From positions 107,145-171,144 of the forward strand of contig JAFQHI010000017.1 in assembly GCA_017398045.1 (NCBI GenBank): DNA of 64,000 nt, in the 5' to 3' direction. The position numbers and the translations under genes were made by a program. The DNA is from Alistipes sp. GTDB lineage: Bacteria > Bacteroidota > Bacteroidia > Bacteroidales > Rikenellaceae. This document shows, in pieces, positions 1 to 64,000 of this stretch (position 1 is its first letter; every line of letters starts with the position of its first letter). The notes under the pieces were generated by a model. The model was given only the letters and a program-made list of their open reading frames with translations. It had not been told where the DNA came from and did no database searches.

Positions 1-1
1 G

Positions 2-787
2 GATGCTGACGATAGTTTTATAACCGATGGATTTGAAAAGTTAGTAGATACTCTTTCAAAGATTGACGCGGATTTGGTTTATTCCGATTATGTTAAAACA
101 TATTCTTCGGGAAAAATCATTGAATATAAATTTGACCTACCTGCAAACCAGTCTCTTTCCTTTAATGATATAGCCACGACAAAGGCAATATATGATATAT
201 TATTACCTGCTATCACATATCGCACAGATATTTTACGAAAAATCGGCTATAAACAAACAGAAGGAATTTCTTATACAGATGTAGAATGGTGCTTTTCGCC
301 CGTCACACGGGTACAGACCGTATACTATTTAGACGAAATAGTATATAAATATTTAATGGGAAGAGAAGGGCAAACTATGGACCCTAAAGTATACGCGCGA
401 TCAATCCCTCAACGAATACAGTGCTTTTCCGCCCTCCTTCATAGCATTAAAGGTCTTACACTTTCTGAAAGCATGAGCTACTTCACGACGAGTCAACTTG
501 TCAAGCATGCATACTATATTTACCGATACTACTTGATTGACAACCCTAAAGAGGATCGCAGATTACTCATAGCTTTCGACGAGGAGCTTAAAGCACTTAA
601 TCCACTCACATACAATCAATGCGGTGATTTTCAATATCGTCTCCACATACCATATCGCTACGTTACTAAATGGAGAGAATGTAAGACTGAAATTCCATTA
701 ATCATAAAATTATATGGATACTTCTTGGATATTTGCGGAAAGATTCATATCCAGTTTATGCGACATAATCCCAATGCAGAGCGATAG
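2..787 (+). CDS. Glycosyltransferase family 2, C-terminal part (5' end outside window)
   Basis: The reading frame is open from base 2, so the gene starts upstream of the window; 261 residues are visible. The first visible residues are DADD, which fits the metal/nucleotide-sugar binding DxD motif of GT-A fold glycosyltransferases, so only the C-terminal half is here. It probably transfers a sugar in assembly of a surface polysaccharide repeat unit at the cytoplasmic membrane. The gene is AT-rich compared with most of the window, as is usual for exchangeable glycan cluster genes. The donor and acceptor sugars cannot be told. About 270 bp without a gene follow. Confidence 0.8.
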   Translation, partial: DADDSFITDGFEKLVDTLSKIDADLVYSDYVKTYSSGKIIEYKFDLPANQSLSFNDIATTKAIYDILLPAITYRTDILRKIGYKQTEGISYTDVEWCFSPVTRVQTVYYLDEIVYKYLMGREGQTMDPKVYARSIPQRIQCFSALLHSIKGLTLSESMSYFTTSQLVKHAYYIYRYYLIDNPKEDRRLLIAFDEELKALNPLTYNQCGDFQYRLHIPYRYVTKWRECKTEIPLIIKLYGYFLDICGKIHIQFMRHNPNAER

Positions 788-1057
788 AAGATTTTCAAGT
801 TATACTCTCCTTCCCAGCTATTGCACACCTGCTACGATATATAAATTAAGATTATACACTCTCCGATTCTAGCTACTATCGTAACTCTACTCATACGCAC
901 GCTACGTAAATTTTCGACAATATCGAGATGGGAGGCGTCTGGTTGAAAAGTATTCCAAACCCTCTCCAAAAACAACACACTTTGATGGAATTCTACGCTG
1001 ATGTATGTGTCCCAACATCTAGCGATAGAGTTCTTGAATTTCCAATTTCACATTCAT

Positions 1058-2035
1058 ATGAAAATTAGTGTCATCATCCCCATCTACGGAGTAGAGCACT
1101 TTATTGAGAGATGTGCGAGGTCGCTCATGGAGCAGACGCTTGGCGAGGTGGAGTTTATCTTCGTCGATGATGCTTCTCCTGACCGAAGCATCGAGATTTT
1201 GCGTCGCACACTCACCGACTACCCTAATCGCCAACAGCAGGTGCGCATCCTGACGCACGAGGTCAACAAAGGACTGCCGGCAGCTCGCAACACAGGATTG
1301 GCCGTAGCCACAGGCGAATATATTTTCCACTGCGACAGCGACGACTATGTGGAGCGCGAGATGTTGGCAGAGATGTACGAGGCGGCCAAGAAGGCCGATG
1401 CAGATATTGTTTGGAGCGACTATTATGATTCATACGAACATAATGAGCGTTACTTAAAACAACCCGTATATCACACAGCACATGATGCATTATGTGGCAT
1501 GTTATGCGGACGAATGAAATACAATGTTTGGAATAAATTAGTCCGTAAATCGCTCTATCACGACTACCACATCACGTATCCCGCAGGACATAGTATGGGA
1601 GAAGATATGACGATGATTAAATTGTTTAGTCGCGCTTCAAAAGTACTATACCATCCTCATGCATATTACCACTATGTTAAATGGAATGTTGGTTCCATGA
1701 CAGCCAAATATACGCAAAAGCACCTGGACGCCTTGGAATACAACGTACGTGATATAATCTTTTATTTAAAGAATAACTATCAACATCCTATTGATATTGA
1801 GTTAGCTTGTTTTCAGCTCGAAGCAAAATGGGTGTTCCTCATAAGTAACCAGTGGGAAGATTATAGACGATGGTCTGCCTGGTTTCCGGAGAGCCACCCA
1901 TTTATATGGAAAAACAAGTACGTTTCCTTCCGAGTTCGGCTGATAGAGTGGCTTGCATACCGCAAACAATATTGGCTCGTTTGGGTTCATTATCATATTG
2001 TTATTAAATTTTTATATAGTATTATCTATAAATAA
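1058..2035 (+). CDS. Glycosyltransferase family 2
   Basis: A 325-residue GT-A type glycosyltransferase. The start is placed at the ATG giving MKISVIIPIYG, the classic family-2 N-terminus; the frame is open 57 bases further upstream but that extension is not family-like. VDD lies near residues 36-38 and the DxD motif (CDSDD) near 92-96. It is followed after 5 bp by the polymerase-like gene, so the two are probably co-transcribed. The first ~370 bases are GC-rich like the core chromosome and the rest is AT-rich, with the switch around 1400-1440, suggesting a mosaic formed by recombination (inference). Sugar specificity is unknown. Confidence 0.85.
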   Translation: MKISVIIPIYGVEHFIERCARSLMEQTLGEVEFIFVDDASPDRSIEILRRTLTDYPNRQQQVRILTHEVNKGLPAARNTGLAVATGEYIFHCDSDDYVEREMLAEMYEAAKKADADIVWSDYYDSYEHNERYLKQPVYHTAHDALCGMLCGRMKYNVWNKLVRKSLYHDYHITYPAGHSMGEDMTMIKLFSRASKVLYHPHAYYHYVKWNVGSMTAKYTQKHLDALEYNVRDIIFYLKNNYQHPIDIELACFQLEAKWVFLISNQWEDYRRWSAWFPESHPFIWKNKYVSFRVRLIEWLAYRKQYWLVWVHYHIVIKFLYSIIYK

Positions 2036-2040
2036 TACAG

Positions 2041-3342
2041 ATGAAAAAAACATTGCCAATCTTAGGGGGAATAATTATAACTAGTTTCTATTTTTTCCCC
2101 TTTGAATTTTCTTTTTTACCGGGCATCAATACCAAGATGGCACTAGCCGGTATTGGACTGGTATTACTTGGGCTAAATCTAGGACGTTCTCGAGAATCGT
2201 TATTTCGAAAAGATATCACAATAGCTTCGCTTCTAGCTGGTGCGGTGTCACTCATTGGATTTATAGCAACTATATACAACAACACAACCGACTATAGTTA
2301 CGCTAGCTATCTAATATCCATGTGGGTTTGGCTAAGTGGGGCATATGTTGTTATTCTATTCTTAAAATGGATTCATGGTTGTATAACTCCTCAATTAGTC
2401 TGCAATTATTTGATTGCTGTCTGCACAATACAATGTATTATTGCCATTTCCATGGAATTCAACGACTCTTTAAAATTTTTCGTTGACGGATTTCTTGGCG
2501 GAGAAGGATTCATGGGAAAAAATGAGGGTCGTCTTTACGGTATTGGTGCAGCCTTGGATGTAGCCGGCTCCCGTTTTGCGACTATGCTCATTGCGATTGC
2601 ATTTTTTTGTTCTCGCCCCGATTTATACATACAATCAAATAGACAAATCTTATTATATCTTATTGCCTTTTTCATTATACTCTTAATCGGGAATATGATG
2701 GCTCGCACGACCATTATTGGCGGTGTTATTGCGATTGCATACTATATATGTAATGCGATATTTAGACGAAAGCGGGGCTTGCACAATTATAAAATCGGAT
2801 GGTGGTTAATCGGATGCTCCTTTCTCACTATCATAGTAGTTAGTTATTTATACCTAACAAATCCGGTGATTGAAAAACACGTAAGATTTGCGTTTGAGGG
2901 TTTCTTCTCATTAGCCGAAACTGGTCAATGGGAAGTCCAATCAAACAACCAACTCTTACACCATTGGGACGCCATTCCTCAAGAGTTTCGCACATGGATG
3001 ATTGGCGATGGCTATTTTCAGGCTCATAAAACTGATCCCTATTATCTTGGCCCAGTGTGGGGCGATTTCTACCATTCTACAGATGTTGGCTATTGGCGTT
3101 TTATTTACTACTTTGGCTTAATAGGTCTTTTAGCCTTTTCCGCTTTTTTATGTTATGTCACCTATGCTTGTAGCAAAAATCATCCAACATTCAAACTTCT
3201 ATGCTGGCTTATTTTAATAACTAATTTCATTATTTGGGCAAAAGTATCGACAGATCTTTTCTTAGTATTCGCTTTACTTTTAGTAATCCCAAAAGAGCCA
3301 AACGACACCATTGTTCCTCAACAAATACCTGTCTCCGATTAA
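2041..3342 (+). CDS. O-antigen polymerase/ligase-like membrane protein (Wzy-like)
   Basis: A 433-residue very hydrophobic protein with roughly ten or more predicted membrane segments and one longer hydrophilic loop around residues 275-350, the layout of Wzy/WaaL-type polymerases and ligases. Sequence identity among these proteins is low, so the call rests on topology, size and position among glycosyltransferase and acyltransferase genes. It would join repeat units on undecaprenyl pyrophosphate at the periplasmic face. The gene is AT-rich and lies between a family-2 glycosyltransferase and an acyltransferase with short spacers. It could be another polysaccharide membrane protein, but a flippase is less likely from the loop pattern. 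Confidence 0.65.
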   Translation: MKKTLPILGGIIITSFYFFPFEFSFLPGINTKMALAGIGLVLLGLNLGRSRESLFRKDITIASLLAGAVSLIGFIATIYNNTTDYSYASYLISMWVWLSGAYVVILFLKWIHGCITPQLVCNYLIAVCTIQCIIAISMEFNDSLKFFVDGFLGGEGFMGKNEGRLYGIGAALDVAGSRFATMLIAIAFFCSRPDLYIQSNRQILLYLIAFFIILLIGNMMARTTIIGGVIAIAYYICNAIFRRKRGLHNYKIGWWLIGCSFLTIIVVSYLYLTNPVIEKHVRFAFEGFFSLAETGQWEVQSNNQLLHHWDAIPQEFRTWMIGDGYFQAHKTDPYYLGPVWGDFYHSTDVGYWRFIYYFGLIGLLAFSAFLCYVTYACSKNHPTFKLLCWLILITNFIIWAKVSTDLFLVFALLLVIPKEPNDTIVPQQIPVSD

Positions 3343-3359
3343 TATACGACTATACAAGC

Positions 3360-4475
3360 ATGAAACAAAGAATAGAATACATAGATGCGCTTCGAGGTTT
3401 TACGATGATATTGGTAGTGTTTGCTCACCTTGAAGGTTTCTGCTTATTAAAAGAAGGTTTTGGCTCACTCACGCCTCTCAATTCCCTCTTTCAATCTTTC
3501 AGGATGCCTCTATTCTTTTTCGTCAGCGGATTCATTGCATTTAAAACAACATCACACGGTAGGGGGGGGGAACGATTTTTTCGAGCGAGTATAAAAAAAG
3601 CTAAAGTTATTATTCCGACCTTATTTTTCGGATTAATATACACCTACTTATATATAGACAAAGACTTAATTTTTTTTATCACTGATGCAGCCAAAGGAGG
3701 TTATTGGTTTACTCTTGTCTTGCTAGAAATCTTTATAATTTATTACATCGTTAACCTATTATTACCACTCCAGGGGAATGTAGAAAAATCGCGACTTGTT
3801 GACAAATGGACTATTGCACTAATATGCCTTAGTATATTTTTATACTTAATTAAATTACCCCTAAAGCTAAATCCAACTCTTCAATTATTCGGAGATATAA
3901 CAAGTTTACACTATACATGTGAGTATTTTCAATTCTTTTCATTTGGTTTATTATCTGCAAGATACAGCAAATTCACCACAAACATACTAGGCAATTCCAA
4001 ATTGTGTGCAATAACCATTATATCATTCTTCACCCTTTGGTATATCAAGACTTATTACATAGTTCCTCATGAAACATTTAGCATAGATTATTGGAAAATT
4101 ACAGCAACCGTCTTTGATTCTCTGACTGGTTATTTAGGAATACTCACAATATTTGGCTGTTTTAGAAAGTATCAAAATTACTTGTCTACAGCAACAAAAG
4201 TAGGACGGTTGTTATCATTTATTGGCCGCAGAACACTTGATATATATCTATTACATTACTTCTTTTTATCGCCCATGCCAAGCATTGGTGCATGGTTGGA
4301 AAAGAATCCCAACATAGTTGTCGAGCTATCAACAGGTTTAATATTATCTTTACTCATTATTGGCTGTTGCCTCCTTATCAGTCAATTATTAAGGACAAGC
4401 AATTTCTTGGCGCAATGGTTGTTTGGCGCAAAAAAGACAATCGTGCCTGATACCCATAAACATATCACTACGTGA
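3360..4475 (+). CDS. Acyltransferase 3 family membrane protein (putative O-acyltransferase)
   Basis: A 371-residue integral membrane protein. The start is the ATG at 3360 giving MKQRIEYIDALRGFTM; the RxxxxDxLRG-type opening is typical of the acyltransferase 3 (OafA/WecH) family. About ten hydrophobic helices follow. The likely role is acetylation or another acylation of a polysaccharide sugar in the cytoplasmic membrane. The gene is AT-rich but contains a run of nine G (3562-3570) near codon 68, which would be prone to slippage. Its stop codon overlaps the GTG start of the next gene (GTGA), showing tight translational coupling. Confidence 0.8.
   Translation: MKQRIEYIDALRGFTMILVVFAHLEGFCLLKEGFGSLTPLNSLFQSFRMPLFFFVSGFIAFKTTSHGRGGERFFRASIKKAKVIIPTLFFGLIYTYLYIDKDLIFFITDAAKGGYWFTLVLLEIFIIYYIVNLLLPLQGNVEKSRLVDKWTIALICLSIFLYLIKLPLKLNPTLQLFGDITSLHYTCEYFQFFSFGLLSARYSKFTTNILGNSKLCAITIISFFTLWYIKTYYIVPHETFSIDYWKITATVFDSLTGYLGILTIFGCFRKYQNYLSTATKVGRLLSFIGRRTLDIYLLHYFFLSPMPSIGAWLEKNPNIVVELSTGLILSLLIIGCCLLISQLLRTSNFLAQWLFGAKKTIVPDTHKHITT
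3562..3570 (+). repeat. G9 homopolymer inside the acyltransferase gene
   Basis: Nine consecutive G within an otherwise AT-rich coding sequence, near codon 68, encoding part of HGRGGER. A change of one base would shift the frame of the rest of the membrane protein. Runs of this length are known contingency-locus switches in other bacteria; that it varies here is inference. Confidence 0.6.
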
Positions 4476-5611
4476 AACTCATCTACTGCATACACTCGGT
4501 TTATAATCCGGGGGGGATGGAGCGGGTACTCCTGAACAAGGTCTCCTTTTTGGTGGAGAAGTTAGGATGGGAGATTCTGATTGTCACCACCGACCAGCAC
4601 AATCGGCCACCCTTCTACCCCTTCCCGAGTCAGGTTCGGATGGTCGATTTAGGAATCAACTACTCCGAGGATAACAAGTTGGGTACCATAGCCAAAGTGC
4701 GAGGCTACTTGCGTCGGCGCAAGATGCACAAAAAGGCTCTCACCGAACTCCTAATGCGCGAAAAGGCCGACATCGTCATTTCGCTCTACCCGTCGGAATC
4801 CTCCTTTCTCTGCGATATCCGCGATGGCAGCAAGAAGGTATTGGAGTTGCATTTCTGCAAATTCTTCCGTCTGCAATATGGGCGTAAGGGGTTGATGGGA
4901 CTCATTGACCGCTATCGCACCTGGCTCGACGAGCGCATTGTACGCCGCTTCGACCGTTTTGTCGTACTCACCGAGGAGGACAAAGGCTACTGGGGAAATC
5001 TGCCCAATTTGGAGGTTATTCCCAATGCTGCCCTCTTCATTGCACCTCGTCTCTCCACCCAAACCGAAAAGCGGGTTATTGCCGTCGGACGACTCGATTA
5101 CCAGAAAGGGTTTGACCGCCTGATTCAAGCGTGGAGACTCGTACAACAAAATCCGGGATGCCAAGATTGGCGATTGGACATTTTCGGTCAAGGCGAGTGG
5201 CAAGAGATGCTCGAAGCGATGATTCATGAATATGGATTGACACACTCGGCTCACATCAATACCCCCTCCAAGCGGATTGGTGAAGAGTACGCCGCCAGCT
5301 CGTTACTGGTTATGAGTTCTCACTATGAAGGGTTCCCGATGGTGATGATAGAAGCGATGGCGTGCGGCCTTCCGGTCGTCGCTTTTGATTTCAAATGCGG
5401 GCCGAAGGATATCATTCTGGAGGGGCAAAACGGAATCATTGTACCCGAAGGCGATATTCCACAATTAGCCCAGGCCATCACACAGCTTATTGAGCAAGAA
5501 TCCCTGCGCAAAGCCATGTCTAAAGAGGCTCGGGAAGTCACCAATCGTTACTCCGAGGAGCGCATCATGCAACAATGGATTGACCTCTTCACTTCGCTTG
5601 TTTCTCGATGA
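4472..5611 (+). CDS. Glycosyltransferase family 4 (GT-B)
   Basis: A 379-residue GT-B glycosyltransferase. The N-terminal domain has the GGMERVL loop near residues 14-20 that binds the acceptor side. The C-terminal domain begins around residue 200 with AVGRLDYQKGFDRLI and carries the nucleotide-sugar signature SSHYEGFPMVMIEAMACG (E-x7-E) near residue 290. Translation starts at GTG overlapping the upstream stop codon and ends overlapping the next start (ATGA), so three genes are coupled. Composition returns to GC-rich from this gene on. A G7 run sits at 4510-4516. It likely adds a sugar to a lipid-linked surface glycan. Confidence 0.88.
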   Translation: MKLIYCIHSVYNPGGMERVLLNKVSFLVEKLGWEILIVTTDQHNRPPFYPFPSQVRMVDLGINYSEDNKLGTIAKVRGYLRRRKMHKKALTELLMREKADIVISLYPSESSFLCDIRDGSKKVLELHFCKFFRLQYGRKGLMGLIDRYRTWLDERIVRRFDRFVVLTEEDKGYWGNLPNLEVIPNAALFIAPRLSTQTEKRVIAVGRLDYQKGFDRLIQAWRLVQQNPGCQDWRLDIFGQGEWQEMLEAMIHEYGLTHSAHINTPSKRIGEEYAASSLLVMSSHYEGFPMVMIEAMACGLPVVAFDFKCGPKDIILEGQNGIIVPEGDIPQLAQAITQLIEQESLRKAMSKEAREVTNRYSEERIMQQWIDLFTSLVSR

Positions 5612-6843
5612 AAAAGTTATTACAAATCAATCCGGTCGTCCGCATTTCCACCTCTACGGGACGCATCATGCAGGAGATTGGCGAACTTGCCATCGAACGC
5701 GGCTGGGAGAGTTATATTGCCTACAGCAAAGGGCGAGACGGCATCAAACCCTGCAAATCAAAGCTCGTCCCCGTAGGCAATAAATGGAGTGTGCGTTGGC
5801 ACGGCATCATGACACGCCTTTTCGATCGTCACGGGTTGGCCTCGACGCGTGCCACGAAGGCTTTTATCCGACAAATCGAGCGGATTCAACCCGACATCAT
5901 CCACATCCACAACATCCACGGCTACTTCCTGAACTACAAGGTATTATTCGATTTTTTAGCTCGATACGGGAAACCTGTTATTTGGACCGTACATGATTGC
6001 TGGCTCTATACAGGACATTGCTATTATTATAGTTATCAAAGATGCTCGAAGTGGGAGCAACATTGCCAGCAATGCCCTCAAAAACGTAAATTCCCGAGTA
6101 GCTACTTATTCGACCGTTCCTCTCGAAATTTCGATGATAAACGTCTCGCTTTTAATGCCTTGCTACCGAACGGTATGCATATCGTTCCCGTCTCCGACTG
6201 GATGCGGGGAGAGATGAGTCGTTCTTTCCTCAAAGATTACCCCTATCAGGTCATCCACAACGGCATCGACACCGCACTCTTCGCACCATGTGATCCCGTG
6301 GAGATTCGAACCCGATACCACATCCCTGCCGACAAAAAAATCTATCTGGGCGTCGCCAGCATCTGGAGTGACGAAAAGGGCTTGGCTGAATTCAAGCGCA
6401 TGGCTACACAACTCTCAGAGGATGAAGTAATCGTCATGGTCGGTGTAAGTGAGGTCATCAAAAAGCAGTTGCCCGACAACATCATCTCTATCGCTCGCAC
6501 CGAGAATATCAAGCAATTGGCAGCACTCTACTCGGCAGCTACCGCCTTTATCAACCCCACATGGCAGGATAACTACCCGACCGTGAATCTGGAGGCTATC
6601 TCTTGTGGAACGCCTGTCGTGACCTATCGTACCGGTGGCAGCATCGAGTCCATCACCCCCGACACGGGAAGCATTGTCGAACAAGGAGACGTAGAGGGGC
6701 TATTACGCGCAGCACGCGACATCAAACAACGAGGGAAGAGCTATTTCACGGAGCGTTGTCGCGACTATGCCTTGGCCTATTTCAAAAAAGAAGACCGCTA
6801 CCAAGAATACCTCGAACTCTACGAAAAGCTGCTCAACGAATAG
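5608..6843 (+). CDS. Glycosyltransferase family 4 with cysteine-rich loop
   Basis: A 411-residue GT-B glycosyltransferase, the last gene of the upstream cluster. The N-terminal half contains the pattern HDCW-x-YTGHC, then C-x2-W-x3-C-x2-CP (residues about 128-160), a cysteine-rich insertion seen in a subgroup of polysaccharide glycosyltransferases and possibly metal binding. The C-terminal nucleotide-sugar motif is PTWQDNYPTVNLEAISCG near residue 320. The start overlaps the previous stop by 4 bp. A strong terminator follows 23 bp after the stop codon. The stretch 5935-6180 is more AT-rich than its surroundings. Confidence 0.88.
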   Translation: MKKLLQINPVVRISTSTGRIMQEIGELAIERGWESYIAYSKGRDGIKPCKSKLVPVGNKWSVRWHGIMTRLFDRHGLASTRATKAFIRQIERIQPDIIHIHNIHGYFLNYKVLFDFLARYGKPVIWTVHDCWLYTGHCYYYSYQRCSKWEQHCQQCPQKRKFPSSYLFDRSSRNFDDKRLAFNALLPNGMHIVPVSDWMRGEMSRSFLKDYPYQVIHNGIDTALFAPCDPVEIRTRYHIPADKKIYLGVASIWSDEKGLAEFKRMATQLSEDEVIVMVGVSEVIKKQLPDNIISIARTENIKQLAALYSAATAFINPTWQDNYPTVNLEAISCGTPVVTYRTGGSIESITPDTGSIVEQGDVEGLLRAARDIKQRGKSYFTERCRDYALAYFKKEDRYQEYLELYEKLLNE

Positions 6844-6863
6844 CCGAATTTACAACTCGATGA

Positions 6864-6890
6864 AAGCCGACCTCAAAGGTCGGTTTTTTT
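6864..6890 (+). terminator. Rho-independent terminator of the first glycan operon
   Basis: CCGACCT (6867-6873) pairs with AGGTCGG (6877-6883) around a 3-base loop and is followed by seven T. It closes the glycosyltransferase cluster. Confidence 0.85.
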
Positions 6891-7050
6891 GTTCTCACTT
6901 TTCAGGTTGTTTCGATAGAAAGGTTGTCTAAAGGGATGGAGAGCGGGGAGGGTGGGAGGAGCGGGAAGAGAGGCGGGCAAAAAATTGGGTGTAAGGGGTT
7001 GAGAGAGATGTCGTAAAAACGAAAAAAAGTTGTAAAAAAAGCCTTGAAAA

Positions 7051-7082
7051 TTTCATTATTAGCATAGAGATATGTATATTTG
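7051..7082 (+). promoter_or_regulatory. Promoter candidate for the polysaccharide export operon
   Basis: TATATTTG at 7075-7082 matches the Bacteroidetes -7 consensus TAnnTTTG. The -33 position holds only TTTC (7051-7054) at 20 bp spacing, so the -33 element is weak. Transcription would start near 7089, giving a leader of about 200 bases. Confidence 0.55.
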
Positions 7083-7141
7083 CACGGAATATCCACTCCT
7101 CTCTGCGCCGGTTTTCCGGACGGTGATGGAGCGAAATACAA

Positions 7142-7186
7142 GGCTTAAGTGATTAAGAATCAGCGTATTTTATGATTCTTAAAGCC
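7142..7186 (+). promoter_or_regulatory. Leader hairpin upstream of the polysaccharide export operon
   Basis: TTAAGAATCA (7153-7162) and TGATTCTTAA (7173-7182) are perfect 10-bp inverted repeats around a 10-base loop; flanking GGCTT (7142-7146) and AAGCC (7182-7186) can extend the stem with a bulge. There is no T run after it, so it is more likely a regulatory or protein-binding structure than a simple terminator. It ends 107 bp before the first start codon. Confidence 0.55.
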
Positions 7187-7292
7187 CTCGAGGTATGCTC
7201 AAACGGCAACAAAACAACTTATAACAAGTTCCCAAAAGAGCCAAATTTGAGTTTTTTAGCAGCTCAAAATTCACAAAAAAAACGGGTAAAAG

Positions 7293-8423
7293 ATGACATC
7301 ACTCAAGGTATTGCAACTTGGAAAATTCTATCCCATCCGCGGTGGGGTGGAGAAGGTGATGTACGACCTGATGACAGGCTTGTCGGAGCAGGGCGTTCGG
7401 TGCGATATGCTTTGTGCCGTAGAGGGTAAAAGCGAGACGATTCGTCTGAACGACCACGCCAACCTGATTTGCTGTCATGCCGTGAAGAAGGTGGCCGCGA
7501 CGATGATTTCGCCCTCGATGGTGTGGACCTTGCGCAAGATTTGCCGCGAGTACGACATCATCCACATCCACCATCCCGACCCGATGGCCTGCCTCGCGCT
7601 CTTCCTTTCGGGCTACAAGGGGCGTGTCATCTTGCATTGGCACAGCGACATTCTCAAGCAGAAGAACCTGCTGAAGCTCTACCGACCGTTGCAGCGTTGG
7701 CTCATCAACCGTGCCGAGCGCATTGTCGGCACCACACCGCTCTACCTGCAGGAGTCGCCCTTTTTGACCGATGTGCAGGAGAAGACCGTCTGTGTCCCCA
7801 TCGGCATCGTACCTCCTGCGGATGATAGTGGCAACACGGCCGGGGAGGAGATTCGTCAGCAGTTCCCCGACAAGACAATCATCTTCTCGTTGGGACGTCT
7901 GGTCGAGTACAAGGGGTTCGAACACCTGATTGAGGCGGCCCGCTACCTCAACGACCGATTTGTCATCCTCATTGGTGGCAGCGGCCCTCTGAAAGAGCAG
8001 CTGCAGGCTAAAATCGACCATTTTGGTCTTGGCGAAAAGGTGAAATTGTTAGGTTTTTTGAGCGAGAAGGAGCTGCCGGCCTACTACAAGGCTTGCGACC
8101 TCTTCTGCCTTTCGTCGGTGTACAAGACCGAGGCTTTCGGCATCGTGCAGATTGAGGCCATGAGCTACGCAAAACCCGTTGTCGCCACCACCATCGAGGG
8201 TTCCGGCGTCCATTGGGTCAATGCCGAAGGTGAGTCGGGTCTCAATGCCAAGAAGGGCGATGCCCGCGCTTTGGCCAAGGCGATGCGTGCCATCACCTCC
8301 CATCCGATGATTTATGCCCGCTATTCGGAGGGTGCAAAGCAACGCTTCAAGGCCATGTTTACCCTCGAAAAGATGGTCAATAATATGCTGGCCGTCTACA
8401 CCAAAAAAGAAGAAACACGTTAA
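7293..8423 (+). CDS. Glycosyltransferase family 4 (GT-B)
   Basis: A 376-residue GT-B glycosyltransferase that opens the second polysaccharide operon. The N-terminus has the IRGGVEKV acceptor loop (residues about 14-21); the C-terminal domain starts near residue 190 with SLGRLVEYKGFEHLI and has the donor-binding signature VYKTEAFGIVQIEAMSYAKP near residues 275-294. The ATG at 7293 gives a standard length. Followed by the phosphoglycosyl transferase gene after 24 bp. It probably adds the second or a later sugar to the lipid-linked unit begun by its neighbour (inference from order). Confidence 0.87.
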   Translation: MTSLKVLQLGKFYPIRGGVEKVMYDLMTGLSEQGVRCDMLCAVEGKSETIRLNDHANLICCHAVKKVAATMISPSMVWTLRKICREYDIIHIHHPDPMACLALFLSGYKGRVILHWHSDILKQKNLLKLYRPLQRWLINRAERIVGTTPLYLQESPFLTDVQEKTVCVPIGIVPPADDSGNTAGEEIRQQFPDKTIIFSLGRLVEYKGFEHLIEAARYLNDRFVILIGGSGPLKEQLQAKIDHFGLGEKVKLLGFLSEKELPAYYKACDLFCLSSVYKTEAFGIVQIEAMSYAKPVVATTIEGSGVHWVNAEGESGLNAKKGDARALAKAMRAITSHPMIYARYSEGAKQRFKAMFTLEKMVNNMLAVYTKKEETR

Positions 8424-8447
8424 CTGATAATAGCTTATTGAACCAAC

Positions 8448-9107
8448 ATGAATCGTCTGTCACAACCTATTGAAGAGAGAGGATGTAGTAGAGAGAGTAC
8501 CATTACAGTGAAACAACCATCTATTGTTGCACGCTTCTTCAAGCGCACATTCGACATCGTATGTGCCGTGATTGGACTGATTACCTTTTCGTGGCTGATG
8601 CTCATTATCTGGGTGGCCATCAAATTAGAGGACCATGGACCGGCCATCTTCCACCAGGAGCGTATCGGATTGGGCGGCAAGCCCTTCACGTTGCACAAAT
8701 TCCGTTCGATGATTGTCGAAGCCGAGGCGGATGGTGCGCAACTCTATCACGATGGCGATGATAGACTGACGAAGGTGGGCCGTTTCATCCGCGACCACCA
8801 TATCGACGAGTTGCCGCAGCTCTGGAACGTGCTGAAGGGCGATATGTCGTTCGTGGGATATCGTCCCGAGCGTCAGGTCTTTATCGACCAAATCATGGAG
8901 CATGATCCGCGCTACGAGTTGCTCTATGTGATGCGTCCGGGTCTCTTCTCGATGGCCACGCTCTACAACGGCTACACGGACACGATGGAGAAGATGCTGG
9001 AGCGTCTGCGCATGGACCTGGAGTATATGACCAACTGCTCGTTCTGGCTCGACATGAAGATTATCACGCTGACGGCCGTGTCGATTCTCACGGGCAAGAA
9101 ATTTTAA
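8448..9107 (+). CDS. Phosphoglycosyl transferase (bacterial sugar transferase family)
   Basis: A 219-residue initiating sugar transferase, which moves a sugar-1-phosphate from a UDP-sugar onto undecaprenyl phosphate at the membrane. It has a single hydrophobic segment (residues about 32-55), a basic FKRTFDI entry, the motif KFRSMIVEAE, then DELPQLWNVLKGDMSFVGYR (the conserved catalytic region) and a late RPG. The length matches the small monotopic PglC-like core without the extra membrane domain of WbaP. It is followed after 17 bp by the PqqD-like gene. The first sugar cannot be inferred. Confidence 0.88.
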   Translation: MNRLSQPIEERGCSRESTITVKQPSIVARFFKRTFDIVCAVIGLITFSWLMLIIWVAIKLEDHGPAIFHQERIGLGGKPFTLHKFRSMIVEAEADGAQLYHDGDDRLTKVGRFIRDHHIDELPQLWNVLKGDMSFVGYRPERQVFIDQIMEHDPRYELLYVMRPGLFSMATLYNGYTDTMEKMLERLRMDLEYMTNCSFWLDMKIITLTAVSILTGKKF

Positions 9108-9124
9108 CCTCAAAGAAGCTATCG

Positions 9125-9397
9125 ATGCGACGCAACCCGAGACTCAAACTGCGGAAAATCGGCAAGATGTACATGATTGTCGATTCGCAAAGCGGGGCAG
9201 CCAATCTGACCAACGTCTATCAGCTGAACGAGACGGCGGCCACCCTTTGGCAACGCGTCGGTGAGGAGCATTTTACCACCGAGCAGGCCGCTCAAATCCT
9301 TGTCGAGGAGTATGACGTAGAGCTGGCCGAAGCGCAACGCGACGTAGAGCAACTCTTGGAGCGTTGGCGCGAATTCGGGCTTATTATCAGCGAATAA
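9125..9397 (+). CDS. PqqD-like protein (peptide-chaperone / RRE fold)
   Basis: A 90-residue protein with the PqqD-like winged-helix arrangement: a basic N-terminus, a strand pair, the NxxxxxLNETAATLW segment (residues about 30-43) and a C-terminal helix LLERWREFGLI. In known RiPP pathways this fold binds the leader of a precursor peptide; related PqqD proteins also occur in exopolysaccharide clusters of other phyla next to HPr-kinase-like genes. It lies 5 bp upstream of the nucleotidyltransferase gene and 17 bp after the sugar transferase. No precursor peptide gene is visible nearby, so the partner is unknown. Confidence 0.75.
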   Translation: MRRNPRLKLRKIGKMYMIVDSQSGAANLTNVYQLNETAATLWQRVGEEHFTTEQAAQILVEEYDVELAEAQRDVEQLLERWREFGLIISE

Positions 9398-9401
9398 AAC
9401 G

Positions 9402-10496
9402 ATGCAATATACGGGAAAAACATATCGAGCCTTGCTGACGCTGCTGCAAGCCGGCCTTTGGGAGCGCAGACCACAAGATATCTCGATGTTTCCCCTCTCG
9501 GAGGCCGAGTGGCAATCGGTCTTCATTTTGGCACAACAACAGACCGTGTTGGGCATCACCTACCGCGGATTGGACTACCTGCCCGAGCATCTTTTTCCGT
9601 CGGGCGACCTGATTTTCCGCTGGGTAGCCGAAATCGGTCTGATTGAGGAGCGTAACCTGGAGAGCAACCAATCGCTCATCGAGTTACTGGAGCTGTTCGG
9701 CCAGGTGGGGCTGCGTCCCATCCTGCAAAAGGGGCAGGGTGTGGCCACCATGTACGACCGGCCGTTGCTCCGTTCGTGTGGCGATATCGACCTCTGGTTT
9801 CCGAGCCACAAGGAGGCCGAGAAGGCCTTGGAAATCGTGCGAGGAAAGGGTTGCACGCCCGAAAAGGCACCCGATGGCAGTTTCCACTACCATTGGCGCG
9901 GCATCGAGGTGGAACACCATCCCGACCTGATTGACCTTCAGGCCATTGGCGTAAAGCGTTGGGCGCGCAAGCAGGTCAAAGCCATGCAGCCCGCCACGGT
10001 TACCCTTCCCGAGCATCCCGAGCGAGCCATCCAGACCCCCTCGGCAACCATAAACCTGTTGCTCATCAATGCCCATATCTGCAAACACGCCATCGGTTTG
10101 GGCGTGGGATTGAGGCAGATGTGCGATATGGCCCGCGCCTATCATGCACTGCATCGTGAGGTCGATGGCGAACAGATTCGTTCCCTCTACCGACGTGCAG
10201 GCCTTGAGCGATGGAGCAACCTGTTGCACCGCTTTTTGGTCGATTACATCGGCCTGGAGGAGCATCTGCTCCCCTACCGCAGCAAATTGGAGGAGAGTGC
10301 GCGTCCGCTGCTGAAGGTGGTCCTGCGCGGAGGAAATTTCGGCCGTTACGCCGCCGACCGCGAAGTGGTGATGGGCAACCTTTGGCAACGCAAATGGCAC
10401 ACGGCACTGAGCTTCGTGCGCAACTGCCGATTCTCGTTCCGCTATGCCCCTGCCGAGGCGATATGGACCGTATGGCAACTCGCTAAAGGGCAGTAA
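9402..10496 (+). CDS. Nucleotidyltransferase-fold protein (NTP_transf_5-like)
   Basis: A 364-residue protein. After an N-terminal helical region it carries LQKGQGVATMYDRP and then CGDIDLWF (residues about 107-132), the G(S/D)-x-D-x-D type motif of the nucleotidyltransferase superfamily as found in the PF14907 group. That family occurs with PqqD-like and HPr-kinase-like proteins in lasso-peptide tailoring clusters and in exopolysaccharide operons; its reaction is not settled. The spacing (5 bp before, 2 bp after) shows one transcription unit. The DxD pair is intact, so it is probably active. The substrate may be the same molecule the neighbouring kinase-like protein acts on (inference). Confidence 0.75.
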   Translation: MQYTGKTYRALLTLLQAGLWERRPQDISMFPLSEAEWQSVFILAQQQTVLGITYRGLDYLPEHLFPSGDLIFRWVAEIGLIEERNLESNQSLIELLELFGQVGLRPILQKGQGVATMYDRPLLRSCGDIDLWFPSHKEAEKALEIVRGKGCTPEKAPDGSFHYHWRGIEVEHHPDLIDLQAIGVKRWARKQVKAMQPATVTLPEHPERAIQTPSATINLLLINAHICKHAIGLGVGLRQMCDMARAYHALHREVDGEQIRSLYRRAGLERWSNLLHRFLVDYIGLEEHLLPYRSKLEESARPLLKVVLRGGNFGRYAADREVVMGNLWQRKWHTALSFVRNCRFSFRYAPAEAIWTVWQLAKGQ

Positions 10497-10498
10497 GG

Positions 10499-11401
10499 AT
10501 GAGCCGCACGACCCGCTATCGCATTGCCGAATTGGAGGTGGAGGTGGAGCTGCCTGCCGGTGTGGATGCCTCGCTCGTACTACCTACGGCCGAACCGTTC
10601 CGCATCGCAACGACCGACCAGGAACCGGCACTCCGTTTCACCACGATGGGATTTACGGAGGCGGTTGCATCGCTCACCGAAGAGCCGCGGTTTCGTAGCG
10701 AGGAGCAGAACGACATGGGGCGGGTAAGGCTCTACACGTGGGGTGACAAGCACCTTATCGAGGTGAGCTACCGCGAAGCCTTCTGCCACCGCATGGTTAT
10801 CGATTGTACGCTACGCCACGCAACGGCCGAGATGCAATGGGAGGACCCGACCTGCAAAGAGTCGCTCGGTTCGCTGCTGCGCATCGCCTACTCGATGGCT
10901 ATCCTGCCCCACGCAGGGGTCTCGATACACGCCTCTGCAATCCACTACAACGGAGAGGCTATCCTCTTCCTGGGTAAGAGTGGCACGGGCAAGAGTACGC
11001 ACGCACGCCTTTGGTTGCGACACGCAGCAGGGGCTACCCTACTGAACGACGACAATCCGATGTTGCGCGTGCAGGGGGCGAAGTTGATGGCCTATGGCTC
11101 GCCTTGGAGTGGCAAAGGGGCCTGCTACCGCAACGAGGGCTACCCCGTGAGGGGCATTGTGCGATTGAGCCAGGCAACCGAGAACCGCTTCCGCGAACTA
11201 CACGACGAGGAGGCCTTCATCGCCCTGTTGCCGAGTTGCTCGGTGGTTCGCCACGACGAAGGGATGGAGGATATGAGCCTCGACCTGCTGGGCGAGATAC
11301 TCGAACGAGTGGTGGTTGCACACCTCGCCTGCCGTCCCGACAAAGAGGCCTACATTGCCTGCCACGAGGGGCTTTACCCCACGGTGAAGGATGAACTATA
11401 A
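10499..11401 (+). CDS. HPr-kinase-like P-loop protein
   Basis: A 300-residue protein related to the C-terminal domain of HPr kinase/phosphorylase. The P-loop is GKSGTGKST (residues about 159-167), followed by LLNDDNP (about 182-188) and AYGSPWSGKG (about 198-207), the pattern of the HprK-related group. The N-terminal ~130 residues are a separate domain not recognised. It is not true HprK, since the operon is for polysaccharide export. The PqqD-like, nucleotidyltransferase-like and kinase-like genes stand together within about 30 bp of spacers in total. The phosphorylated target is unknown. Confidence 0.75.
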   Translation: MSRTTRYRIAELEVEVELPAGVDASLVLPTAEPFRIATTDQEPALRFTTMGFTEAVASLTEEPRFRSEEQNDMGRVRLYTWGDKHLIEVSYREAFCHRMVIDCTLRHATAEMQWEDPTCKESLGSLLRIAYSMAILPHAGVSIHASAIHYNGEAILFLGKSGTGKSTHARLWLRHAAGATLLNDDNPMLRVQGAKLMAYGSPWSGKGACYRNEGYPVRGIVRLSQATENRFRELHDEEAFIALLPSCSVVRHDEGMEDMSLDLLGEILERVVVAHLACRPDKEAYIACHEGLYPTVKDEL

Positions 11402-11438
11402 AGGAAGATTAAGAGTAACAATAAACACATAAAACATC

Positions 11439-12227
11439 ATGCGAAACAAAATTCTGCTTATGGGCCTGATGCTCGTTCTCTTCAGTTCCTGCGCATCGTC
11501 GAAGAAATTCGTCTATTTGCAGGACCTCAAGGCGGGTCAAAAGGAGGCCTTTGACATCAAGCACGAGGCCATCGTACATCGCGACGACCGCTTGCGTATC
11601 ACGGTAAGTTGCAAAAGTCCGGAGTTGGCTCTGCCGTTCAACAACCAGAACGGTGTCGTATCGGTCTCGGCCGATGGCAATGTAGAGTCGGTTCGTGGCG
11701 TAGCGAAGGAGACGGGCTATCGCGTCGATATCGATGGTAACATCATCTTCCCGATTTTGGGCAAACTTCAGGTCGAGGGGTTGACCGTCAGCCAGGTGTC
11801 GGAACTCATTCGCAACAAAATCATCGAGGGCAACTACATCAACGACCCGCAGGTCTCGATTGAGTTCCTGAACTTCAAATATTCGGTCCTGGGCGCATCG
11901 GGTGCCGGCGTCTATTCGGTGGATGGCGACCGCATCACCCTTCTTGAGGCCTTGGCACAGGCCGGAGACCTGGCTACGAATGCCCGTGTGGACCAGGTGC
12001 TGGTCATCCGCGAGAAGGGCAACGAGCGTGAGGTCTTCGCCCACGATTTGCGCTCGAAGGAGATTTTCAACTCGCCGGCCTTCTACCTCCAGCAGAACGA
12101 TGTGATTTATGTCGTACCGAAGTACCGCAAGCAGGATACCGAGTCGAAGGTGCTGCAATACCTGACCCTTGTCCTCTCGATGGCAACGGCCGCCTCGTCG
12201 ATTCTCTGGTACATCGACCGCAAATAA
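11439..12227 (+). CDS. Polysaccharide export lipoprotein (Wza-like)
   Basis: A 262-residue outer-membrane export protein. The signal peptide ends with the lipobox LFSSC (Cys about 18). The Poly_export domain spans residues about 45-140 (DDRLRITV, GNIIFPILGKLQVEGLT), followed by an SLBB-type domain with VLGASGAGVYSV near 148-160. A hydrophobic helix at the C-terminus (residues about 236-258) would form the outer-membrane pore helix as in Wza. It precedes the Wzc-like kinase by 44 bp, the usual pairing in Wzy-dependent export. No phosphatase of the Wzb type is in the window. Confidence 0.9.
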   Translation: MRNKILLMGLMLVLFSSCASSKKFVYLQDLKAGQKEAFDIKHEAIVHRDDRLRITVSCKSPELALPFNNQNGVVSVSADGNVESVRGVAKETGYRVDIDGNIIFPILGKLQVEGLTVSQVSELIRNKIIEGNYINDPQVSIEFLNFKYSVLGASGAGVYSVDGDRITLLEALAQAGDLATNARVDQVLVIREKGNEREVFAHDLRSKEIFNSPAFYLQQNDVIYVVPKYRKQDTESKVLQYLTLVLSMATAASSILWYIDRK

Positions 12228-12271
12228 CCGCGTTTCATATTACCCAAGCAACGAGCTAACACTTTCGCTTT

Positions 12272-14671
12272 ATGCAAACCAAAACAAAACAGAACAAAAC
12301 AGACGAAATCAATATTGCCGAACTGTTTATGTTCCTCTTCTCGAAGTGGCCCTGGTTCCTGCTCTCGATTGCCCTCTGCGTCGGGTTGGCCTGGTACTAC
12401 TACGCCTCTTCGCCCTTTGTCTATTTCCGCACGGCTACGGTCTTCATCAAAGACCCCGCCCAGAAGACCGCTTCGGCTGGTCTGGACCGCTACGACAACT
12501 ACATCAACAAGGTCAATGTAGCGAGTGAGATTTATCGCTTCCGCACGAAAAACCTCATGCGCGAAGTGGTCAAACGCGCCCATGCCGACGTGAGCTACAC
12601 GATTGAGGATGGGTTGCGCGACAAGGAGCTGTACACCTCCTCGCCGGTGCAGGTGACCTTCCCCGAGGAGGCGCAGAACCATCGTATCGCCTTCACGCTC
12701 AAGCTGAAGGATACGAAAACGGTCGAATTGAGCGACTTCGAGGCGATGGAGGATGCCAAGCCCGTCACCGCGATGCTTGGTGACACGGTGGCGATTTACG
12801 CCGGCAAGCTTGTCATCACCCCGACCAACTTCTGCAACGAGCAGTGGACGGGTCGTGAGATTCGCGTAACGAAAAGCCCCATCAACCAGATGGTTGGCTA
12901 CTTCCTCTCGAACTTCGGTGTGCGTCAGGAGTCGGAAGAGGCCTCGATTTTGGCCCTCTCGATGAAGGACAACTCCCCGATTCGTGCCGAGGATATGCTC
13001 AACACGCTTATTGCCGTCTATAACGAGGAGTCGATTCGCGACAAGAACCAGGTGGCTATCAACACGGCCAACTTCATCAACGAGCGACTGATTATCATCG
13101 AGCGCGAGCTGGGTTCTGTGGAGCAGGACCTCGAGAGCTACAAGGTGAGCAACGACATGATTAACCTCGAGACCACGGCCGGTCAGGCTGTGAGCGAGAC
13201 GACACAACACGGTGCCAACCTCATCGAGCTGGAGACCCAGCTCCAATATGCCTCCTACATCCGCGACTACCTCACCGACCCCACGAAGGAGATTGAGCTG
13301 ATTCCGGCCAATACGGGGTTGAGCAACATTAACATCGAGACGCAAATCAACCAATACAACACGATGAAGTTGCGTCGCGATAAGTTCATCGTCGATGGTA
13401 ACGATTCGAACCCCGTGATTCAGGAGTTGAACAGTTCGTTGCGTGCCATGAAGCAGACGATTATCCGCGCCGTGGACAACCTTATTGCCAACCTGGAGGC
13501 CAAGATTAAGGACACCTCGAGCCGCGAGAATCGCGCCAAGGCCCGTGTGCGTTCGATTCCCCGCAAGGAGCGCGATATGCTCTCGATTGAGCGTCAGCAG
13601 AAGATTAAGGAGTCGCTGTATCTCTTCCTGCTGAACCGTCGCGAGGAGAACGCCCTGACGCAAGCCATGGCCGACAACAACGCCCAGATTATCGACAACG
13701 CCAGCGGTTCGTCGCGTCCGATTGCACCGTCGCGTAACCGTATTCTGCTCCTGGGTCTGATTATGGGTCTGGCCATTCCGGGTGTCTATTTCCTGCTTCG
13801 GATGTTCCTCGACACGCGCGTACACAGCAAGCGCGATATTAAGGAGGCTGTCAGCGTTCCCATCCTGGGCGATATTCCGCTCGACAAGGAGTTGTGGAAA
13901 CAGCCGCACAAGACCACGTTGGCACTCGTCGAGAAAAAGGAGGGTGCCATTGCCGAGTCGTTCCGCATCCTGCGCACCAATCTGCGATTCAAACTGCATG
14001 GCGGCATTAAATCGGCCGGTGCCGAGCATACGAGCCATGTCATCACCCTCACCTCGTTCAACGAGAGTGCCGGTAAGACCTTCATTGCAGGCAACCTGGC
14101 CATGAGTCTTGTCAATGCCGGTAAGCGTGTCATCGTGGTCGATATGGATATTCGCAAGGGTACCCTTTCGGCTCCCTATGGCGACCGCCACAAGGGTCTG
14201 ACAAACTTCCTGGCCGACGAAAGCTACCCGATGGCCGACCTCATTCGCAAGGATGCCATGGCTCCGGGTCTTGACCTGATTGCTGCCGGTACGATTGCCC
14301 CCAACCCTGCCGAGTTGCTGATGTCGGAGCGTCTGGATGAACTCTTTGCCTTCCTGCGTCAAACGTACGACTACATCGTGGCCGACAACGTGCCGATTGG
14401 TATCATTGCCGACGGTACCATCTCGAACCGCATTGCCGACCTGACGATTTTCGTCGTGCGTGCCGGCAAGCTCGACAAACGTCAGCTGCCCGAGCTGGAG
14501 GAGCTGTATCAGGAGAAGAAACTCCAAAACATGGCTCTTGTGGTCAATGGCACGGAGATTCATCGCCGCGGTTATGGCTACGGTTACGGATATGGCTATG
14601 GTTACGGCTACGGGTATGGTTACGGCTATGGCTACGGCGCATCCTCGGAGAAGAAATCGAAGAAAAAATAA
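12272..14671 (+). CDS. Polysaccharide co-polymerase / tyrosine kinase (Wzc-like)
   Basis: A 799-residue inner-membrane protein of the Wzc type. It has a Wzz-like N-terminus with a membrane segment near residues 25-50, a long periplasmic region with coiled-coil parts, a second membrane segment near 490-510, and a cytoplasmic BY-kinase domain. The kinase has Walker A NESAGKT (about 593), Walker A' VVDMDIRKG (about 621) and a Walker B region YIVADNVPIG. The tail from residue 767 is an alternating GY repeat with 11 tyrosines, then a lysine-rich end; the tyrosines are the expected autophosphorylation sites. It controls polymer length and export with the Wza-like protein. Confidence 0.9.
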   Translation: MQTKTKQNKTDEINIAELFMFLFSKWPWFLLSIALCVGLAWYYYASSPFVYFRTATVFIKDPAQKTASAGLDRYDNYINKVNVASEIYRFRTKNLMREVVKRAHADVSYTIEDGLRDKELYTSSPVQVTFPEEAQNHRIAFTLKLKDTKTVELSDFEAMEDAKPVTAMLGDTVAIYAGKLVITPTNFCNEQWTGREIRVTKSPINQMVGYFLSNFGVRQESEEASILALSMKDNSPIRAEDMLNTLIAVYNEESIRDKNQVAINTANFINERLIIIERELGSVEQDLESYKVSNDMINLETTAGQAVSETTQHGANLIELETQLQYASYIRDYLTDPTKEIELIPANTGLSNINIETQINQYNTMKLRRDKFIVDGNDSNPVIQELNSSLRAMKQTIIRAVDNLIANLEAKIKDTSSRENRAKARVRSIPRKERDMLSIERQQKIKESLYLFLLNRREENALTQAMADNNAQIIDNASGSSRPIAPSRNRILLLGLIMGLAIPGVYFLLRMFLDTRVHSKRDIKEAVSVPILGDIPLDKELWKQPHKTTLALVEKKEGAIAESFRILRTNLRFKLHGGIKSAGAEHTSHVITLTSFNESAGKTFIAGNLAMSLVNAGKRVIVVDMDIRKGTLSAPYGDRHKGLTNFLADESYPMADLIRKDAMAPGLDLIAAGTIAPNPAELLMSERLDELFAFLRQTYDYIVADNVPIGIIADGTISNRIADLTIFVVRAGKLDKRQLPELEELYQEKKLQNMALVVNGTEIHRRGYGYGYGYGYGYGYGYGYGYGYGASSEKKSKKK
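14570..14638 (+). repeat. Hexanucleotide-type repeat encoding a GY tail
   Basis: Eleven Gly-Tyr units in a row (tyrosines at residues 768 to 788, every second residue). Synonymous codons alternate (tat/tac; ggc, ggt, gga, ggg), so the DNA repeat is imperfect and slippage is less likely than if it were perfect. The tail forms the tyrosine cluster of the kinase. Confidence 0.85.
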
Positions 14672-14712
14672 CAAACAAATAACTTAATATTCACTTCTAA
14701 ACATTTTCACGT

Positions 14713-15924
14713 ATGAAAAAACTTTTAACCCTTCTTGCATTTGCCCTGATGGCAGGTGCGACCTTCGCACAGACGGCCGACGTCGAGGAGGAGGTCATCT
14801 ACGAGAAGAACAAGCACAAGGTGATTACGAACACCTTCTGGGACAACTGGTGGGTCCAGATTGGCGGTGGTGCGCAGGTGTACTACGGTGACCACAACAA
14901 GCAGATGGACTTCGTGGACCGTCTTTCGCTTGCTCTTGATGCCGGTTTCGGTAAGTGGTTCAGCCCGCAGATTGGTGTACGCGCCATGATTAGCGGTTTG
15001 ACGATTAACGGTGCTACGCAGACCTATGGCGGAACCGGTATCCACGACACGGGTAAGCCCGTTGATGGCAAATATACGCACGAGTATGGTTTCCTCAACG
15101 AGCAGCAGTTCGACTACTACAACCTGCACGCTGATGTGCTGTTCAATATGTCGAACATTCTGTGCGGCTACAAGGAGAAGCGCACCTGGAACTGCTCGCC
15201 CTACCTGGGTCTGGGTTGGATGGTAACGTGGGAGAGCCCCCGCGCCCGTGAGTTGAGCCTCAACTTCGGTATCTTCAACGCCATTCGCTTGAGCGAGAAG
15301 TTCGATTTCAACATCGACCTGCGCACGACGATGGTTAAGGACTCGTTCGACGGCGACGAGGGTGGCCGTAAGGAGGAGGGTCTTTGGACCGCAACCTTCG
15401 GCTTCTCGTACAAGTTCAAGAAGCGTGGCTGGGACCGTTCGAAGACCATCATCCGCAACAACCGCGCCGAGGCCAATGCCCTTCAGAAGCAGCTCGATGC
15501 CCTGCGTGAGCAGAACGAGGCTCTGAAGAACGATTTGAAGGATGCCGAGGCACAGATTAAAGAGGTAAAGGTTATCGAGAAGGAGCAGATGGTAGCTCCG
15601 GTATATGTAGTCTTCGAGATTGGCAAGTCGGAGCTTTCGAAGGAGGCTCGCGTAACGCTGGGTCTGCTGGCCAAGGCTATCAAGGAGGCTCCGGAGGGTG
15701 CGATTTACAACATCTCGGGCTATGCTGACGAGGGTACGGGTTCGAAGCGTATCAACGAGAAGCTTTCGGCTGACCGCGCCCAGGCCGTTTACAACTGCCT
15801 CACGGAGGAGTACGGTGTGGATGAGAGCCAGCTGCGCGTAGTATCGAAGGGTGGTGTGGACAATATGTTCTACGACGACCCGACGTTGAGCCGTGCCGTA
15901 ATTGCTGGTGAGATTCACGAGTAG
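14713..15924 (+). CDS. OmpA family outer-membrane protein
   Basis: A 403-residue protein with a signal peptide (MKKLLTLLAFALMAGATFAQ), a probable eight-stranded barrel over residues about 35-245, a short coiled coil (about 258-290, EQNEALKNDLKDAEAQIKEV), and a C-terminal OmpA-like peptidoglycan-binding domain (about 297-400) with NISGYADEGTGS and RAQAVYNCL. It starts 41 bp after the Wzc-like gene and is followed by a strong terminator, so it is probably the last gene of the export operon. It may anchor the outer membrane near the export machinery (inference) or simply be read through. Confidence 0.88.
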   Translation: MKKLLTLLAFALMAGATFAQTADVEEEVIYEKNKHKVITNTFWDNWWVQIGGGAQVYYGDHNKQMDFVDRLSLALDAGFGKWFSPQIGVRAMISGLTINGATQTYGGTGIHDTGKPVDGKYTHEYGFLNEQQFDYYNLHADVLFNMSNILCGYKEKRTWNCSPYLGLGWMVTWESPRARELSLNFGIFNAIRLSEKFDFNIDLRTTMVKDSFDGDEGGRKEEGLWTATFGFSYKFKKRGWDRSKTIIRNNRAEANALQKQLDALREQNEALKNDLKDAEAQIKEVKVIEKEQMVAPVYVVFEIGKSELSKEARVTLGLLAKAIKEAPEGAIYNISGYADEGTGSKRINEKLSADRAQAVYNCLTEEYGVDESQLRVVSKGGVDNMFYDDPTLSRAVIAGEIHE

Positions 15925-15947
15925 ACTTTTCTCGAGCAATTAACCCA

Positions 15948-15985
15948 AGAGGGGGCGACTTTTCAGTCGCTCCCTCTTTCGTTTT
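15948..15985 (+). terminator. Rho-independent terminator after the OmpA-like gene
   Basis: A 13-bp stem (15948-15960 with 15965-15977, one G-U pair) with a TTTC loop, followed by TTCGTTTTT. It ends the polysaccharide export operon. Confidence 0.88.
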
Positions 15986-15999
15986 TAGCCGCTACGTGC

Positions 16000-16007
16000 T
16001 ATCTTTG
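16000..16007 (+). promoter_or_regulatory. Promoter -7 element for the ABC-F gene
   Basis: TATCTTTG, 18 bp before the ATG at 16026. No clear TTTG is found about 20 bp upstream, where the T run of the preceding terminator lies. The short leader supports the start at 16026. Confidence 0.65.
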
Positions 16008-16025
16008 TCGCAAAGATTGAAGCCT

Positions 16026-17906
16026 ATGGCAAGCGTACTGCAAATCGAACAACTCAAGAAATCGTTTGGCGAGCGACTTCTCTTTGAGGGGCTGACCCTC
16101 AACCTCGATGAGGGGGAGAAGGTGGCCGTTGTGGCGGTGAACGGAGCAGGCAAGAGTACCCTGCTGAACATCATTGCCGGCGTAGAGGATTATCAGGCGG
16201 GGCAAATCACCTTCCGCCGCGACCTCCGCGTCGGATACCTCTGGCAAAACCCCACCTTCAAGGAGGGGCAGAGCGTGTTGGAGGCCTGCCTCGATGCCGA
16301 TACCAAGGCCAAAGAGGCCATCACACGTTACGAGCGTGCCATCGCGACGGGCGAGGGGCTGGAGGAGGCGATGGCCGCCATGGATGCCGCCTCGGCCTGG
16401 GAGTATGAGCAGCAAGCCAAGGAGCTATTGACCCGCCTGGCCATCACCGACCTCACACAACGTGTCGAGACCCTCTCGGGAGGACAAATCAAGCGTCTTG
16501 CGCTGGCCCAGGTGCTGGCTTCGCGTCCCGAACTGCTGATCCTCGACGAGCCGACCAACCACCTCGATTTGAAGATGACCGAGTGGCTGGAGGAGTATCT
16601 CTCGGCCTCACACATGACCCTTTTGATGGTGACCCACGACCGTTACTTCCTCGACCGTGTCACCACGCGCATCGTCGAAATTGACGACCATCGGCTCTAC
16701 GCCTACCGTGGCAACTACACCTACTACCTCGAAAAACGTCAGGAGCGCATCGATTTGCTGAACCAAGCGGCCGAAAAGACCCGCAACCTCTACCGACGCG
16801 AGTTGGAGTGGATTCGTCGCACCCCCTCTGCCCGCACGGGAAAGGCGAAATATCGCATCGACGCCTTCGAGCAACTCAGCGAGGAGCGTCGCACTCCGCT
16901 CAAGGAGAAGCAGGTCGAAATCGGCATCGACTCATCGCGCATCGGTACCAAGATTTTCGAGATGAAACACCTCTCGAAACGCTTCGACGAAAAGTGCATC
17001 CTGCACGACTTCAGCTACCTGTTCAACAAGGGCGAAAAGCTCGGCATCGTGGGTGAAAACGGAGTGGGCAAATCGACCTTCGTCAAGATGCTCCTGGGGG
17101 AGGTAACGCCCGATAGTGGCACCATCGAGGTGGGACAAACCGTGCGTTTCGGCTACTACTCGCAGCAGGGTATTCGTTTCAACGATGCGGACCGCGTGAT
17201 TGATGTGGTACAGCGCATTGCAGAGGAGATTACCCTCTCGGACGGCAACCGCATCTCCGCCTCGCAGCTTTTGAATCGCTTTCTCTTCTCGCCCGCGGCT
17301 CAATACGACTATGTTGCCAAGCTCAGCGGTGGGGAGCGTCGCCGTCTCTACCTCTGCACGGTGCTGATTTCGAACCCCAACTTCCTGATTCTCGACGAGC
17401 CGACCAACGACCTCGATATTCAGACCCTCAACATCTTGGAGGAGTATCTGCGTGCATTCAAGGGGTGTGTGATTGTCATCTCACACGACCGCTACTTCAT
17501 GGATAAGATTGCCGACCACCTCTTCGTTATGGAGGGCGCAGGTCGCATCAAGGATTTCCCTGGCAACTATACCCAATATCGCCAATGGCGACGCGAGGAG
17601 GAATTACGCCAGGCCGAGGAACGCGCCGAGGAGGAGCGTCGCCAACGACGACAGGCCACCCCGCAACCGCAGAAGGCGACCCGCAACTACACGGACCGCC
17701 TGTCGTTCAAGGAGCGACGCGAACTGGAGGAGCTGGAGCGTGAGTTGCCCCTGCTCGAAGCGCGCAAAGCAACACTCGAGGGGCAAATCAGCAGTGGCAC
17801 CATGACCGTAGAGGAGCTGACAAAGGCTTCGACCGAATTGACCGCCCTCATCGACGAAATTGACCTCAAGACCCTGCGGTGGATGGAGTTGAGCGAAAAA
17901 AACTAA
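16026..17906 (+). CDS. ABC-F family ATPase (Uup-like)
   Basis: A 626-residue soluble protein with two ABC domains and no membrane segment. The first domain has Walker A VNGAGKST (about residues 38-45), signature LSGGQIKRLALAQ and Walker B ILDEPTNHLD; the second has GENGVGKST, LSGGERRRLYLC and ILDEPTNDLD. A linker and a C-terminal coiled coil (about 520-620, rich in E, R and Q) match Uup-type ABC-F proteins, which act on ribosomes or DNA structure intermediates. The start at 16026 gives MASVLQIEQLKKSFG; the 10 extra upstream codons overlap the promoter. Single gene or paired with the next one, 18 bp away. Confidence 0.9.
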   Translation: MASVLQIEQLKKSFGERLLFEGLTLNLDEGEKVAVVAVNGAGKSTLLNIIAGVEDYQAGQITFRRDLRVGYLWQNPTFKEGQSVLEACLDADTKAKEAITRYERAIATGEGLEEAMAAMDAASAWEYEQQAKELLTRLAITDLTQRVETLSGGQIKRLALAQVLASRPELLILDEPTNHLDLKMTEWLEEYLSASHMTLLMVTHDRYFLDRVTTRIVEIDDHRLYAYRGNYTYYLEKRQERIDLLNQAAEKTRNLYRRELEWIRRTPSARTGKAKYRIDAFEQLSEERRTPLKEKQVEIGIDSSRIGTKIFEMKHLSKRFDEKCILHDFSYLFNKGEKLGIVGENGVGKSTFVKMLLGEVTPDSGTIEVGQTVRFGYYSQQGIRFNDADRVIDVVQRIAEEITLSDGNRISASQLLNRFLFSPAAQYDYVAKLSGGERRRLYLCTVLISNPNFLILDEPTNDLDIQTLNILEEYLRAFKGCVIVISHDRYFMDKIADHLFVMEGAGRIKDFPGNYTQYRQWRREEELRQAEERAEEERRQRRQATPQPQKATRNYTDRLSFKERRELEELERELPLLEARKATLEGQISSGTMTVEELTKASTELTALIDEIDLKTLRWMELSEKN

Positions 17907-17924
17907 CCCACAAAACGAGCCATC

Positions 17925-18872
17925 ATGCAACCCCTTGTGCAGCGACTGCGACACATTGTCGCCACCGCCACCCCGCAAGCCTTTCGAACCATCGGCTGGA
18001 TTATCCGGCTGACGGTCCTCGTATCGTTTATCGTCTTTTTGATGCAATACACCGGCCTTATTCAGTGGATTTCGGCCTGGGTAAGCCCCGTTTTTCACCT
18101 CTTCGGCCTGCGCGGTGATGCCGCCATGGCCTTCGTGAGCGGCTATTTCATCAACATCTACTCCTCGATAGCGGTCATTTCGACCCTCGATTTGACGGTG
18201 CGCGAGATTACGATTCTGGCCACCATGTCAACGGCCGCCCACGCCATCATCGTCGAGGGTGCCGTCCTGCATAAAACCGGTACGCCGACCCTCTATACCA
18301 TCACGTTGCGCACACTCGCCTCCTTGGCATTGGGTCTTGTGCTGAATTGGGTACTTCCCGACCGCCCCGACTTTGTAGCCGCAAGCGCAGCGGCCCCCTC
18401 CACGGTACCGCTGTTCCAACTGCAAGGCGACTTCCTGCCCCTCTTCGGGGAGTGGCTGCTGGGGGCGGTACGGCTGTCGGTGATGATGTGTGTGCTGATT
18501 TATCTGTTGAACATTCTGCAACGTATGTTGTATGAATTCGGCATCATGGAGCGCATCTCACGGCTGTTAAGCCCCTTGTTGGCGGTATTCGGTCTGCCGA
18601 AAAAGACCTCTTTCCTCTGGATTGTAGCCAATGTCATCGGCCTTTCGTACGGTTCGGCCGCCATGCTGGATGAGGTGGCGCACGGCAATATCTCGCGTCG
18701 CGAAATCAACCTGCTGAACACCCACATCGGCATCTCGCACAGCAACCTGGAGGACCTGTTGCTCTACGCCTCGATTGGCGGCATCTGGTGGGTCATTTTA
18801 CTCTCGCGCTGGGCAATGACGACACTGCTCGTCTGGACCTTGCGCGGTTACTATCGCCTGCGAGGCTGTTAA
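17925..18872 (+). CDS. Nucleoside-recognition (Gate) domain membrane protein
   Basis: A 315-residue inner-membrane protein with about eight hydrophobic segments and two copies of the Gate-type pattern (SGYFINIYSSIAVISTL near residues 70-85; a second one near 220-245, ending with SYGSAAMLDEV). This family resembles spore maturation SpmA/SpmB and nucleoside transporter gates; the transported compound in Bacteroidetes is unknown. It starts 18 bp after the ABC-F gene, and a two-way terminator follows. The motif TAAHAIIVEGAVLHKTG is characteristic of the family. Confidence 0.75.
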   Translation: MQPLVQRLRHIVATATPQAFRTIGWIIRLTVLVSFIVFLMQYTGLIQWISAWVSPVFHLFGLRGDAAMAFVSGYFINIYSSIAVISTLDLTVREITILATMSTAAHAIIVEGAVLHKTGTPTLYTITLRTLASLALGLVLNWVLPDRPDFVAASAAAPSTVPLFQLQGDFLPLFGEWLLGAVRLSVMMCVLIYLLNILQRMLYEFGIMERISRLLSPLLAVFGLPKKTSFLWIVANVIGLSYGSAAMLDEVAHGNISRREINLLNTHIGISHSNLEDLLLYASIGGIWWVILLSRWAMTTLLVWTLRGYYRLRGC

Positions 18873-18886
18873 GCACCGACCCATAC

Positions 18887-18927
18887 AAAAAAAAGGTTGC
18901 CATCCCTTGCGGGGTGGCAACCTTTTT
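18887..18927. terminator. Bidirectional terminator between convergent genes
   Basis: GGTTGCCATCCC (18895-18906) pairs with GGGGTGGCAACC (18911-18922) with one G-U pair; it is preceded by eight A and followed by five T. It can end transcripts from both sides. Confidence 0.88.
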
Positions 18928-18946
18928 AGATAGGCGTTCGTCACAC

Positions 18947-21712
18947 TTACTCGGCGGGAGCCTCTACCACCACCTTCAGCGGCTCGTAGTAATTGCCCTC
19001 GGCATCGGTCCACGTAACGAAGATGGATGCGCTCGTAACGTTGAAGCTCTTCTCGTAGGTAGCCGACTCGGTCAGCCCCGAGATGTAGCGATAAGCGGTC
19101 GAAGCGGTCATCATATAGGCCAGCAGACCGGCGGTATCCTTACCGTTCGTATAGACATTCATGAAGTGGCCACCATCCACCGACGTACCTGCGGCAGGCG
19201 TCACGGTGTAGTTCACCTTGTAGCTGTAGCCCGACTTCACGACGCTGTTCACCGTTACGGTCGGCTTCGAGGTTGCCCATGCAGCATCCGTAGCGGCCAC
19301 AATCTTGGCATTGAGCGTCGGCGTGTAGGTCACCTTCTGCAACTTGGTGTAGTTCTCGCCATCCGTAGCGAGGATATAGAGCGTGTACTCCGTATCGGTC
19401 GTCAGGTTCTGCACCGTGAAGCAACCATCTGCATCGAGAGCCGACGGACGCACCTGCTTACGCAGCATATAGGTCTCATTCAGCACCAGCTCCTTGGCAA
19501 TGGCATCATCGCTTGCCCACGAAGCGACCTCCGCAGCCGTCAGGTTTGCGTAGTAGTAAATAGTAGCCGTACCACCAGCCGTTACGGGCTTAAACTTGGC
19601 CTTCGTAGCAGCATCGAAGGGCGATGCAATCTCCTCCTTCGTTACGGCCAGCGTAAAGGTCTCGCTGAAGGTTACGCCCTGCGTCTTATAGGTAAACTTG
19701 CACAACTCACCATACTTACCCTCGTTATCCACGGCAATGGCTACGAGCGTGTACTCCGTATCGCTCTCCAGGTCGTAAGCGGCAGCCGGAATCTCGGCCG
19801 AAACCATCGTACCCGTATTCAGCACATCCATCACCAGCTCGCTGTCGGCGGGCATCGTAGCCGTCTCGTAGTACTTGTAGTAGGCTGCCGAAGCACCGGT
19901 CTCGGCCTGCAAGAAGAGCGAAATCGAGCTAAAGGTAATCTCCGGCTCGGTCTTGGCGGTCACCTTCAGCATACCACCGCTCTGCAAAGCAGCCGACGTG
20001 AACTCGAAGACCTTCATATCCTCCATCGAATAGACCGTCTTACCCTCCTCGACGGGCATAATCCACATCACGTAGGTCGTCGAGGGCTGGATACCCGGAA
20101 TATCGGCGCAGGGGAATTGGGTCAGCGAAGCCTGAGCCGTCGGAGCGTCGTTGGCGTAGGTGGTCAGCGACGACTCGAAGCCCAGCTCGTAAGCATCGTT
20201 GATGTACGAAATCTGCGATGCACCATCGAAGTAGCTCTTCTGGGTAATACCACCGAAGTAGCGGTCGAAACCGAGGAAGTTAATCTTCACCTGGATATCG
20301 TTGAAGGTAATCTTCGTAGCCTCGGCCTCGACGAGTATCTGCGAGAAGGTAGCCGTATAGAATTCCGAGCTGAGCGAGTAGATGTAATCCCAACCCGACT
20401 CCTCCACCTTCACCGTGGCAGCCCACAGCACATACTTCACGCCCGGGGTCAGCTCCGAACCATAAACCTCGGCAGCCGAGGTGTTGATAACCTGGTGGTA
20501 GCTCGAGAAGTTGTAGGGCGGATTCCAATCCGACCACAGGCCGTTGGCCAAATAGCCCTCCAACGCGCTCTTCACGCTCTCTTCGCTGTACGAAGCGGCG
20601 GGGGTGATACCATATACAAACTTCTCGACGCCCTGATTCGGCTCTACGGTCACCTGACCGGCCGATGCGCTGACGTTGGCAAACGGCTCGGTCGTCACCT
20701 TGAGCTTGGCAATGGCCGTCTTACCACCCTCGAATACACCGATGAGCTTAATCACACCCTCCGAAACAGCGGCACCCGAAGCCAACGCCTCGGCCGAAGG
20801 AGCGGCAAGCGTGATAACGATTTCACCGTAGCGGTCCGGCTCGGCAAACTCGACTTTCCAACCCTGGGGAACCTCCTTGATGAAGTCCACCAGCAGGTTC
20901 TGCCACAGGTTCAGATCGCTCGTCGAAGAGCCCGGAGCCAGGAAGAACGAATCCACCTGCTCACCCCAATACTGGAAGGCAAAGCCATACGTACCGTCGA
21001 GCATCACCGTGAAGCTGCTGCCATCGGCCAGCGTGAAGGTAGCCGAAATGGGCATTTCGTCACCATACTGGTCCTCCATCGTGTTGACAACTACATCGAC
21101 AATGTTGGCGCAGGCAGCACCCGTGCAGGCACCACCCTCAATCGGCGTGTCATCCTCCTCGGGCAGCGACTCGGGGTCCACACCCGTGTTGTGCCACGTC
21201 TTGCCACCGTCAATCGAAATCTGGATAACGCCGTCCACAATCTGGGTCTGGATGGTCGGAGGAGCGGGGAACTCAATCTCGGCCGGCACAACGGGGATGT
21301 TGTTGCCCTCGGCATCCTGAATCGGCGTCAGCTCGCCATTCTCGCCCTTCACGGCCCAAACCTTCTCGCCCTCGACCTCCATGACATAAATCAGGTTCGT
21401 GGGCAGCTCCTCGGGCTTGTACTCGGCATAGACCACAAACGACGTACCGTCGGTGAGCGTGATGGTCCAGTTGCCATTCTCATCTTTTACGTGGCTCTTG
21501 ATGGTCACCTGACCGCTAATCATGTTGGTCAGCGTGGTCACCTCGGCCTGCAAGCGGGCCTCGAGCGCCTCCACACGGCTGTAAAGGTCGGCAATCTGCT
21601 CCTTCAGCTCCGTGTCGTCATACGGCACGTGGTCACACTCCTCGCACGACCAACCCGCCATGGCGGCCAGCACGAGTGCAACGGCCGCAAACTTCTGGAA
21701 GAAATTTTTCAT
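18947..21712 (-). CDS. Large surface lipoprotein with coiled coil and Fn3-like repeats
   Basis: A 921-residue protein. The start is placed at the ATG giving MKNFFQKFAAVALVL; another ATG lies four codons upstream. The signal peptide ends in AGWSC, a probable lipobox. Residues about 30-65 form a short coiled coil, followed by a DUF4988-like segment (NGNWTITLTDGTSFVVYAEY). The remainder looks like a chain of beta-sandwich domains ending in similar strands (STTYVMWIMPV, DTEYTLVAIAVD, DTEYTLYILATD), as in fibronectin type III repeats. It probably sits on the cell surface and binds a glycan or protein (inference). It has no SusC/D partner here. Confidence 0.75.
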   Translation of the reverse strand: MKNFFQKFAAVALVLAAMAGWSCEECDHVPYDDTELKEQIADLYSRVEALEARLQAEVTTLTNMISGQVTIKSHVKDENGNWTITLTDGTSFVVYAEYKPEELPTNLIYVMEVEGEKVWAVKGENGELTPIQDAEGNNIPVVPAEIEFPAPPTIQTQIVDGVIQISIDGGKTWHNTGVDPESLPEEDDTPIEGGACTGAACANIVDVVVNTMEDQYGDEMPISATFTLADGSSFTVMLDGTYGFAFQYWGEQVDSFFLAPGSSTSDLNLWQNLLVDFIKEVPQGWKVEFAEPDRYGEIVITLAAPSAEALASGAAVSEGVIKLIGVFEGGKTAIAKLKVTTEPFANVSASAGQVTVEPNQGVEKFVYGITPAASYSEESVKSALEGYLANGLWSDWNPPYNFSSYHQVINTSAAEVYGSELTPGVKYVLWAATVKVEESGWDYIYSLSSEFYTATFSQILVEAEATKITFNDIQVKINFLGFDRYFGGITQKSYFDGASQISYINDAYELGFESSLTTYANDAPTAQASLTQFPCADIPGIQPSTTYVMWIMPVEEGKTVYSMEDMKVFEFTSAALQSGGMLKVTAKTEPEITFSSISLFLQAETGASAAYYKYYETATMPADSELVMDVLNTGTMVSAEIPAAAYDLESDTEYTLVAIAVDNEGKYGELCKFTYKTQGVTFSETFTLAVTKEEIASPFDAATKAKFKPVTAGGTATIYYYANLTAAEVASWASDDAIAKELVLNETYMLRKQVRPSALDADGCFTVQNLTTDTEYTLYILATDGENYTKLQKVTYTPTLNAKIVAATDAAWATSKPTVTVNSVVKSGYSYKVNYTVTPAAGTSVDGGHFMNVYTNGKDTAGLLAYMMTASTAYRYISGLTESATYEKSFNVTSASIFVTWTDAEGNYYEPLKVVVEAPAE

Positions 21713-21821
21713 ATAGGTATGCATTTAGTTAATGTATTTGTGAGTGATTAGAAAAGTGTCGCTTCTAACTCGCAAAGTGCAAAACTACATATTTTTTTTC
21801 AAAAACAGCCACCCATACAAA

Positions 21822-21848
21822 AAAAAGAGAACGCGAAGTTCTCTTTTT
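21822..21848 (-). terminator. Terminator of the DPP-IV-type peptidase gene
   Basis: AAAAAGAGAAC (21822-21832) pairs perfectly with GTTCTCTTTTT (21838-21848). Read on the minus strand the stem is followed by a T-rich stretch (the A run at 21819-21826). Confidence 0.8.
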
Positions 21849-21869
21849 GAATGGTTTATCGGCCGCCGG

Positions 21870-23993
21870 CTATCGCAAATAATCCTCGAAATAGTCGGTC
21901 ACCTTCTGCATCAAATGGACACGGTCCTTGCCGCGCACGTTGTGTTCGTGGCAGGGATAGGGGAAGTAATCCACCTGCACGCCCTTCACCACGCAGGCTC
22001 GCACGAAGCTCAAACTGTGTTGCCACAGCACCGTAGCGTCAATTGCACCTTGGCAAATCAGGAGCTTGCCCCGGAGCTTCTCGGCCATCGGGATAAGGCT
22101 CGTCGAGGCGTAGCCATCGGGGTTCGTTTCGGGGTTCTCCATATAACGCTCGCCATACATCACCTCGTACCACTTCCAATCAATCACCGGACCACCAGCC
22201 ACACCGACCTTGAAGATTTCGGGATAGTTGGTCATGAGCGAGATGGTCATAAAACCGCCATACGACCAGCCATGGACGCCCACGCGGTCGCTATCGCACC
22301 ACGGGTGGGCGAGCAGCCACTTAAGACCGGCTATCTGGTCGGCCATCTCGGCCTTGCCACATTGGCGATGAATCGCCTGCTCGTAGGCCAAACCGCGATT
22401 CGTCGTACCGCGATTATCCATCACAAAGACCACATAACCACGCTGGGCCATATACATCTCCCAACGACGCAGGAGGGCCTGATAGGTGTTCTGCACCATC
22501 TGCGAGTGGGGACCGCCATAGACGTAAAGGATGACGGGGTATTTCTTCGTCGGGTCGAAGTCGTGGGGCTTAATCAGGCGGTAGTAGTTGTCATACTTAC
22601 CGTCGGCACTCTTCACCGTACCGAGTTCAATTGCGCCGTAGTTCAGCTCGGCCGAGGGGTCGGCTGCACGCAACAGCTCCTCGCTCCGCTTGCCGTCACA
22701 CGAGGCGAGGCGCACCACACGCGGCACGCGAAGCGACGAATAGGTGTCGATAAAGTGGTTGCCGTCGAGGCTGATGTTGCAGGTGTGCCATCCGGCATCG
22801 GGCGTAAGGCGACGCACCTTGCGGCTCTTCATATCGAGGCGGAAGAGGTGGTTCTCCACGGGCGAAACCTCGGCCGAAGTGTAGAAAACAGAGCGTCCAC
22901 GCTCGGCCACCAGCTCCACATCGGCATCGACCTTCGTCAGTCGCTCCACCGCTCCGGTCGAGAGCGAACAGAGGTAGAGGTTGCGGTAGCCGTCCCGATT
23001 CGAGGTCGTATAGATAAACTTATCGGGGTCGCTCTTAAGGAAGTGGAGCGGGTATTGCGGCTCAACATATTTCTCGTTCTTCTCCTCGAGTATCGTGCGG
23101 ATGAAGCTGCCGTCAGCCGCGTTATAGGCATTCAGGTGCATCTGCTTCTGCGAGCGGTCGAGGACCTGGATGTAAATCGTCTTCGAGTCGGGCGACCAGC
23201 TGATGCACGTCAGGTAACGCTCCTCGGTAAAGTCGGTCACATTGACCCAGACTATCTGTTGCGTCTCGTAGTTGTAGATACCCAATCGCACCCGCTCCGA
23301 AGCCATGCCCACCATCGGATACTTCACCTCGCGAAGCGACCCTATGCGCGTCGTAATATCCAGGAGCGGGAAGGTCGAAACGTGACGCTCATCCTTCTGG
23401 AAGAAGGCCACATGGAACTTATCGGGTGCAGGGAACAGACCACCCATGATGCCGAACTCGTTGCGGCTCACCGACTGACCGCTCACGATATTCTTGTCCT
23501 TCTCTTGCGTGATGGCATACTCGTTTCCCGCACGGTCGGACCAATAGAGGTTGTTCTCGCGCGTGTAGAGGAAACGTCCTTCGTCGGCATAGAGCGGATT
23601 TTCAGCCCCCTCGGGGATGGCATAGCGATGCACAATCGTATCGGCCACGGGGTCGATGCCGACCAACTCACGACCGGCATAGAAGCGCATCGTCCCCTTG
23701 CCCGTGAGGGTGTAGGGCGGAATCTGCTTGAGCGAGGAGCCGAGCAGCGCGTTAATTTTTTCGAGCGAGGTCAGCACCTTTCGCTCGCCGCTTTTCAGCT
23801 CCACATCATAGACAACCCCCTCCTCGACGACCGTATAGTATTGCGAATCGGGTCGCCACGTAACGGGCAGGTTCTCCACTTGAAGGCCCGTACCGAGGAC
23901 GGCCTCCTCCATCGTCAGCAGACGCTCCTGCGCCTCAACCTTAAGCGAACAAAGTGACATAAGCACCAAAGAAAGGTAAAAAAAGTGTTTCAT
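21870..23993 (-). CDS. Dipeptidyl-peptidase IV family serine peptidase (S9)
   Basis: A 707-residue secreted peptidase that removes dipeptides from peptide N-termini in the periplasm or outside the cell. The signal peptide is MKHFFYLSLVLMSLCSLKVEAQ. Residues about 40-470 form the beta-propeller (DPPIV_N); the alpha/beta hydrolase domain follows with GWSYGGF (nucleophile Ser near 577), the acid Asp near 652 (GAIDATVLW) and His near 684 (CHEHN). All catalytic residues are present. It is a single gene with its own terminator. Closely related enzymes include S9B peptidases of Porphyromonas; substrate preference for Pro or Ala is not readable. Confidence 0.9.
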   Translation of the reverse strand: MKHFFYLSLVLMSLCSLKVEAQERLLTMEEAVLGTGLQVENLPVTWRPDSQYYTVVEEGVVYDVELKSGERKVLTSLEKINALLGSSLKQIPPYTLTGKGTMRFYAGRELVGIDPVADTIVHRYAIPEGAENPLYADEGRFLYTRENNLYWSDRAGNEYAITQEKDKNIVSGQSVSRNEFGIMGGLFPAPDKFHVAFFQKDERHVSTFPLLDITTRIGSLREVKYPMVGMASERVRLGIYNYETQQIVWVNVTDFTEERYLTCISWSPDSKTIYIQVLDRSQKQMHLNAYNAADGSFIRTILEEKNEKYVEPQYPLHFLKSDPDKFIYTTSNRDGYRNLYLCSLSTGAVERLTKVDADVELVAERGRSVFYTSAEVSPVENHLFRLDMKSRKVRRLTPDAGWHTCNISLDGNHFIDTYSSLRVPRVVRLASCDGKRSEELLRAADPSAELNYGAIELGTVKSADGKYDNYYRLIKPHDFDPTKKYPVILYVYGGPHSQMVQNTYQALLRRWEMYMAQRGYVVFVMDNRGTTNRGLAYEQAIHRQCGKAEMADQIAGLKWLLAHPWCDSDRVGVHGWSYGGFMTISLMTNYPEIFKVGVAGGPVIDWKWYEVMYGERYMENPETNPDGYASTSLIPMAEKLRGKLLICQGAIDATVLWQHSLSFVRACVVKGVQVDYFPYPCHEHNVRGKDRVHLMQKVTDYFEDYLR

Positions 23994-24219
23994 CGGATTC
24001 GTAGCTTTAATTTTGGTGTAAAATTACTAATCGGAATGCAAAAATGCAACCTTAAGCCCCGTTTCGGCGCGATTTTGTGGCGAACGGAGCCTCATTTCGT
24101 TTTTCGCCACACCCCGCTTTTTTCGTCCCCGAAAGGGGCCGGAAACCCCTCTCCGGCCACTCCGAGCGACTTTTGACCACATTTCAACCGCAGGCCGAAA
24201 AGAACCCGCGACTACGCCC

Positions 24220-24227
24220 TATCTTTG
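24220..24227 (+). promoter_or_regulatory. Promoter -7 element for the ACP operon
   Basis: TATCTTTG, 33 bp before the ATG at 24261. The -33 element is not clear. The 190 bp upstream hold two small GC-rich hairpins (for example GGCCGGA/TCCGGCC near 24138-24160) and no gene. Confidence 0.6.
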
Positions 24228-24260
24228 CCGACGACAAACGAATCAAACTAAAAAAAAGCA

Positions 24261-24503
24261 ATGAAGATGACAGACATTCAAAGCAAGGTAACGGAGATTA
24301 TTGTCGAGAAGTTGGGCGTAAAGGCCGCAGAGGTTACGCCCGAGGCCAACTTTACGGCCCACCTGGGTGCCGACTCGCTCGACACGGTCGAGCTTATCAT
24401 GGAGTTTGAGAAGGCCTTCGACCTGCAAATTCCCGACGATGCCGCCACCTCGATTCAGACCGTAGGCGATGCAATTGCCTACATCGAACAGCAGACCAAA
24501 TAG
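24261..24503 (+). CDS. Acyl carrier protein
   Basis: An 80-residue acidic protein with the phosphopantetheine site [10 protein letters not shown] (Ser near residue 39) and the usual four-helix layout; it carries acyl chains as thioesters. The length and motif are those of AcpP. It is followed after a GC-rich hairpin by the acyl-activating enzyme gene, and the neighbourhood also holds an acyl-CoA dehydrogenase-like gene, a ketoacyl synthase and a reductase. It may be the general fatty-acid ACP or one dedicated to a special lipid; the housekeeping fabF-acpP-fabD arrangement is absent, which favours the second (inference). The symbol acpP is not assigned for that reason. Confidence 0.9.
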
Positions 24504-24518
24504 GTCGCCGTCCCCCTC

Positions 24519-24556
24519 GGGGGAGGAGACCACAGACCGCTCCTCCCCCACTTTTT
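24519..24556 (+). terminator. Hairpin after the ACP gene (terminator or attenuator)
   Basis: GGGGGAGGAG (24519-24528) pairs with CTCCTCCCCC (24540-24549), followed by ACTTTTTC. It lies between the ACP gene and the ligase gene, so it may lower expression of the downstream genes relative to ACP. Confidence 0.65.
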
Positions 24557-24587
24557 CCATCCATCAAAAGCATAAAAAATAAGGAAT

Positions 24588-26231
24588 ATGATATCATTCA
24601 TCAAGCGATTCGAGCAGGCCGTCCAAACCCATTGGCACCAGCCTGCCGTGAGTAACTACCGCCAAAATCCGCTGCTGTATGCCGACCTGGCCGCCGAAAT
24701 CGAGCAGTTGCACCTCTTGTGGCGCAAGGCGGGGCTTGAAGCAGGGGATAAAATCACCATCCACGCAGCCAGCTCCGAGGCCTGGATTCGCCTCTTTATG
24801 GCGGTCGTGAGCGGAGGCTACGTTGCCGTACCGCTTCTGAACGGCTACACCCCGCACGACACCCAGCAATTGATTGCCCACTCCGACAGCCGCATCCTCT
24901 ACACCGAGGAGTCGCTCTTCGCGAAGATGGACTTCGAGGCCATGCCCGCATTGCTGGCCGCCATCGACACCCGCACGGGGCAGTTGTTGGCCTCACGCGA
25001 TGATTTTGAGTCGCTCTACCAAAATCGCCACCACGATTTTGCGCAACACCACCCCACCCCATTGCGTCCCGAAGAGATTCACTACACGACGCGGGAGATG
25101 GAGCAGGTCTGCGTCATCAACTACACCTCCGGTTCGACGGGCAACCCCAAAGGGGTGATGCTCACCATCGGCAACTTCTCGTCCAACGTCGATGCCATCA
25201 CCTCCATCTTCCCCTTCGAGGCCCAAGAGCGATACCTGAGTATTTTGCCCTTGGCCCACATCTTCGGTCTGACGGTGGATGGCATCACACCGCTCTGCAC
25301 GGGTATGCACCTGACCATATTGGCCGCACTGCCCACCCCGACCACCCTCAAAGCGGCCCTCTGCGAGATTCGTCCGCGCCTCTTTTTTGCCGTTCCGCTC
25401 GTCTTAAGCAAAATGATTGACTACACGATTGGCGAGTTCGTACAGAGCAAAAGCGGTCGTGAGAAGTTGGCCGACTACCGCAACCACCCGGACTTTTGTG
25501 CCGCCCTGCGCACGATTTTCATGGCCGCCTTCGGAGGCCGTTGCGAATACATCCTCACCGGAGGTGCCGCCATCCCGACCCAAATCGAGGAGCTGCTCCA
25601 CGCCAAATTGCAGGCACCCTTCATGACCGGCTACGGCATGACCGAGTGTGCGCCCGTGATTTCAATTGGTCTGACCGGAGCCTACAAATTGCGCTCCTGC
25701 GGACAGATTCTGCCCCACTACCAATACCGCATCGACTCGCCCGACCCCGAACGGCTGGCGGGCGAATTGCAAGTCAAAGGGCCGAGCCTGTTTGCCGGCT
25801 ACTACAAGAATCCGGAGGCGACCGCCGAGGCCTTCACAACCGACGGCTATTTCCGCACGGGCGACCTGGGCATTGCCGACCCTCATCGCCACCTCTTCCT
25901 GGTGGGGCGTTGCAAAAGTATGTTGCTCTCCACCAACGGCCAAAATATCTTCCCCGAGGAGATTGAGGTGATACTCAACACCTTCCCCTATATAGCCGAG
26001 TCGCTCATCGTACAACGACAGAATCGGCTGGTGGCCCTTATCGTTCCCAACACCGAACGTGTGGCCACAGACCATCTCGATGCCGACACGTTGCACGAAA
26101 TCATGCGACGCAACCTCGAGGAGTTGAATCACCGCATCCCTGCCTACTCGGTTGTCACGGATTTTGAGTTGCTGAACGAGCCGTTCGCCAAAACCCCCAA
26201 GGGGAGCATCAAACGATTCCGCTATGCATAG
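24588..26231 (+). CDS. AMP-dependent acyl-CoA / acyl-ACP synthetase
   Basis: A 547-residue member of the ANL adenylate-forming family. The ATP-binding motif is YTSGSTGNPKGV (residues about 179-190), then TGYGMTE (about 349), YFRTGDLG (about 423) and the C-terminal lysine region KTPKGSIKRFRY. It activates a carboxylic acid, probably a fatty acid, and passes it to CoA or to the adjacent ACP. The location directly after an ACP gene favours acyl-ACP ligase activity (inference). Its stop codon lies 8 bp inside the next gene, showing coupling with the ETF-like and acyl-CoA dehydrogenase genes. Confidence 0.88.
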   Translation: MISFIKRFEQAVQTHWHQPAVSNYRQNPLLYADLAAEIEQLHLLWRKAGLEAGDKITIHAASSEAWIRLFMAVVSGGYVAVPLLNGYTPHDTQQLIAHSDSRILYTEESLFAKMDFEAMPALLAAIDTRTGQLLASRDDFESLYQNRHHDFAQHHPTPLRPEEIHYTTREMEQVCVINYTSGSTGNPKGVMLTIGNFSSNVDAITSIFPFEAQERYLSILPLAHIFGLTVDGITPLCTGMHLTILAALPTPTTLKAALCEIRPRLFFAVPLVLSKMIDYTIGEFVQSKSGREKLADYRNHPDFCAALRTIFMAAFGGRCEYILTGGAAIPTQIEELLHAKLQAPFMTGYGMTECAPVISIGLTGAYKLRSCGQILPHYQYRIDSPDPERLAGELQVKGPSLFAGYYKNPEATAEAFTTDGYFRTGDLGIADPHRHLFLVGRCKSMLLSTNGQNIFPEEIEVILNTFPYIAESLIVQRQNRLVALIVPNTERVATDHLDADTLHEIMRRNLEELNHRIPAYSVVTDFELLNEPFAKTPKGSIKRFRYA

Positions 26232-26751
26232 CCCGAACATCCGCTCGCTGTTGGCTCTGCGCCACCGCACCCATGGAGAGAGCGCACCGCACACCGCGCC
26301 TTCGACAAAGCCGCACCATCGTGAGCCGCGCCCCCTTTGCACGGAGCAACTGGCCGCACTGCTCATGGAGATTGATCCCGCCACCGAATCCATCGTGCTG
26401 GGGGTAGGTTACGGGGTCAGCCCGACGACCTTTTCACTGCTGCAAGCCCTGGCAACGCGACTTCAGGCCGAGATTATCGGCACCCGTCCGGCTGTGGATG
26501 CGGGGCTGATACCCCCGACCCGCATGGTCGGCCAGAGCGGCATCTCGATTGCCCCGACCTACTACCTTGCCTTCGGCATCTCGGGACAACAGCTGCACAC
26601 GGTCGGCATCGAGCAGAGTCGCCATATCGTGGCCATCAACACCGACCCCACGGCTCGGCTGTGTCAAATGGCCGACTACGTGGTGGTGGACGATGCCCAT
26701 CATGTAGCCAACGAGTTACTCCGAATTTTGCAAAAGCGAAAAAGCGCATGA
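26224..26751 (+). CDS. Stand-alone ETF-alpha C-terminal (FAD-binding) domain
   Basis: A 175-residue protein, about half the size of ETF alpha. From residue about 55 it matches the FAD domain: GVGYGV, then GTRPAVDAGLIP, VGQSGISIAPTYYLAFGISG, VAINTDPTARLCQMADYVV and a final helix. The N-terminal ~50 residues are basic and His/Pro-rich and do not look like ETF domain I. No ETF-beta gene is in the window. It overlaps the upstream ligase by 8 bp and the downstream acyl-CoA dehydrogenase by 4 bp (ATGA). It probably takes electrons from that dehydrogenase (inference). A pseudogene is unlikely, because the frame is intact and coupled on both sides. Confidence 0.75.
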   Translation: MHSPNIRSLLALRHRTHGESAPHTAPSTKPHHREPRPLCTEQLAALLMEIDPATESIVLGVGYGVSPTTFSLLQALATRLQAEIIGTRPAVDAGLIPPTRMVGQSGISIAPTYYLAFGISGQQLHTVGIEQSRHIVAINTDPTARLCQMADYVVVDDAHHVANELLRILQKRKSA

Positions 26752-28466
26752 GTAATTTTTTCACCGATAACGCAGCCTTGGAGCGGGTGCTGAAACACCC
26801 TGCTCTCCTCGAAATCGTCGGTATGCAGGAGGGCGATTTCGGGGAGGCCTCCCGCTACGATTTTGCACCCCGCAACATCGAGGAGGCCCTCGCGGACTAC
26901 CGCGAAATCATGCTCCACGTGGGTGGCATCTGCGGGGATGTCATCGCCCCGAATGCCCGCGCGGTCGATTTGCAAGGCCCCCGTTTGGAACAGGGGCGGG
27001 TAGTCTATGCCGAAGGTACGCAAGAGAACCATCAGCGTATGGTTCAGGCCGGTCTGTATGGGATGACACTCGAACGATGCTTCGGTGGGCTGAACCTCCC
27101 CATGACCCTCTTTGTGATGGCCTCCGAGCTGGTGGCACGTGCCGATGGCAGTTTCGCCTGCCTTTGGGCGTTGCAGAACTGTGCCGAGACCATTGCCGCC
27201 TTTGGCAGCGAGGAGCAAAAACAACGCTATCTGCCTCAAATTGCGGCAGGAGCCACCTGCTCGATGGATTTAACCGAACCGGATGCCGGTAGCGACCTGC
27301 AAGCCGCTTCGTTGCGTGCCTCATGGAGCGAAGAGCGACAATGTTGGTTGCTCAACGGGGTGAAACGCTTTATTACGAATGGTGATGCCGACCTGAAATT
27401 GGTCTTGGCCCGCAGCGAACCGACGTCGAACGACGGACGCGGCCTATCGCTCTTTCTCGTAGCCCGCTCCTCGGGCGGCGTGCGGGTGCGTCGGCTCGAA
27501 AAGAAGCTCGGCATCCGAGGCTCGGCCACCTGCGAATTGGTCTTTGAAGATGCCCCTGCCGAGTTGCTCGGCACGCGCCGGCTGGGACTTATACGCTACG
27601 TCTCGTCGCTGATGAATGCCGCCCGCCTGGGCATCGGAGCGCAAGCGGTCGGTATTGCCGAGGCGGCTTTGCGCGAGGCCGAGGCTTACGCTGCCGAGCG
27701 CAGACAATTCGGCAAACCGATTCACGCTATTACGGCTGTGGCAGCGATGCTGGCCCGAATGCGCACCCACCTCTGTGCCTCCCGCACGTTGCTCTACGCA
27801 ACGGCCCGACAGGTCGATTTGGCACGCGGATACAGCCGTCTGCAACGCCATCGCCCACTTACGGAGCAGGAGGCACAGCACAGCAAGGAGGCCCAACTGC
27901 GGGCCGACCTCTACACTCCGCTCTTGAAGCTCATGGCCGGCGAAAGCTGCAACCGTATCGCCTACGATGCGCTCCAGATTTTCGGAGGTGCGGGCTATAT
28001 GCAGGATTTCCCCATAGAGCGGCTCTATCGGGATGCCCGCGTAGTGACCATCTACGAAGGTACGTCGCAGATGCAGGTGGTGGCAGCCATGAAATATGTG
28101 GGCAACGGCACCTTGTCGCGGCACCTGCACGACCTGCTCACGACCCTGCAAGAAAGTGGCCGACAGCACAAGGAGGTGGAGCGGCTTCATGGCTTGGTGG
28201 CACGTTACGATGCGATGGTCGCCACCGTCGAACAAGGCGATGGTGAGGGCATGGAGTTCCACGCCCGACGCATCGTCGAATGTGGGGCCATGGCGTTGAT
28301 GTCGTTGTTGGGATTCCTCGAAACAGAGGAGCAAGAGCAGTTGGAGACGATGCGTCACTACCTGCTATTGAGCGAGGCGACCTTTGACTTTCACGAGCGC
28401 ATCATTGGCGTCGAAGGTCCCCATCAGAAAAGCCTCACCTACCCCTGTTCGGGGCGCGAGAGGTAG
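26748..28466 (+). CDS. Acyl-CoA (or acyl-ACP) dehydrogenase
   Basis: A 572-residue flavoenzyme of the ACAD family with a C-terminal extension beyond the usual ~380 residues. Recognisable are MDLTEPDAGSD (FAD/substrate binding, about 182-192), YAAERRQFGKPI (about 316-327), QIFGGAGYMQDFPIERLYRD (about 409-428) and the catalytic Glu in IYEGTSQMQ (about 434-442). It introduces a trans-2 double bond in an acyl thioester and hands electrons to an ETF. The start at 26748 overlaps the upstream stop (ATGA); a longer upstream frame is rejected because it runs through the ETF-like gene. Its 3' end overlaps the opposing LytTR gene by 28 bp. Confidence 0.88.
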   Translation: MSNFFTDNAALERVLKHPALLEIVGMQEGDFGEASRYDFAPRNIEEALADYREIMLHVGGICGDVIAPNARAVDLQGPRLEQGRVVYAEGTQENHQRMVQAGLYGMTLERCFGGLNLPMTLFVMASELVARADGSFACLWALQNCAETIAAFGSEEQKQRYLPQIAAGATCSMDLTEPDAGSDLQAASLRASWSEERQCWLLNGVKRFITNGDADLKLVLARSEPTSNDGRGLSLFLVARSSGGVRVRRLEKKLGIRGSATCELVFEDAPAELLGTRRLGLIRYVSSLMNAARLGIGAQAVGIAEAALREAEAYAAERRQFGKPIHAITAVAAMLARMRTHLCASRTLLYATARQVDLARGYSRLQRHRPLTEQEAQHSKEAQLRADLYTPLLKLMAGESCNRIAYDALQIFGGAGYMQDFPIERLYRDARVVTIYEGTSQMQVVAAMKYVGNGTLSRHLHDLLTTLQESGRQHKEVERLHGLVARYDAMVATVEQGDGEGMEFHARRIVECGAMALMSLLGFLETEEQEQLETMRHYLLLSEATFDFHERIIGVEGPHQKSLTYPCSGRER

Positions 28467-29299
28467 TTTTCAAGCAGTTCGCTCAACTGCTTGCAATAGC
28501 TCTTTGACACCGGAATCGGCTTGGCTGACGGATGCGAGAGGGTGATTTTAGCCCGTTCGTGTTCGTGCTTAAAGCGACTGATTTTCCGCATATTGACAAT
28601 GTAGGAGCGGTGACAGCGCATGAGTGAGGTGCCGAGCAGGCTCTCCTCAAGGGTCTGCGTCTTACAACGAAGCATATAGCTCACCAGACGCCCATCCAGC
28701 TCGTAGTAGATGCGCACATAGTTATCCTGCGATTCGATGTAATACAGCGCAGACTCCTCCACGGCCATCTTCGGCACACCGTTGTTATCCGAGAAGCGAA
28801 TCAACCGCGACTTTGAAGGTTCGTTCTGCTGCTCCTGCTCGAAACGCATCAGATTCAGCTCCTCCTTCTGGGCGCGATAGGCCGTATAGAGGGTAATCAG
28901 GGTGTAGGGAATGGCCAGGATGAGCGACACGCAGAGGATGATGCGTCCCACAAGGGGCAAGGTCAAAGCCGTCCCGCTCAAATCGAATGCAGCCGTAAAG
29001 GCGGTATAGGTGAGGGCGATGAGGATAAATTCGGCCGCTATCCAAAGCAGATAGACCCGCACCGAGAGTTCGCGTTCGGCATGGAAATAGGCAAAGAGCT
29101 GTTTGCTGAGGAGCATGATGGAGATGGCCACCAGGTAGAAACACAGGGTCATAAAAAGCCTCGGTGCCGGACTCAATCCGAACCAGGCCGTAACCGAAAA
29201 AGGCTGATAGACAAGCATGAAAATGACCGAGAAGAGAACGACAAACAGCACCGACTCAAGCTGGTATTTCCGGCGTAACAGATATTTGGGTACCTCCAT
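28439..29299 (-). CDS. Membrane-bound LytTR transcriptional regulator
   Basis: A 286-residue protein with four hydrophobic segments (within residues about 15-140) followed by a linker and a C-terminal LytTR DNA-binding domain (about 180-280; ALYYIESQDNYVRIYY, LMRCHRSYIVN). It lacks a receiver domain, so the membrane part is the likely sensor. The start at 29299 (MEVPKYLLRRKYQ) follows a TACCTTTG promoter element; upstream codons in frame would read through it. It lies between the ACP/dehydrogenase operon and the divergent synthase operon and could control either (inference). Confidence 0.85.
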   Translation of the reverse strand: MEVPKYLLRRKYQLESVLFVVLFSVIFMLVYQPFSVTAWFGLSPAPRLFMTLCFYLVAISIMLLSKQLFAYFHAERELSVRVYLLWIAAEFILIALTYTAFTAAFDLSGTALTLPLVGRIILCVSLILAIPYTLITLYTAYRAQKEELNLMRFEQEQQNEPSKSRLIRFSDNNGVPKMAVEESALYYIESQDNYVRIYYELDGRLVSYMLRCKTQTLEESLLGTSLMRCHRSYIVNMRKISRFKHEHERAKITLSHPSAKPIPVSKSYCKQLSELLENYLSRPEQG

Positions 29300-29321
29300 A
29301 GTTGAACGCTTTATTGCGGGA

Positions 29322-29329
29322 CAAAGGTA
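29322..29329 (-). promoter_or_regulatory. Promoter -7 element for the LytTR gene
   Basis: Minus strand TACCTTTG, 22 bp before the ATG. No clear TTTG at the -33 position. Confidence 0.6.
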
Positions 29330-29414
29330 CATCTTTTCCCCGAAATAAAAAAAGCACTGGCGTTCCTCGGCCGAAACCGGTGCGCCCACCACGGCATAAG
29401 AGATTGGTGGAAGA

Positions 29415-29422
29415 TATTTTTG
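29415..29422 (+). promoter_or_regulatory. Promoter -7 element for the ketoacyl synthase operon
   Basis: TATTTTTG, 28 bp before the ATG at 29451, diverging from the LytTR promoter about 85 bp away. This supports the start at 29451 rather than 29436. No clear -33 element. Confidence 0.55.
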
Positions 29423-29450
29423 AAACTGCAAAAAAATGATTACCTTTACC

Positions 29451-30695
29451 ATGAAAAGACGAGTAGTAATTACCGGCATGGGCGTTATCTCCCCTGTCGG
29501 AGTGTCGATTGACGAATTTTGGTCGAACCTGCAAGCCGGCCACTGCGGCATCAGCCGTTTAGAGGGCTTCGATGAGGAGCTGCCGGTCAGCGTGGGAGGC
29601 CAGGTGAAAGGATTTGACCCCATAGCCCATGGCTTGGAGCGCGGGGAGAGCCGTCGCAGCGACCGATACAGCCAATTTGCCGTGGCGGCCGCCATCGAGG
29701 CGATGCGCCAAAGCGGTTTAGAGGTCGGTGTGAATATCGCACCGGAACGGTTGGGCGTCTATATCGGGTCGGGCATCGGAGGCATGGAGACCTTCATCGA
29801 ACAGACCCGCACCCTCTTTGAGGAGGGCGTTCGACGCATCTCGCCACACTTTATCCCGATGATGATTTCCAACATGGCATCGGGCAACGTGGCGATTCGT
29901 TTCCAGGCGCAAGGGCCGAGCTTGCCGGCCGTCTCGGCCTGTGCCACCTCGACCAACACGGCCGGTGAGGCTTTTCGGGCTATTCGGCATGGCTACGCGG
30001 ATGCCATCCTGACCGGTGGTGCCGAGGCGACCATCAACGCGCTGGCCATCGGAGGATTTGCCAACTGCAAAGCCTTGTCGCTCGCGACCGACCCGCTGCG
30101 TGCCTCGATACCCTTCGACCAGCACCGCAACGGATTTGTCATGGCCGAGGGTGCCGGTGTCCTGCTCTTCGAGGAGTTGGAGCATGCCCTGGAGCGCGGG
30201 GCCACCATTATTGCCGAGGTGGTGGGTTACGGCAACACGTGCGATGCCTACCACTACACCGCCCCGCGACCGGACGGAGGTCCCGCCTCACGAGCCATCC
30301 GCCAAGCCCTTGACGAGGCCGGTTTTCAGGCGGGCGAGCAGCTCTATGTCAATGCTCACGGCACATCGACACCGCTCAACGACAAGACCGAGACCCTGGC
30401 ACTGAAGTTGGCCTTGGGCGAAGAGGAGGCACGTAAAGCGGCCATCAGCTCGACCAAATCCATGACAGGGCATATGCTGGGTGCCGCGGGAGCCGTCGAA
30501 CTGATAGCCTCGGCACTGGCCGTGAAGCATGGCATCATCCCCCCGACCATCGGGTTGCAAACGCCCGATGAGGCGTGCGACTTGGACTATACGCCCAACG
30601 TAGCACGAGCGTTACGGGTCGATGTGGCCATCTCCAATTCGCTCGGCTTTGGTGGGCATAACGCCTGCGTGGCCCTGCGACGATTTGATAAGTAA
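29451..30695 (+). CDS. Beta-ketoacyl-ACP synthase (FabF/KAS II type)
   Basis: A 414-residue condensing enzyme: it elongates acyl-ACP with malonyl-ACP. The active-site Cys is in SACATSTNTAGEAF (near residue 163), and the two His are in NAHGTSTPLNDK (near 304) and KSMTGHMLGAAGAVE (near 341). The start at 29451 gives MKRRVVITGMG, the standard FabF N-terminus. The FabG-like gene starts 17 bp downstream. Whether it serves general fatty-acid synthesis or a special lipid together with the ACP operon 1 kb upstream cannot be decided; the local set lacks fabD and fabZ. Confidence 0.9.
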   Translation: MKRRVVITGMGVISPVGVSIDEFWSNLQAGHCGISRLEGFDEELPVSVGGQVKGFDPIAHGLERGESRRSDRYSQFAVAAAIEAMRQSGLEVGVNIAPERLGVYIGSGIGGMETFIEQTRTLFEEGVRRISPHFIPMMISNMASGNVAIRFQAQGPSLPAVSACATSTNTAGEAFRAIRHGYADAILTGGAEATINALAIGGFANCKALSLATDPLRASIPFDQHRNGFVMAEGAGVLLFEELEHALERGATIIAEVVGYGNTCDAYHYTAPRPDGGPASRAIRQALDEAGFQAGEQLYVNAHGTSTPLNDKTETLALKLALGEEEARKAAISSTKSMTGHMLGAAGAVELIASALAVKHGIIPPTIGLQTPDEACDLDYTPNVARALRVDVAISNSLGFGGHNACVALRRFDK

Positions 30696-30712
30696 CACAA
30701 ACAGAAAGCGAT

Positions 30713-31459
30713 ATGAAACTTTTGGAAGGAAAAACGGCACTCATCACGGGTGCGGCACGCGGTATTGGCAAGGCCATTGCCGTCGCATTTGCCAAAGAGG
30801 GGGCAAACATTGCCTTTACGGACCTGAAGATTGACGATGCGGCATCGGCCACCGAGCAGGAGCTGGCCTCGTATGGCGTAAAGGCCAAGGGCTACGCCTC
30901 GAATGCGGCCGATTTTGCGGCCACGCACGAGGTCGTGAAGGCCATTCACGAGGAGTTCGGGCGCATTGATATATTGGTCAACAATGCCGGCATCACGAAG
31001 GATACGCTGATGATGCGTATGTCGGAGGAGCAGTGGGATGCCGTATTGACGGTCAATCTGAAGTCGGCCTTCAACTTCATCCACGCCGTGACCCCCATCA
31101 TGGCACGCCAGCGCGGCGGCTCGATTATCAATATGTCGTCGGTGGTGGGCGTGAGCGGTAATGCCGGACAGTGCAACTACTCGGCCTCGAAGGCGGGCTT
31201 GATTGGCCTGGCAAAATCGATTGCCAAGGAGATGGGTCCGCGTGGCATCCGAGCAAACTGCATTGCCCCCGGCTTTATCATGACCGAGATGACGGCAGCG
31301 TTGCCGGAGGAGGTACGCGAGCAATGGGCCAAATCGATACCGCTGCGTCGTGGTGGTACGCCCGAGGATGTGGCCAAGGTGGCCCTCTTCCTCGCCTCGG
31401 ACCTCTCGGGTTATGTAACGGGGCAGACGATTCACTGCTGTGGTGGCATGAACTGCTAA
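30713..31459 (+). CDS. fabG: 3-oxoacyl-ACP reductase (FabG-like SDR)
   Basis: A 248-residue short-chain dehydrogenase/reductase. The NADPH-binding motif is TGAARGIGKAIA (residues 11-22), NNAG is near 89-92, the catalytic Ser is in SSVVG (near 141) and YSASK (Tyr near 155, Lys near 159) completes the triad. It reduces 3-ketoacyl-ACP to 3-hydroxyacyl-ACP. Motifs and length fit FabG closely, and the position after a ketoacyl synthase supports it. The paralogue question is open: the chromosome may hold another FabG. Confidence 0.85.
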   Translation: MKLLEGKTALITGAARGIGKAIAVAFAKEGANIAFTDLKIDDAASATEQELASYGVKAKGYASNAADFAATHEVVKAIHEEFGRIDILVNNAGITKDTLMMRMSEEQWDAVLTVNLKSAFNFIHAVTPIMARQRGGSIINMSSVVGVSGNAGQCNYSASKAGLIGLAKSIAKEMGPRGIRANCIAPGFIMTEMTAALPEEVREQWAKSIPLRRGGTPEDVAKVALFLASDLSGYVTGQTIHCCGGMNC

Positions 31460-31539
31460 TACAGCTCGCAAGCGCATCGATGTGCGGAGGCCGATTGTCG
31501 GACCTCCGCATATCGGTATTCGGTTTTCTTTACGAAAGA

Positions 31540-31571
31540 TTTGGCAAAACCAAAAAAGGGTCGTATTTTTG
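31540..31571 (+). promoter_or_regulatory. Promoter of tRNA-Ser
   Basis: TTTG (31540-31543), 20 bp, TATTTTTG (31564-31571): a full match to the Bacteroidetes -33/-7 pattern, 7 bp before the tRNA gene. Confidence 0.85.
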
Positions 31572-31578
31572 CGCACTC

Positions 31579-31663
31579 GGAGAGATGGCAGAGTGGTCGA
31601 TTGCGGCGGTCTTGAAAACCGTTGACCTTCACGGGTCCGGGGGTTCGAATCCCTCTCTCTCCG
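31579..31663 (+). tRNA. tRNA-Ser (UGA)
   Basis: Acceptor stem GGAGAGA pairs with TCTCTCC; the anticodon loop CTTGAAA gives anticodon TGA; a long variable arm (about 31621-31641) is present as in serine tRNAs; the T arm is GGG-TTCGAAT-CCC. The discriminator is G and CCA is not encoded. Confidence 0.95.
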
Positions 31664-31674
31664 CAAAAGGGCAA

Positions 31675-31790
31675 CAAGGGTTGCGTGGCTTCAGCTTTGC
31701 TGAAGCCTTTTTTGTTTGTAAGCATACTCGGGCTTGCACGAAAGGAGGCTTACAAACAAAAAAGTGGCTCAAAGAGCCACGCAACCCTTG
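31675..31790. repeat. tRNA-linked inverted-repeat element, copy A
   Basis: A 116-bp element 11 bp after tRNA-Ser. Outer 16-bp arms (31675-31690 and 31775-31790) are perfect inverted repeats. Inside are a hairpin followed by T6 on the plus strand, a second inverted repeat GTTTGTAAGC/GCTTACAAAC (31714-31723, 31748-31757) and, on the right, an A6 run plus hairpin GTGGCTC/GAGCCAC that is a terminator on the minus strand. The loop holds GGGCTTGCAC (31730-31739), identical in copy B near tRNA-His although the arms differ. Confidence 0.7.
31687..31713 (+). terminator. Rho-independent terminator of tRNA-Ser
   Basis: GGCTTCAGC and GCTGAAGCC form a perfect 9-bp stem with loop TTT, followed by six T. 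It is part of the tRNA-linked element copy A. Confidence 0.88.
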
Positions 31791-32002
31791 TGCTAAAGTT
31801 TGCAGGGAGGCCCGTGGCAAGGAGGGGAAAGGCGTCACGAAGCGAGCCTTTGGCTCGCGCAATAGCCAATTCCTCTCTCCAACCACCTTTATCAGGCCCC
31901 CCTGCATCGTTTCGGGTCGTCGGCATTGCACAAATAGGGTTAGCCCGCTTTGGGGATATTCCAAAGCGGGCTAACTAAACTTAAGTCATGCGCCGAACGG
32001 CT
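31791..32002. other. Non-coding stretch between the tRNA-linked element and pstB
   Basis: No gene is seen. It holds a small hairpin GCGAGCC-TTT-GGCTCGC (31842-31858) and, near its end, the 15-bp stem after pstB. Short frames on both strands run through the tRNA and repeats and are not coding. Confidence 0.6.
31939..31975 (-). terminator. Strong hairpin after the pst operon
   Basis: A perfect 15-bp stem (31939-31953 with 31961-31975) and 7-base loop, 27 bp after the pstB stop codon. On the minus strand only a weak T stretch follows (CCCTATTTG), so it may be a terminator or an RNA 3'-end stabiliser. Confidence 0.65.
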
Positions 32003-32770
32003 TTAGCCCATCTTACCCGTAAGGTAGGCCTTGGTGCGTTCGTCCGTGGGGTTGGAAAACATCGTGGCCGTGTCGCCATACTCCACCAGCTCACCGAGGT
32101 ACATAAACATCGACTTCGAGGAGATGCGCATCGCCTGTCCCATGTTGTGTGTTACAATCAGAATGGTTACCTCCTTCTGAAGCTCCTGCATCAGCTCCTC
32201 GATATGGGCCGTGGCAATGGGGTCGAGGGCCGAGGTCGGCTCGTCCATCAGCAGGATGTCGGGCTTCATGGCCAAGGCGCGGGCGATACACAGACGCTGC
32301 TGCTGACCACCCGAGAGGAACGTACCCTTCTTGTTCAGCACGTCTTTCACCTCATCCCACAGCGCAACACTCTTCAGGCAGCGTTCAACCGTCTCGTCCT
32401 TCTCGGTCTTCGAAAGGCGGATGCCATTGAGGGCATAACCCGAAAGCACGTTATCGTAGATGCTCATCGTGGGGAACGGTGCGGGACGCTGAAAGACCAT
32501 ACCCACCCGACGACGCACGTCGATAGGCTCCATCGAGAGGATATTCTCGCCATTGAGCAGAATCTCGCCATCGACACGGATATTGGGATAGAGGTTATGC
32601 ATCAGGTTTACGGCACGCAGCAGGGTCGATTTACCACAGCCCGAAGGTCCCATGATGGCGGTGATGGTATTTCTGTCGATGGCTGCCGATACATATTTCA
32701 CGGCCATCGTCTGCTTGGTGTACGACACGCAAGTCTTATTAAATTCGAGAATAGGTGTTACTGATTCCAT
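32003..32770 (-). CDS. pstB: Phosphate ABC transporter ATP-binding protein PstB
   Basis: A 255-residue ABC ATPase that powers phosphate import. Walker A is GPSGCGKST (about residues 41-49), the signature is LSGGQQQRLCIARAL (about 147-161) and Walker B is LLMDEPTSALDP. The PstB-specific N-terminal pattern and NLMHNLYPNIRV after Walker A support PstB among ABC proteins. The start overlaps the 3' end of pstA by 13 bp. No phoU follows; a hairpin and tRNA-Ser come next. Confidence 0.95.
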   Translation of the reverse strand: MESVTPILEFNKTCVSYTKQTMAVKYVSAAIDRNTITAIMGPSGCGKSTLLRAVNLMHNLYPNIRVDGEILLNGENILSMEPIDVRRRVGMVFQRPAPFPTMSIYDNVLSGYALNGIRLSKTEKDETVERCLKSVALWDEVKDVLNKKGTFLSGGQQQRLCIARALAMKPDILLMDEPTSALDPIATAHIEELMQELQKEVTILIVTHNMGQAMRISSKSMFMYLGELVEYGDTATMFSNPTDERTKAYLTGKMG

Positions 32771-33624
32771 TTTTTTGCAAGATATTTAGCGGTAAGATTC
32801 AAGGTAAGAACAAACAATAACAAGAAGAGTGAAGCACCCCAAATCAGCTCCTGAAGGTTGGGGTCGTTGAAGAACTCCCAAATAAGCAGCGGCACTGCCG
32901 AAATCGGCTTATCAATGGCAAAACGGACAAACGAGCAGCCGAGTGCGGTAAACATCAGCGGAGCCGTCTCACCGATTACGCGCGAAATGGCCAACAGCAC
33001 ACCCGTAAAGATACCTCCGAAGGCAGCCGGAAGCTGTACCTTCAGCATCACGCGAGCGCGGTTTCCACCAAGGGCCAGGCCCGCCTCTTTGAGCGATGCG
33101 GGCAAAATCTTCAGGGTCTCCTCCGTCGAGCGGATAATGAGCGGAAGCATCATAACAAAGAGTGCCACACTACCGGCAATGGACGAGTAGCCCTTCATCG
33201 GGACAACGACCCAGATATAGACCACGATACCGATAATCACCGAGGGCGTTCCTTGCAGCAGGTCGGTCAGGTAGCTCACCGTCTGGGCGAATCGGTTTTT
33301 GGGATTCTCGGCCAGGAATGCACCGCAAAGGATGCCTGCCGGCACCGCAAAAACGGCTGCCATACCGAGCATCAACATGGTTCCCACAATACCGTTTGCA
33401 ATACCGCCCGGGATGGGTTCACCGGCCTCGATGGCCTTCATGGCCTTATAGGCAGTCGGGGTAGGCTCGGTAAAGAACGACCACGAAAGCTGGTCGTAGC
33501 CCCGCAGAAACACCTCGCCCAAAATAGCCAGCAGCGGGACGGCCGTAAGGGCGGCCAACAGACAGACCGTCCACCGTAACGCCTTATCCTTGGCCAAACG
33601 ATTGCTGATTTTCTTTTTATCCAT
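32758..33624 (-). CDS. pstA: Phosphate ABC transporter permease PstA
   Basis: A 288-residue inner-membrane permease with six hydrophobic helices. The conserved EAA-type loop is SLKEAGLALGGNRARVMLKV (residues about 178-197). It forms the channel with PstC. It starts 2 bp after the pstC stop codon and overlaps pstB at its end, fitting a single pst operon. The N-terminus is basic and cytoplasmic. Confidence 0.93.
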   Translation of the reverse strand: MDKKKISNRLAKDKALRWTVCLLAALTAVPLLAILGEVFLRGYDQLSWSFFTEPTPTAYKAMKAIEAGEPIPGGIANGIVGTMLMLGMAAVFAVPAGILCGAFLAENPKNRFAQTVSYLTDLLQGTPSVIIGIVVYIWVVVPMKGYSSIAGSVALFVMMLPLIIRSTEETLKILPASLKEAGLALGGNRARVMLKVQLPAAFGGIFTGVLLAISRVIGETAPLMFTALGCSFVRFAIDKPISAVPLLIWEFFNDPNLQELIWGASLFLLLFVLTLNLTAKYLAKKWNQ

Positions 33625-33626
33625 AG

Positions 33627-34484
33627 CTATGCGATTCGTGCGCGTTTAATCATCATTTTGCCAATCATGTTGATAAATGCCGTAATCAGGAACAGCACCA
33701 GACCGATGGCAATCAGCGACGAGAAGCGCAAATCGGAGGCCTCACCGAATTGGTTGGCGATGATGGATGCCATCGAATTACCTGTCGAGGTGATTGAATC
33801 GGGGATATTGTTGGTATTTCCAATCAGCATCGTGACGGTCATCGTCTCGCCCAATGCGCGACCGATGGCCAAGACATACGAGGAGAAGATACCCGAACCG
33901 GCCACGGGGAAGACCACCTTGCGAATCACCTCGGCACGGGTTGCGCCCAGGCTGTATGCCCCCTCCTTCAAATCGTTTGGCACCATCTTGATAAACTCGG
34001 CACTGAGCGAAGCGGCATAAGGGATAATCATAATCGCCAGTACGAGCGAGGCGGTCAATATGCCCGAGCCTTGCGGCGAAATGTGGAGGGCCATAATAAT
34101 AGGACGCAACGTGTAGAAGCCCCACAGACCGTAGATAATCGAGGGGATACCCGCCAGCAAATCCGTGACGGTGCTTAAGAGGGCGGCCACACGTGACCCC
34201 TTGAAATACTCGCCAACGAAGAGTGCGACGGGCAACGAGAAGGGGATGCAGAAGATAAGGGCCAGGAGCGTCGTCATCAGCGTACCCGTAACGAAGGGCA
34301 ATGCGCCATACTGCTCCGAACCCTCGGTGTAGCTCCACTTAGAGGAGGTCAGGAACTTGAAGAATCCGAAATGTTCGAAGGCCTCATATGCGTCAGTGAC
34401 GAGGGCGTACACGACACCCCCGCACACTATCGGCATAATCAATGCGGCCGCGAACAATAGGATTTTGTATAATCTATCGTTCAT
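33627..34484 (-). CDS. pstC: Phosphate ABC transporter permease PstC
   Basis: A 285-residue permease with six membrane helices; the EAA-type loop is DLKEGAYSLGATRAEVIRKV (residues about 174-193) and GIPSIIYGLWGFY (about 114-126) is typical for PstC. It follows pstS after 11 bp and precedes pstA by 2 bp. It is slightly shorter than the E. coli homologue in the periplasmic loops. Confidence 0.93.
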   Translation of the reverse strand: MNDRLYKILLFAAALIMPIVCGGVVYALVTDAYEAFEHFGFFKFLTSSKWSYTEGSEQYGALPFVTGTLMTTLLALIFCIPFSLPVALFVGEYFKGSRVAALLSTVTDLLAGIPSIIYGLWGFYTLRPIIMALHISPQGSGILTASLVLAIMIIPYAASLSAEFIKMVPNDLKEGAYSLGATRAEVIRKVVFPVAGSGIFSSYVLAIGRALGETMTVTMLIGNTNNIPDSITSTGNSMASIIANQFGEASDLRFSSLIAIGLVLFLITAFINMIGKMMIKRARIA

Positions 34485-34495
34485 ATTGCTCGCTC

Positions 34496-35557
34496 TTATT
34501 GCAGTATTGCCACACCGTCAAAGGTTACAGACTTCAGATTCTCCATGCTCAACTCCTTGGCCTTCGCGGGCAGCGGAGCATAATGCACCTCCGAGGTAAT
34601 GGCCTGTGCCTCATCGGAAAGGATATACTTCAGCAGGTCGAGGGTGGCCATGGCCTGCTCCTTCTTACGGTCGGAGTAGTTCTGCTCCTTGTAGATAATC
34701 ATCCAGGTAAAGGTCGAGATAGGATAGGCACCCGAAGCTGCGGAGTTGGTAATCGAGCATCGCGTATCGGCCGGAATCTCACCCGAAGCGGCAGCCGAAA
34801 TGGTGGCCGACGTGGGCAGAATAAACTCACCCTGCGTATTCTCGATGGCGGCATAGGGAATCTTCTGTGCAAAGGCATACTCCGAACCCACGTAGCCAAT
34901 CGTGTTTTTGGTCTGCTTAATCACACCTGCCACGCCCGGGTTACCCTTGGCAGCCTGACCCGAAGGGAAGTTGACCGACTTACCGGTGCCATAGGTGGCG
35001 GCCCACATCGGACTTACCTTCGTGAGGTAGTCGGTGAATACGAAGGTCGTACCCGAACCGTCGGAGCGATAGACCGGCATAATGGCCTCGGCGGGGAGCT
35101 TCACCTGCGGATTGAGCGCCACCAAGCGTGCATCGTTCCACATCGTCACCTTGCCGGCGAAGATATCGGCCACCAACTCGCCCGTGAGGTTCAGTCGCTC
35201 AACGCCATCGAGGTTGTAAGCCACTACCACGGCACCCATACAGGTCGGGATGTGCAGCACGGGAGCCATCTCCGTCATCTCCTTCTCCGAGAGGAAGGCA
35301 TCGCTACCGGCAAAATCGACAATCTTGTCGCGGAGGTTTCTTACACCACCGCCCGAGCCGATACCGCCGTAGGCCACCTGGTCACCATTTACCTGGCCGA
35401 ACTGCTCGAAAACCACGTTGTAGAAGGGCAGCGGGAAGGTTGCACCTGCACCCGAAAGCTCCTGGGCCTCACGACCCTCCTGGTTGGCGTTGCCGCCACA
35501 AGCTACCAAAGCTACGGCAACCGCCCATGTCATAACCGATGCAAAAATCTTTTTCAT
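34496..35557 (-). CDS. pstS: Phosphate-binding lipoprotein PstS
   Basis: A 353-residue periplasmic binding protein. The signal peptide ends with VALVACGG, a lipobox with Cys near residue 20, so it is anchored in a membrane. Phosphate-loop motifs of PstS are present: SGAGATFP (about 35-42), GIGSGGGVRN (about 65-74), FAGSDA (about 82-87) and YRSDGSGTT (about 163-171). It passes phosphate to PstC/PstA. The porin gene lies 32 bp upstream and is probably co-transcribed. Confidence 0.95.
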   Translation of the reverse strand: MKKIFASVMTWAVAVALVACGGNANQEGREAQELSGAGATFPLPFYNVVFEQFGQVNGDQVAYGGIGSGGGVRNLRDKIVDFAGSDAFLSEKEMTEMAPVLHIPTCMGAVVVAYNLDGVERLNLTGELVADIFAGKVTMWNDARLVALNPQVKLPAEAIMPVYRSDGSGTTFVFTDYLTKVSPMWAATYGTGKSVNFPSGQAAKGNPGVAGVIKQTKNTIGYVGSEYAFAQKIPYAAIENTQGEFILPTSATISAAASGEIPADTRCSITNSAASGAYPISTFTWMIIYKEQNYSDRKKEQAMATLDLLKYILSDEAQAITSEVHYAPLPAKAKELSMENLKSVTFDGVAILQ

Positions 35558-35589
35558 CTTCTTATATCTATTAAATGTTTTTTATGCTG

Positions 35590-36576
35590 TTAGAATCCGA
35601 AATAGCAGTTGATGTAGGCCGCATAGCAGTTGTCGGCACCCGATGCCTTCGGCATCGTGAGTCGGAAGTTCGGGGCAATCTTCACATACTTACCCACCTT
35701 GAACTGCGCACCGAGGATGGCAGCCTGCTCATCTTTGGCTTTGTTCCAATCATCCTTCGAGCAAAGCTCATCGAAACGGGCATAGAGGTCGGCACACTTC
35801 GACAACTTGATGGAGGTGAAGATAGAGTAACCGCTCTGGTCGGCACCCTCTTTATACGAGGCGTTCCAGAGCTGGTTGAACTCCGCACCAAGCATAAATT
35901 TCTCGTGCTTGTAACCCATGAAGGCGGCCAGGTTGGTCGTGTTCTCTTTCTCCTCTTCGCCACACTCGTTCACGCCGCCATAGAGGCGCACCTGGAACCC
36001 TTTGGCCGGGGTCAGCGTGATGCCCACACCGTAGTTCAGGCCGTCGTTCGTCTGAATCTTCTTGTAGCCCTCGCCATTGACCACAATCACATCGGCCGAA
36101 AGCCAGTCGGCAAATTTGTAGGCGGCCGAGAGACCCAAATCGGCACTGCTGCCGAACTTGTATTGGTCCTGGAACGACTTTAGGATGTAGCGGTAGCCCC
36201 AGAACTTCTCCTGGAAGTTGAACTGCGTGGTCGAAATCAGACCGCCGTTCAGCGTCAGGTTACCCGTTTTCCACGAAATCATGGCATTTTTGATATAGGC
36301 GATGCGGTGGTAATCATCGACCTGCTTCGACTGACCGATGTCCATCACACCCTTTACCGTAAGACCTTTGCCAAGGTTGTACTCGTAGCCCAGATAACTG
36401 CGGTCCAACTCGAAGCCTCGGTCATCATTCTCTGCACCAAAACCGGTGTGGAAATTTCCAAACACCTGTACAATCGCTTTGCCTTTCGGCTCCTCCGTCG
36501 CGGCATCCTGCGCCTGTGCAGTGATACCGATGCAGGCTAACAGACCTGCCAAGATTACTTTTGTCTTCATTGTCAT
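35590..36576 (-). CDS. Outer-membrane porin, probably phosphate-linked
   Basis: A 328-residue protein with a signal peptide (MTMKTKVILAGLLACIG, cleaved after AQAQ) and alternating beta-strands ending in an aromatic residue (CYFGF), the mark of an outer-membrane barrel. The start at 36576 follows an AAAGG site 5 bases away; a second ATG lies 6 bases inside. It is the first gene of the pst operon behind a probable Pho box, so it is likely a phosphate-starvation porin analogous to OprP/PhoE in function (inference); it is not a sequence match to those by eye. Confidence 0.78.
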   Translation of the reverse strand: MTMKTKVILAGLLACIGITAQAQDAATEEPKGKAIVQVFGNFHTGFGAENDDRGFELDRSYLGYEYNLGKGLTVKGVMDIGQSKQVDDYHRIAYIKNAMISWKTGNLTLNGGLISTTQFNFQEKFWGYRYILKSFQDQYKFGSSADLGLSAAYKFADWLSADVIVVNGEGYKKIQTNDGLNYGVGITLTPAKGFQVRLYGGVNECGEEEKENTTNLAAFMGYKHEKFMLGAEFNQLWNASYKEGADQSGYSIFTSIKLSKCADLYARFDELCSKDDWNKAKDEQAAILGAQFKVGKYVKIAPNFRLTMPKASGADNCYAAYINCYFGF

Positions 36577-36599
36577 TTTTTCCTTTAAGTTTGACGCTG

Positions 36600-36635
36600 C
36601 AAAAGTATCTTGGAATAGTTTCAAGGATGTTTCAA
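36600..36635 (-). promoter_or_regulatory. Porin/pst promoter with probable Pho box
   Basis: Minus strand TACTTTTG (36600-36607) is a -7 element without a TTTG at -33. In its place are two direct repeats, TTGAAAC-ATCC-TTGAAAC (36618-36635), with an 11-bp period ending 10 bp upstream of the -7 element. This is the geometry of PhoB activation sites in other bacteria. A PhoB-like gene is divergent next door. Confidence 0.65.
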
Positions 36636-36729
36636 AAAGGTTAGCCTTTTGTGAAATACACCGCAGGAACAGCATATTACATTTTTGTTAAATCTGACAC
36701 GTTGAGGGAGTTTGCGTGAAATCTTCCGC

Positions 36730-36737
36730 TATCTTTG
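36730..36737 (+). promoter_or_regulatory. Promoter -7 element of the PhoB-like gene
   Basis: TATCTTTG, 23 bp before the ATG at 36761. It supports that start over the in-frame ATG at 36716. TTTG at 36711-36714 is only 15 bp upstream, shorter than usual. Confidence 0.6.
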
Positions 36738-36760
36738 TCGCAACTGATTTAATAAGGTAT

Positions 36761-37462
36761 ATGGCGACAAATCGTATTTTGATTGTAGATGACGAGGAGA
36801 CCCTGTGCGAGGTACTGAAACTCAATCTCGAAAATGAGGGGTATGATGTCGATACGGCATTCAGTGCCGAGCAGGCACTCGGCTACAACCTAAAGGAGTA
36901 TTCGCTCATTCTGCTCGATATCATGATGGGCGAAATGAGCGGTATCAAGATGGCGAAGCTGCTGAAAGCCGATGTGGCAACGGCCGATATTCCCATCATC
37001 TTCTGTACGGCACGCGATACGGAGGATGATATGGTGATGGGGCTGAACCTCGGTGCCGACGACTACATCACAAAGCCCTACACGGTGCGCAACGTCATAG
37101 CGCGTGTCAAGAGTGTGCTACGCCGCACGGCCAACCATAAGAACAGCACCAATGCGCCCGCCGAAAAGCCCAACCGATTAACGGTCGATGGGTTATGCCT
37201 TGATTTGGAATTTAAACGCTGTACCGTAGATGGCAGGGAGGTGAAGTTGGCGCGAAAAGAGTTTGAGCTGTTGGCCTATTTGATTCTGCATAGAGGTAAG
37301 ATTTGCTCCCGCGAGCAGATTCTGAGCAATGTCTGGAGCGATGAGGTGGTGGTGCTTAGCCGCACCATTGATGTCAATATCACCCGTCTGCGCTCAAAGA
37401 TAGGTACTTACGGCTCGTATATTGTAACCCGCTCAGGTTTTGGCTATGGCTTCCGCGACTAA
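36761..37462 (+). CDS. OmpR/PhoB family response regulator
   Basis: A 233-residue response regulator. Receiver domain residues 1-120: acidic pair in LIVDDEE, phosphorylated Asp in LILLDIMMGEMSG (near 53), Thr in FCTARD and Lys in ITKPY. The C-terminal winged-helix domain (about 135-230) has LARKEFELLAYL and RTIDVNITRLRSKIG. It lies divergent from the porin-pstSCAB operon, so the role is probably PhoB (inference). The kinase gene starts 17 bp inside its 3' end. A symbol is withheld because PhoB-like regulators are hard to separate by sequence alone. Confidence 0.88.
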   Translation: MATNRILIVDDEETLCEVLKLNLENEGYDVDTAFSAEQALGYNLKEYSLILLDIMMGEMSGIKMAKLLKADVATADIPIIFCTARDTEDDMVMGLNLGADDYITKPYTVRNVIARVKSVLRRTANHKNSTNAPAEKPNRLTVDGLCLDLEFKRCTVDGREVKLARKEFELLAYLILHRGKICSREQILSNVWSDEVVVLSRTIDVNITRLRSKIGTYGSYIVTRSGFGYGFRD

Positions 37463-38741
37463 AATATCGTTTCACAAACGGCTGTTTTTGATGTTGCTCG
37501 CCTTTTCGTGGGCGATTGTACTCTGTTTTATCGGATTCCAATACCTGCGCGAAAAGGAGTACAAATCGGAGTTCCTGAATGCGCAACTCCAGCAATACAA
37601 TCGCCATCTGCTCGATATCGTCGAGGAGGGACTTTCGTACGAAGAGTATATTGCCACCCACGACAAACCCTTTGACGAGCTACGCATCTCCATTATCGCG
37701 CTTTCGGGAGCCGTGGTTTATGACAACACCCTATCGCTCCATGCGCTCGACAACCACCGAAATCGTCCCGAGGTCGCCAACGCATTGGCAAAGGGTGAGG
37801 GGTATAGCATCAGTCGCCAATCGGCCAGCGATGGGCGCGAGTACTTCTACGCCGCCACGCGAGGCGAGCGGGTCGTTGTCCGCACAGCCATCCCCTATTC
37901 AAGCACGCTCCACGACCTGCTCAAAGCCGACTGGTCGTTTCTTATTGTGATGATTTCTATTACGCTCGTCATGAGCGTAGTAGCCTATTTCACCACGCGC
38001 CGTCTGGGCAAGGATATCGAACGCGTCAATCACTATGAGGCGGAATTGGAGAAAAGCCAACTCAAACGCCAGCTCACCAACAACATCAACCACGAGCTGA
38101 AGACCCCCGTGGCGTCGATTCAGGTCTGCCTCGAGACGCTGCTGTCGGGTATTGTATTGAGCGAGGAGAAACGGCAGGAGCTGATTGAGCGATGCTATGC
38201 ACACAACGACCGCCTTCGCCGACTGCTGAACGATGTATCGCTTATCACCCGCATGGAGGATGGCAGTACGCTCATCAACCGAGAGCGGGTGGTCATCAAC
38301 GAACTCATCGATGAGGTCGCCGAGGAGCTGGGGGTGATGCCCGAAGAGGAGCGTATGATGCTACATACGGATGTTGGCGAGGAGGTCATCGTGGAGGGTA
38401 ACCCCTCGTTGATTGGCTCCATTTTCCGCAACCTCACCGAGAATGCCATCGCCTATTCCGAGGGCAAGAACATCTATATCTCGTTGCTCGAAAACAACGA
38501 GAAGAGGTGCCGCATCCGCTTCGAGGACGATGGTAAGGGCGTAGAGCCGGAGCAGCTACGCCACCTCTTCGAACGATTCTACCGCGTGGATAAGGGCCGC
38601 TCGCGCCAAAAGGGCGGCACGGGTCTGGGGCTTGCCATCGTAAAACACGCCGTTCAGTTCCACGGTGGCACCATTTCGGTCACCAATCGCCCGGATGGCG
38701 GCTTGCGATTTGATTTCACCTTGAGCAAGCGCAATATATAA
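37446..38741 (+). CDS. Sensor histidine kinase (PhoR-like partner)
   Basis: A 431-residue kinase with two membrane segments (about residues 12-32 and 165-187) around a periplasmic sensor region, then dimerisation/phospho-acceptor domain with INHELKTPVASI (His near 216) and an ATPase domain with N box NLTENAIAYS (about 331) and G boxes DDGKGV and GGTGLGLAIVKHAV. The ATG at 37446 is preferred to a TTG two codons earlier. It overlaps the response-regulator gene by 17 bp, so the pair is one unit. A role in phosphate sensing follows from the neighbours. Confidence 0.9.
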   Translation: MASATKISFHKRLFLMLLAFSWAIVLCFIGFQYLREKEYKSEFLNAQLQQYNRHLLDIVEEGLSYEEYIATHDKPFDELRISIIALSGAVVYDNTLSLHALDNHRNRPEVANALAKGEGYSISRQSASDGREYFYAATRGERVVVRTAIPYSSTLHDLLKADWSFLIVMISITLVMSVVAYFTTRRLGKDIERVNHYEAELEKSQLKRQLTNNINHELKTPVASIQVCLETLLSGIVLSEEKRQELIERCYAHNDRLRRLLNDVSLITRMEDGSTLINRERVVINELIDEVAEELGVMPEEERMMLHTDVGEEVIVEGNPSLIGSIFRNLTENAIAYSEGKNIYISLLENNEKRCRIRFEDDGKGVEPEQLRHLFERFYRVDKGRSRQKGGTGLGLAIVKHAVQFHGGTISVTNRPDGGLRFDFTLSKRNI

Positions 38742-38763
38742 GTAAGTTCGTAACAAACAAAAG

Positions 38764-38802
38764 ATAAGCGGTTGAAATCAACCGCTTACCGAGCGACTTG
38801 CC
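38764..38802. repeat. 39-bp direct repeat with hairpin, left copy
   Basis: Contains AAGCGGTTGA-AA-TCAACCGCTT, a perfect 10-bp inverted repeat, followed by ACCGAGCGACTTGCC. It is repeated with two base differences at 39181-39219. It resembles the right half of the tRNA-linked element and is preceded by CAAACAAAAG. Confidence 0.8.
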
Positions 38803-39048
38803 AAGCGACTTATTCCATGAAGGGACTCGAAGTGCGAAGCACTCGCCGAAACACCTTTGAAAATAAGACAGGGATAAGCAAAGTACCTCTTGCCAAGCGA
38901 CTTATTCCATGAAGGGGCTCGAAGTGCGAAGCACTCGCCGAAATACCTTTGAAAATAAGACAGGGATAAGCAAAGTACCTCTTGCCAAGCGACTTATTCC
39001 ATGAAGGGACTCGAAGTGCGAAGCACTCGCCGAAATACCTTTGAAAAT
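38800..39048. repeat. 92-bp tandem repeat, about 2.7 copies
   Basis: Copies start at 38800, 38892 and 38984; the third is cut at 39048. Differences are few (for example A/G in the GAAGGGRCTCG part). Each holds a small stem AGTGC-GAA-GCACT. The period is not a multiple of 3 and the repeat has no spacer structure, so it is neither coding nor a CRISPR array. Confidence 0.9.
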
Positions 39049-39099
39049 CAAACACATCTATTTCGGCAACCCTCCTATCTGTGAGTAGGCCCGTTGATT

Positions 39100-39215
39100 A
39101 GTTGCTCGGTAGCCCTTTGGGGCGATGCTTTTTTGTGCGTTTACGCATTGGGCTTGCACAAATGGGTAAACACACAAAAAATAAGCGGTTGAAATCAACC
39201 GCTTACCGAGCAACT
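39100..39215. repeat. tRNA-linked inverted-repeat element, copy B
   Basis: A 116-bp element 13 bp beyond the 3' end of tRNA-His (minus strand). Outer arms AGTTGCTCGGTA (39100-39111) and TACCGAGCAACT (39204-39215); inner arms TTTGTGCGTTTAC (39132-39144) and GTAAACACACAAA (39166-39178, one mismatch); T6 run on the left and A run on the right; loop core GGGCTTGCAC (39150-39159). The layout is the same as copy A near tRNA-Ser, but the arm sequences differ. Confidence 0.7.
39176..39204 (-). terminator. Rho-independent terminator of tRNA-His
   Basis: On the minus strand the hairpin AAGCGGTTGA-TT-TCAACCGCTT is followed by ATTTTTTG. It lies about 24 bp after the tRNA and is part of the right 39-bp repeat and element copy B. 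Confidence 0.8.
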
Positions 39216-39219
39216 TGCC
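39181..39219. repeat. 39-bp direct repeat with hairpin, right copy
   Basis: Second copy of the repeat at 38764-38802. The pair flanks the tandem-repeat region and element B like long direct repeats around a mobile or amplified unit. Confidence 0.8.
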
Positions 39220-39227
39220 GTTAAATG

Positions 39228-39302
<75 letters not shown>

Positions 39303-39306
39303 ATGT

Positions 39307-39328
39307 GATTGACTTCTGGTTGTCAATC
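39307..39328 (-). promoter_or_regulatory. Palindrome between the tRNA-His promoter and gene
   Basis: GATTGAC and GTCAATC form a perfect 7-bp inverted repeat with an 8-base loop in the transcribed leader of tRNA-His. It may help 5' processing (inference). Confidence 0.4.
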
Positions 39329-39334
39329 GGAGTG

Positions 39335-39366
39335 CAAATATAGCGGTTTTTTTGTTTCGGTGCAAA
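39335..39366 (-). promoter_or_regulatory. Promoter of tRNA-His
   Basis: Minus strand TTTG (39363-39366), 20 bp, TATATTTG (39335-39342): a full consensus match. Confidence 0.85.
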
Positions 39367-39402
39367 TAAATCGACAAAAAAGTGCAAAAACGGCCATCCG
39401 TG

Positions 39403-39738
39403 TTAGTGTGTGACCGATTTTGAGAAGAGGTTTATAATAAGTACGCCCGCCAAAATCAGCACCAACCCCACTACGGCCGGTATATCCAACTGCTCTTTAT
39501 GCAACGCGACACCCAGCAGGGCAATCAGCACCATACCCGTACCGGCCCACAGCGCGTAGGCGACACCCACGGGCATTGTCCGTACGGTGAGGGTCAAAAA
39601 ATAGAGTGCGCCAAGGTACGTGAGGAGCGTAAAAAGCGTAGCCAGCGGGCGGGTGAACTGCTCGGTATATTTCAGCAACACAGCCCAGGCGACCTCACAA
39701 AGAATGGCAATGGCCAAATACAGATAGCTCTTCCACAT
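39403..39738 (-). CDS. Small multidrug resistance (SMR) family transporter
   Basis: A 111-residue protein with four membrane helices, the size of EmrE/SugE. The essential membrane Glu is in AILCEVAWAV (near residue 15), and the central YALWAGTG (about 62-69) is typical for the family. It exports cationic or guanidinium-type compounds by proton exchange. YALWAGTGMV is shared by drug-type EmrE members, but the guanidinium group cannot be excluded. It lies 5 bp after recN on the same strand. Confidence 0.88.
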   Translation of the reverse strand: MWKSYLYLAIAILCEVAWAVLLKYTEQFTRPLATLFTLLTYLGALYFLTLTVRTMPVGVAYALWAGTGMVLIALLGVALHKEQLDIPAVVGLVLILAGVLIINLFSKSVTH

Positions 39739-39743
39739 CGCGC

Positions 39744-41384
39744 TTATCGTCCTAAAAGAATACGTGCCTGGGCCAGCGCGGCCTCCGTGATTTCGGCACC
39801 CGACAACATCTTGGCAATCTCCGTCTCGCGCTCCTCGGTCGTGAGACGACGCAGATGGGTGCGCCCCTCCTCCTTATAGACCACAAAGTGGGTGTTGCCC
39901 TTCGATGCTACCTGGGGCAGATGGGTGATATCGACCACCTGCATCGAGGTCGAAAGGCGGGCAATAATCTCGCCCATGGCATCGGCAATGCGTCCCGAAA
40001 CGCCCGTATCAATCTCATCGAAGAGAATCGTCGGCAGCTGCATCCGACGGGCCAGCAACGCCTTCAGGGCGAGCATCACGCGCGAAAGCTCACCTCCCGA
40101 TGCGATGCGCTCGATACGCTGGGGATTTGTCGTGCGATTGGCCGAGAAGAGATACTGCACCTCATCACATCCCGTGCGTCCCATCTCGCGCGGTGAGAGT
40201 TCAATCGTAAAGCGCGTATCGGGCATCCCCAGCAGTGCAAGGGTCGAGAGTATCTCCTCCTCAAAGGGTGCGGTAGCCGCTTTGCGAGCCTCGTGCAACT
40301 GCTCGGCCAACGCACGTGTCGCCTGCTCCATCGCCTGCAAAGCCTCCTCCATGCGCCGAATCTCCGCGTCGGAGTGGGTGATGGCGTCGAGTTTGCGACG
40401 GCTCTCATCGCGCAAAGCAATCAACTCCTCCTCGTTCTGCACACGGTGCTTCTGTTGCAGGGCAATGAGGGCGTCGAGTCGGGCGGTCTTCTTTTGCAAC
40501 CGCTCGGGGTCGCTATCGAGATGCTCCGTATCGGAGGCCATGCTGCGGTTCAAATCCTTCAACTCCTCCAAAACCGAACGCAATCGCTCGGCATATTCGG
40601 CAGCGGGAGCATACTGCCCACCGATTTGGCGCATCCCCTGCTCGCCCTCCTTCAGGCGGCTTAAGATGCCCGTTTCGTCGGCATCGAGGTCGTTGCGCAG
40701 GGTGGTGAAAAGCTCCCCGATGCGGTCGGCATTTTCCAACACGACGAGTTCGGCCTCCAATTCGGCCTGCTCACCTTCGCGCAATTTGGCCGCCTCCAGC
40801 TCCTCGCATTGGAAGCGCAACCACTCCTCGTCACGACGCGCCGCCTCGGCCTCCGCGCACATACGTTGCAACTCCCTACGCGCCTCCGACAGAGCCACAT
40901 AGGAGGTCTCATAGGCCGCCAGCAACTCCTTGTTACCGGCCACCGTATCGAGTGCCGAGCAGCGAAACTCCTCGGACGAAAGAATCAGATTTTGGTGTTG
41001 GGAGTGAATATCGACCAGCCGTGCGCCCAACTCGCGAAGCGTCGAAAGCTGCACGGGCATATCGTTGATAAACGAGCGGCTCTTACCCGAGGGGGTAATG
41101 AGGCGCGTGAGGGTGGTTTCGGTTTCGTAGTCCAACTCCAGCTCCTCGAAGAAGGGTTCCAAGCCCAGCCCCGTCAAATCGAACACCCCCTCTACCTTGC
41201 AGTTGCGGGTGGCATCCTTCATGGCCGAGCCGTCGTTCTTGGCTCCCAGCAGCAGCGATAAAGCCCCCAAAAGAATCGATTTACCGGCACCCGTCTCACC
41301 CGTGAGGATGTTCAGATGCTCGTCCAGCTCCAATTCGAGGTGGTCGATGAGGGCATAGTTTTCAACCGTGAGGCGACGTAACAT
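39744..41384 (-). CDS. recN: DNA repair protein RecN
   Basis: A 546-residue SMC-like ATPase for double-strand break repair. Walker A is TGETGAGKS (about residues 29-37), a long coiled coil occupies about 160-370, and the C-terminal part has GGELSRVMLALKAL (signature) and FDEIDTGVSG (Walker B). Length and motif spacing fit RecN. It is on the same strand as coaBC, 12 bp downstream, in the order bamD-rpoZ-coaBC-recN common in Bacteroidetes. Confidence 0.95.
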   Translation of the reverse strand: MLRRLTVENYALIDHLELELDEHLNILTGETGAGKSILLGALSLLLGAKNDGSAMKDATRNCKVEGVFDLTGLGLEPFFEELELDYETETTLTRLITPSGKSRSFINDMPVQLSTLRELGARLVDIHSQHQNLILSSEEFRCSALDTVAGNKELLAAYETSYVALSEARRELQRMCAEAEAARRDEEWLRFQCEELEAAKLREGEQAELEAELVVLENADRIGELFTTLRNDLDADETGILSRLKEGEQGMRQIGGQYAPAAEYAERLRSVLEELKDLNRSMASDTEHLDSDPERLQKKTARLDALIALQQKHRVQNEEELIALRDESRRKLDAITHSDAEIRRMEEALQAMEQATRALAEQLHEARKAATAPFEEEILSTLALLGMPDTRFTIELSPREMGRTGCDEVQYLFSANRTTNPQRIERIASGGELSRVMLALKALLARRMQLPTILFDEIDTGVSGRIADAMGEIIARLSTSMQVVDITHLPQVASKGNTHFVVYKEEGRTHLRRLTTEERETEIAKMLSGAEITEAALAQARILLGR

Positions 41385-41396
41385 GGCGACCCGAAG

Positions 41397-42608
41397 TTAT
41401 AAGAGGGTTTCGATTTTGTCGGCAATATGGGCGGCTACTTCGCGCTTCGACATCAGGGGCAACGCCTCGGCACCTGCACGGTCGATGAGCGTCACTTTGT
41501 TCGTATCGCCCCTGAATCCGGCCCCTTCGTCACGCAACGAGTTGAGGACGATGAAGTCGAAATGCTTCTTTTCGAGCTTCTCGGCTGCATGAGCCTCCTC
41601 GTTGTTGGTCTCCATGGCGAAGCCGATAAGGAGTTTCGAACCCTTCTCACGCCCCAACGTGGCGGCAATATCCTGCGTGCGTTTGAGCGGAATCGAGAGG
41701 TCGTCATCCGACTTTTTGAGTTTCTCGGTAGCCACCGTCAGCGGGGTGTAGTCGGCCACGGCAGCAGCCATCACGGCTCCGTCGGCCTCCTGAAAGGCCC
41801 GAATGGTAACCTCGGCCATCTCGGCAGCAGAGAGGACATCCACACGCTCAACCCCCTGCGGTATGGGGAGCGAGGTACGACCACTTACGAGCGTCACACG
41901 CGCACCTCGTGCGGCCAACTCTTCGGCCACGGCATAGCCCATCTTGCCCGACGAGTGGTTCGACAGGAAGCGCACGGGGTCAATCGGCTCGATGGTGGCA
42001 CCGGCCGTCACGACAAAATGTTTACCCGTTAAAGGCTTTTTTTTTTCGCTGAAATGCTGTTTGACCACCTCGAGAATCTCCTCCGGCTCGGCCATACGGC
42101 CTTTTCCCTCCAAACCGCTGGCCAACTCACCCGACCCGGGTTCGATGATGCCGACACCATGCTCCTTGAGCTCCTTGAGATTGCGCTGCGTGGTGTAGTG
42201 GGCATACATATCGAGGTCCATGGCCGGAGCGACCATCACTGGACAACGCGCCGAGAGGTAGGTCGTCAGCAGCAGGTTGTCTGCTACGCCGGCCGTCATC
42301 TTCCCGAGCGTATTGGCCGTCAGGGGGGCGATGAGCATCAAATCGGCCCACTCGCCCAGCGAGACGTGCGAATTCCACTGCCCGTTTTCGGGGTCGAAGA
42401 ACTCGACCAAAATCGGGCGACGCGACAGTGTGGCCATCGTCAGCGGGGTGATGAACTGCTTGGCGAGGGCGGTCATCACCACCTGCACCTCGGCTCCTTC
42501 GCGTTTCAACAGACGACAAAGCATGGCCGCCTTATAGGCAGCGATGCTTCCGGTGATACCCAACAGGATGTGCCGACCCTCGAGCGGTCGGTTTGTTACG
42601 GTGGCCAT
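41397..42608 (-). CDS. coaBC: Phosphopantothenoylcysteine decarboxylase/synthetase CoaBC
   Basis: A 403-residue bifunctional enzyme of coenzyme A synthesis. The N-terminal CoaC domain (1-190) binds FMN, with the catalytic His in NSHVSLGEWAD and APAMDLDMY as substrate clamp. The C-terminal CoaB domain (about 195-400) joins cysteine to phosphopantothenate and has AVADYTPL and the lysine pattern KLKKSDDDLSIPLKRTQDI. The two domains are linked by SEKKKPLTG, encoded by a run of ten A (42037-42046), which could cause slippage exactly at the junction. Confidence 0.95.
   Translation of the reverse strand: MATVTNRPLEGRHILLGITGSIAAYKAAMLCRLLKREGAEVQVVMTALAKQFITPLTMATLSRRPILVEFFDPENGQWNSHVSLGEWADLMLIAPLTANTLGKMTAGVADNLLLTTYLSARCPVMVAPAMDLDMYAHYTTQRNLKELKEHGVGIIEPGSGELASGLEGKGRMAEPEEILEVVKQHFSEKKKPLTGKHFVVTAGATIEPIDPVRFLSNHSSGKMGYAVAEELAARGARVTLVSGRTSLPIPQGVERVDVLSAAEMAEVTIRAFQEADGAVMAAAVADYTPLTVATEKLKKSDDDLSIPLKRTQDIAATLGREKGSKLLIGFAMETNNEEAHAAEKLEKKHFDFIVLNSLRDEGAGFRGDTNKVTLIDRAGAEALPLMSKREVAAHIADKIETLL
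42037..42046 (-). repeat. A10 homopolymer at the coaC/coaB domain junction
   Basis: Ten T on the plus strand, ten A in the mRNA, encoding EKKK in the linker between the two enzyme domains. Transcriptional or replicative slippage there would leave the decarboxylase domain intact and remove the synthetase. Confidence 0.55.
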
Positions 42609-42638
42609 ACGAGGTTGTTGTATTGAGGGTGGCGAGGG

Positions 42639-42950
42639 TTATTTGCCCTCCTTGTAGAAGAGTTCGTCATCGACAAACTCCTCCGTAGCGATAATCGTCG
42701 GCTTCGGCAGACGCTCGTAGTAGCGCGAAATCTCAATCTGCTCGCGGTTCTCGAAGGTCTCCTCCATCGTATCGGTGGGCGACGAGAAGTCGGCCAGCTT
42801 GCGCGTAAGCTCGCTCTTCAGCTCGCTCGAAATCTGGTTGGCGCGGCGGGCGATGATGTTAATCGACTCATAGATGTTGCCGGTCTCCTTGTCCAGGTCC
42901 ACCAACTTGCGCGTAACGGTGTTGTTCGGAATGTTCTTCTTGATTTCCAT
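42639..42950 (-). CDS. rpoZ: RNA polymerase omega subunit (RpoZ)
   Basis: A 103-residue acidic-to-neutral protein with ESINIIARRANQISSELK (about residues 28-45), the core of the omega family. It is longer at the C-terminus than E. coli omega, as usual in Bacteroidetes. It helps fold and assemble beta prime in RNA polymerase. It lies between bamD and coaBC in the common Bacteroidetes order. Confidence 0.85.
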   Translation of the reverse strand: MEIKKNIPNNTVTRKLVDLDKETGNIYESINIIARRANQISSELKSELTRKLADFSSPTDTMEETFENREQIEISRYYERLPKPTIIATEEFVDDELFYKEGK

Positions 42951-43003
42951 GTTCGTATGATGTTTTTTTGTTTGTCTTTAATGAGGCGGGAGGACTGAAA
43001 CAG

Positions 43004-43831
43004 CTACAACTCCTCGGCCGTATTGCCCTCGCCGTTGCGGTCGAGGTAGTCGCGGGCATTCTCGGCCCACTTATCCACCTGCTTGCGATGCTTCGATTCG
43101 GGGAACTCCTCGCAGAACGAGAGGTAGGAGTCGAGCATCGAGAGGTAACGGTCGGTCTGCTTGGCGGCAATCGAGTTCTCGGCCAGGCGATAGGCAGAAT
43201 CGACAATCAGATACATGATTTCCTCGCGGTACTTGCTCTCGGGATAGGTGCGCAGGGCATTTTTAAGGGCGACGATGGCCGACTTGAAACGCCCGATTTT
43301 GTAGTAGGTATAGGCGTTCAGATAGGTCTTTTCGTGCAGACGCTCCGTCAGCTCGTCGTTGATTTTTTTGAACTCCTCCACCTTGTCGCTCTCGGGATAG
43401 CGGGCGATGAACTCGTTGATGGCGATGATGGCCTTGCTCGTCATCGTCTGGTCGCGCGACGAACCGGGCGACATTCGGTAGAAACAGTCGGCATACATAC
43501 CCTCGGCATCTTCGATAAAGACGCTGCGACCGAAGCGACGACGGAAGTCGTCGAGGAGCTGCGAGGCGGTATCGTAGTCCGTGTTCTTGTATTTGCAATG
43601 GGCGTTGAAGAAGGCAATCGAGTCCTCGCGTGCCGTACCCAGATAGACCGGTGCCACGCTCTCGAAGAGGGTCGAGGCGCGGTTCCACTTCTCCTTGCCG
43701 TAAAATTCGAGTGCCTTGGCGTAGATATCGTCGGGCTTGCCCTCCTTAATCAGGGCATTGATTCCGGCACAATGGGTCAGTGCAAGAAGGACCACCACGG
43801 CCGTCAAAAGCTTAAAAAAAGTCTGCTTCAT
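43004..43831 (-). CDS. bamD: Outer-membrane assembly lipoprotein BamD
   Basis: A 275-residue lipoprotein of the BAM complex that inserts barrels into the outer membrane. The signal peptide ends in LLALTHC (Cys near residue 21), followed by repeated helix pairs of TPR type (AKALEFYGKEKWNRASTLFE; AFFNAHCKYKNTDYDTASQ). The start at 43831 gives MKQTFFKLL; longer in-frame codons upstream pass through the promoter and are rejected. First gene of the bamD-rpoZ-coaBC-recN block. Confidence 0.92.
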   Translation of the reverse strand: MKQTFFKLLTAVVVLLALTHCAGINALIKEGKPDDIYAKALEFYGKEKWNRASTLFESVAPVYLGTAREDSIAFFNAHCKYKNTDYDTASQLLDDFRRRFGRSVFIEDAEGMYADCFYRMSPGSSRDQTMTSKAIIAINEFIARYPESDKVEEFKKINDELTERLHEKTYLNAYTYYKIGRFKSAIVALKNALRTYPESKYREEIMYLIVDSAYRLAENSIAAKQTDRYLSMLDSYLSFCEEFPESKHRKQVDKWAENARDYLDRNGEGNTAEEL

Positions 43832-43867
43832 CTGCTTGTTTGATTTTGCTAAATGCGCATTATCGCG

Positions 43868-43899
43868 CAAAGTTACGCAAAAAGTAACGAATAGCCAAA
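43868..43899 (-). promoter_or_regulatory. Promoter of the bamD operon
   Basis: Minus strand TTTG (43896-43899), 20 bp, TAACTTTG (43868-43875), 37 bp before the bamD ATG. Full consensus match. Confidence 0.85.
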
Positions 43900-44023
43900 T
43901 AAAAATCGTATCCGAAGGATATTTTGTCACACAAAAAAGCTTGCTTTTATACGAAACTTTTCGCAACTTTGCGGTAAGCAAGCGGGGCTGTTTCAGCTTC
44001 GACACACCAAAAACTGCGTAATT

Positions 44024-44182
44024 ATGACTTACCAAATTGCAGGAGTTCTCCTATCGGCGATGCTTATCCTCCTCGGACTTATGACCAAGACTTCAACCTG
44101 GCTGTTGGCAGGTGTCGTACTGCTGATTTGCACGATGGGCCTTATCCTCGGTGTGCGACTGCGTAAAAAGAGCCGGAAATAG
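44024..44182 (+). CDS. Small two-helix membrane protein, function unknown
   Basis: A 52-residue frame beginning MTYQIAGVLLSAML with two hydrophobic stretches (about residues 5-20 and 25-45) separated by KTST, and a basic tail RLRKKSRK. It is divergent from bamD and followed by a strong terminator about 30 bp later, as expected for a real single-gene unit. The upstream region has CAACTTTG (43964-43971), one base off the -7 consensus. Codon use is like the neighbours. I do not recognise a family; small membrane proteins of this kind can be toxins, regulators of transporters or general envelope factors. Confidence 0.6.
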   Translation: MTYQIAGVLLSAMLILLGLMTKTSTWLLAGVVLLICTMGLILGVRLRKKSRK

Positions 44183-44209
44183 GCCACGCGCAGGCTCCGC
44201 ATGAGTAAC

Positions 44210-44258
44210 AAAACAAGGAGGGTGTCCGAACTTTTCGGACGCCCTCCTTGTTTTGTTT
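44210..44258. terminator. Bidirectional terminator between convergent genes
   Basis: A stem of about 20 bp (44210-44230 with 44234-44254, one G-U pair) with a CTT loop; A-rich on the left and TTTTGTTTTC on the right. It serves the 52-residue gene and the opposing Spy-like gene. Confidence 0.88.
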
Positions 44259-44268
44259 TCGAAGCCCT

Positions 44269-44763
44269 TTAACGGCCCTGTCGCGCACCGCCTCGCTGCG
44301 CACCGTTGCCGGTTGCCCGACCCATCGGATGGCCTTGACGATGACGCTGTTGCATCCGCTCACCCTGCTGCTGCTCGAAGTTGTAGAGCTGCTGCACCTG
44401 ACGCGGTGAGAGAACCTCACGGAAGCGGGGATAGAACTGCTCTCTCACGTCGAGAATAGCGCGACTCATCGCAAAGCGATTCAGGATATTCTTCTCGATT
44501 TGCTCATCGGTCGGCTTCTCCCCCTTTTCGGGGCGCACGGCCTTAAATTCGTTGCGAATTTCGCGCATCCGCGTATTGTACTCGGCATAGATTTCCGAGA
44601 AACGCTCGATGCTCTTTTCCCCCTCGAGGCCGAGTCGCTCGACAAGCTGATTTTTGCGCTCCTCGGGCGAGGGCATCGGTCGGTTGGGTTGCGGCCGTTG
44701 GGCCAGGCTCTGCCCCGTGATGCACACAAGGGCCAGTAGCAGCATAAAAACTCGTTTTGTCAT
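44269..44763 (-). CDS. Spy/CpxP-like small periplasmic protein
   Basis: A 164-residue protein with a signal peptide (MTKRVFMLLLALVCITGQSL, cleaved after AQ), then an all-helical, charged, Arg/Gln-rich body with EERKNQLVERLGL and LSPRQVQQLYNFEQQ, similar in pattern to the LTxxQ repeats of Spy/CpxP chaperones. The tail is G/R/Q-rich and probably disordered. It is downstream of the sigma/anti-sigma pair on the same strand, so it may be part of their envelope-stress response (inference). Confidence 0.6.
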   Translation of the reverse strand: MTKRVFMLLLALVCITGQSLAQRPQPNRPMPSPEERKNQLVERLGLEGEKSIERFSEIYAEYNTRMREIRNEFKAVRPEKGEKPTDEQIEKNILNRFAMSRAILDVREQFYPRFREVLSPRQVQQLYNFEQQQGERMQQRHRQGHPMGRATGNGAQRGGARQGR

Positions 44764-44801
44764 GGTCTATAAAATTAAAACAGTGAATAAATCATCATCT
44801 C

Positions 44802-45116
44802 TTATTCGTTGCAGGAGAGGAAGATATCGGCCTCGTAGAACTCGACCCACGACGAAAGTTCCTCATCGCCCATCTGCTCCGAGTAGGCATACAGCACCCC
44901 TTCGCCCGAGGTCGCTTCGACGGTGGCGTTTCGTACAAACACCCCCACGGCCAGACACGCCGCCGCGGCCACTGCGCCAAGCCACCATCCATAACGACGT
45001 TTTCTCGACCCGACGGTTCGTGCCGTCAGCACCGCTTGTTGTTGCTCGAAAAATCCTTCCGGCACCCGATAGGGCATCCGTTTGCCCATCTCTTTCCAAC
45101 CTGCTTCCATACACAT
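44802..45116 (-). CDS. Putative anti-sigma factor (short membrane protein)
   Basis: A 104-residue protein with a cytoplasmic N-terminal part (PYRVPEGFFEQQQ), one membrane segment (about residues 44-60, WWLGAVAAAACLAVGV) and an acidic outer tail. The start at 45116 lies 2 bp after the sigma-factor stop codon, so the genes are coupled. The pattern P-x-G-(F/Y)-F-E-x-Q/L near the N-terminus is common in small Bacteroidetes proteins encoded after ECF sigma factors. No sequence motif proves anti-sigma activity; the call rests on position and topology. Confidence 0.6.
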   Translation of the reverse strand: MCMEAGWKEMGKRMPYRVPEGFFEQQQAVLTARTVGSRKRRYGWWLGAVAAAACLAVGVFVRNATVEATSGEGVLYAYSEQMGDEELSSWVEFYEADIFLSCNE

Positions 45117-45118
45117 TC

Positions 45119-45610
45119 TTATCTGGTTAAATAGGCCTCGATGCGTTGCGTCGCGTGGTGGTAGGCCACACGGCAACTCTGTGGCGTGGAGTCGATGATG
45201 CGGGCAATCTCCTCGTAGCTCATCTCGTCGTAATAACGCAACGTAAAGACCGTGCGCTGTTGCTCGGAGAGCGTAAGCAGTGCCTGCTGAAACCGCACAA
45301 GCCCCTCCTCCTCGTAATCGACATAGGTGCTGCTTTTCAGCCTGCCCAACAGCAATTGGGATATCTCCTCGGTCGAGAGGGGTTTTATCCGATTGCGGTT
45401 CAGGTGGCGATAGGCGATGTGGGTGGCTATTTTATAGAGCCAAGCCCGCGCAGCCTCCTCTTTTTGCAGCGTATCGAACTTCTGCCATGCACGGATGAAG
45501 GTCTCCTGCAACAAATCACGCGCATCCTCGTGCGTGACGACCAAACGACGCAGGTGCCAATAAAGCGGCTCCTGATAGGTCTCGATAAGCTTTTTGAAGT
45601 CCAACATCAT
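45119..45610 (-). CDS. ECF-type RNA polymerase sigma factor
   Basis: A 163-residue sigma-70 family protein with region 2 (EDARDLLQETFIRAWQKFD, residues about 31-49) and region 4 (LTLSEQQRTVFTLRYYDEMS and YEEIARIIDSTPQSCRVAYH, about 112-155). The start is placed at MMLDFKKL (45610); an ATG 11 codons upstream is possible. It directs polymerase to a small stress regulon. It is followed by a membrane protein gene and a Spy-like gene, suggesting control of envelope stress. Confidence 0.88.
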   Translation of the reverse strand: MMLDFKKLIETYQEPLYWHLRRLVVTHEDARDLLQETFIRAWQKFDTLQKEEAARAWLYKIATHIAYRHLNRNRIKPLSTEEISQLLLGRLKSSTYVDYEEEGLVRFQQALLTLSEQQRTVFTLRYYDEMSYEEIARIIDSTPQSCRVAYHHATQRIEAYLTR

Positions 45611-45704
45611 TTTTGTGCATTTGCTGTCTGTTAAGATACACATTTCGTGTAAAAGTTAATGCCTTTGAGCAAAAAAAATCTTTTTTTATCTCTACGGCCG
45701 AAAA

Positions 45705-45736
45705 TTTGGAGAAGCAAAAAAAAGGTCGTACCTTTG
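45705..45736 (+). promoter_or_regulatory. Promoter of greA
   Basis: TTTG (45705-45708), 20 bp, TACCTTTG (45729-45736): a full match. The transcript leader before the ATG at 45823 is about 80 bases. Confidence 0.85.
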
Positions 45737-45822
45737 CGGTGTAATACATGAGGGTTCTGGCCTGTCACAGGGTCAGGATTCTTCTTTTTGTTGTGTTTGA
45801 CAAAACTAAAAAACTACATAAT

Positions 45823-46299
45823 ATGGCTAAAGAGATTATCTATCTGACTGCCGAGGGCTACAAGAAGCTCAAGGATGAGTTGGACCACATGCGTTCGGTC
45901 GAGCGTCCCGCCGCTTCGGCCGCCATCGCCGAGGCACGCGACAAGGGCGACCTGTCGGAGAATGCCGAGTATGACGCTGCCCGCGAGGCCCAGGGCCTGC
46001 TGGAGATGCGCATCGCCAAATTGGAGGACACGCTGGCTAATGCCCGCGTGATTGACGAGACCAAAATCGACAAATCCAAAGTGCAGATTTTGAGCAAGGT
46101 AACCCTGCTGAACAAGAACAACAACAAGCAGGTAACCTACACCATCGTTGCCGAGCATGAGGCCAACCTTCGCGAGGGCAAACTCGCCATCGGTACACCC
46201 ATCGCCAAGGCACTTCTGGGTCACAAGAAGGGTGATTCGGTCGAGGTAACCGTACCGGCCGGTGTCATCACCTTCGAAATCCTCGACATCACGATATAA
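45823..46299 (+). CDS. greA: Transcription elongation factor GreA
   Basis: A 158-residue factor that rescues backtracked RNA polymerase by stimulating transcript cleavage. The N-terminal coiled coil includes [15 protein letters not shown] and the acidic tip [21 protein letters not shown] region (about 40-60); the C-terminal FKBP-like domain ends with [13 protein letters not shown]. The start at 45823 gives [12 protein letters not shown]; the longer frame lies in the leader. A hairpin follows. Confidence 0.95.
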
Positions 46300-46329
46300 T
46301 AGAGACGGAACCCTCCGCATATCGCTCGC

Positions 46330-46373
46330 AAGCCCCGAATGGGTAGTACCCGATGTACGCCCATCCGGGGCTT
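46330..46373 (+). terminator. Hairpin after greA
   Basis: AAGCCCCGAATGGG (46330-46343) pairs with CCCATCCGGGGCTT (46360-46373) with one mismatch; the loop holds GTAC twice and can extend the stem. Only a weak T stretch (ACTTTAT) follows. Confidence 0.65.
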
Positions 46374-46463
46374 ACTTTATAAAGCCCGAAAACTCCCCTC
46401 CCCCAACAGCAAAAAAGCGACAGGAAGGTTGCCGAACCCAAGAGCCGACCGCTACCATTTTTT

Positions 46464-46493
46464 TTTGTTTTTTCGAAATTTGTACTATCTTTG
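46464..46493 (+). promoter_or_regulatory. Promoter of rho
   Basis: TTTG (46464-46467), 18 bp, TATCTTTG (46486-46493), 68 bp before the rho start. Spacing is 2 bp shorter than the others in the window. Confidence 0.7.
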
Positions 46494-46561
46494 CATCAGA
46501 ATCCCGATGCGAGAGCAGTCGCTCCGCAAAAAATCCCGAAACAATTTGCCCTAAAGACAAT

Positions 46562-48214
46562 ATGCAAGATTTAGCAGCACTCGAGGCGAAAAGTCTGCCC
46601 GAGTTGAAACAGATTGCCAAAGCTCTCGGCATCGACGCACGATTGCGCCGCAGCGAACTCATTCGCCTCATCAGCGGAGGTGCAGCCCCCGCCAAGGAGC
46701 AAACCGAGGCCACGGCACCGGCTCCTGCCGAACTGCCGTCCGAGCCGGCCGAACAGACCGAACAGAAACGTCGCGGTCGTCGTCCCCGCTTGCAGCGCAT
46801 CGAGCCGAACGAGGCCACGCCCCGGGCCGCAACAGATGAGGCGCAAGCGGCTGAAACACCGACCGAAACGCCCGCTGCACTGGCAGCCGAGCAAACGCAG
46901 CGCGAACCCAAGCGTCGCGGTCGCAAGCCCAAGCAACGCATCGAGGCGGTGACACCCCATGAGCCGTCCACGAACGAGCCGACAGAGGCCCCCTCCGCAA
47001 CATCGCACCACCCCGCTACGCAACCCGCCTCCCCGCAACGCTGGCAGCCGATAAACCGCACGGCACTCGACGAGGAGGTGATTACCAAAGATGATTTCGT
47101 GGGCGAAATCGAGGGTGAGGGTGTGCTGGAAATCATGCAGGACGGCTTCGGATTTCTCCGCTCGGCCGACTACAACTACCTCAACTCGCCCGACGATGTC
47201 TATGTTTCCCCCTCGCAAATCAAGCTCTTCGGTCTCAAAGCCGGTGATACGGTGAGCGGTTCGATTCGTCCGCCGCGCGAGGGTGAGAAGTATTTCCCGC
47301 TGGTGCGCGTAGATGAAATCAACGGTCTGAAACCCGAATTTGTCCGCGACCGCGTGCAGTTCGAATACCTCACGCCCCTCTTCCCCAGCGAGAAATTCTG
47401 CCTTACGGGCAACGGCCACAACTCGCTCTCGAATCGCGTGGTGGACCTCTTCTCGCCCATCGGTAAGGGCCAGCGCGCACTGATTGTCGCCCAGCCCAAG
47501 ACGGGTAAGACGATGCTTTTGCAATCCATCGCCAATGCCATTGCCGACAACCACCCCGAGGTCTATATGATTGTCCTGCTGATTGACGAACGACCGGAGG
47601 AGGTGACCGAGATGGCCCGCAACGTAAAGGCCGAGGTGGTGGCTTCGACCTTCGATGAGCAGGCCTCGCGCCACGTAAAGGTGGCCGAGATGGTCCTCGA
47701 GAAGGCAAAACGCATGGTTGAGTGCGGCCACGATGTGGTTATTTTCCTCGACTCCATCACCCGTTTGGCTCGCGCCTACAACTCCGTGCAGCCCGCCTCG
47801 GGTAAGATTCTCTCGGGTGGTGTGGATGCCAACGCCCTCCACAAGCCCAAGCGTTTCTTCGGTGCAGCCCGTAATACCGAGGAGCGCGGTTCGCTCACCA
47901 TCATCGCCACGGCCCTCATCGACACCGGTTCGAAGATGGACGAGGTAATTTTCGAGGAGTTCAAGGGTACGGGTAACATGGAGCTTCAGCTCGACCGTCG
48001 TCTGGCCAACAAGCGCATCTACCCCGCTGTAGACCCCATCGCCTCCAGCACGCGCCGCGAGGACCTCTTGTTGCCGCGTGAGGTGATGAATCGCACGTGG
48101 GTATTGCGCAAATACCTCTCGGATATGACCCCCGTTGAGGCGATGGAGTTCCTGCAAAAGCAGATGACCCTCTCGGAGACCAACGAGGAGTTCCTGGTAA
48201 CGATGAATCAATAA
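46562..48214 (+). CDS. rho: Transcription termination factor Rho with N-terminal insertion
   Basis: A 550-residue Rho, about 130 longer than E. coli Rho. Residues 1-40 are the Rho N-terminal SAP-like domain ([21 protein letters not shown]). Residues about 40-165 are a low-complexity Pro/Ala/Glu/Arg insertion with repeated [14 protein letters not shown] blocks. The RNA-binding domain starts near 180 ([17 protein letters not shown]), and the ATPase domain has Walker A AQPKTGKT and [18 protein letters not shown]. The start at 46562 follows its own promoter; codons further upstream overlap that promoter. Insertions like this are known in Bacteroides Rho and drive condensate formation there. Confidence 0.95.
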
Positions 48215-48235
48215 CCTAAAACACAATAACCCAAA

Positions 48236-49006
48236 ATGAAGAAGATTTTATTGCTGATTGCCGGTGTAGCCCTCTCGCTCAATGCCTTTGCATGGGGTCA
48301 GAAGGGTCACGACATTGTCGCCTACATTGCCGAATGTCATCTGACGCCTGCCGCTGCCGAGCAGGTAGGCACGGTGCTGGGTGGCCGCTCGCTGGTTTAC
48401 TATTCGAATTGGATGGACAACGCCAGCCACACCCCCGAGTATGCCCACACGAAAACCTGGCACTACATGAACATCGACCAGGGCGAGACCCTCGAGACGC
48501 AACCGCGCCATCCCCAGGGCGATGTATTGACGGCCGTTAATTCGATTATCAAGGAGATAAAGCGAGGCAAGTGGAGCGAGAAGGAACATTTCGACGGCCT
48601 GCGTATGCTGATTCACCTCGTGGGCGATATGCACTGCCCGATGCACGCAGGACGCTCGACCGACCTGGGTGGTAACCGTGTGCCGGTGCTGTTCTTCAAC
48701 CGCGAGACCAACCTCCACTCGATTTGGGACTCGTCGCTCGTCGAGTCGGCCCACAATTGGAGCTACTCGGAGTGGCAGTGGAACATCGACCGCGTATCGG
48801 ACGAGTTTGCCGCCCAGGTGCAACAGGGCAGCCCCGAGGAGTGGTTCGCACAGACCGTGCGCATTGCCCAAAAGGTCTATGAGGTGACGCCCGAGGGTGC
48901 CAAAATCTCGTACGACTACATCAACGCCATGACCCCCGTCATCGAGCAGCAGCTGCTGCTGGGCGGTCTGCGTCTGGCTGCACTGCTGAACGAGCTGTAT
49001 CAGTAG
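48236..49006 (+). CDS. S1/P1-type nuclease
   Basis: A 256-residue secreted zinc nuclease. After the signal peptide (MKKILLLIAGVALSLNAFA) the mature protein would begin with WGQKGH, where the N-terminal Trp and His are zinc ligands in P1 nuclease. Other zinc ligands appear in SNWMDNA, THTKTWHY-like HTKTWHYMN, LIHLVGDMHCPMHAG and HSIWDSSLV. It degrades single-stranded nucleic acids outside the cell or in the periplasm, probably for nucleotide or phosphate scavenging. It lies 21 bp after rho, which is unusual company; a hairpin follows. Confidence 0.9.
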   Translation: MKKILLLIAGVALSLNAFAWGQKGHDIVAYIAECHLTPAAAEQVGTVLGGRSLVYYSNWMDNASHTPEYAHTKTWHYMNIDQGETLETQPRHPQGDVLTAVNSIIKEIKRGKWSEKEHFDGLRMLIHLVGDMHCPMHAGRSTDLGGNRVPVLFFNRETNLHSIWDSSLVESAHNWSYSEWQWNIDRVSDEFAAQVQQGSPEEWFAQTVRIAQKVYEVTPEGAKISYDYINAMTPVIEQQLLLGGLRLAALLNELYQ

Positions 49007-49017
49007 GCAAACCAACA

Positions 49018-49065
49018 CAAAAAAAGCGAGGGCGTGTTCAACAAAAGTTTGGACACGCCCTCGCT
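49018..49065 (-). terminator. Terminator between the nuclease and AraC genes
   Basis: AGCGAGGGCGTGT (49025-49037) pairs with ACACGCCCTCGCT (49053-49065). On the minus strand it is followed by TTTTTTTG, so it mainly ends the AraC transcript. Confidence 0.85.
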
Positions 49066-49079
49066 GTATTGGATGCTCG

Positions 49080-49931
49080 CTACTTCATCTTCTGACGGAA
49101 GTGCGAGGGTGACTCGCCCGTATGTTTGCGGAAGAATCGACCGAGATAGCTCTGGTCGGGGAAGTGGAGCCGATAAGCAATCTCCTGCACCGAGAGGTCG
49201 GTGGTTTGCAACAGAGTCTTGATTTCAAGAATCACCATGTGGTCGATAATGGCCTTGGCCGTGTTGCCCGTCACCGAGCGGACGATGGTCGAGAGGTAGC
49301 GGGTCGATATGCAGAGCTGCTCGGCATAGTAGGCCACCTCACGCTCCTCGCCGTAGTGGAGACCCACAAGCTCCATGAAGCGGGCAAAAATCTCCTGCTG
49401 GCGCGAACTGCTCGATTCGGGCGTGAGGTGTTCGCCCGGTGTGCGCAAGGCACGGTCGTAGGCCTCCAGCAGGGCATTTTGCAGGCGGTTTTTGATAATG
49501 ATGTTACGGAAACGGTTATCGCGGTCGTTGTAGGTGTATTCGATGATGCGAAACCACATATCCACCTTGCGGAAACCGATGGCATCGAGTTGTTGAAGCG
49601 GACTCTGCTTCAGCATCCGCATAAATTCGATGGGGATACGATAGGCCGCCTCGGCAAACAGCTCGGCCGAGAAGGCAAAGAAGCGCACCTCGCAGTCGGC
49701 CGAGCGGTGCGTACAACGCAGGATGGTTCCCGGCAGCAGGAACATCGAGTGGTTGCGCTTCAGGGTAAACGGACGCTCGTCCATGTGCAGTGTTACGCGA
49801 CCCTTGCAACAGAGCAGCACGGCTCCCGAATCCAGGCGGTCGGCGTGCTGTTCAAAATAGGCCAAGTTGGTTTCGCCAATCGAAAATTTTTCGTCGGCGA
49901 CCATATGCAACGGATTGTTCAAACTATTCAT
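49080..49931 (-). CDS. AraC family transcriptional regulator
   Basis: A 283-residue regulator with an N-terminal cupin-like sensing domain (about 1-150) and a C-terminal pair of helix-turn-helix motifs (about 180-280; STRYLSTIVRSVTGNTAKAI, LSVQEIAYRLHFPDQSYLGR and FFRKHTGESPSHFR). The ligand is unknown. It is divergent from the tricorn-like protease gene with about 210 bp between them, so it could control that operon or only itself. Confidence 0.9.
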   Translation of the reverse strand: MNSLNNPLHMVADEKFSIGETNLAYFEQHADRLDSGAVLLCCKGRVTLHMDERPFTLKRNHSMFLLPGTILRCTHRSADCEVRFFAFSAELFAEAAYRIPIEFMRMLKQSPLQQLDAIGFRKVDMWFRIIEYTYNDRDNRFRNIIIKNRLQNALLEAYDRALRTPGEHLTPESSSSRQQEIFARFMELVGLHYGEEREVAYYAEQLCISTRYLSTIVRSVTGNTAKAIIDHMVILEIKTLLQTTDLSVQEIAYRLHFPDQSYLGRFFRKHTGESPSHFRQKMK

Positions 49932-49955
49932 GATGGGAGTTCATGTTTGTCACCG

Positions 49956-49963
49956 CAAAGGTA
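49956..49963 (-). promoter_or_regulatory. Promoter -7 element of the AraC gene
   Basis: Minus strand TACCTTTG, 24 bp before the ATG. No clear -33 TTTG. Confidence 0.6.
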
Positions 49964-50089
49964 TAATAAGTTTTGCTACGGCGTACCATTTTATTCCGAA
50001 AAGTGCCAAAAATAGGGCGTTCAACGCGCTTTTTCGGTCCGTGTCGCAAGAAAAGAGGTACAAAAAGGCGGATTTTCGTAAATTCTTGC

Positions 50090-50097
50090 TATTTTTG
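50090..50097 (+). promoter_or_regulatory. Promoter -7 element of the protease/HTCS operon
   Basis: TATTTTTG, 47 bp before the ATG at 50145. No clear -33 TTTG, which would fit activator dependence. Confidence 0.6.
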
Positions 50098-50144
50098 TCT
50101 ATTCTCCGCATGGAGAAAAACCAAAAACCAAACACACGCATCCT

Positions 50145-53100
50145 ATGAAACGCCTTACGCTTCTTCTGACAGCACTACTCCTTACAAACACGTTGTGGGC
50201 CACTACGCCTCGCTGGTTGCGCTACCCCACCATTTCGCCCGACGGCAAGACGGTGGTATTCAGCTACAAAGGCAACCTTTGGTCGGTCGCATCCGAAGGC
50301 GGTGCGGCACGCCAGCTCACCTCGAACACGGCCTACGACTACGCCCCCGTCATATCGCCCGATGGGCGCGAGGTGGCCTTCGCATCGGACCGTCGTGGCA
50401 ACTTCGACCTCTACGCAATGCCCCTGACGGGCGGTGAGCCGCGTCGTTTGACGACCCATTCGGCCAAAGAGACCCCGTGGTGCTACACCCCCGACGGGAA
50501 GGAGATTCTCTTCACGGCCGCCCTGCAAGACCCCGCCTCGAGCGTACTGTTCCCGAAGGCTTCGATGACCGAACTCTATGCCGTAAGTCGCACGGGCGGT
50601 CGTCCGCGCCAAGTGCTGGCCACGCCGGCCGAGGAGGTCTCGTTTGTCGGCACGAGCAGTCAATTCGTCTATCAGGACTGCAAGGGTGGCGAGAACATCT
50701 GGCGCAAACATCATACCTCTTCCATTACGCGCGATTTGTGGCTCTACGACGGAGCTACCCACACGAAACTGACCTCGTTCGAGGGTGAGGACCGCCAGCC
50801 GCGCCTCTCGGCCGACGGTAAGACGGTCTATTTCCTCAGCGAGCGGGACGGCTCGTTCAACGCCTACTCCTTCCCGCTGGCCGACCCCTCGGCCGTCAAG
50901 CGACTGACAAACCACAAGACCCACCCCGTGCGCTTCCTTTCGGTGGCTGCGGATGGCACGCTGTGCTACACGTGGGACGGCGATATTTACCTCAAGAAAG
51001 GGACGGCAGCCCCGCGCAAGCTGGCGATTGAGATAACTGCCGACGATGCCTCGGCTGACCGCGAACTGCTTCCGGTGCGCATGAGCAGCGATGCCGCCAT
51101 TTCGCCCGACGGCAAGCAGTTGGCCTTCATCTTCCGAGGCGAGGTGTTTATCACCTCGACCGACTACACCACGACCAAGCAGATTACCCACACTGCCGCA
51201 TCGGAATCCGACGTCAGCTTCTCGCCCGACGGGCGCAAGCTCACCTACGCCTCGGAGCGCGACGGTAAGTGGCAGATTTTCACGGCCGAGATGGCCCGCA
51301 AGGAGGATGTAAACTTCCCGAATGCCACGACCATTATCGAAAAGCCGCTCTTCAAGGACAACAAACTCGACCGTCGCGCCCCGCTCTTCTCGCCCGACGG
51401 AAAGGAGTTGGCCTACATCGAGAACCGCGACCGTTTGATGGTGCTGACCCTCGCTACGGGCAAAACACGCCAAATCACCGATGGCGAGCAGTGCTACTCG
51501 ACTTCGGGCGGTTTCGACTACAGCTGGTCGCCCGACGGCAAGTGGTTCGCCCTGAGCTACACGGGCAACGGCCACGAACCCTATACCGACATCGGTATCG
51601 TCTCGGCAGCCGGTGGCGAGCCGATTCACAACCTCACGAACAGCGGCTATACCGACTCCTCGCCCCGCTGGGTGCTGGGGGGCGATGCCCTGCTCTTCAC
51701 TTCGGAGCGTTATGGTATGCGCAACCACGCCTCATGGGGTACGTTGCGCGACGTTATGATTGTCTTCCTCAACCGTGAGGCGCACGACCGATTCCGCCTC
51801 ACGAAGGAGGAGTTGGAGATTGAAAAAGAGCTTCAGAAGCAGCTCAAGGAGGACAAGAAGGAGGGCGACAAAGCCGATGCCAAGAGTTCCGCAAAGGCCG
51901 ACAAGGAGATTGTGGTCGAACTGCGCAACATCGAGGAGCGCATCGTGCGCCTGACCCCCGCTTCGTCGCAACTCGGTGCTGCCGCCCTCGACAAAGAGGG
52001 GGCGATGCTCTATTACCAGGCCGCCTACGAGGGTCCGATGAGCTTGTGGCAACTCGACCTGAAGAAGGGAACCCCCACCAAGATTGGCGCGGCAAGCGGC
52101 CGTATGGCCTGGGACGAGAAGCAGACGACACTCTTCGTATTGGGGGCGCGTGCCATGAAGCTCAAGCCTGCCACCAAAAAGCTCGAACCCATCACTGCCA
52201 CGGCCGAGTTGATGCTCGACCGCGCCGCCGAACGTGCCTATATGTTCGACCGCGTCTATCGCCAGGAGAAGGCCCGCTTCTACAACGAGAAGATGCACGG
52301 AGTAGATTGGGAGATGCTGCGCGAGAGTTACGAGAAATTCCTGCCCCACATCGGCAACAACTACGACTTTTCCGAACTGCTCAGCGAGTGGTTGGGCGAG
52401 TTGAATGTATCGCATACGGGTAGCGGATACCGCGCACCCGCCCTGCCGACGGCCGACGTGACGGCCGATTTGGGTCTCTTCTTCGATGCCGCTTATACGG
52501 GCGACGGGCTGAAGGTGGAGGAGGTCATCGAGCGCGGACCGTTCGACCGTGCCGCTTCACAACTCGAGGCCGGCGACTGCATCATATCGATTGACGGAGT
52601 GGCGATTCGTGCCGGTGAGGACTACTTCCCGCTCCTGAACCGCAAGGCGGGCAAGCGCACGCTGGTGACGATTCGCAAAGCCTCGGGCGAGGAGGTACAG
52701 GAGGTGGTAAAGCCCATCACACGTGCCGCCTGCAACGCCCTGCTCTACAAGCGTTGGGTGAAGCGTGCCGCCGAGGAGGTAGAGCGTCTTTCGGGTGGTC
52801 GTCTGGGCTATGTCCACATCGAATCGATGGGCGACCCGAGCTTCCGCACGGTCTATTCCGATATTTTGGGTCGCTACAACAAGAAGGAGGGCATCGTGAT
52901 TGACACCCGCTTTAACGGTGGTGGCCGTCTGCACGAGGATGTGGAGGTGCTGTTCAGTGGCGAAAAGTACCTCACGCAGGAGGTGCGCGGCAAGGATGCC
53001 TGCGATATGCCTTCGCGCCGTTGGAACAAGGCCTCGATTATGATTATGGGCGAGGCGAACTACTCGAATGCACACGGCACGCCCTGGGTCTATAAATATA

Positions 53101-53360
53101 AGAAGATGGGGTCGCTGGTCGGTATGCCCGTACCGGGTACGATGACCAGCGTAACGTGGGAGACGCTGCAAGACCCCACGCTCTACTTCGGTATTCCGGT
53201 CGTAGGCTATCGCACGGCCGATGGTTCCTACCTCGAGAACAAGCAGTTGGAGCCGGACGTAAAGGTGGAGAACCGTAAGGAGCTGGTCGTGACGGGTCGT
53301 GACGAGCAGCTGGAGGCCGCCGTCAAGCAGCTCCTGAAGGAGATTGACAGCAACAAATAG
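50145..53360 (+). CDS. Tricorn-like protease (S41 family) with signal peptide
   Basis: A 1071-residue protein with a signal peptide (MKRLTLLLTALLLTNTLWA). Residues about 25-540 form two beta-propellers of PD40/WD40-like blades with repeated SPDGK motifs. A charged, helix-rich linker (about 555-590) follows, then a PDZ domain (about 770-850; VIERGPFDRAASQLEAGD) and a C-terminal S41 peptidase domain (about 880-1060; RLGYVHIESMGD, VIDTRFNGGG, IMGEANYSNAHG with the probable nucleophile Ser). This is the tricorn layout, which trims peptides. The HTCS gene starts 29 bp downstream. Confidence 0.88.
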   Translation: MKRLTLLLTALLLTNTLWATTPRWLRYPTISPDGKTVVFSYKGNLWSVASEGGAARQLTSNTAYDYAPVISPDGREVAFASDRRGNFDLYAMPLTGGEPRRLTTHSAKETPWCYTPDGKEILFTAALQDPASSVLFPKASMTELYAVSRTGGRPRQVLATPAEEVSFVGTSSQFVYQDCKGGENIWRKHHTSSITRDLWLYDGATHTKLTSFEGEDRQPRLSADGKTVYFLSERDGSFNAYSFPLADPSAVKRLTNHKTHPVRFLSVAADGTLCYTWDGDIYLKKGTAAPRKLAIEITADDASADRELLPVRMSSDAAISPDGKQLAFIFRGEVFITSTDYTTTKQITHTAASESDVSFSPDGRKLTYASERDGKWQIFTAEMARKEDVNFPNATTIIEKPLFKDNKLDRRAPLFSPDGKELAYIENRDRLMVLTLATGKTRQITDGEQCYSTSGGFDYSWSPDGKWFALSYTGNGHEPYTDIGIVSAAGGEPIHNLTNSGYTDSSPRWVLGGDALLFTSERYGMRNHASWGTLRDVMIVFLNREAHDRFRLTKEELEIEKELQKQLKEDKKEGDKADAKSSAKADKEIVVELRNIEERIVRLTPASSQLGAAALDKEGAMLYYQAAYEGPMSLWQLDLKKGTPTKIGAASGRMAWDEKQTTLFVLGARAMKLKPATKKLEPITATAELMLDRAAERAYMFDRVYRQEKARFYNEKMHGVDWEMLRESYEKFLPHIGNNYDFSELLSEWLGELNVSHTGSGYRAPALPTADVTADLGLFFDAAYTGDGLKVEEVIERGPFDRAASQLEAGDCIISIDGVAIRAGEDYFPLLNRKAGKRTLVTIRKASGEEVQEVVKPITRAACNALLYKRWVKRAAEEVERLSGGRLGYVHIESMGDPSFRTVYSDILGRYNKKEGIVIDTRFNGGGRLHEDVEVLFSGEKYLTQEVRGKDACDMPSRRWNKASIMIMGEANYSNAHGTPWVYKYKKMGSLVGMPVPGTMTSVTWETLQDPTLYFGIPVVGYRTADGSYLENKQLEPDVKVENRKELVVTGRDEQLEAAVKQLLKEIDSNK

Positions 53361-53389
53361 GAGCAGGCAACGAATCCGAAACGCGACAA

Positions 53390-56300
53390 ATGGCTATGCA
53401 ACGATTTTGGCTTGCGGTGGTGGCGTTGTGCCTGGGCCTTACGGCCGAGGCGCAGGCACCGAATTGTAACATCATTCACTACTCACGCGAACTCTCGTCG
53501 CGTTACGTGGAGGCTATTGCACAAGACCGGGCGGGCTACATCTACCTCGGCACGCGCAATGGACTGTGTCGCTACGACGGCCATGAGTTCCGCTTTTTCA
53601 AGAGCTACCCGGGGGATGCCTGCCGCCTTTCACACAACCGCATCAACACGATTGCCGTCAGTGCGCAGAACAACATCTGGTGTCTGGCGCACAACCTGAA
53701 GGTGTATCTCTTCGACTCCGAGACGGGCCATTTTCACGACCCCTTTGCCGCCCTCAAATTCGACACGCCTCCCCTGTTGAACCACATCTATACCCTCCCG
53801 AACGGCATCACCTACCTCGTGGGAGCCGAATGGGTGATACGTGTCGATGAAAGGCAGCTGCACATCGACCACATCCGCCCGCAACACTTCCGTTGTATGC
53901 GACTCGGCAGTGAAGAGCTGGCCGGCGAGCAGGTAATAGATGTTGTGATGGACGGCGAGGGCAACGAGTGGTTGCTCACCGACCAGACGGTCAAGATAAT
54001 CGGGCAACAGAAGCACACCACACCATCGGGTGCAGTCGCCCTATGCGTCACCCAAAGTGCCGTCTGGCTCATCGAGGAGCGTGGCACGCTTTCGCGCTAC
54101 GCGAACGGAGCCGTCGAACCACGCCTCTTCCGCCTCCCCGCCACACACGGCCGACCGCGCAACATTCAGCCCGTGAACGATGATTTGATAGGTATCTCGA
54201 CCGACTTGGGTCTTTCGCTCTACGATGCGGCCCGCAACCGGTTCGAGTTTATCGCCGTGGAGGGTGGCAAGGTGAACTACTTCCGACAAGATTCGCACGG
54301 AGCATACTGGATTTTTACGGACCACGAAGGGGTCTTTCGCTACGAACCGAAGCGAGGTGAGATGACCCACCTGATGAATCGCAAGGAGGACCTTCCCTCC
54401 GAAAACGAGAACCTCAGCTTCTGGCACGAAGACAGCAAGGGCCATATATTTGTCGTTCCGGAGCGGGGCGTACTCTCCTACTACAACCCCGAAAGCAACC
54501 GACTCGAACTGCTCTCATCGAACGACAGTTCCCAGCCCTACAAAGGCCGCACACGCCACTATCTGGTGGACCATCAGCGCAACATCTGGTGCGTCGAGGT
54601 GGGTGGTGTTTCGCGTATCTCGGTCAAGCCAGGCACCTTTTCACACCACCGATTCGACACGCAGACCGACGCCCGTGCCTTCCTCTACGATGACCAGGAG
54701 CGCATCTGGGTCAGCACGCGCGACTACGAGGTTATCCTCCACGATAACCGACTCAATCGGCTCGGCTACCTCCGCTCCGACGGCAGTATCGTCCCCACAC
54801 CCTCCCGCTTCGAGGCCCCGATTTACACCTTTGAGATGGATGAAGAGGGGGTGATTTGGATGGGGTCGCGCTTTAGCGGTCTTTATCGACTAACCCCGCA
54901 GGGCAACCGCTACCACGTGGAACGCTTCACACACCGGCCGGAGGACAGCTACTCGATTAGCGACGACAACATCTACGACATCCACCGCGACCGCCACGGA
55001 CGGTTGTGGATAGCCACCTATGGCGGTGGCCTGAACCTGGTCGAAGAGCAGGGGAATAAACTGCGGTTTCTCCACGCGGGCAACCGGCTGAACTATCCGC
55101 TCGAACGACACAGCCAGCTGCGTGTCATCGAGGAGACCCCCAAGGGGATATTCCTCGGTTCGACGAACGGTCTGGTTCACTTCCCGCACTGGGTCGAGCA
55201 GTTGGATTCGATATCCTTTACCTGCTACGAAGTGCCGGAGAACGGCATCGACGGACTCCTCTCGAGCGACGTGCGCGACATCCACTACACCTCCAACGGA
55301 GAGCTGTATCTGCTCTCCTTTTCGGGCGGTTTGAGCCGTCTGAAGCGCGACGAGCAGGGCGAAATTCGTTTCGAGAACTTCACCGAAAAGGAGGGGCTTC
55401 CCTCGGCCCAGGTGCTGTCGATGATTGAGGATGCCGACGGCAGCCAATGGATTCTTTCCGAGACGGTTGTCTTCCGTTTCGACCCTGCAACCGGCTACTT
55501 CGAACACTATGGCGAACGCTACAGCAACGAGAAATACTACTTCAGCGAGGCCAAACCGATTCTCCACGGTGACCATCTGTTGGTCGGCACCTCGAACGGA
55601 TTCTGCCTCGTACCTACGCGCGAAACACAAAGTCCCTTTGTGCCTCCCCTGATGCTCTCCGAACTGATTGTCGAGGGCGAACCGCACACGGAGGGGCTGG
55701 TACAACTCGACCGCATCGAGTTGGGTCCCGACGAGCGTGATTTGCAACTTTCGTTCGTGGCACTGGATTATGTCAATCCGGGGGCTATCCGCTATGCCTA
55801 TCGCCTCGACGGGGAGTTGGAAAATTGGCAACACCTGGGGAAGCAGCGACACCTCCACTTTGTGGACCTGCATCGGGGCGAACACACACTTCGCATCCGC
55901 TCGACGAACAGCAACGGCCGATGGGTCGAGAACGACTATGTGCTGCATATCGATGTAACGCCCACCTTCTGGGAGACGGGCTGGGCCTGGATGCTCTACC
56001 TCATGGGCGTAGTGCTGGTGGCCTACCTGTGGGTACGCATGGTGAAGTTGCGCCAGCGTGTAGTGATGGAGCAGCAGTTGAGCGACATCAAATTGCGCTT
56101 CTTCACCGATATTTCGCACGAATTGCGCACCCCTTTGACGCTTATTGCAACCCCCATCGAGATGCTGCTCAGCCGCGAAAAGTTCACCAACGAGGGCCAT
56201 GCGCAGATGCTCGTGGTACGCAACAACACGCAACGCCTCCTGACGCTGGTGAATCAGATTCTCGATTTCCGCAAATTGGAGAGCAAGAAGATGCGCCTGG

Positions 56301-57649
56301 TTTTGGAGCATACCGATGCGCTGGAGGTGATACGCGAGACGATGAGCCACTTCGACCTTTTAAGCGAAGAGCATCACATCGACTACAGCCTGTCGTGCAA
56401 CGAGGAGAGCATCCCGGGCTGGGTGGACCGCGACAAATTACAAAAGATGCTCTTCAACCTGCTCTCCAATGCCTTCAAATACACCCCCGACGGCAACCCG
56501 ATTATGGTGCGGGTTTCGAAGGTCGAACGGCAGCTCCAAATAGAGGTGATTGACGGTGGTGTAGGCATCGCGGATGCCGACAAGGAGCGACTCTTCCAAC
56601 GCTTTGAGAATGTGTCGAAAATCAACCTCTTCAAGCCCTCTACAGGATTGGGACTCGCGCTTGTGTCGGAGTTGGTTCAGCTGCTTGGCGGCAAGATACA
56701 CATGGAGAGTACGCCCGGTGTGGGCAGTCGTTTCACGCTCCTCTTACCGCTCGAGAAGGAGGCCTTCCACCGCATGAAACACGTCGATTTCCTGCTCGGT
56801 GAGCAGCTCAAAAGCCCCAACAACGAGCTGGAGAAGGAGGATGACCCGCTCGATAGCGAGGAGATGGAAGAGGAGACGAAGCGGCTGATACTCATCGTGG
56901 AGGACAACGAGGAGTTGCGGGTTATGCTGCGCACGATTCTCTCCGAAGAGTACCTTATCATCGAGGCGGCCAACGGCGAGGAGGGCCTGCACCTGGCACG
57001 CGAAAAGGCTCCCGACCTGATTGTGAGCGATGTCCTGATGCCGGTGATGGATGGTCTGGAGATGGTGCGTCGATTGCGGGAGGATGCCACCACGGCCCAC
57101 CTGCAAATTCTGATGCTCTCGGCCAAAGCCTCGCTCGACGACCGCATCGAGGGGTTGGAACAGGGTGCCGATGATTACCTTCCGAAGCCCTTCCATGCCA
57201 GCTACCTCTTGGCGCGCGTGAAGTCGCTCATCGAACGTCGCACGGAGTTACAGCAGCGACTGCTGGCCGAGTTGGCGGTTGCCTCCGACCGACCGGAACA
57301 CCCCGACGAGCAGGTTTCGCCCGAGATTCGCTTCCTGAACGAGGCAACGGCCATCATCGAACGCCACATCGACGACGGCAATTGGAGCATCGAGGATTTT
57401 GCCTCCGAAATGTGCCTTTCGCACACCTCGCTCTTCCAGCGCATGAAATCGGTGGTGGGGCTTTCGCCGGTGGAGTTTATCCGTGAGGTCCGCCTGAAGA
57501 GGGCCTGTCAGCTCATCGACGAAGGGAACCATAACATCACCTCCATCAGCTACATGGTCGGCTTCTCGGACCCGAAGTACTTTACACGTGTCTTCAAAAA
57601 GCGTTTCGGTGTACCGCCTTCGCAGTATGGAGAGCAGACGCTCGAATAG
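53390..57649 (+). CDS. Hybrid two-component system regulator (HTCS)
   Basis: A 1419-residue one-piece signalling protein. It has a signal peptide (about 1-23, ending AEAQA), two periplasmic seven-bladed propellers (about 25-755) with repeated blade motifs such as GTRNGLCRYDG and GGGLNLV, a Y_Y_Y domain (about 775-855) and a membrane helix (about 865-885). The histidine kinase has DISHELRTPL (His near 910) and N/G boxes; the receiver (about 1166-1280) has Asp in LIVSDVLMPVMDG; and an AraC-type HTH domain (about 1315-1419) ends the protein. HTCS usually sense glycan fragments and switch on polysaccharide utilisation genes; no SusC/D pair is near, so this one may control the protease (inference). 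Confidence 0.93.
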   Translation: MAMQRFWLAVVALCLGLTAEAQAPNCNIIHYSRELSSRYVEAIAQDRAGYIYLGTRNGLCRYDGHEFRFFKSYPGDACRLSHNRINTIAVSAQNNIWCLAHNLKVYLFDSETGHFHDPFAALKFDTPPLLNHIYTLPNGITYLVGAEWVIRVDERQLHIDHIRPQHFRCMRLGSEELAGEQVIDVVMDGEGNEWLLTDQTVKIIGQQKHTTPSGAVALCVTQSAVWLIEERGTLSRYANGAVEPRLFRLPATHGRPRNIQPVNDDLIGISTDLGLSLYDAARNRFEFIAVEGGKVNYFRQDSHGAYWIFTDHEGVFRYEPKRGEMTHLMNRKEDLPSENENLSFWHEDSKGHIFVVPERGVLSYYNPESNRLELLSSNDSSQPYKGRTRHYLVDHQRNIWCVEVGGVSRISVKPGTFSHHRFDTQTDARAFLYDDQERIWVSTRDYEVILHDNRLNRLGYLRSDGSIVPTPSRFEAPIYTFEMDEEGVIWMGSRFSGLYRLTPQGNRYHVERFTHRPEDSYSISDDNIYDIHRDRHGRLWIATYGGGLNLVEEQGNKLRFLHAGNRLNYPLERHSQLRVIEETPKGIFLGSTNGLVHFPHWVEQLDSISFTCYEVPENGIDGLLSSDVRDIHYTSNGELYLLSFSGGLSRLKRDEQGEIRFENFTEKEGLPSAQVLSMIEDADGSQWILSETVVFRFDPATGYFEHYGERYSNEKYYFSEAKPILHGDHLLVGTSNGFCLVPTRETQSPFVPPLMLSELIVEGEPHTEGLVQLDRIELGPDERDLQLSFVALDYVNPGAIRYAYRLDGELENWQHLGKQRHLHFVDLHRGEHTLRIRSTNSNGRWVENDYVLHIDVTPTFWETGWAWMLYLMGVVLVAYLWVRMVKLRQRVVMEQQLSDIKLRFFTDISHELRTPLTLIATPIEMLLSREKFTNEGHAQMLVVRNNTQRLLTLVNQILDFRKLESKKMRLVLEHTDALEVIRETMSHFDLLSEEHHIDYSLSCNEESIPGWVDRDKLQKMLFNLLSNAFKYTPDGNPIMVRVSKVERQLQIEVIDGGVGIADADKERLFQRFENVSKINLFKPSTGLGLALVSELVQLLGGKIHMESTPGVGSRFTLLLPLEKEAFHRMKHVDFLLGEQLKSPNNELEKEDDPLDSEEMEEETKRLILIVEDNEELRVMLRTILSEEYLIIEAANGEEGLHLAREKAPDLIVSDVLMPVMDGLEMVRRLREDATTAHLQILMLSAKASLDDRIEGLEQGADDYLPKPFHASYLLARVKSLIERRTELQQRLLAELAVASDRPEHPDEQVSPEIRFLNEATAIIERHIDDGNWSIEDFASEMCLSHTSLFQRMKSVVGLSPVEFIREVRLKRACQLIDEGNHNITSISYMVGFSDPKYFTRVFKKRFGVPPSQYGEQTLE

Positions 57650-57695
57650 CGCGACGACGCATGACAACACCCCGCTAAAGGGGGCAACAAAATAC

Positions 57696-57732
57696 GAAAG
57701 AGGCTGTTTGGCAATGCGCCACAGCCTCTTTC
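57696..57732 (+). terminator. Terminator of the protease/HTCS operon
   Basis: GAAAGAGGCTGT (57696-57707) pairs perfectly with ACAGCCTCTTTC (57721-57732); the loop contains a further GGC/GCC pair. The T tract is short. Confidence 0.75.
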
Positions 57733-57751
57733 CACTTAACTAACTTTAGCC

Positions 57752-57782
57752 TATCGGATACTCCCATGGGAGCTATCCGATA
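57752..57782. repeat. 31-bp palindrome
   Basis: TATCGGATA (57752-57760) and TATCCGATA (57774-57782) are exact inverted repeats flanking the perfect palindrome TCCCATGGGA (57762-57771). It may be a protein-binding site or an RNA hairpin; no T run follows directly. Confidence 0.65.
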
Positions 57783-58014
57783 CAAAAGTAGGTACTTTGG
57801 AGGTCGATTAGGGGGTAATTTTTTGCTAAAAAGGTGGACAAAGGGCAAAAAACGAGGTGTTTTGTTGCAAATGGGGTGTGTTTTTGTCTCACCGACCTGC
57901 GCCTATCAGCCAAATTTGGAAAGTTTTTGCTTTTCTACGAGGCGGATGAAAGCGTGGCTTACTCGTCAAAGAAGAAGAAGGCCTGGGCTTATTGGCCAAA
58001 AAAAGAGGAATACC

Positions 58015-58048
58015 AAAAAACAACAAAGGCTGCCCACTTGGACAGCCT
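58015..58048 (-). terminator. Terminator of tRNA-Arg
   Basis: On the minus strand AGGCTGTCC-AAGT-GGGCAGCCT (one mismatch) is followed by TTGTTGTTTTTT. Confidence 0.8.
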
Positions 58049-58053
58049 CTTTG

Positions 58054-58127
58054 TGACACCGACAGGACTCAAACCTGTAACCTTCTGATCCGTAGTCAGA
58101 TGCTCTATTCAATTAAGCTACGGTGCC
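58054..58127 (-). tRNA. tRNA-Arg (ACG)
   Basis: Acceptor GGCACCG pairs with CGGTGTC; the anticodon stem TCTGA/TCAGA encloses CTACGGA, giving ACG (A34 is normally edited to inosine); the T arm is CAGG-TTTGAGT-CCTG. Discriminator A; CCA not encoded. Confidence 0.94.
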
Positions 58128-58139
58128 GAATTGCGATTG

Positions 58140-58171
58140 CAAATGTAGGGCGAAAATGGGAATTGTGCAAA
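58140..58171 (-). promoter_or_regulatory. Promoter of tRNA-Arg
   Basis: Minus strand TTTG (58168-58171), 20 bp, TACATTTG (58140-58147): a full match. Confidence 0.85.
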
Positions 58172-58241
58172 CTTTTCGAGGAAAAAATTTTATAAAAATC
58201 ACACCATGCTCGACCAAAAACGGCGTAACAAGCTGATATTC

Positions 58242-59390
58242 CTAACAATAGAGCGAAATATCCTGTTCGGTAATTTTTTCCTCCGAGAGGATGATTAACC
58301 GCTCAACGACATTCCTCAGTTCCCGAATGTTGCCACTCCACCCCTTTTGTTGCAGGGCATCGAGGGCCTCGCGGTCGATTTTTTTTGGTTCGATGCGGTA
58401 CTCTTCGGCAATGCGATGGATGAAATGGTCCGTGAGAAGCGGAATATCCGAGGCGTGTTCCCGCAATGCAGGGACCCGAATCACAATGACACCGATACGA
58501 TGATAGAGGTCCTCGCGAAAATTACCGCGACGAATCTCCTCCCTCAAATCCTTGTTGGTGGCGGCCAGCACACGCACATTGACCTCGATATCGCGGTCGC
58601 TCCCCACACGGCAGATTTTTCGTTCCTGCAACGCACGTAGCACTTTGGCCTGGGCCGCGAGCGACATATCGCCAATCTCATCCATAAAGAGCGTTCCCCC
58701 GTCGGCCAGCTCGAATTTCCCTTTGCGCTGTTTGATGGCCGAGGTGAAGGCTCCGCGTTCGTGGCCGAAGAGTTCGCTTTCGATAAGTTCGGAGGGGATG
58801 GCGGCACAATTCACCTCCACGAAGGGTGCCGAAGCGCGCGGGCTTGCCTGGTGCAGGTGACGAGCCACCAACTCTTTACCCGTACCATTCTCCCCCGTAA
58901 TCAGCACTCGCGCCTCGCTCGGAGCCACCTTCGCAATCAACTCCCTGACACGCACCATCTCGGGCGAGGTGCCGATGATGGCCTCGACGGTCGAGGGCGA
59001 CGTGACGCGACGGGCGCGACGCACCGATGTGCGCTGTGAGAGTTGGGAGGGCAAGGACTCGCCCTCCTCGTCGAGCGTGCGGTGAACCACTTGCAGCAGG
59101 CGGTTCATATCTATCGGGCGGGTGAGGTAATCCTCGGCCCCGTGGCGCACCGCCTCGATGGCCGAATCAATCGAGGCGTCGGCCGAGAGGACGATAAAGG
59201 GAATCGAATGCCCCTCATCGAAGGGAACTTCGCGGTCGGTGAGCAACAAATCGAAGCGGAGCGTTGTGAGCAGTTTGCGGGCCGCTTCGGCCGTATCGAC
59301 CGCCTCTGCCGCATAGCCCTCATATTCGAGGCGTTCGCGCAGGGTGTTTCGCATACTTTTTGAGGGGTCGAGGATTAAAACCTTTCTCAT
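58242..59390 (-). CDS. NtrC-like sigma-54 activator without DNA-binding domain
   Basis: A 382-residue protein. Residues 1-115 look like a receiver, but the acidic pair is reduced to LILDPSK and the conserved Lys is replaced (YLTRP); an Asp is kept in LLLTDREV. Residues about 135-375 are the AAA+ domain: Walker A GENGTGKE, GAFTSA in place of the sigma-54 contact loop GAFTGA, Walker B GGTLFMDEIGD, and arginine fingers in FREDLYHRI. The protein ends right after the AAA+ domain (DISLYC), so the usual Fis-type HTH is missing. Similar short NtrC-like proteins occur in Bacteroidetes. It may act on sigma-54 from solution. Confidence 0.85.
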   Translation of the reverse strand: MRKVLILDPSKSMRNTLRERLEYEGYAAEAVDTAEAARKLLTTLRFDLLLTDREVPFDEGHSIPFIVLSADASIDSAIEAVRHGAEDYLTRPIDMNRLLQVVHRTLDEEGESLPSQLSQRTSVRRARRVTSPSTVEAIIGTSPEMVRVRELIAKVAPSEARVLITGENGTGKELVARHLHQASPRASAPFVEVNCAAIPSELIESELFGHERGAFTSAIKQRKGKFELADGGTLFMDEIGDMSLAAQAKVLRALQERKICRVGSDRDIEVNVRVLAATNKDLREEIRRGNFREDLYHRIGVIVIRVPALREHASDIPLLTDHFIHRIAEEYRIEPKKIDREALDALQQKGWSGNIRELRNVVERLIILSEEKITEQDISLYC

Positions 59391-59392
59391 GG

Positions 59393-59423
59393 CTTGTGAA
59401 TTGTAAAAATTTCGCTAAATTTG
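59393..59423 (+). promoter_or_regulatory. Promoter of the DUF4290 gene
   Basis: CTTG (59393-59396), 19 bp, TAAATTTG (59416-59423). It overlaps the divergent promoter of the NtrC-like gene, so the two compete for polymerase. Confidence 0.6.
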
Positions 59424-59427
59424 CCCT

Positions 59428-59460
59428 CAAATGTACTAATTCTCATCGCCGAAACCCAAA
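59428..59460 (-). promoter_or_regulatory. Promoter of the NtrC-like gene
   Basis: Minus strand TTTG (59457-59460), 21 bp, TACATTTG (59428-59435). A standard promoter, with no sigma-54 site (GG-N10-GC) seen here. Confidence 0.7.
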
Positions 59461-59580
59461 ACGGACGGCGACCGACGAGGGATGGAAAATGTGGGCAAAG
59501 TGTGCAATCCAAACGCACCGTTTAGGACCCTTCCGAGCCGTAAAGCAACTCTGAACCCTCTGTTTTGAACCACAAAAAGG

Positions 59581-60267
59581 ATGAAAAAGAACTACAATTA
59601 CACGCGACGCAAGCTCTATCTGCCCGAGTATGGCCGCCACATCCACGAGATGATTGATTCGCTCCTCACGATTGAGGACCGCCACGAGCGCAATCGTCAG
59701 GCACGCGCCGTGATTGCCGTGATGGGCAACCTCTTTCCCCTGTTGCGCGACACGGCCGACTTTACGCACAAGCTCTGGGACCATCTCTTCATTATGTCTG
59801 ATTTTCAGCTCGATGTAGATTCTCCCTACCCGCTCCCCTCGCGCGAAGATTTGACGATTCGCCCCCGTCGTCTCACCTACAACCAACGCCCCATCGCCCA
59901 GAAGCACTACGGCAAATATCTGCCCCGCATGGTGCGTGCCGTTGCCGAGGAGAAGGACCCGACGCGCGTGAGCGAGGCGGTCGATTGTCTGGCGCGTTAT
60001 ATGCAGGCCAAGAGCTTCGACTACAACCAGGAGCATCCGACCCTCGAGATGATAGCAAACGATATGCGTCGCCTATCCGAGGGTGCTATCGAGGTGGACG
60101 AGCAGACCCTGAACAACCTCCGAAACGACTACAAACAGGCCGCTTCGGCACGTCCGCAACGCGGTCCGATGGCGCGCGGACAACGCAATCAGCCCAAGAA
60201 TCGACAGGGGCAACACGGCCGCCAACACCCGAAAAACAACAACCAACATCGCAATTTGCAGAAATAA
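59581..60267 (+). CDS. DUF4290 family protein
   Basis: A 228-residue cytoplasmic protein of a family found across Bacteroidetes, function unknown. It starts with YNYTRRKLYLPEYGRHIHEM, a conserved block, followed by helices (RQARAVIAVMGNLFP, LWDHLFIMSDFQLDVDSPYP). The C-terminal ~40 residues are rich in Gln, Asn, Arg, Gly and His and probably disordered. It has its own promoter and lies upstream of an envelope/nucleotide gene cluster. The conserved part suggests a helical domain binding nucleic acid or protein, but this is not shown. Confidence 0.8.
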   Translation: MKKNYNYTRRKLYLPEYGRHIHEMIDSLLTIEDRHERNRQARAVIAVMGNLFPLLRDTADFTHKLWDHLFIMSDFQLDVDSPYPLPSREDLTIRPRRLTYNQRPIAQKHYGKYLPRMVRAVAEEKDPTRVSEAVDCLARYMQAKSFDYNQEHPTLEMIANDMRRLSEGAIEVDEQTLNNLRNDYKQAASARPQRGPMARGQRNQPKNRQGQHGRQHPKNNNQHRNLQK

Positions 60268-60291
60268 GTGCGCGAATTGGGAAAATTTGGC

Positions 60292-60299
60292 TATCTTTG
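60292..60299 (+). promoter_or_regulatory. Promoter -7 element of the TlpA-like/lpxH/thyA/folA operon
   Basis: TATCTTTG, 24 bp before the ATG at 60324. No clear -33 TTTG at the right distance. Confidence 0.6.
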
Positions 60300-60323
60300 T
60301 TGTTTGAATAAGAGAATAACCCA

Positions 60324-61466
60324 ATGAATAAATTATCGCTTATCCTTCTTTCGGCTACGGCTGCCCTCATGTGCAGCTGCCAGTCCGCACAAGTAACCAT
60401 CGACGGCCGTCTGGTGGCCGGTGACGAGAAAACGGTCTATCTGGAGCAGGTCTCCTCGCTGCGTCAGCAGGTGATTGACACCGCCACGCTCGACAACGAG
60501 GGCAACTACCGTTTCGAAGTGGAGCAGGTGGCCAAGACTCCTTCGCTGTACAATATCCTCTACAACGGTGAGCGTATTCCGCTCTTCCTCTCGGCCGGTG
60601 ACCACCTGAAGGTAAATTCGGTGGGCAACATCGTCCGCAACTACACGGTCGAGGGTTCCACCGAGTCGGAGCTGTTGCGCAGCTTCTACCAGAGCTTCAT
60701 TGCCGGTGCGCAGAACCTGGAGTCGATTGCCAAGCGCGTCTCGAACCAGGCACTTCCGGCCGAGGAGCGCGAGGCCCTGCTGAAGGAATACACCGACCAA
60801 TACTACGCAATTCGCCGCGAGCAGTTGCGCTTTATTGCCGAAAACAAAGCTTCGTTGGCAGCCGTTTATGCCATCTATCAGCGTCTGCCGGGTGACCAAT
60901 ACCTCTCGGATGGGGTGAACGATGTGATTCACTACCGCTCGGTGGCCGAGGCCCTCGCAGCGAACTATCCCGAGTCGCCCTACCTGGTGATGTTGCGTGG
61001 CGATATCACGCGCATGGAGGCAGCACAGCGTTTGGTGGAGGAGATGACCGAATCGACCTTCCCCGATTTGGAGCTTTCGGATATCTACGGCAAGAAGGTG
61101 CGCCTTTCGTCGCTGTTGGGCAAGGTGATTTTGCTCGACTTCTGGTCGGCCGAGCTGGGCAACAGCAACGTAATGAATGCCGAGCTGAAGGAGATTTATG
61201 CCAAGTATCACAAAGCCGCCACCCCCTTCGAGGTCTATCAGGTGGCTGTCGATACCTCCAAACCGCTCTGGATTAGCACCGTGCAGGAGCAGCAGCTGCC
61301 CTGGATTTCGGTGAGCGATTTGCGCGGTCGTGCCTCCACGGCCCTCGGCACCTATAATGTAACCAAGCTCCCCACCTCGTTCCTTATCGACAAGGAGGGT
61401 ACGATTGTAGGGCGCGACATCCGCGGTGAGGAGCTGGAGCGCAAACTCCAACAACTGACCCGATAG
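60324..61466 (+). CDS. TlpA-like lipoprotein lacking the CxxC motif
   Basis: A 380-residue lipoprotein. The signal ends with ALMCSC; residues about 25-120 fit the DUF4369 domain (GRLVAGDEKTVYLEQVSS). A helical linker follows, and residues about 235-378 form a thioredoxin fold (LSSLLGKVILLDFWSAELGN, cis-Pro in KLPTSFLIDKEG). At the active-site position, where thioredoxin-like proteins have WCxxC, this protein has SAELGNS, so it cannot be a disulfide reductase. It starts the operon with lpxH 0 bp downstream. It may have a structural or binding role. Confidence 0.82.
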   Translation: MNKLSLILLSATAALMCSCQSAQVTIDGRLVAGDEKTVYLEQVSSLRQQVIDTATLDNEGNYRFEVEQVAKTPSLYNILYNGERIPLFLSAGDHLKVNSVGNIVRNYTVEGSTESELLRSFYQSFIAGAQNLESIAKRVSNQALPAEEREALLKEYTDQYYAIRREQLRFIAENKASLAAVYAIYQRLPGDQYLSDGVNDVIHYRSVAEALAANYPESPYLVMLRGDITRMEAAQRLVEEMTESTFPDLELSDIYGKKVRLSSLLGKVILLDFWSAELGNSNVMNAELKEIYAKYHKAATPFEVYQVAVDTSKPLWISTVQEQQLPWISVSDLRGRASTALGTYNVTKLPTSFLIDKEGTIVGRDIRGEELERKLQQLTR

Positions 61467-62207
61467 ATGCACTATTTCGCCTCCGACATTCACCTGGGAG
61501 CCGGCACCGAGCAGGAGGCTCGTCAGACCGAGCAACGCTTCGTTGCCTGGCTCGATTGTGTGGCCGAAGATGCCGAAACGGTGGTCTTGGCGGGGGATAT
61601 TTTTGATTTCTGGTTCGAATACCGCGAGGTGGTTCCCAAGGGTTTTGTCCGCACGTTGGGCAAAATAGCCGAACTCACCGACCGCGGCATTCGTGTTTTA
61701 TTCTTCACCGGCAACCACGATATGTGGGTGGGCGACTACCTCCAGAAGGAGTGTGGCGTAGAGGTATATACCACCCCGCAAGAGGTGGTATTAGGCGCAA
61801 AACGCCTCTTTATCGCCCATGGCGACAACATGAACATCGATGGGCAATGGCTGCTCAAAGCGATGAATCGGATGTTCCGCTCGAAGTGGTTGCGCTGGCT
61901 CTTCTCGTGGTTCGTCCACCCCGATTGGGCCTTGCGCTTCGGCCATTGGTGGAGCGGTAGTTCGCGCAAACGCCATGCCCGCGAAGATGCCCTCACCCCG
62001 TCGCTTACCGAACCCCTGATTGATTACGCCCGCACATACGCCCGCACACACAACGTGGATGGGTTCCTCTTCGGCCATATGCACTATGCCCGCGACTACC
62101 GCGAGGAGGGGCTGCACGTGGTGTTGCTCGGTGCCTGGGACTGCTTCCCCTCTTATGCCGTGTTGGACAAGGAGGGCCATTTTCAACTTAAACACCTCGA
62201 CCTATGA
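61467..62207 (+). CDS. lpxH: UDP-2,3-diacylglucosamine diphosphatase (LpxH-like)
   Basis: A 246-residue metallophosphoesterase of lipid A synthesis: it cleaves UDP-2,3-diacylglucosamine to lipid X and UMP at the inner membrane. Metal-site motifs are DIHLG (residues 6-10), GDIFDFWFE (about 43-51), GNHDMW (about 80-85), HGDNMN (about 117-122) and FGHMHYARD (about 199-207). It starts immediately after the preceding stop codon and its stop overlaps the thyA start (ATGA). A different LpxH-like phosphoesterase role is possible but the motif set fits LpxH. Confidence 0.88.
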
Positions 62208-63097
62208 AACAATACCTCGACCTGTTGCGCCGCATCAAAGAGGAGGGCGTAGTACGCGGTGACCGTACGGGTACGGGTACGAAGAGCGTCTTCGGCCACC
62301 AAATGCGTTTCAACCTCCAAGAGGGTTTCCCGCTTTTGACGACCAAGAAGGTCTTTTTGAAGGGGGTCATCCATGAACTGCTCTGGTTCTTGAGTGGCGA
62401 CACGAATATCCGCTACCTGGTGCAGCACGGAGTGCATATCTGGGACAATGATGCCTTCCGCTACTACAACGAACTGTGTGTCAAGCACGCCGTGCTACCC
62501 GTGGACCGCGATACATTCCTCCTCTCGGCCGGTGAGCCGTCGCCCATCGAGGGGTATCGTTTCGGTGATTTGAATCATGTATATGGCTACCAGTGGCGTT
62601 CATGGCCCAAGGCCGATGGCGGTGTGATTGACCAAATCGAGGCAGCTGTGGAGCTGATTCGAAACAACCCCGAATCGCGTCGCATCCTGGTTTCGGCCTG
62701 GAATGTGGCCGAGGTGGAGCAGATGGCTCTTCCGCCCTGTCACGTGCTGTTCCAATTCTATGTTGCCGACGGAAAACTCTCGTGCCAGCTCTATCAGCGC
62801 AGTGCAGATACCTTCCTCGGTGTGCCGTTCAACATTGCATCTTATGCCCTGCTGACGATGATGATGGCGCAGGTATGCGGCCTTGAGCCGGGCGATTTTG
62901 TCCATACGTTGGGCGATACGCACCTCTACCTGAACCACATGGAGCAGGTTGACGAGCAGCTTTCGCGCGAACCGCGTCCCCTGCCCCGCATGATACTCAA
63001 CAAGGAGCGAAACTCCCTCTTCGACTTCACCTACGAGGATTTTACCCTCGAGGGATACGACCCCTGGCCGACGATTAAGGCACCGATGTCATTCTAA
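62204..63097 (+). CDS. thyA: Thymidylate synthase ThyA
   Basis: A 297-residue enzyme that methylates dUMP to dTMP using methylenetetrahydrofolate. [16 protein letters not shown] (about residues 23-38) binds phosphate, the catalytic Cys is in [12 protein letters not shown] (near 178), and [20 protein letters not shown] and HLYLNHMEQ are typical. The extra loop relative to E. coli ThyA matches the longer class. It overlaps lpxH by 4 bp and precedes folA by 13 bp; ThyA and DHFR work in one cycle. Confidence 0.96.
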
Positions 63098-63110
63098 ATG
63101 CGTTAAGAAG

Positions 63111-63590
63111 ATGATTTCCGTCATTGTTGCGGTGGCCGAAAATGGCACCATAGGTGATAAAAATGCCCTGCTGTGGCACATCACGGAGGATATGAAACAC
63201 TTCCGCTCCCGCACAACGGGGCATCCCGTGGTGATGGGGCGCAAGACCTACGATTCGCTGGGCCGCCCCCTGCCGAACCGCACCAATGTCGTCATTACGC
63301 GCCAGGAGCTGACCATCGAGGGGTGCGAGGTGGTCCATTCGCTCGAGGAGGCGTTGGCCCTCTTTACGGAAGAGGAGGAGGTATTCATTATCGGTGGTGC
63401 GCAAATATACGCCGAGGCGATGCGCGTAGCCGACCGCTTCTATCTGACGGTGGTCGAACACCCCTACGAGGGCGACGCACGCTTCCCCGCGTGGAATCCC
63501 GAAGAGTGGCAGCTCATCGAAAGCGAGCGATTTGAGCGTGGAGCCGACTATCCCTACCCCTTCCGATTCGAGACCTACGAACGAAAATAA
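63111..63590 (+). CDS. folA: Dihydrofolate reductase
   Basis: A 159-residue enzyme that regenerates tetrahydrofolate after ThyA. It opens with ISVIVAVAENGTIGDKNALL, has WHITEDMKHFRSRT (about residues 22-35; substrate acid Glu/Asp site), VVMGRKTYDSLGRPLPNR and IIGGAQIYAEAM (NADPH site). It is the last gene of the operon, and a terminator follows. Length and motifs are standard. Confidence 0.95.
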   Translation: MISVIVAVAENGTIGDKNALLWHITEDMKHFRSRTTGHPVVMGRKTYDSLGRPLPNRTNVVITRQELTIEGCEVVHSLEEALALFTEEEEVFIIGGAQIYAEAMRVADRFYLTVVEHPYEGDARFPAWNPEEWQLIESERFERGADYPYPFRFETYERK

Positions 63591-63636
63591 AAAAATTTTA
63601 TAAAATTATTCGGCTGATATTCAGCCAATAAAGACC

Positions 63637-63661
63637 AAAGGGGAATTTTCTCCCCTTTTTT
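63637..63661 (+). terminator. Terminator of the thyA-folA operon
   Basis: AAAGGGGA (63637-63644) pairs with TCCCCTTT (63651-63658), followed by a T run. A second small hairpin GGCTGA/TCAGCC lies just before it (63612-63626). The 3' side runs into the tRNA-fMet promoter. Confidence 0.85.
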
Positions 63662-63662
63662 C

Positions 63663-63694
63663 TTTGGTTTTGATGCTTTTTTGCCTTATCTTTG
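63663..63694 (+). promoter_or_regulatory. Promoter of tRNA-fMet
   Basis: TTTG (63663-63666), 20 bp, TATCTTTG (63687-63694): a full match. The -33 element overlaps the end of the folA terminator. Confidence 0.85.
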
Positions 63695-63712
63695 CATCAC
63701 CAAACGATACAT

Positions 63713-63788
63713 CGCGGGGTAGAGCAGTTGGTAGCTCGTCGGGCTCATAACCCGGAGGCCGGAGGTTCGAGTCCTCCCCCCGCTACCA
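63713..63788 (+). tRNA. Initiator tRNA-fMet (CAU)
   Basis: The anticodon stem TCGGG-CTCATAA-CCCGG has the three G-C pairs and CAT anticodon of initiator tRNA. The acceptor has the unpaired first position (C1 against T72) that marks initiators; CGCGGGG pairs with CCCCGC otherwise. The 3' CCA is encoded, unlike the other tRNA genes in the window. Confidence 0.95.
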
Positions 63789-63789
63789 T

Positions 63790-63822
63790 AGAGGAAATCC
63801 ACATCGGATTTCCTCTTTTTTT
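63790..63822 (+). terminator. Terminator of tRNA-fMet
   Basis: AGAGGAAATCC (63790-63800) pairs with GGATTTCCTCT (63806-63816), followed by six T. Confidence 0.88.
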
Positions 63823-63846
63823 ATGGTAGCGGGGGGGGAGGACTTG
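63823..63846. repeat. Inverted partial copy of the tRNA-fMet 3' end
   Basis: TGGTAGC-G8-AGGACTT is the reverse complement of the tRNA 3' end (AGTCC-T-C6-GCTACCA region) with two extra G. It starts 36 bp past the tRNA. Such copies can be left by elements that integrate into tRNA genes, or they arise from local inverted duplication. Confidence 0.7.
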
Positions 63847-63914
63847 TGTCCTCAACTATAGGCTTAATGGTCAAAAAAGAGACCTGCGAGAGGGGGTAAA
63901 AGGTTGAGATATAG

Positions 63915-63922
63915 TATATTTG
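63915..63922 (+). promoter_or_regulatory. Promoter -7 element near the right window edge
   Basis: TATATTTG, followed at 63952 by ATG and a frame of only 11 codons. The transcription unit it serves lies mostly outside the window. Confidence 0.45.
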
Positions 63923-64000
63923 CATCATTTATAATTAATATGGACAAAAAGTTGCTCTCGATGCGGGAGTTCTGATGTGGTCCGTAAGGGCATCTGGCGG

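Follow-up and report, generated by a model that had tools for sequence, protein, structure and literature searches.

Organization of the operon

The genes of interest lie in an exopolysaccharide (EPS) operon on the + strand of the window, i.e., the whole 64-kb stretch of DNA that was analysed. The probable first gene encodes a GT4-family glycosyltransferase (7293..8423; PF00534, E 3e-36) and is followed by genes for the initiating sugar transferase Bac_transf (8448..9107; PF02397, E 2e-61), a PqqD-family protein (9125..9397), a PF14907 nucleotidyltransferase (NTase; 9402..10496), an HprK-like kinase (10499..11401), a Wza/OPX export lipoprotein (11439..12227; PF02563, E 6e-19), a Wzc-type tyrosine autokinase/co-polymerase (12272..14674; TIGR01007, above cut-off) with a Gly-Tyr repeat tail read from the sequence, and an OmpA-family protein (14713..15924; PF00691, E 2e-16), all on the + strand. 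A putative Bacteroidetes-type -7 promoter-like box, TATATTTG (7075..7082, + strand), was placed upstream of the operon by motif match alone. On the + strand, TAnnTTTG, which we take to be the consensus of such boxes, occurred once in 6844-7293 and not at all in 8424-12300.

In agreement with a preliminary description of this DNA, the PqqD, NTase and HprK-like genes (the trio) were found between the sugar transferase and wza/wzc, with the motifs GDIDLWF in the NTase and GKSGTGKST in the kinase; the second spacer is 2 bp as reported, whereas the first is 4 bases rather than 5. The absence of a precursor peptide was likewise borne out for the window, since the peptide profile described below matched no ORF of at least 28 aa in the 64 kb (E 0.01). 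By this profile, the wzc-to-OmpA interval also lacked the peptide gene that two relatives carry after wzc. ORF 7172-7426 was rejected as a precursor, having neither a Pfam nor a peptide-profile match. Neither a macrolactam cyclase (Asn synthase) nor a B2 lasso protease (Transglut_core3) was present among 19 scanned window ORFs (1-26 kb), as the earlier account had said.

Conserved residues of the trio

The HMM searches proposed in that account identified the PqqD protein by PF05402 (E 4e-16) and the NTase by PF14907 (E 1e-36). Kinship of the kinase to HprK was indicated by weak matches, with every Pfam cut-off missed (Hpr_kinase_C, E 0.02) and weak NCBIfam scores (ScmC, 6e-6; HprK_rel_A, 8e-5); identity with HPr kinase proper was rejected from scores far below the cut-offs. 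No solved structure was matched by either the kinase profile or the NTase profile, and nothing useful was found in a comparison with PHROGs. Elsewhere, two partial kinase-like matches were noted in unannotated phage records, three records (including L235, L236 and one Butyrivibrio record) were matched in a plasmid collection, and a scan of genome contigs yielded one relative (L003).

Freely varying catalytic residues, which had been named as evidence against a functional module, were not seen. Thus, kinase residues H144, K165, D184 and D185, which represent the His-Lys-Asp-Asp motif of HprK-like kinases (PMC9266682), were invariant in 37/37 aligned rows (44 collected; the seven omitted included two far relatives), so that the protein is, as judged from its sequence, an HprK-like, LppK-like kinase. 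In the NTase, K110, R124, D128 and D130 were invariant and position 171 was E or D in 45/45 rows (47 rows, two short ones left out; only matches of 1e-8 or stronger collected); this predicted NTP transferase is likened to LppN and PsmN by family name only. Because the catalytic residues were invariant in such wide samples, the trio is not a product of chance.

The PqqD protein was compared with LppB of the linear polyphosphorylated peptides (LPP; lppAKBSDN of Paenibacillus alginolyticus), a RiPP family that was confined to Bacillota when it was published in May 2026 (PMC13381572). PqqD residues D73 (27/27 aligned rows; 30 collected, three left out), N35 (26/27) and Y63 (25/27) aligned, through 9x8z, with D70, N33 and Y60 of LppB, where D70 and N33 hold Tyr-16 and the Pro kink of the leader (PMC13381572). 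The protein is thus predicted to be a discrete, LppB-like RiPP recognition element (RRE) with the residues that grip a YxxP leader. The family profile matched lasso RREs of known structure (TfuB1, 4.5e-8; TbiB1, 4e-4; PbaB1, 5e-4) better than LppB, for which the match was weak (E 0.04).

Candidate precursor peptides

Small peptides encoded outside the window share YxxP-x9-E-x(3,4)-A-x(1,2)-S and an acidic tail (29/29 aligned) and are probably the substrate of the trio. This family first came to light when loci that had been selected for the module were searched by motif; eight seeds gave profile A4, and genome matches of A4 gave profile A5, whose 29 rows came from 7 genomes, including 4 of the family that was surveyed afterwards. 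Six YxxP peptides were read, and seven profile matches obtained, in the genome of the window, which therefore encodes candidate YxxP precursors with a Ser near the predicted core start. The A-x(1,2)-S element, found in 29/29 peptides, has its counterpart in the A-Q-S of LppA, which carries phospho-S3 (PMC13381572); the Tyr-to-Ser distance is 1 or 2 residues longer in the candidates than in LppA.

Most peptides directly precede a predicted lipoprotein gene. In a set of 31 peptides that includes L205 and L198, added by hand, the partner was recognized by a strict lipobox pattern in 26 cases and by eye in three more, and was lacking in two; the same pattern fitted 33/217 control ORFs. Own-genome lipoprotein L201 was 34% identical over its length to a lipoprotein from the EPS operon of G164 (E 3e-105), to which L200 showed a weak match of 112 residues (E 4e-4). 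The likeliest precursor for the window trio appears to be peptide C16:139477, because its neighbouring lipoprotein is the counterpart of one in the EPS operon of a relative. A peptide gene followed wzc in two of eight syntenic EPS operons among the fetched stretches, and the next gene after wzc encoded a peptide in L035, L090, L093 and L094. An estimate of 5e-8 for the chance occurrence of a peptide near wzc in 4/10 loci is too optimistic, as the loci were preselected for the module.

Co-occurrence across genomes

The association of the peptides with the kinase and the RRE was evident from a survey of 200 genomes which, as related members of one family, do not represent 200 independent cases. 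Kinase and peptide were both present in 113 genomes and both absent from 79, with 3 containing the kinase alone and 5 the peptide alone, while the corresponding numbers for RRE and peptide were 114, 80, 2 and 4 (phi 0.92-0.94 among peptide, kinase and RRE). The kinase was thus present in 116/200 genomes, including a weak match in G023 (E 4e-4). All ten mismatched genomes were less than 90% complete, and the 109 best assemblies contained no mismatch, with peptide, kinase and RRE each in 67. Association of the NTase with the peptide was looser (phi 0.79); seven of the best assemblies had a peptide but no NTase match (G066, G071, G112, G121, G136, G143, G174) and two the reverse (G012, G026). At the order level, a peptide match was found in 5/10 genomes with a strong kinase match, and 2 genomes contained a peptide without such a match.

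Five-gene core and EPS loci of relatives

In related genomes of the order-level survey, the trio genes stand with genes for an S24/SipW-like peptidase and an MsbA-like exporter (ABC). Among 39 stretches fetched around NTase matches, all five core genes were found in 12, PqqD and NTase together in 17 (18 counting one weak pair), and none of the other four core genes in 15. In stretches fetched around kinase matches, the kinase accompanied the NTase, or S24 and/or ABC, in 20/20 cases. A widespread second kinase beside UvrD/PDDEXK genes was at one point regarded as unrelated, a view that was rejected since S24 and ABC, which also adjoin this kinase, belong to the core of the system. The core genes lie together in loci such as L090, L092 and L236. 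Thus, the order in L090 (G550) is GT4-Bac_transf-PqqD-NTase-HprK-Wza-Wzc-peptide-lipoprotein-OmpA-S24-ABC, S24 and ABC lie inside the EPS operons of G558 and G201 (L091, L092), and the five genes are contiguous in L236, a Phocaeicola massiliensis record that was not part of any profile, where ORFs for a peptide and a lipoprotein precede them.

In the genome of the window, the set is split between loci. The window operon holds only RRE, NTase and kinase, with neither a peptidase nor an exporter gene, and these are found at locus L033 of contig C15 in the order S24-HprK-ABC. Peptidase residues S30/H69/D84 were present in 32/32 aligned rows (34 rows, two left out), in the same order as S29/H68/D93 of LppS, the likeness resting on residue order. 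The C15 protein, with weak matches to signal-peptidase models below cut-off, is accordingly graded as a predicted SipW-like peptidase with Ser/His/Asp, and its ABC neighbour as a predicted MsbA-like exporter, matched by the MsbA model at E 2e-78 yet below cut-off and nearly as well by the PglK model.

Kinases of eight EPS loci and one further G201 kinase formed one clade that spans two orders (SH-aLRT 97, quick tree), and the initiating enzyme adjoined the trio in five of the eight loci. The proposal that the trio is kept beside export genes was therefore upheld for eight EPS loci across two orders. EPS export does not in general involve the trio, since five further wza-wzc loci in the same genus lacked it within 1.5 kb and the trio-type NTase was found in only 4/200 family genomes.

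Discussion

We are fairly confident that the trio constitutes one half, for recognition and modification, of an LPP-type RiPP pathway that is dedicated to the EPS locus of the window. Leader binding, Ser phosphorylation and RRE-dependent cleavage were demonstrated for Bacillota LPP (PMC13381572), and by analogy these steps would hold for the window trio, with an added link to EPS. Thus, a small precursor would be bound through its YxxP leader by the RRE, the Ser conserved in A-x(1,2)-S, close to the core start, would receive at least one phosphate from the kinase, and this phosphate would be extended with a sugar or nucleotide by the PF14907 enzyme. The leader would then be cleaved by the S24/SipW-like peptidase and the acidic peptide secreted by the MsbA-like exporter, both presumably supplied in trans by the C15 copies. 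The preliminary idea of a PqqD adaptor that offers a substrate to kinase and NTase is thereby strengthened by the conserved residues of all three proteins and by peptide co-occurrence, and narrowed in that the substrate is probably a YxxP peptide. As a rather speculative extension, the phosphoserine might be the joining point for the operon glycan or an activated sugar, so that the peptide would anchor or prime the polysaccharide during export and the partner lipoprotein would hold the product. The failure to detect LppN activity in a heterologous host (PMC13381572) would be in keeping with this view if a glycan donor was missing there.

Modification of a glycan without any peptide is improbable; in this view, kinase and NTase would assemble a phospho-sugar or phospho-alcohol on the growing polysaccharide or its lipid carrier, or transfer it there, with PqqD as scaffold. 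The initiating enzyme adjoins the trio in most of the EPS loci, and NTases adjoin Bac_transf in stretches that lack PqqD and kinase (L096 of the same genome, which by eye resembles an rml/glycosyltransferase locus, and L107, L108 and L110), but these NTases fell outside the EPS-trio group in a quick tree. Moreover, the leader-gripping residues of the RRE hardly vary, and the presence of YxxP peptides in a genome closely tracks that of RRE and kinase.

Two further explanations are regarded as very unlikely. Phosphorylation of Wzc, Bac_transf or an HPr-like protein by the kinase, with PqqD as adaptor, would be a regulatory role in keeping with the nearby tyrosine autokinase gene and with distant kinship to HPr kinase; against this stand the missed HPr-kinase cut-offs and the company of NTase, or of S24 and/or ABC, in all 20 stretches fetched around kinase matches. 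An incomplete or relic lasso-peptide cluster is suggested by the best RRE-profile match, to lasso TfuB1, and by the PqqD, PF14907-type and HprK families, which are paeninodin/pseudomycoidin tailoring enzymes (PMC9266682), but is contradicted by the lack of cyclase and B2 protease among the scanned window ORFs and by recurrence of the same set in two orders, with intact catalytic residues and an S24/SipW-like peptidase.

An LPP-type pathway at this locus would extend a RiPP family described as Bacillota-restricted into Bacteroidota. It would also provide a large number of candidate precursors, which are encoded in trans and in most cases have a predicted lipoprotein as partner. As one branch accompanies an EPS operon across two orders, the role of LPP at polysaccharide loci and the product of the NTP transferase become testable with a defined peptide, trio and operon.

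Comparison with known systems

No description of the trio/peptide set in Bacteroidota was found among the matches listed from the open-licence PMC literature. A gut survey that includes Bacteroidota counts "RRE-containing" clusters without describing the set in the part of the text available (PMC12806405). The NCBIfam HPr-rel-A families (HprK_rel_A, TIGR04352; PqqD_rel_X, TIGR04353) share with the trio their named HprK-like and PqqD types; membership was rejected from scores far below the cut-offs (21.8/200 and 21/35 bits, respectively). HprK_rel_A and PqqD_rel_X presumably form a pair, as their names suggest. The SynChlorMet cassette (ScmA, ScmC) provides, in ScmC, the best NCBIfam match of the window kinase, and a peptide from the order-level survey shows similarity to ScmA (E 0.001), but the kinase scored only 25.8/125 bits and a radical SAM gene had no match among the scanned neighbours.

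The proposed relation to paeninodin-type tailoring was supported by the shared enzyme families and by the lasso RRE matches. Thus, paeninodin and pseudomycoidin clusters (PadeK, PsmK, PsmN) also combine an HprK-like kinase, an annotated nucleotidyltransferase and a discrete RRE (PMC9266682); they differ from the present set in that neither a macrolactam cyclase nor a B2 protease was seen among the scanned window ORFs, and the conserved Ser is near the core start here as opposed to the C-terminus there.

Contrary to the suggestion of an undescribed system, the five-gene core has already been described in Bacillota as LPP (PMC13381572). No word beginning "bacteroid" occurs in the main text of that paper, which calls the LPP peptidase cluster "predominantly" Bacillota, so members outside Bacillota are possible. 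Apart from the host, the present set differs from Bacillota LPP in the number of precursors, which is 1-3 per cluster there (PMC13381572) as opposed to several scattered over the genome here, in the lipoprotein gene that most precursors precede, in the restriction of the window EPS operon to RRE, NTase and kinase, in a leader that diverges after YxxP and places the Ser 1 or 2 residues further on, and in the weak match of the RRE to LppB. Common to both are an RRE, an HprK-like kinase, an NTP transferase, a SipW-like peptidase, an MsbA-like exporter, YxxP precursors with variable C-termini and location in polysaccharide loci.

The EPS operon and its relatives

The trio in the exopolysaccharide (EPS) operon of the window, comprising a PqqD protein (RRE, 9125-9397), a PF14907 nucleotidyltransferase (NTase, 9402-10496) and an HprK-like kinase (10499-11401), all on the plus strand, is of a very recent known kind, to which its gene layout and partner protein are new. 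The preliminary description had called it the best candidate for an undescribed system, a label superseded by the account of linear polyphosphorylated peptide (LPP) RiPPs in the available portion of Popov et al. 2026 (PMC13381572). The trio itself was found to be real and conserved, with intact catalytic residues. Gene order in the operon is GT4, Bac_transf, PqqD, NTase, kinase, Wza, Wzc and OmpA-like, with a promoter-like TAnnTTTG box at 7075, upstream of GT4, and no such box in a motif scan of the plus strand from 8424 to 12300. Spacers are 17 bases before the trio, 4 and 2 inside and 37 after; of the internal spacers first given as 5 and 2 bp, the latter was borne out while the former measured 4. 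The window Wzc terminates in a long Gly-Tyr repeat tail, encoded just before 14674, and similar tails terminate Wzc of loci L090, L091 and L092.

Among 200 same-family genomes, the best three kinase relatives share the window operon (L034, L035 and L036 of genomes G127, G164 and G163). In the nearest named operon relative, a Bacteroidales MAG from goat cecum (L003), the trio also lies ahead of wza-wzc, and an upstream WecA-type Glycos_transf_4 and a Polysacc_synt_2 protein replace Bac_transf; on the strength of this relative the window is assigned to Bacteroidota. The arrangement of the window was repeated in L090 (G550, same order), and the order GT4-S24-PqqD-NTase-ABC-HprK-Wza-Wzc was noted in L091 (G558) and L092 (G201), from genomes that share only class with the window and therefore belong to another order. 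The gene set lies immediately upstream of wza-wzc in all eight of these EPS loci, the window included, and Bac_transf adjoins it in five. In quick trees, EPS-locus kinases fell into a single clade that also takes in another kinase of G201 (SH-aLRT 97), and EPS-locus NTases clustered with a module NTase and two others from G201 (support 94).

NTases of the trio type (E below 1e-180) occurred in 4 of the 200 family genomes, and the NTase was EPS-linked in four of the seven NTase-positive genomes among 395 searched across the phylum. A Wza search of eight genomes from the same genus gave five wza-wzc loci in four of them, and the trio was absent within 1.5 kb of each. These low NTase counts and trio-free loci argue against generality of the EPS placement.

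A wider five-gene system

An NTase profile built from the first five EPS loci matched 7/395 phylum genomes and 38/393 order genomes. The latter gave 43 places, four of which were fetched separately; in the other 39 stretches, HprK, S24-like peptidase, PqqD, NTase and ABC exporter genes were all present in 12, as judged with an ABC profile that also weakly matches other ABC proteins. PqqD and NTase occurred together in 17 (18 counting one weak pair), and the NTase stood without any of the other four core genes in 15. Ser30, His69 and Asp84 of the S24-like protein were kept in 32/32 aligned rows; its NCBIfam matches were signal peptidases, and the best match of the exporter was MsbA, all below cut-off. 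In Phocaeicola massiliensis OY725995.1 (labelled plasmid), a record used in none of the models, peptide, lipoprotein ORF, PqqD, NTase, ABC, HprK and S24 follow one another consecutively, and Prevotella sp. oral taxon 299 has HprK-S24-PqqD with the NTase about 8 kb off. Partial HprK-like matches were also noted in two unannotated records of phages from human faecal samples (MT835698.1, 14582-15097; MT835590.1, 26645-27130).

In the own genome, the S24 (8850-9293), HprK (9293-10180) and ABC (10146-11867) genes on the minus strand of L033 (G000:C15:337500-357000) are the core peptidase-kinase-exporter operon. This operon adjoins UvrD/PDDEXK helicase-nuclease genes, and surroundings judged similar by ORF sizes were seen in several same-genus stretches. 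A second PqqD is at C10, and a second NTase (C4:3769; 3550-4650, minus, of L096, G000:C4:1-14000) lies in what by eye resembles an rml, sugar-transferase and glycosyltransferase locus, with neither PqqD nor kinase found beside it in that stretch.

Candidate precursor peptides

Small Y..P ORFs were found beside modules and, in L035, after wzc. A profile of eight such peptides gave 2 to 13 matches per genome (E up to 10) in seven module-bearing genomes. Tyr, Pro and one Glu were invariant and one Ala nearly so among 29 aligned peptides, and in every one of these A-x-S or A-x-x-S follows the Glu at a distance of three or four residues; tails contain 26% D+E and 2% K+R, and Trp is present in 23/29. 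A lipobox ORF lies directly downstream of the peptide in 26 of 31 cases, with three more by eye, compared with 33/217 in the control. Twelve peptide-linked lipoproteins were scanned: Mfa_like_1 (fimbrillin-like) matched four, one above cut-off; one carried BspA-type LRRs, one BACON and one PI-PLC-X above cut-off; and five had no notable match.

In L035 and L090, the conserved gene that comes next after wzc is that of the peptide. L093 and L094, both from G201:C1, read wzc, peptide, lipoprotein and PqqD, then HprK in one and NTase in the other. The own genome holds at least six YxxP peptides (L200-L205) and the window none, in keeping with the earlier statement that it lacks a precursor. The lipoprotein beside L201 matched the G164 EPS-operon lipoprotein at 34% (E 3e-105), and that beside L200 matched it weakly.

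Other small ORFs were also seen. L159 (G163:C44) encodes a YxxP peptide from 1483 plus, behind which no lipoprotein was found; a second YxxP-like ORF overlaps this peptide or lies downstream. YxxP peptides with Cys/Ser/Gly-rich C-termini, beside S24 and NTase genes, occur at L130:12650-13781 minus (four in tandem) and L132:36-227; one matched ScmA weakly, and they are possibly a different branch. The peptide at L098:14581-14727 plus, near divergent PqqD, HprK and ABC genes, has a leader of the lasso type (lasso_leader_L3, E 0.011).

Co-occurrence across genomes

Kinase, peptide, PqqD and NTase were present in 116, 118, 116 and 104, respectively, of the 200 family genomes, and presence or absence agreed with that of the peptide in 192 for kinase, 194 for PqqD and 178 for NTase. 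Kinase, peptide and PqqD disagreed in ten genomes, all less than 90% complete; in the 109 best assemblies (at least 90% complete, at most 5% contaminated) each occurred in 67, seven peptide-bearing assemblies lacked an NTase match, and two had the NTase alone.

In 198 genomes of the order, the kinase profile gave 62 matches, mostly weak, with strong ones (E 1e-79 or better) in ten genomes, and the peptide was detected in seven, five of them among those ten. Of the remaining peptide-bearing genomes, G631 combines a weaker kinase with PqqD-NTase-ABC at the end of a contig, and G755 has neither kinase match. G767, among the five strong-kinase genomes that gave no peptide match, nevertheless holds a peptide that had served as a seed (L100), which shows that the peptide profile misses distant peptides.

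Proposed mechanism and comparison with LPP and lasso systems

In the likeliest scheme, the RRE would grip the precursor leader, the kinase would phosphorylate the serine of A-x-S, the NTase would extend the phosphorylated serine, and the C15 peptidase and exporter would complete maturation. Cleavage ahead of Ala, as in LppA, would make the Ser core residue 3 or 4, a numbering that we infer because Tyr and Ser stand one or two residues further apart than in LppA. In the EPS branch, a peptide that is phosphorylated and very acidic could serve as a cross-linker or anchor of the polysaccharide, as its regulator or as a carrier of glycan.

As given in the available portion of Popov et al. 2026 (PMC13381572), the LPP set consists of LppA, LppK (HprK-like), LppB (RRE), LppS (SipW-like), LppD (MsbA-like) and LppN (NTP transferase), encoded in capsular loci of Bacilli; LppA carries phosphates on Ser3 of a core that starts A-Q-S, LppS cleavage is RRE-dependent, and LppN had no detectable effect in B. 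subtilis. In pseudomycoidin, hexoses on phosphoserine are credited in the accessible text to the annotated nucleotidyltransferase PsmN, with an alternative left open (PMC9266682), and YxxP is described as a known lasso RRE motif in the part available of PMC12710340. The LppB residues that grip leader Tyr and Pro are kept in the window PqqD family, whereas overall this family matched lasso TfuB1 (4.5e-8) better than LppB (0.04). LPPs are termed restricted to Bacillota in the same portion of Popov et al. 2026 (PMC13381572); Bacteroidota is, as far as found, a phylum new to the LPP kind.
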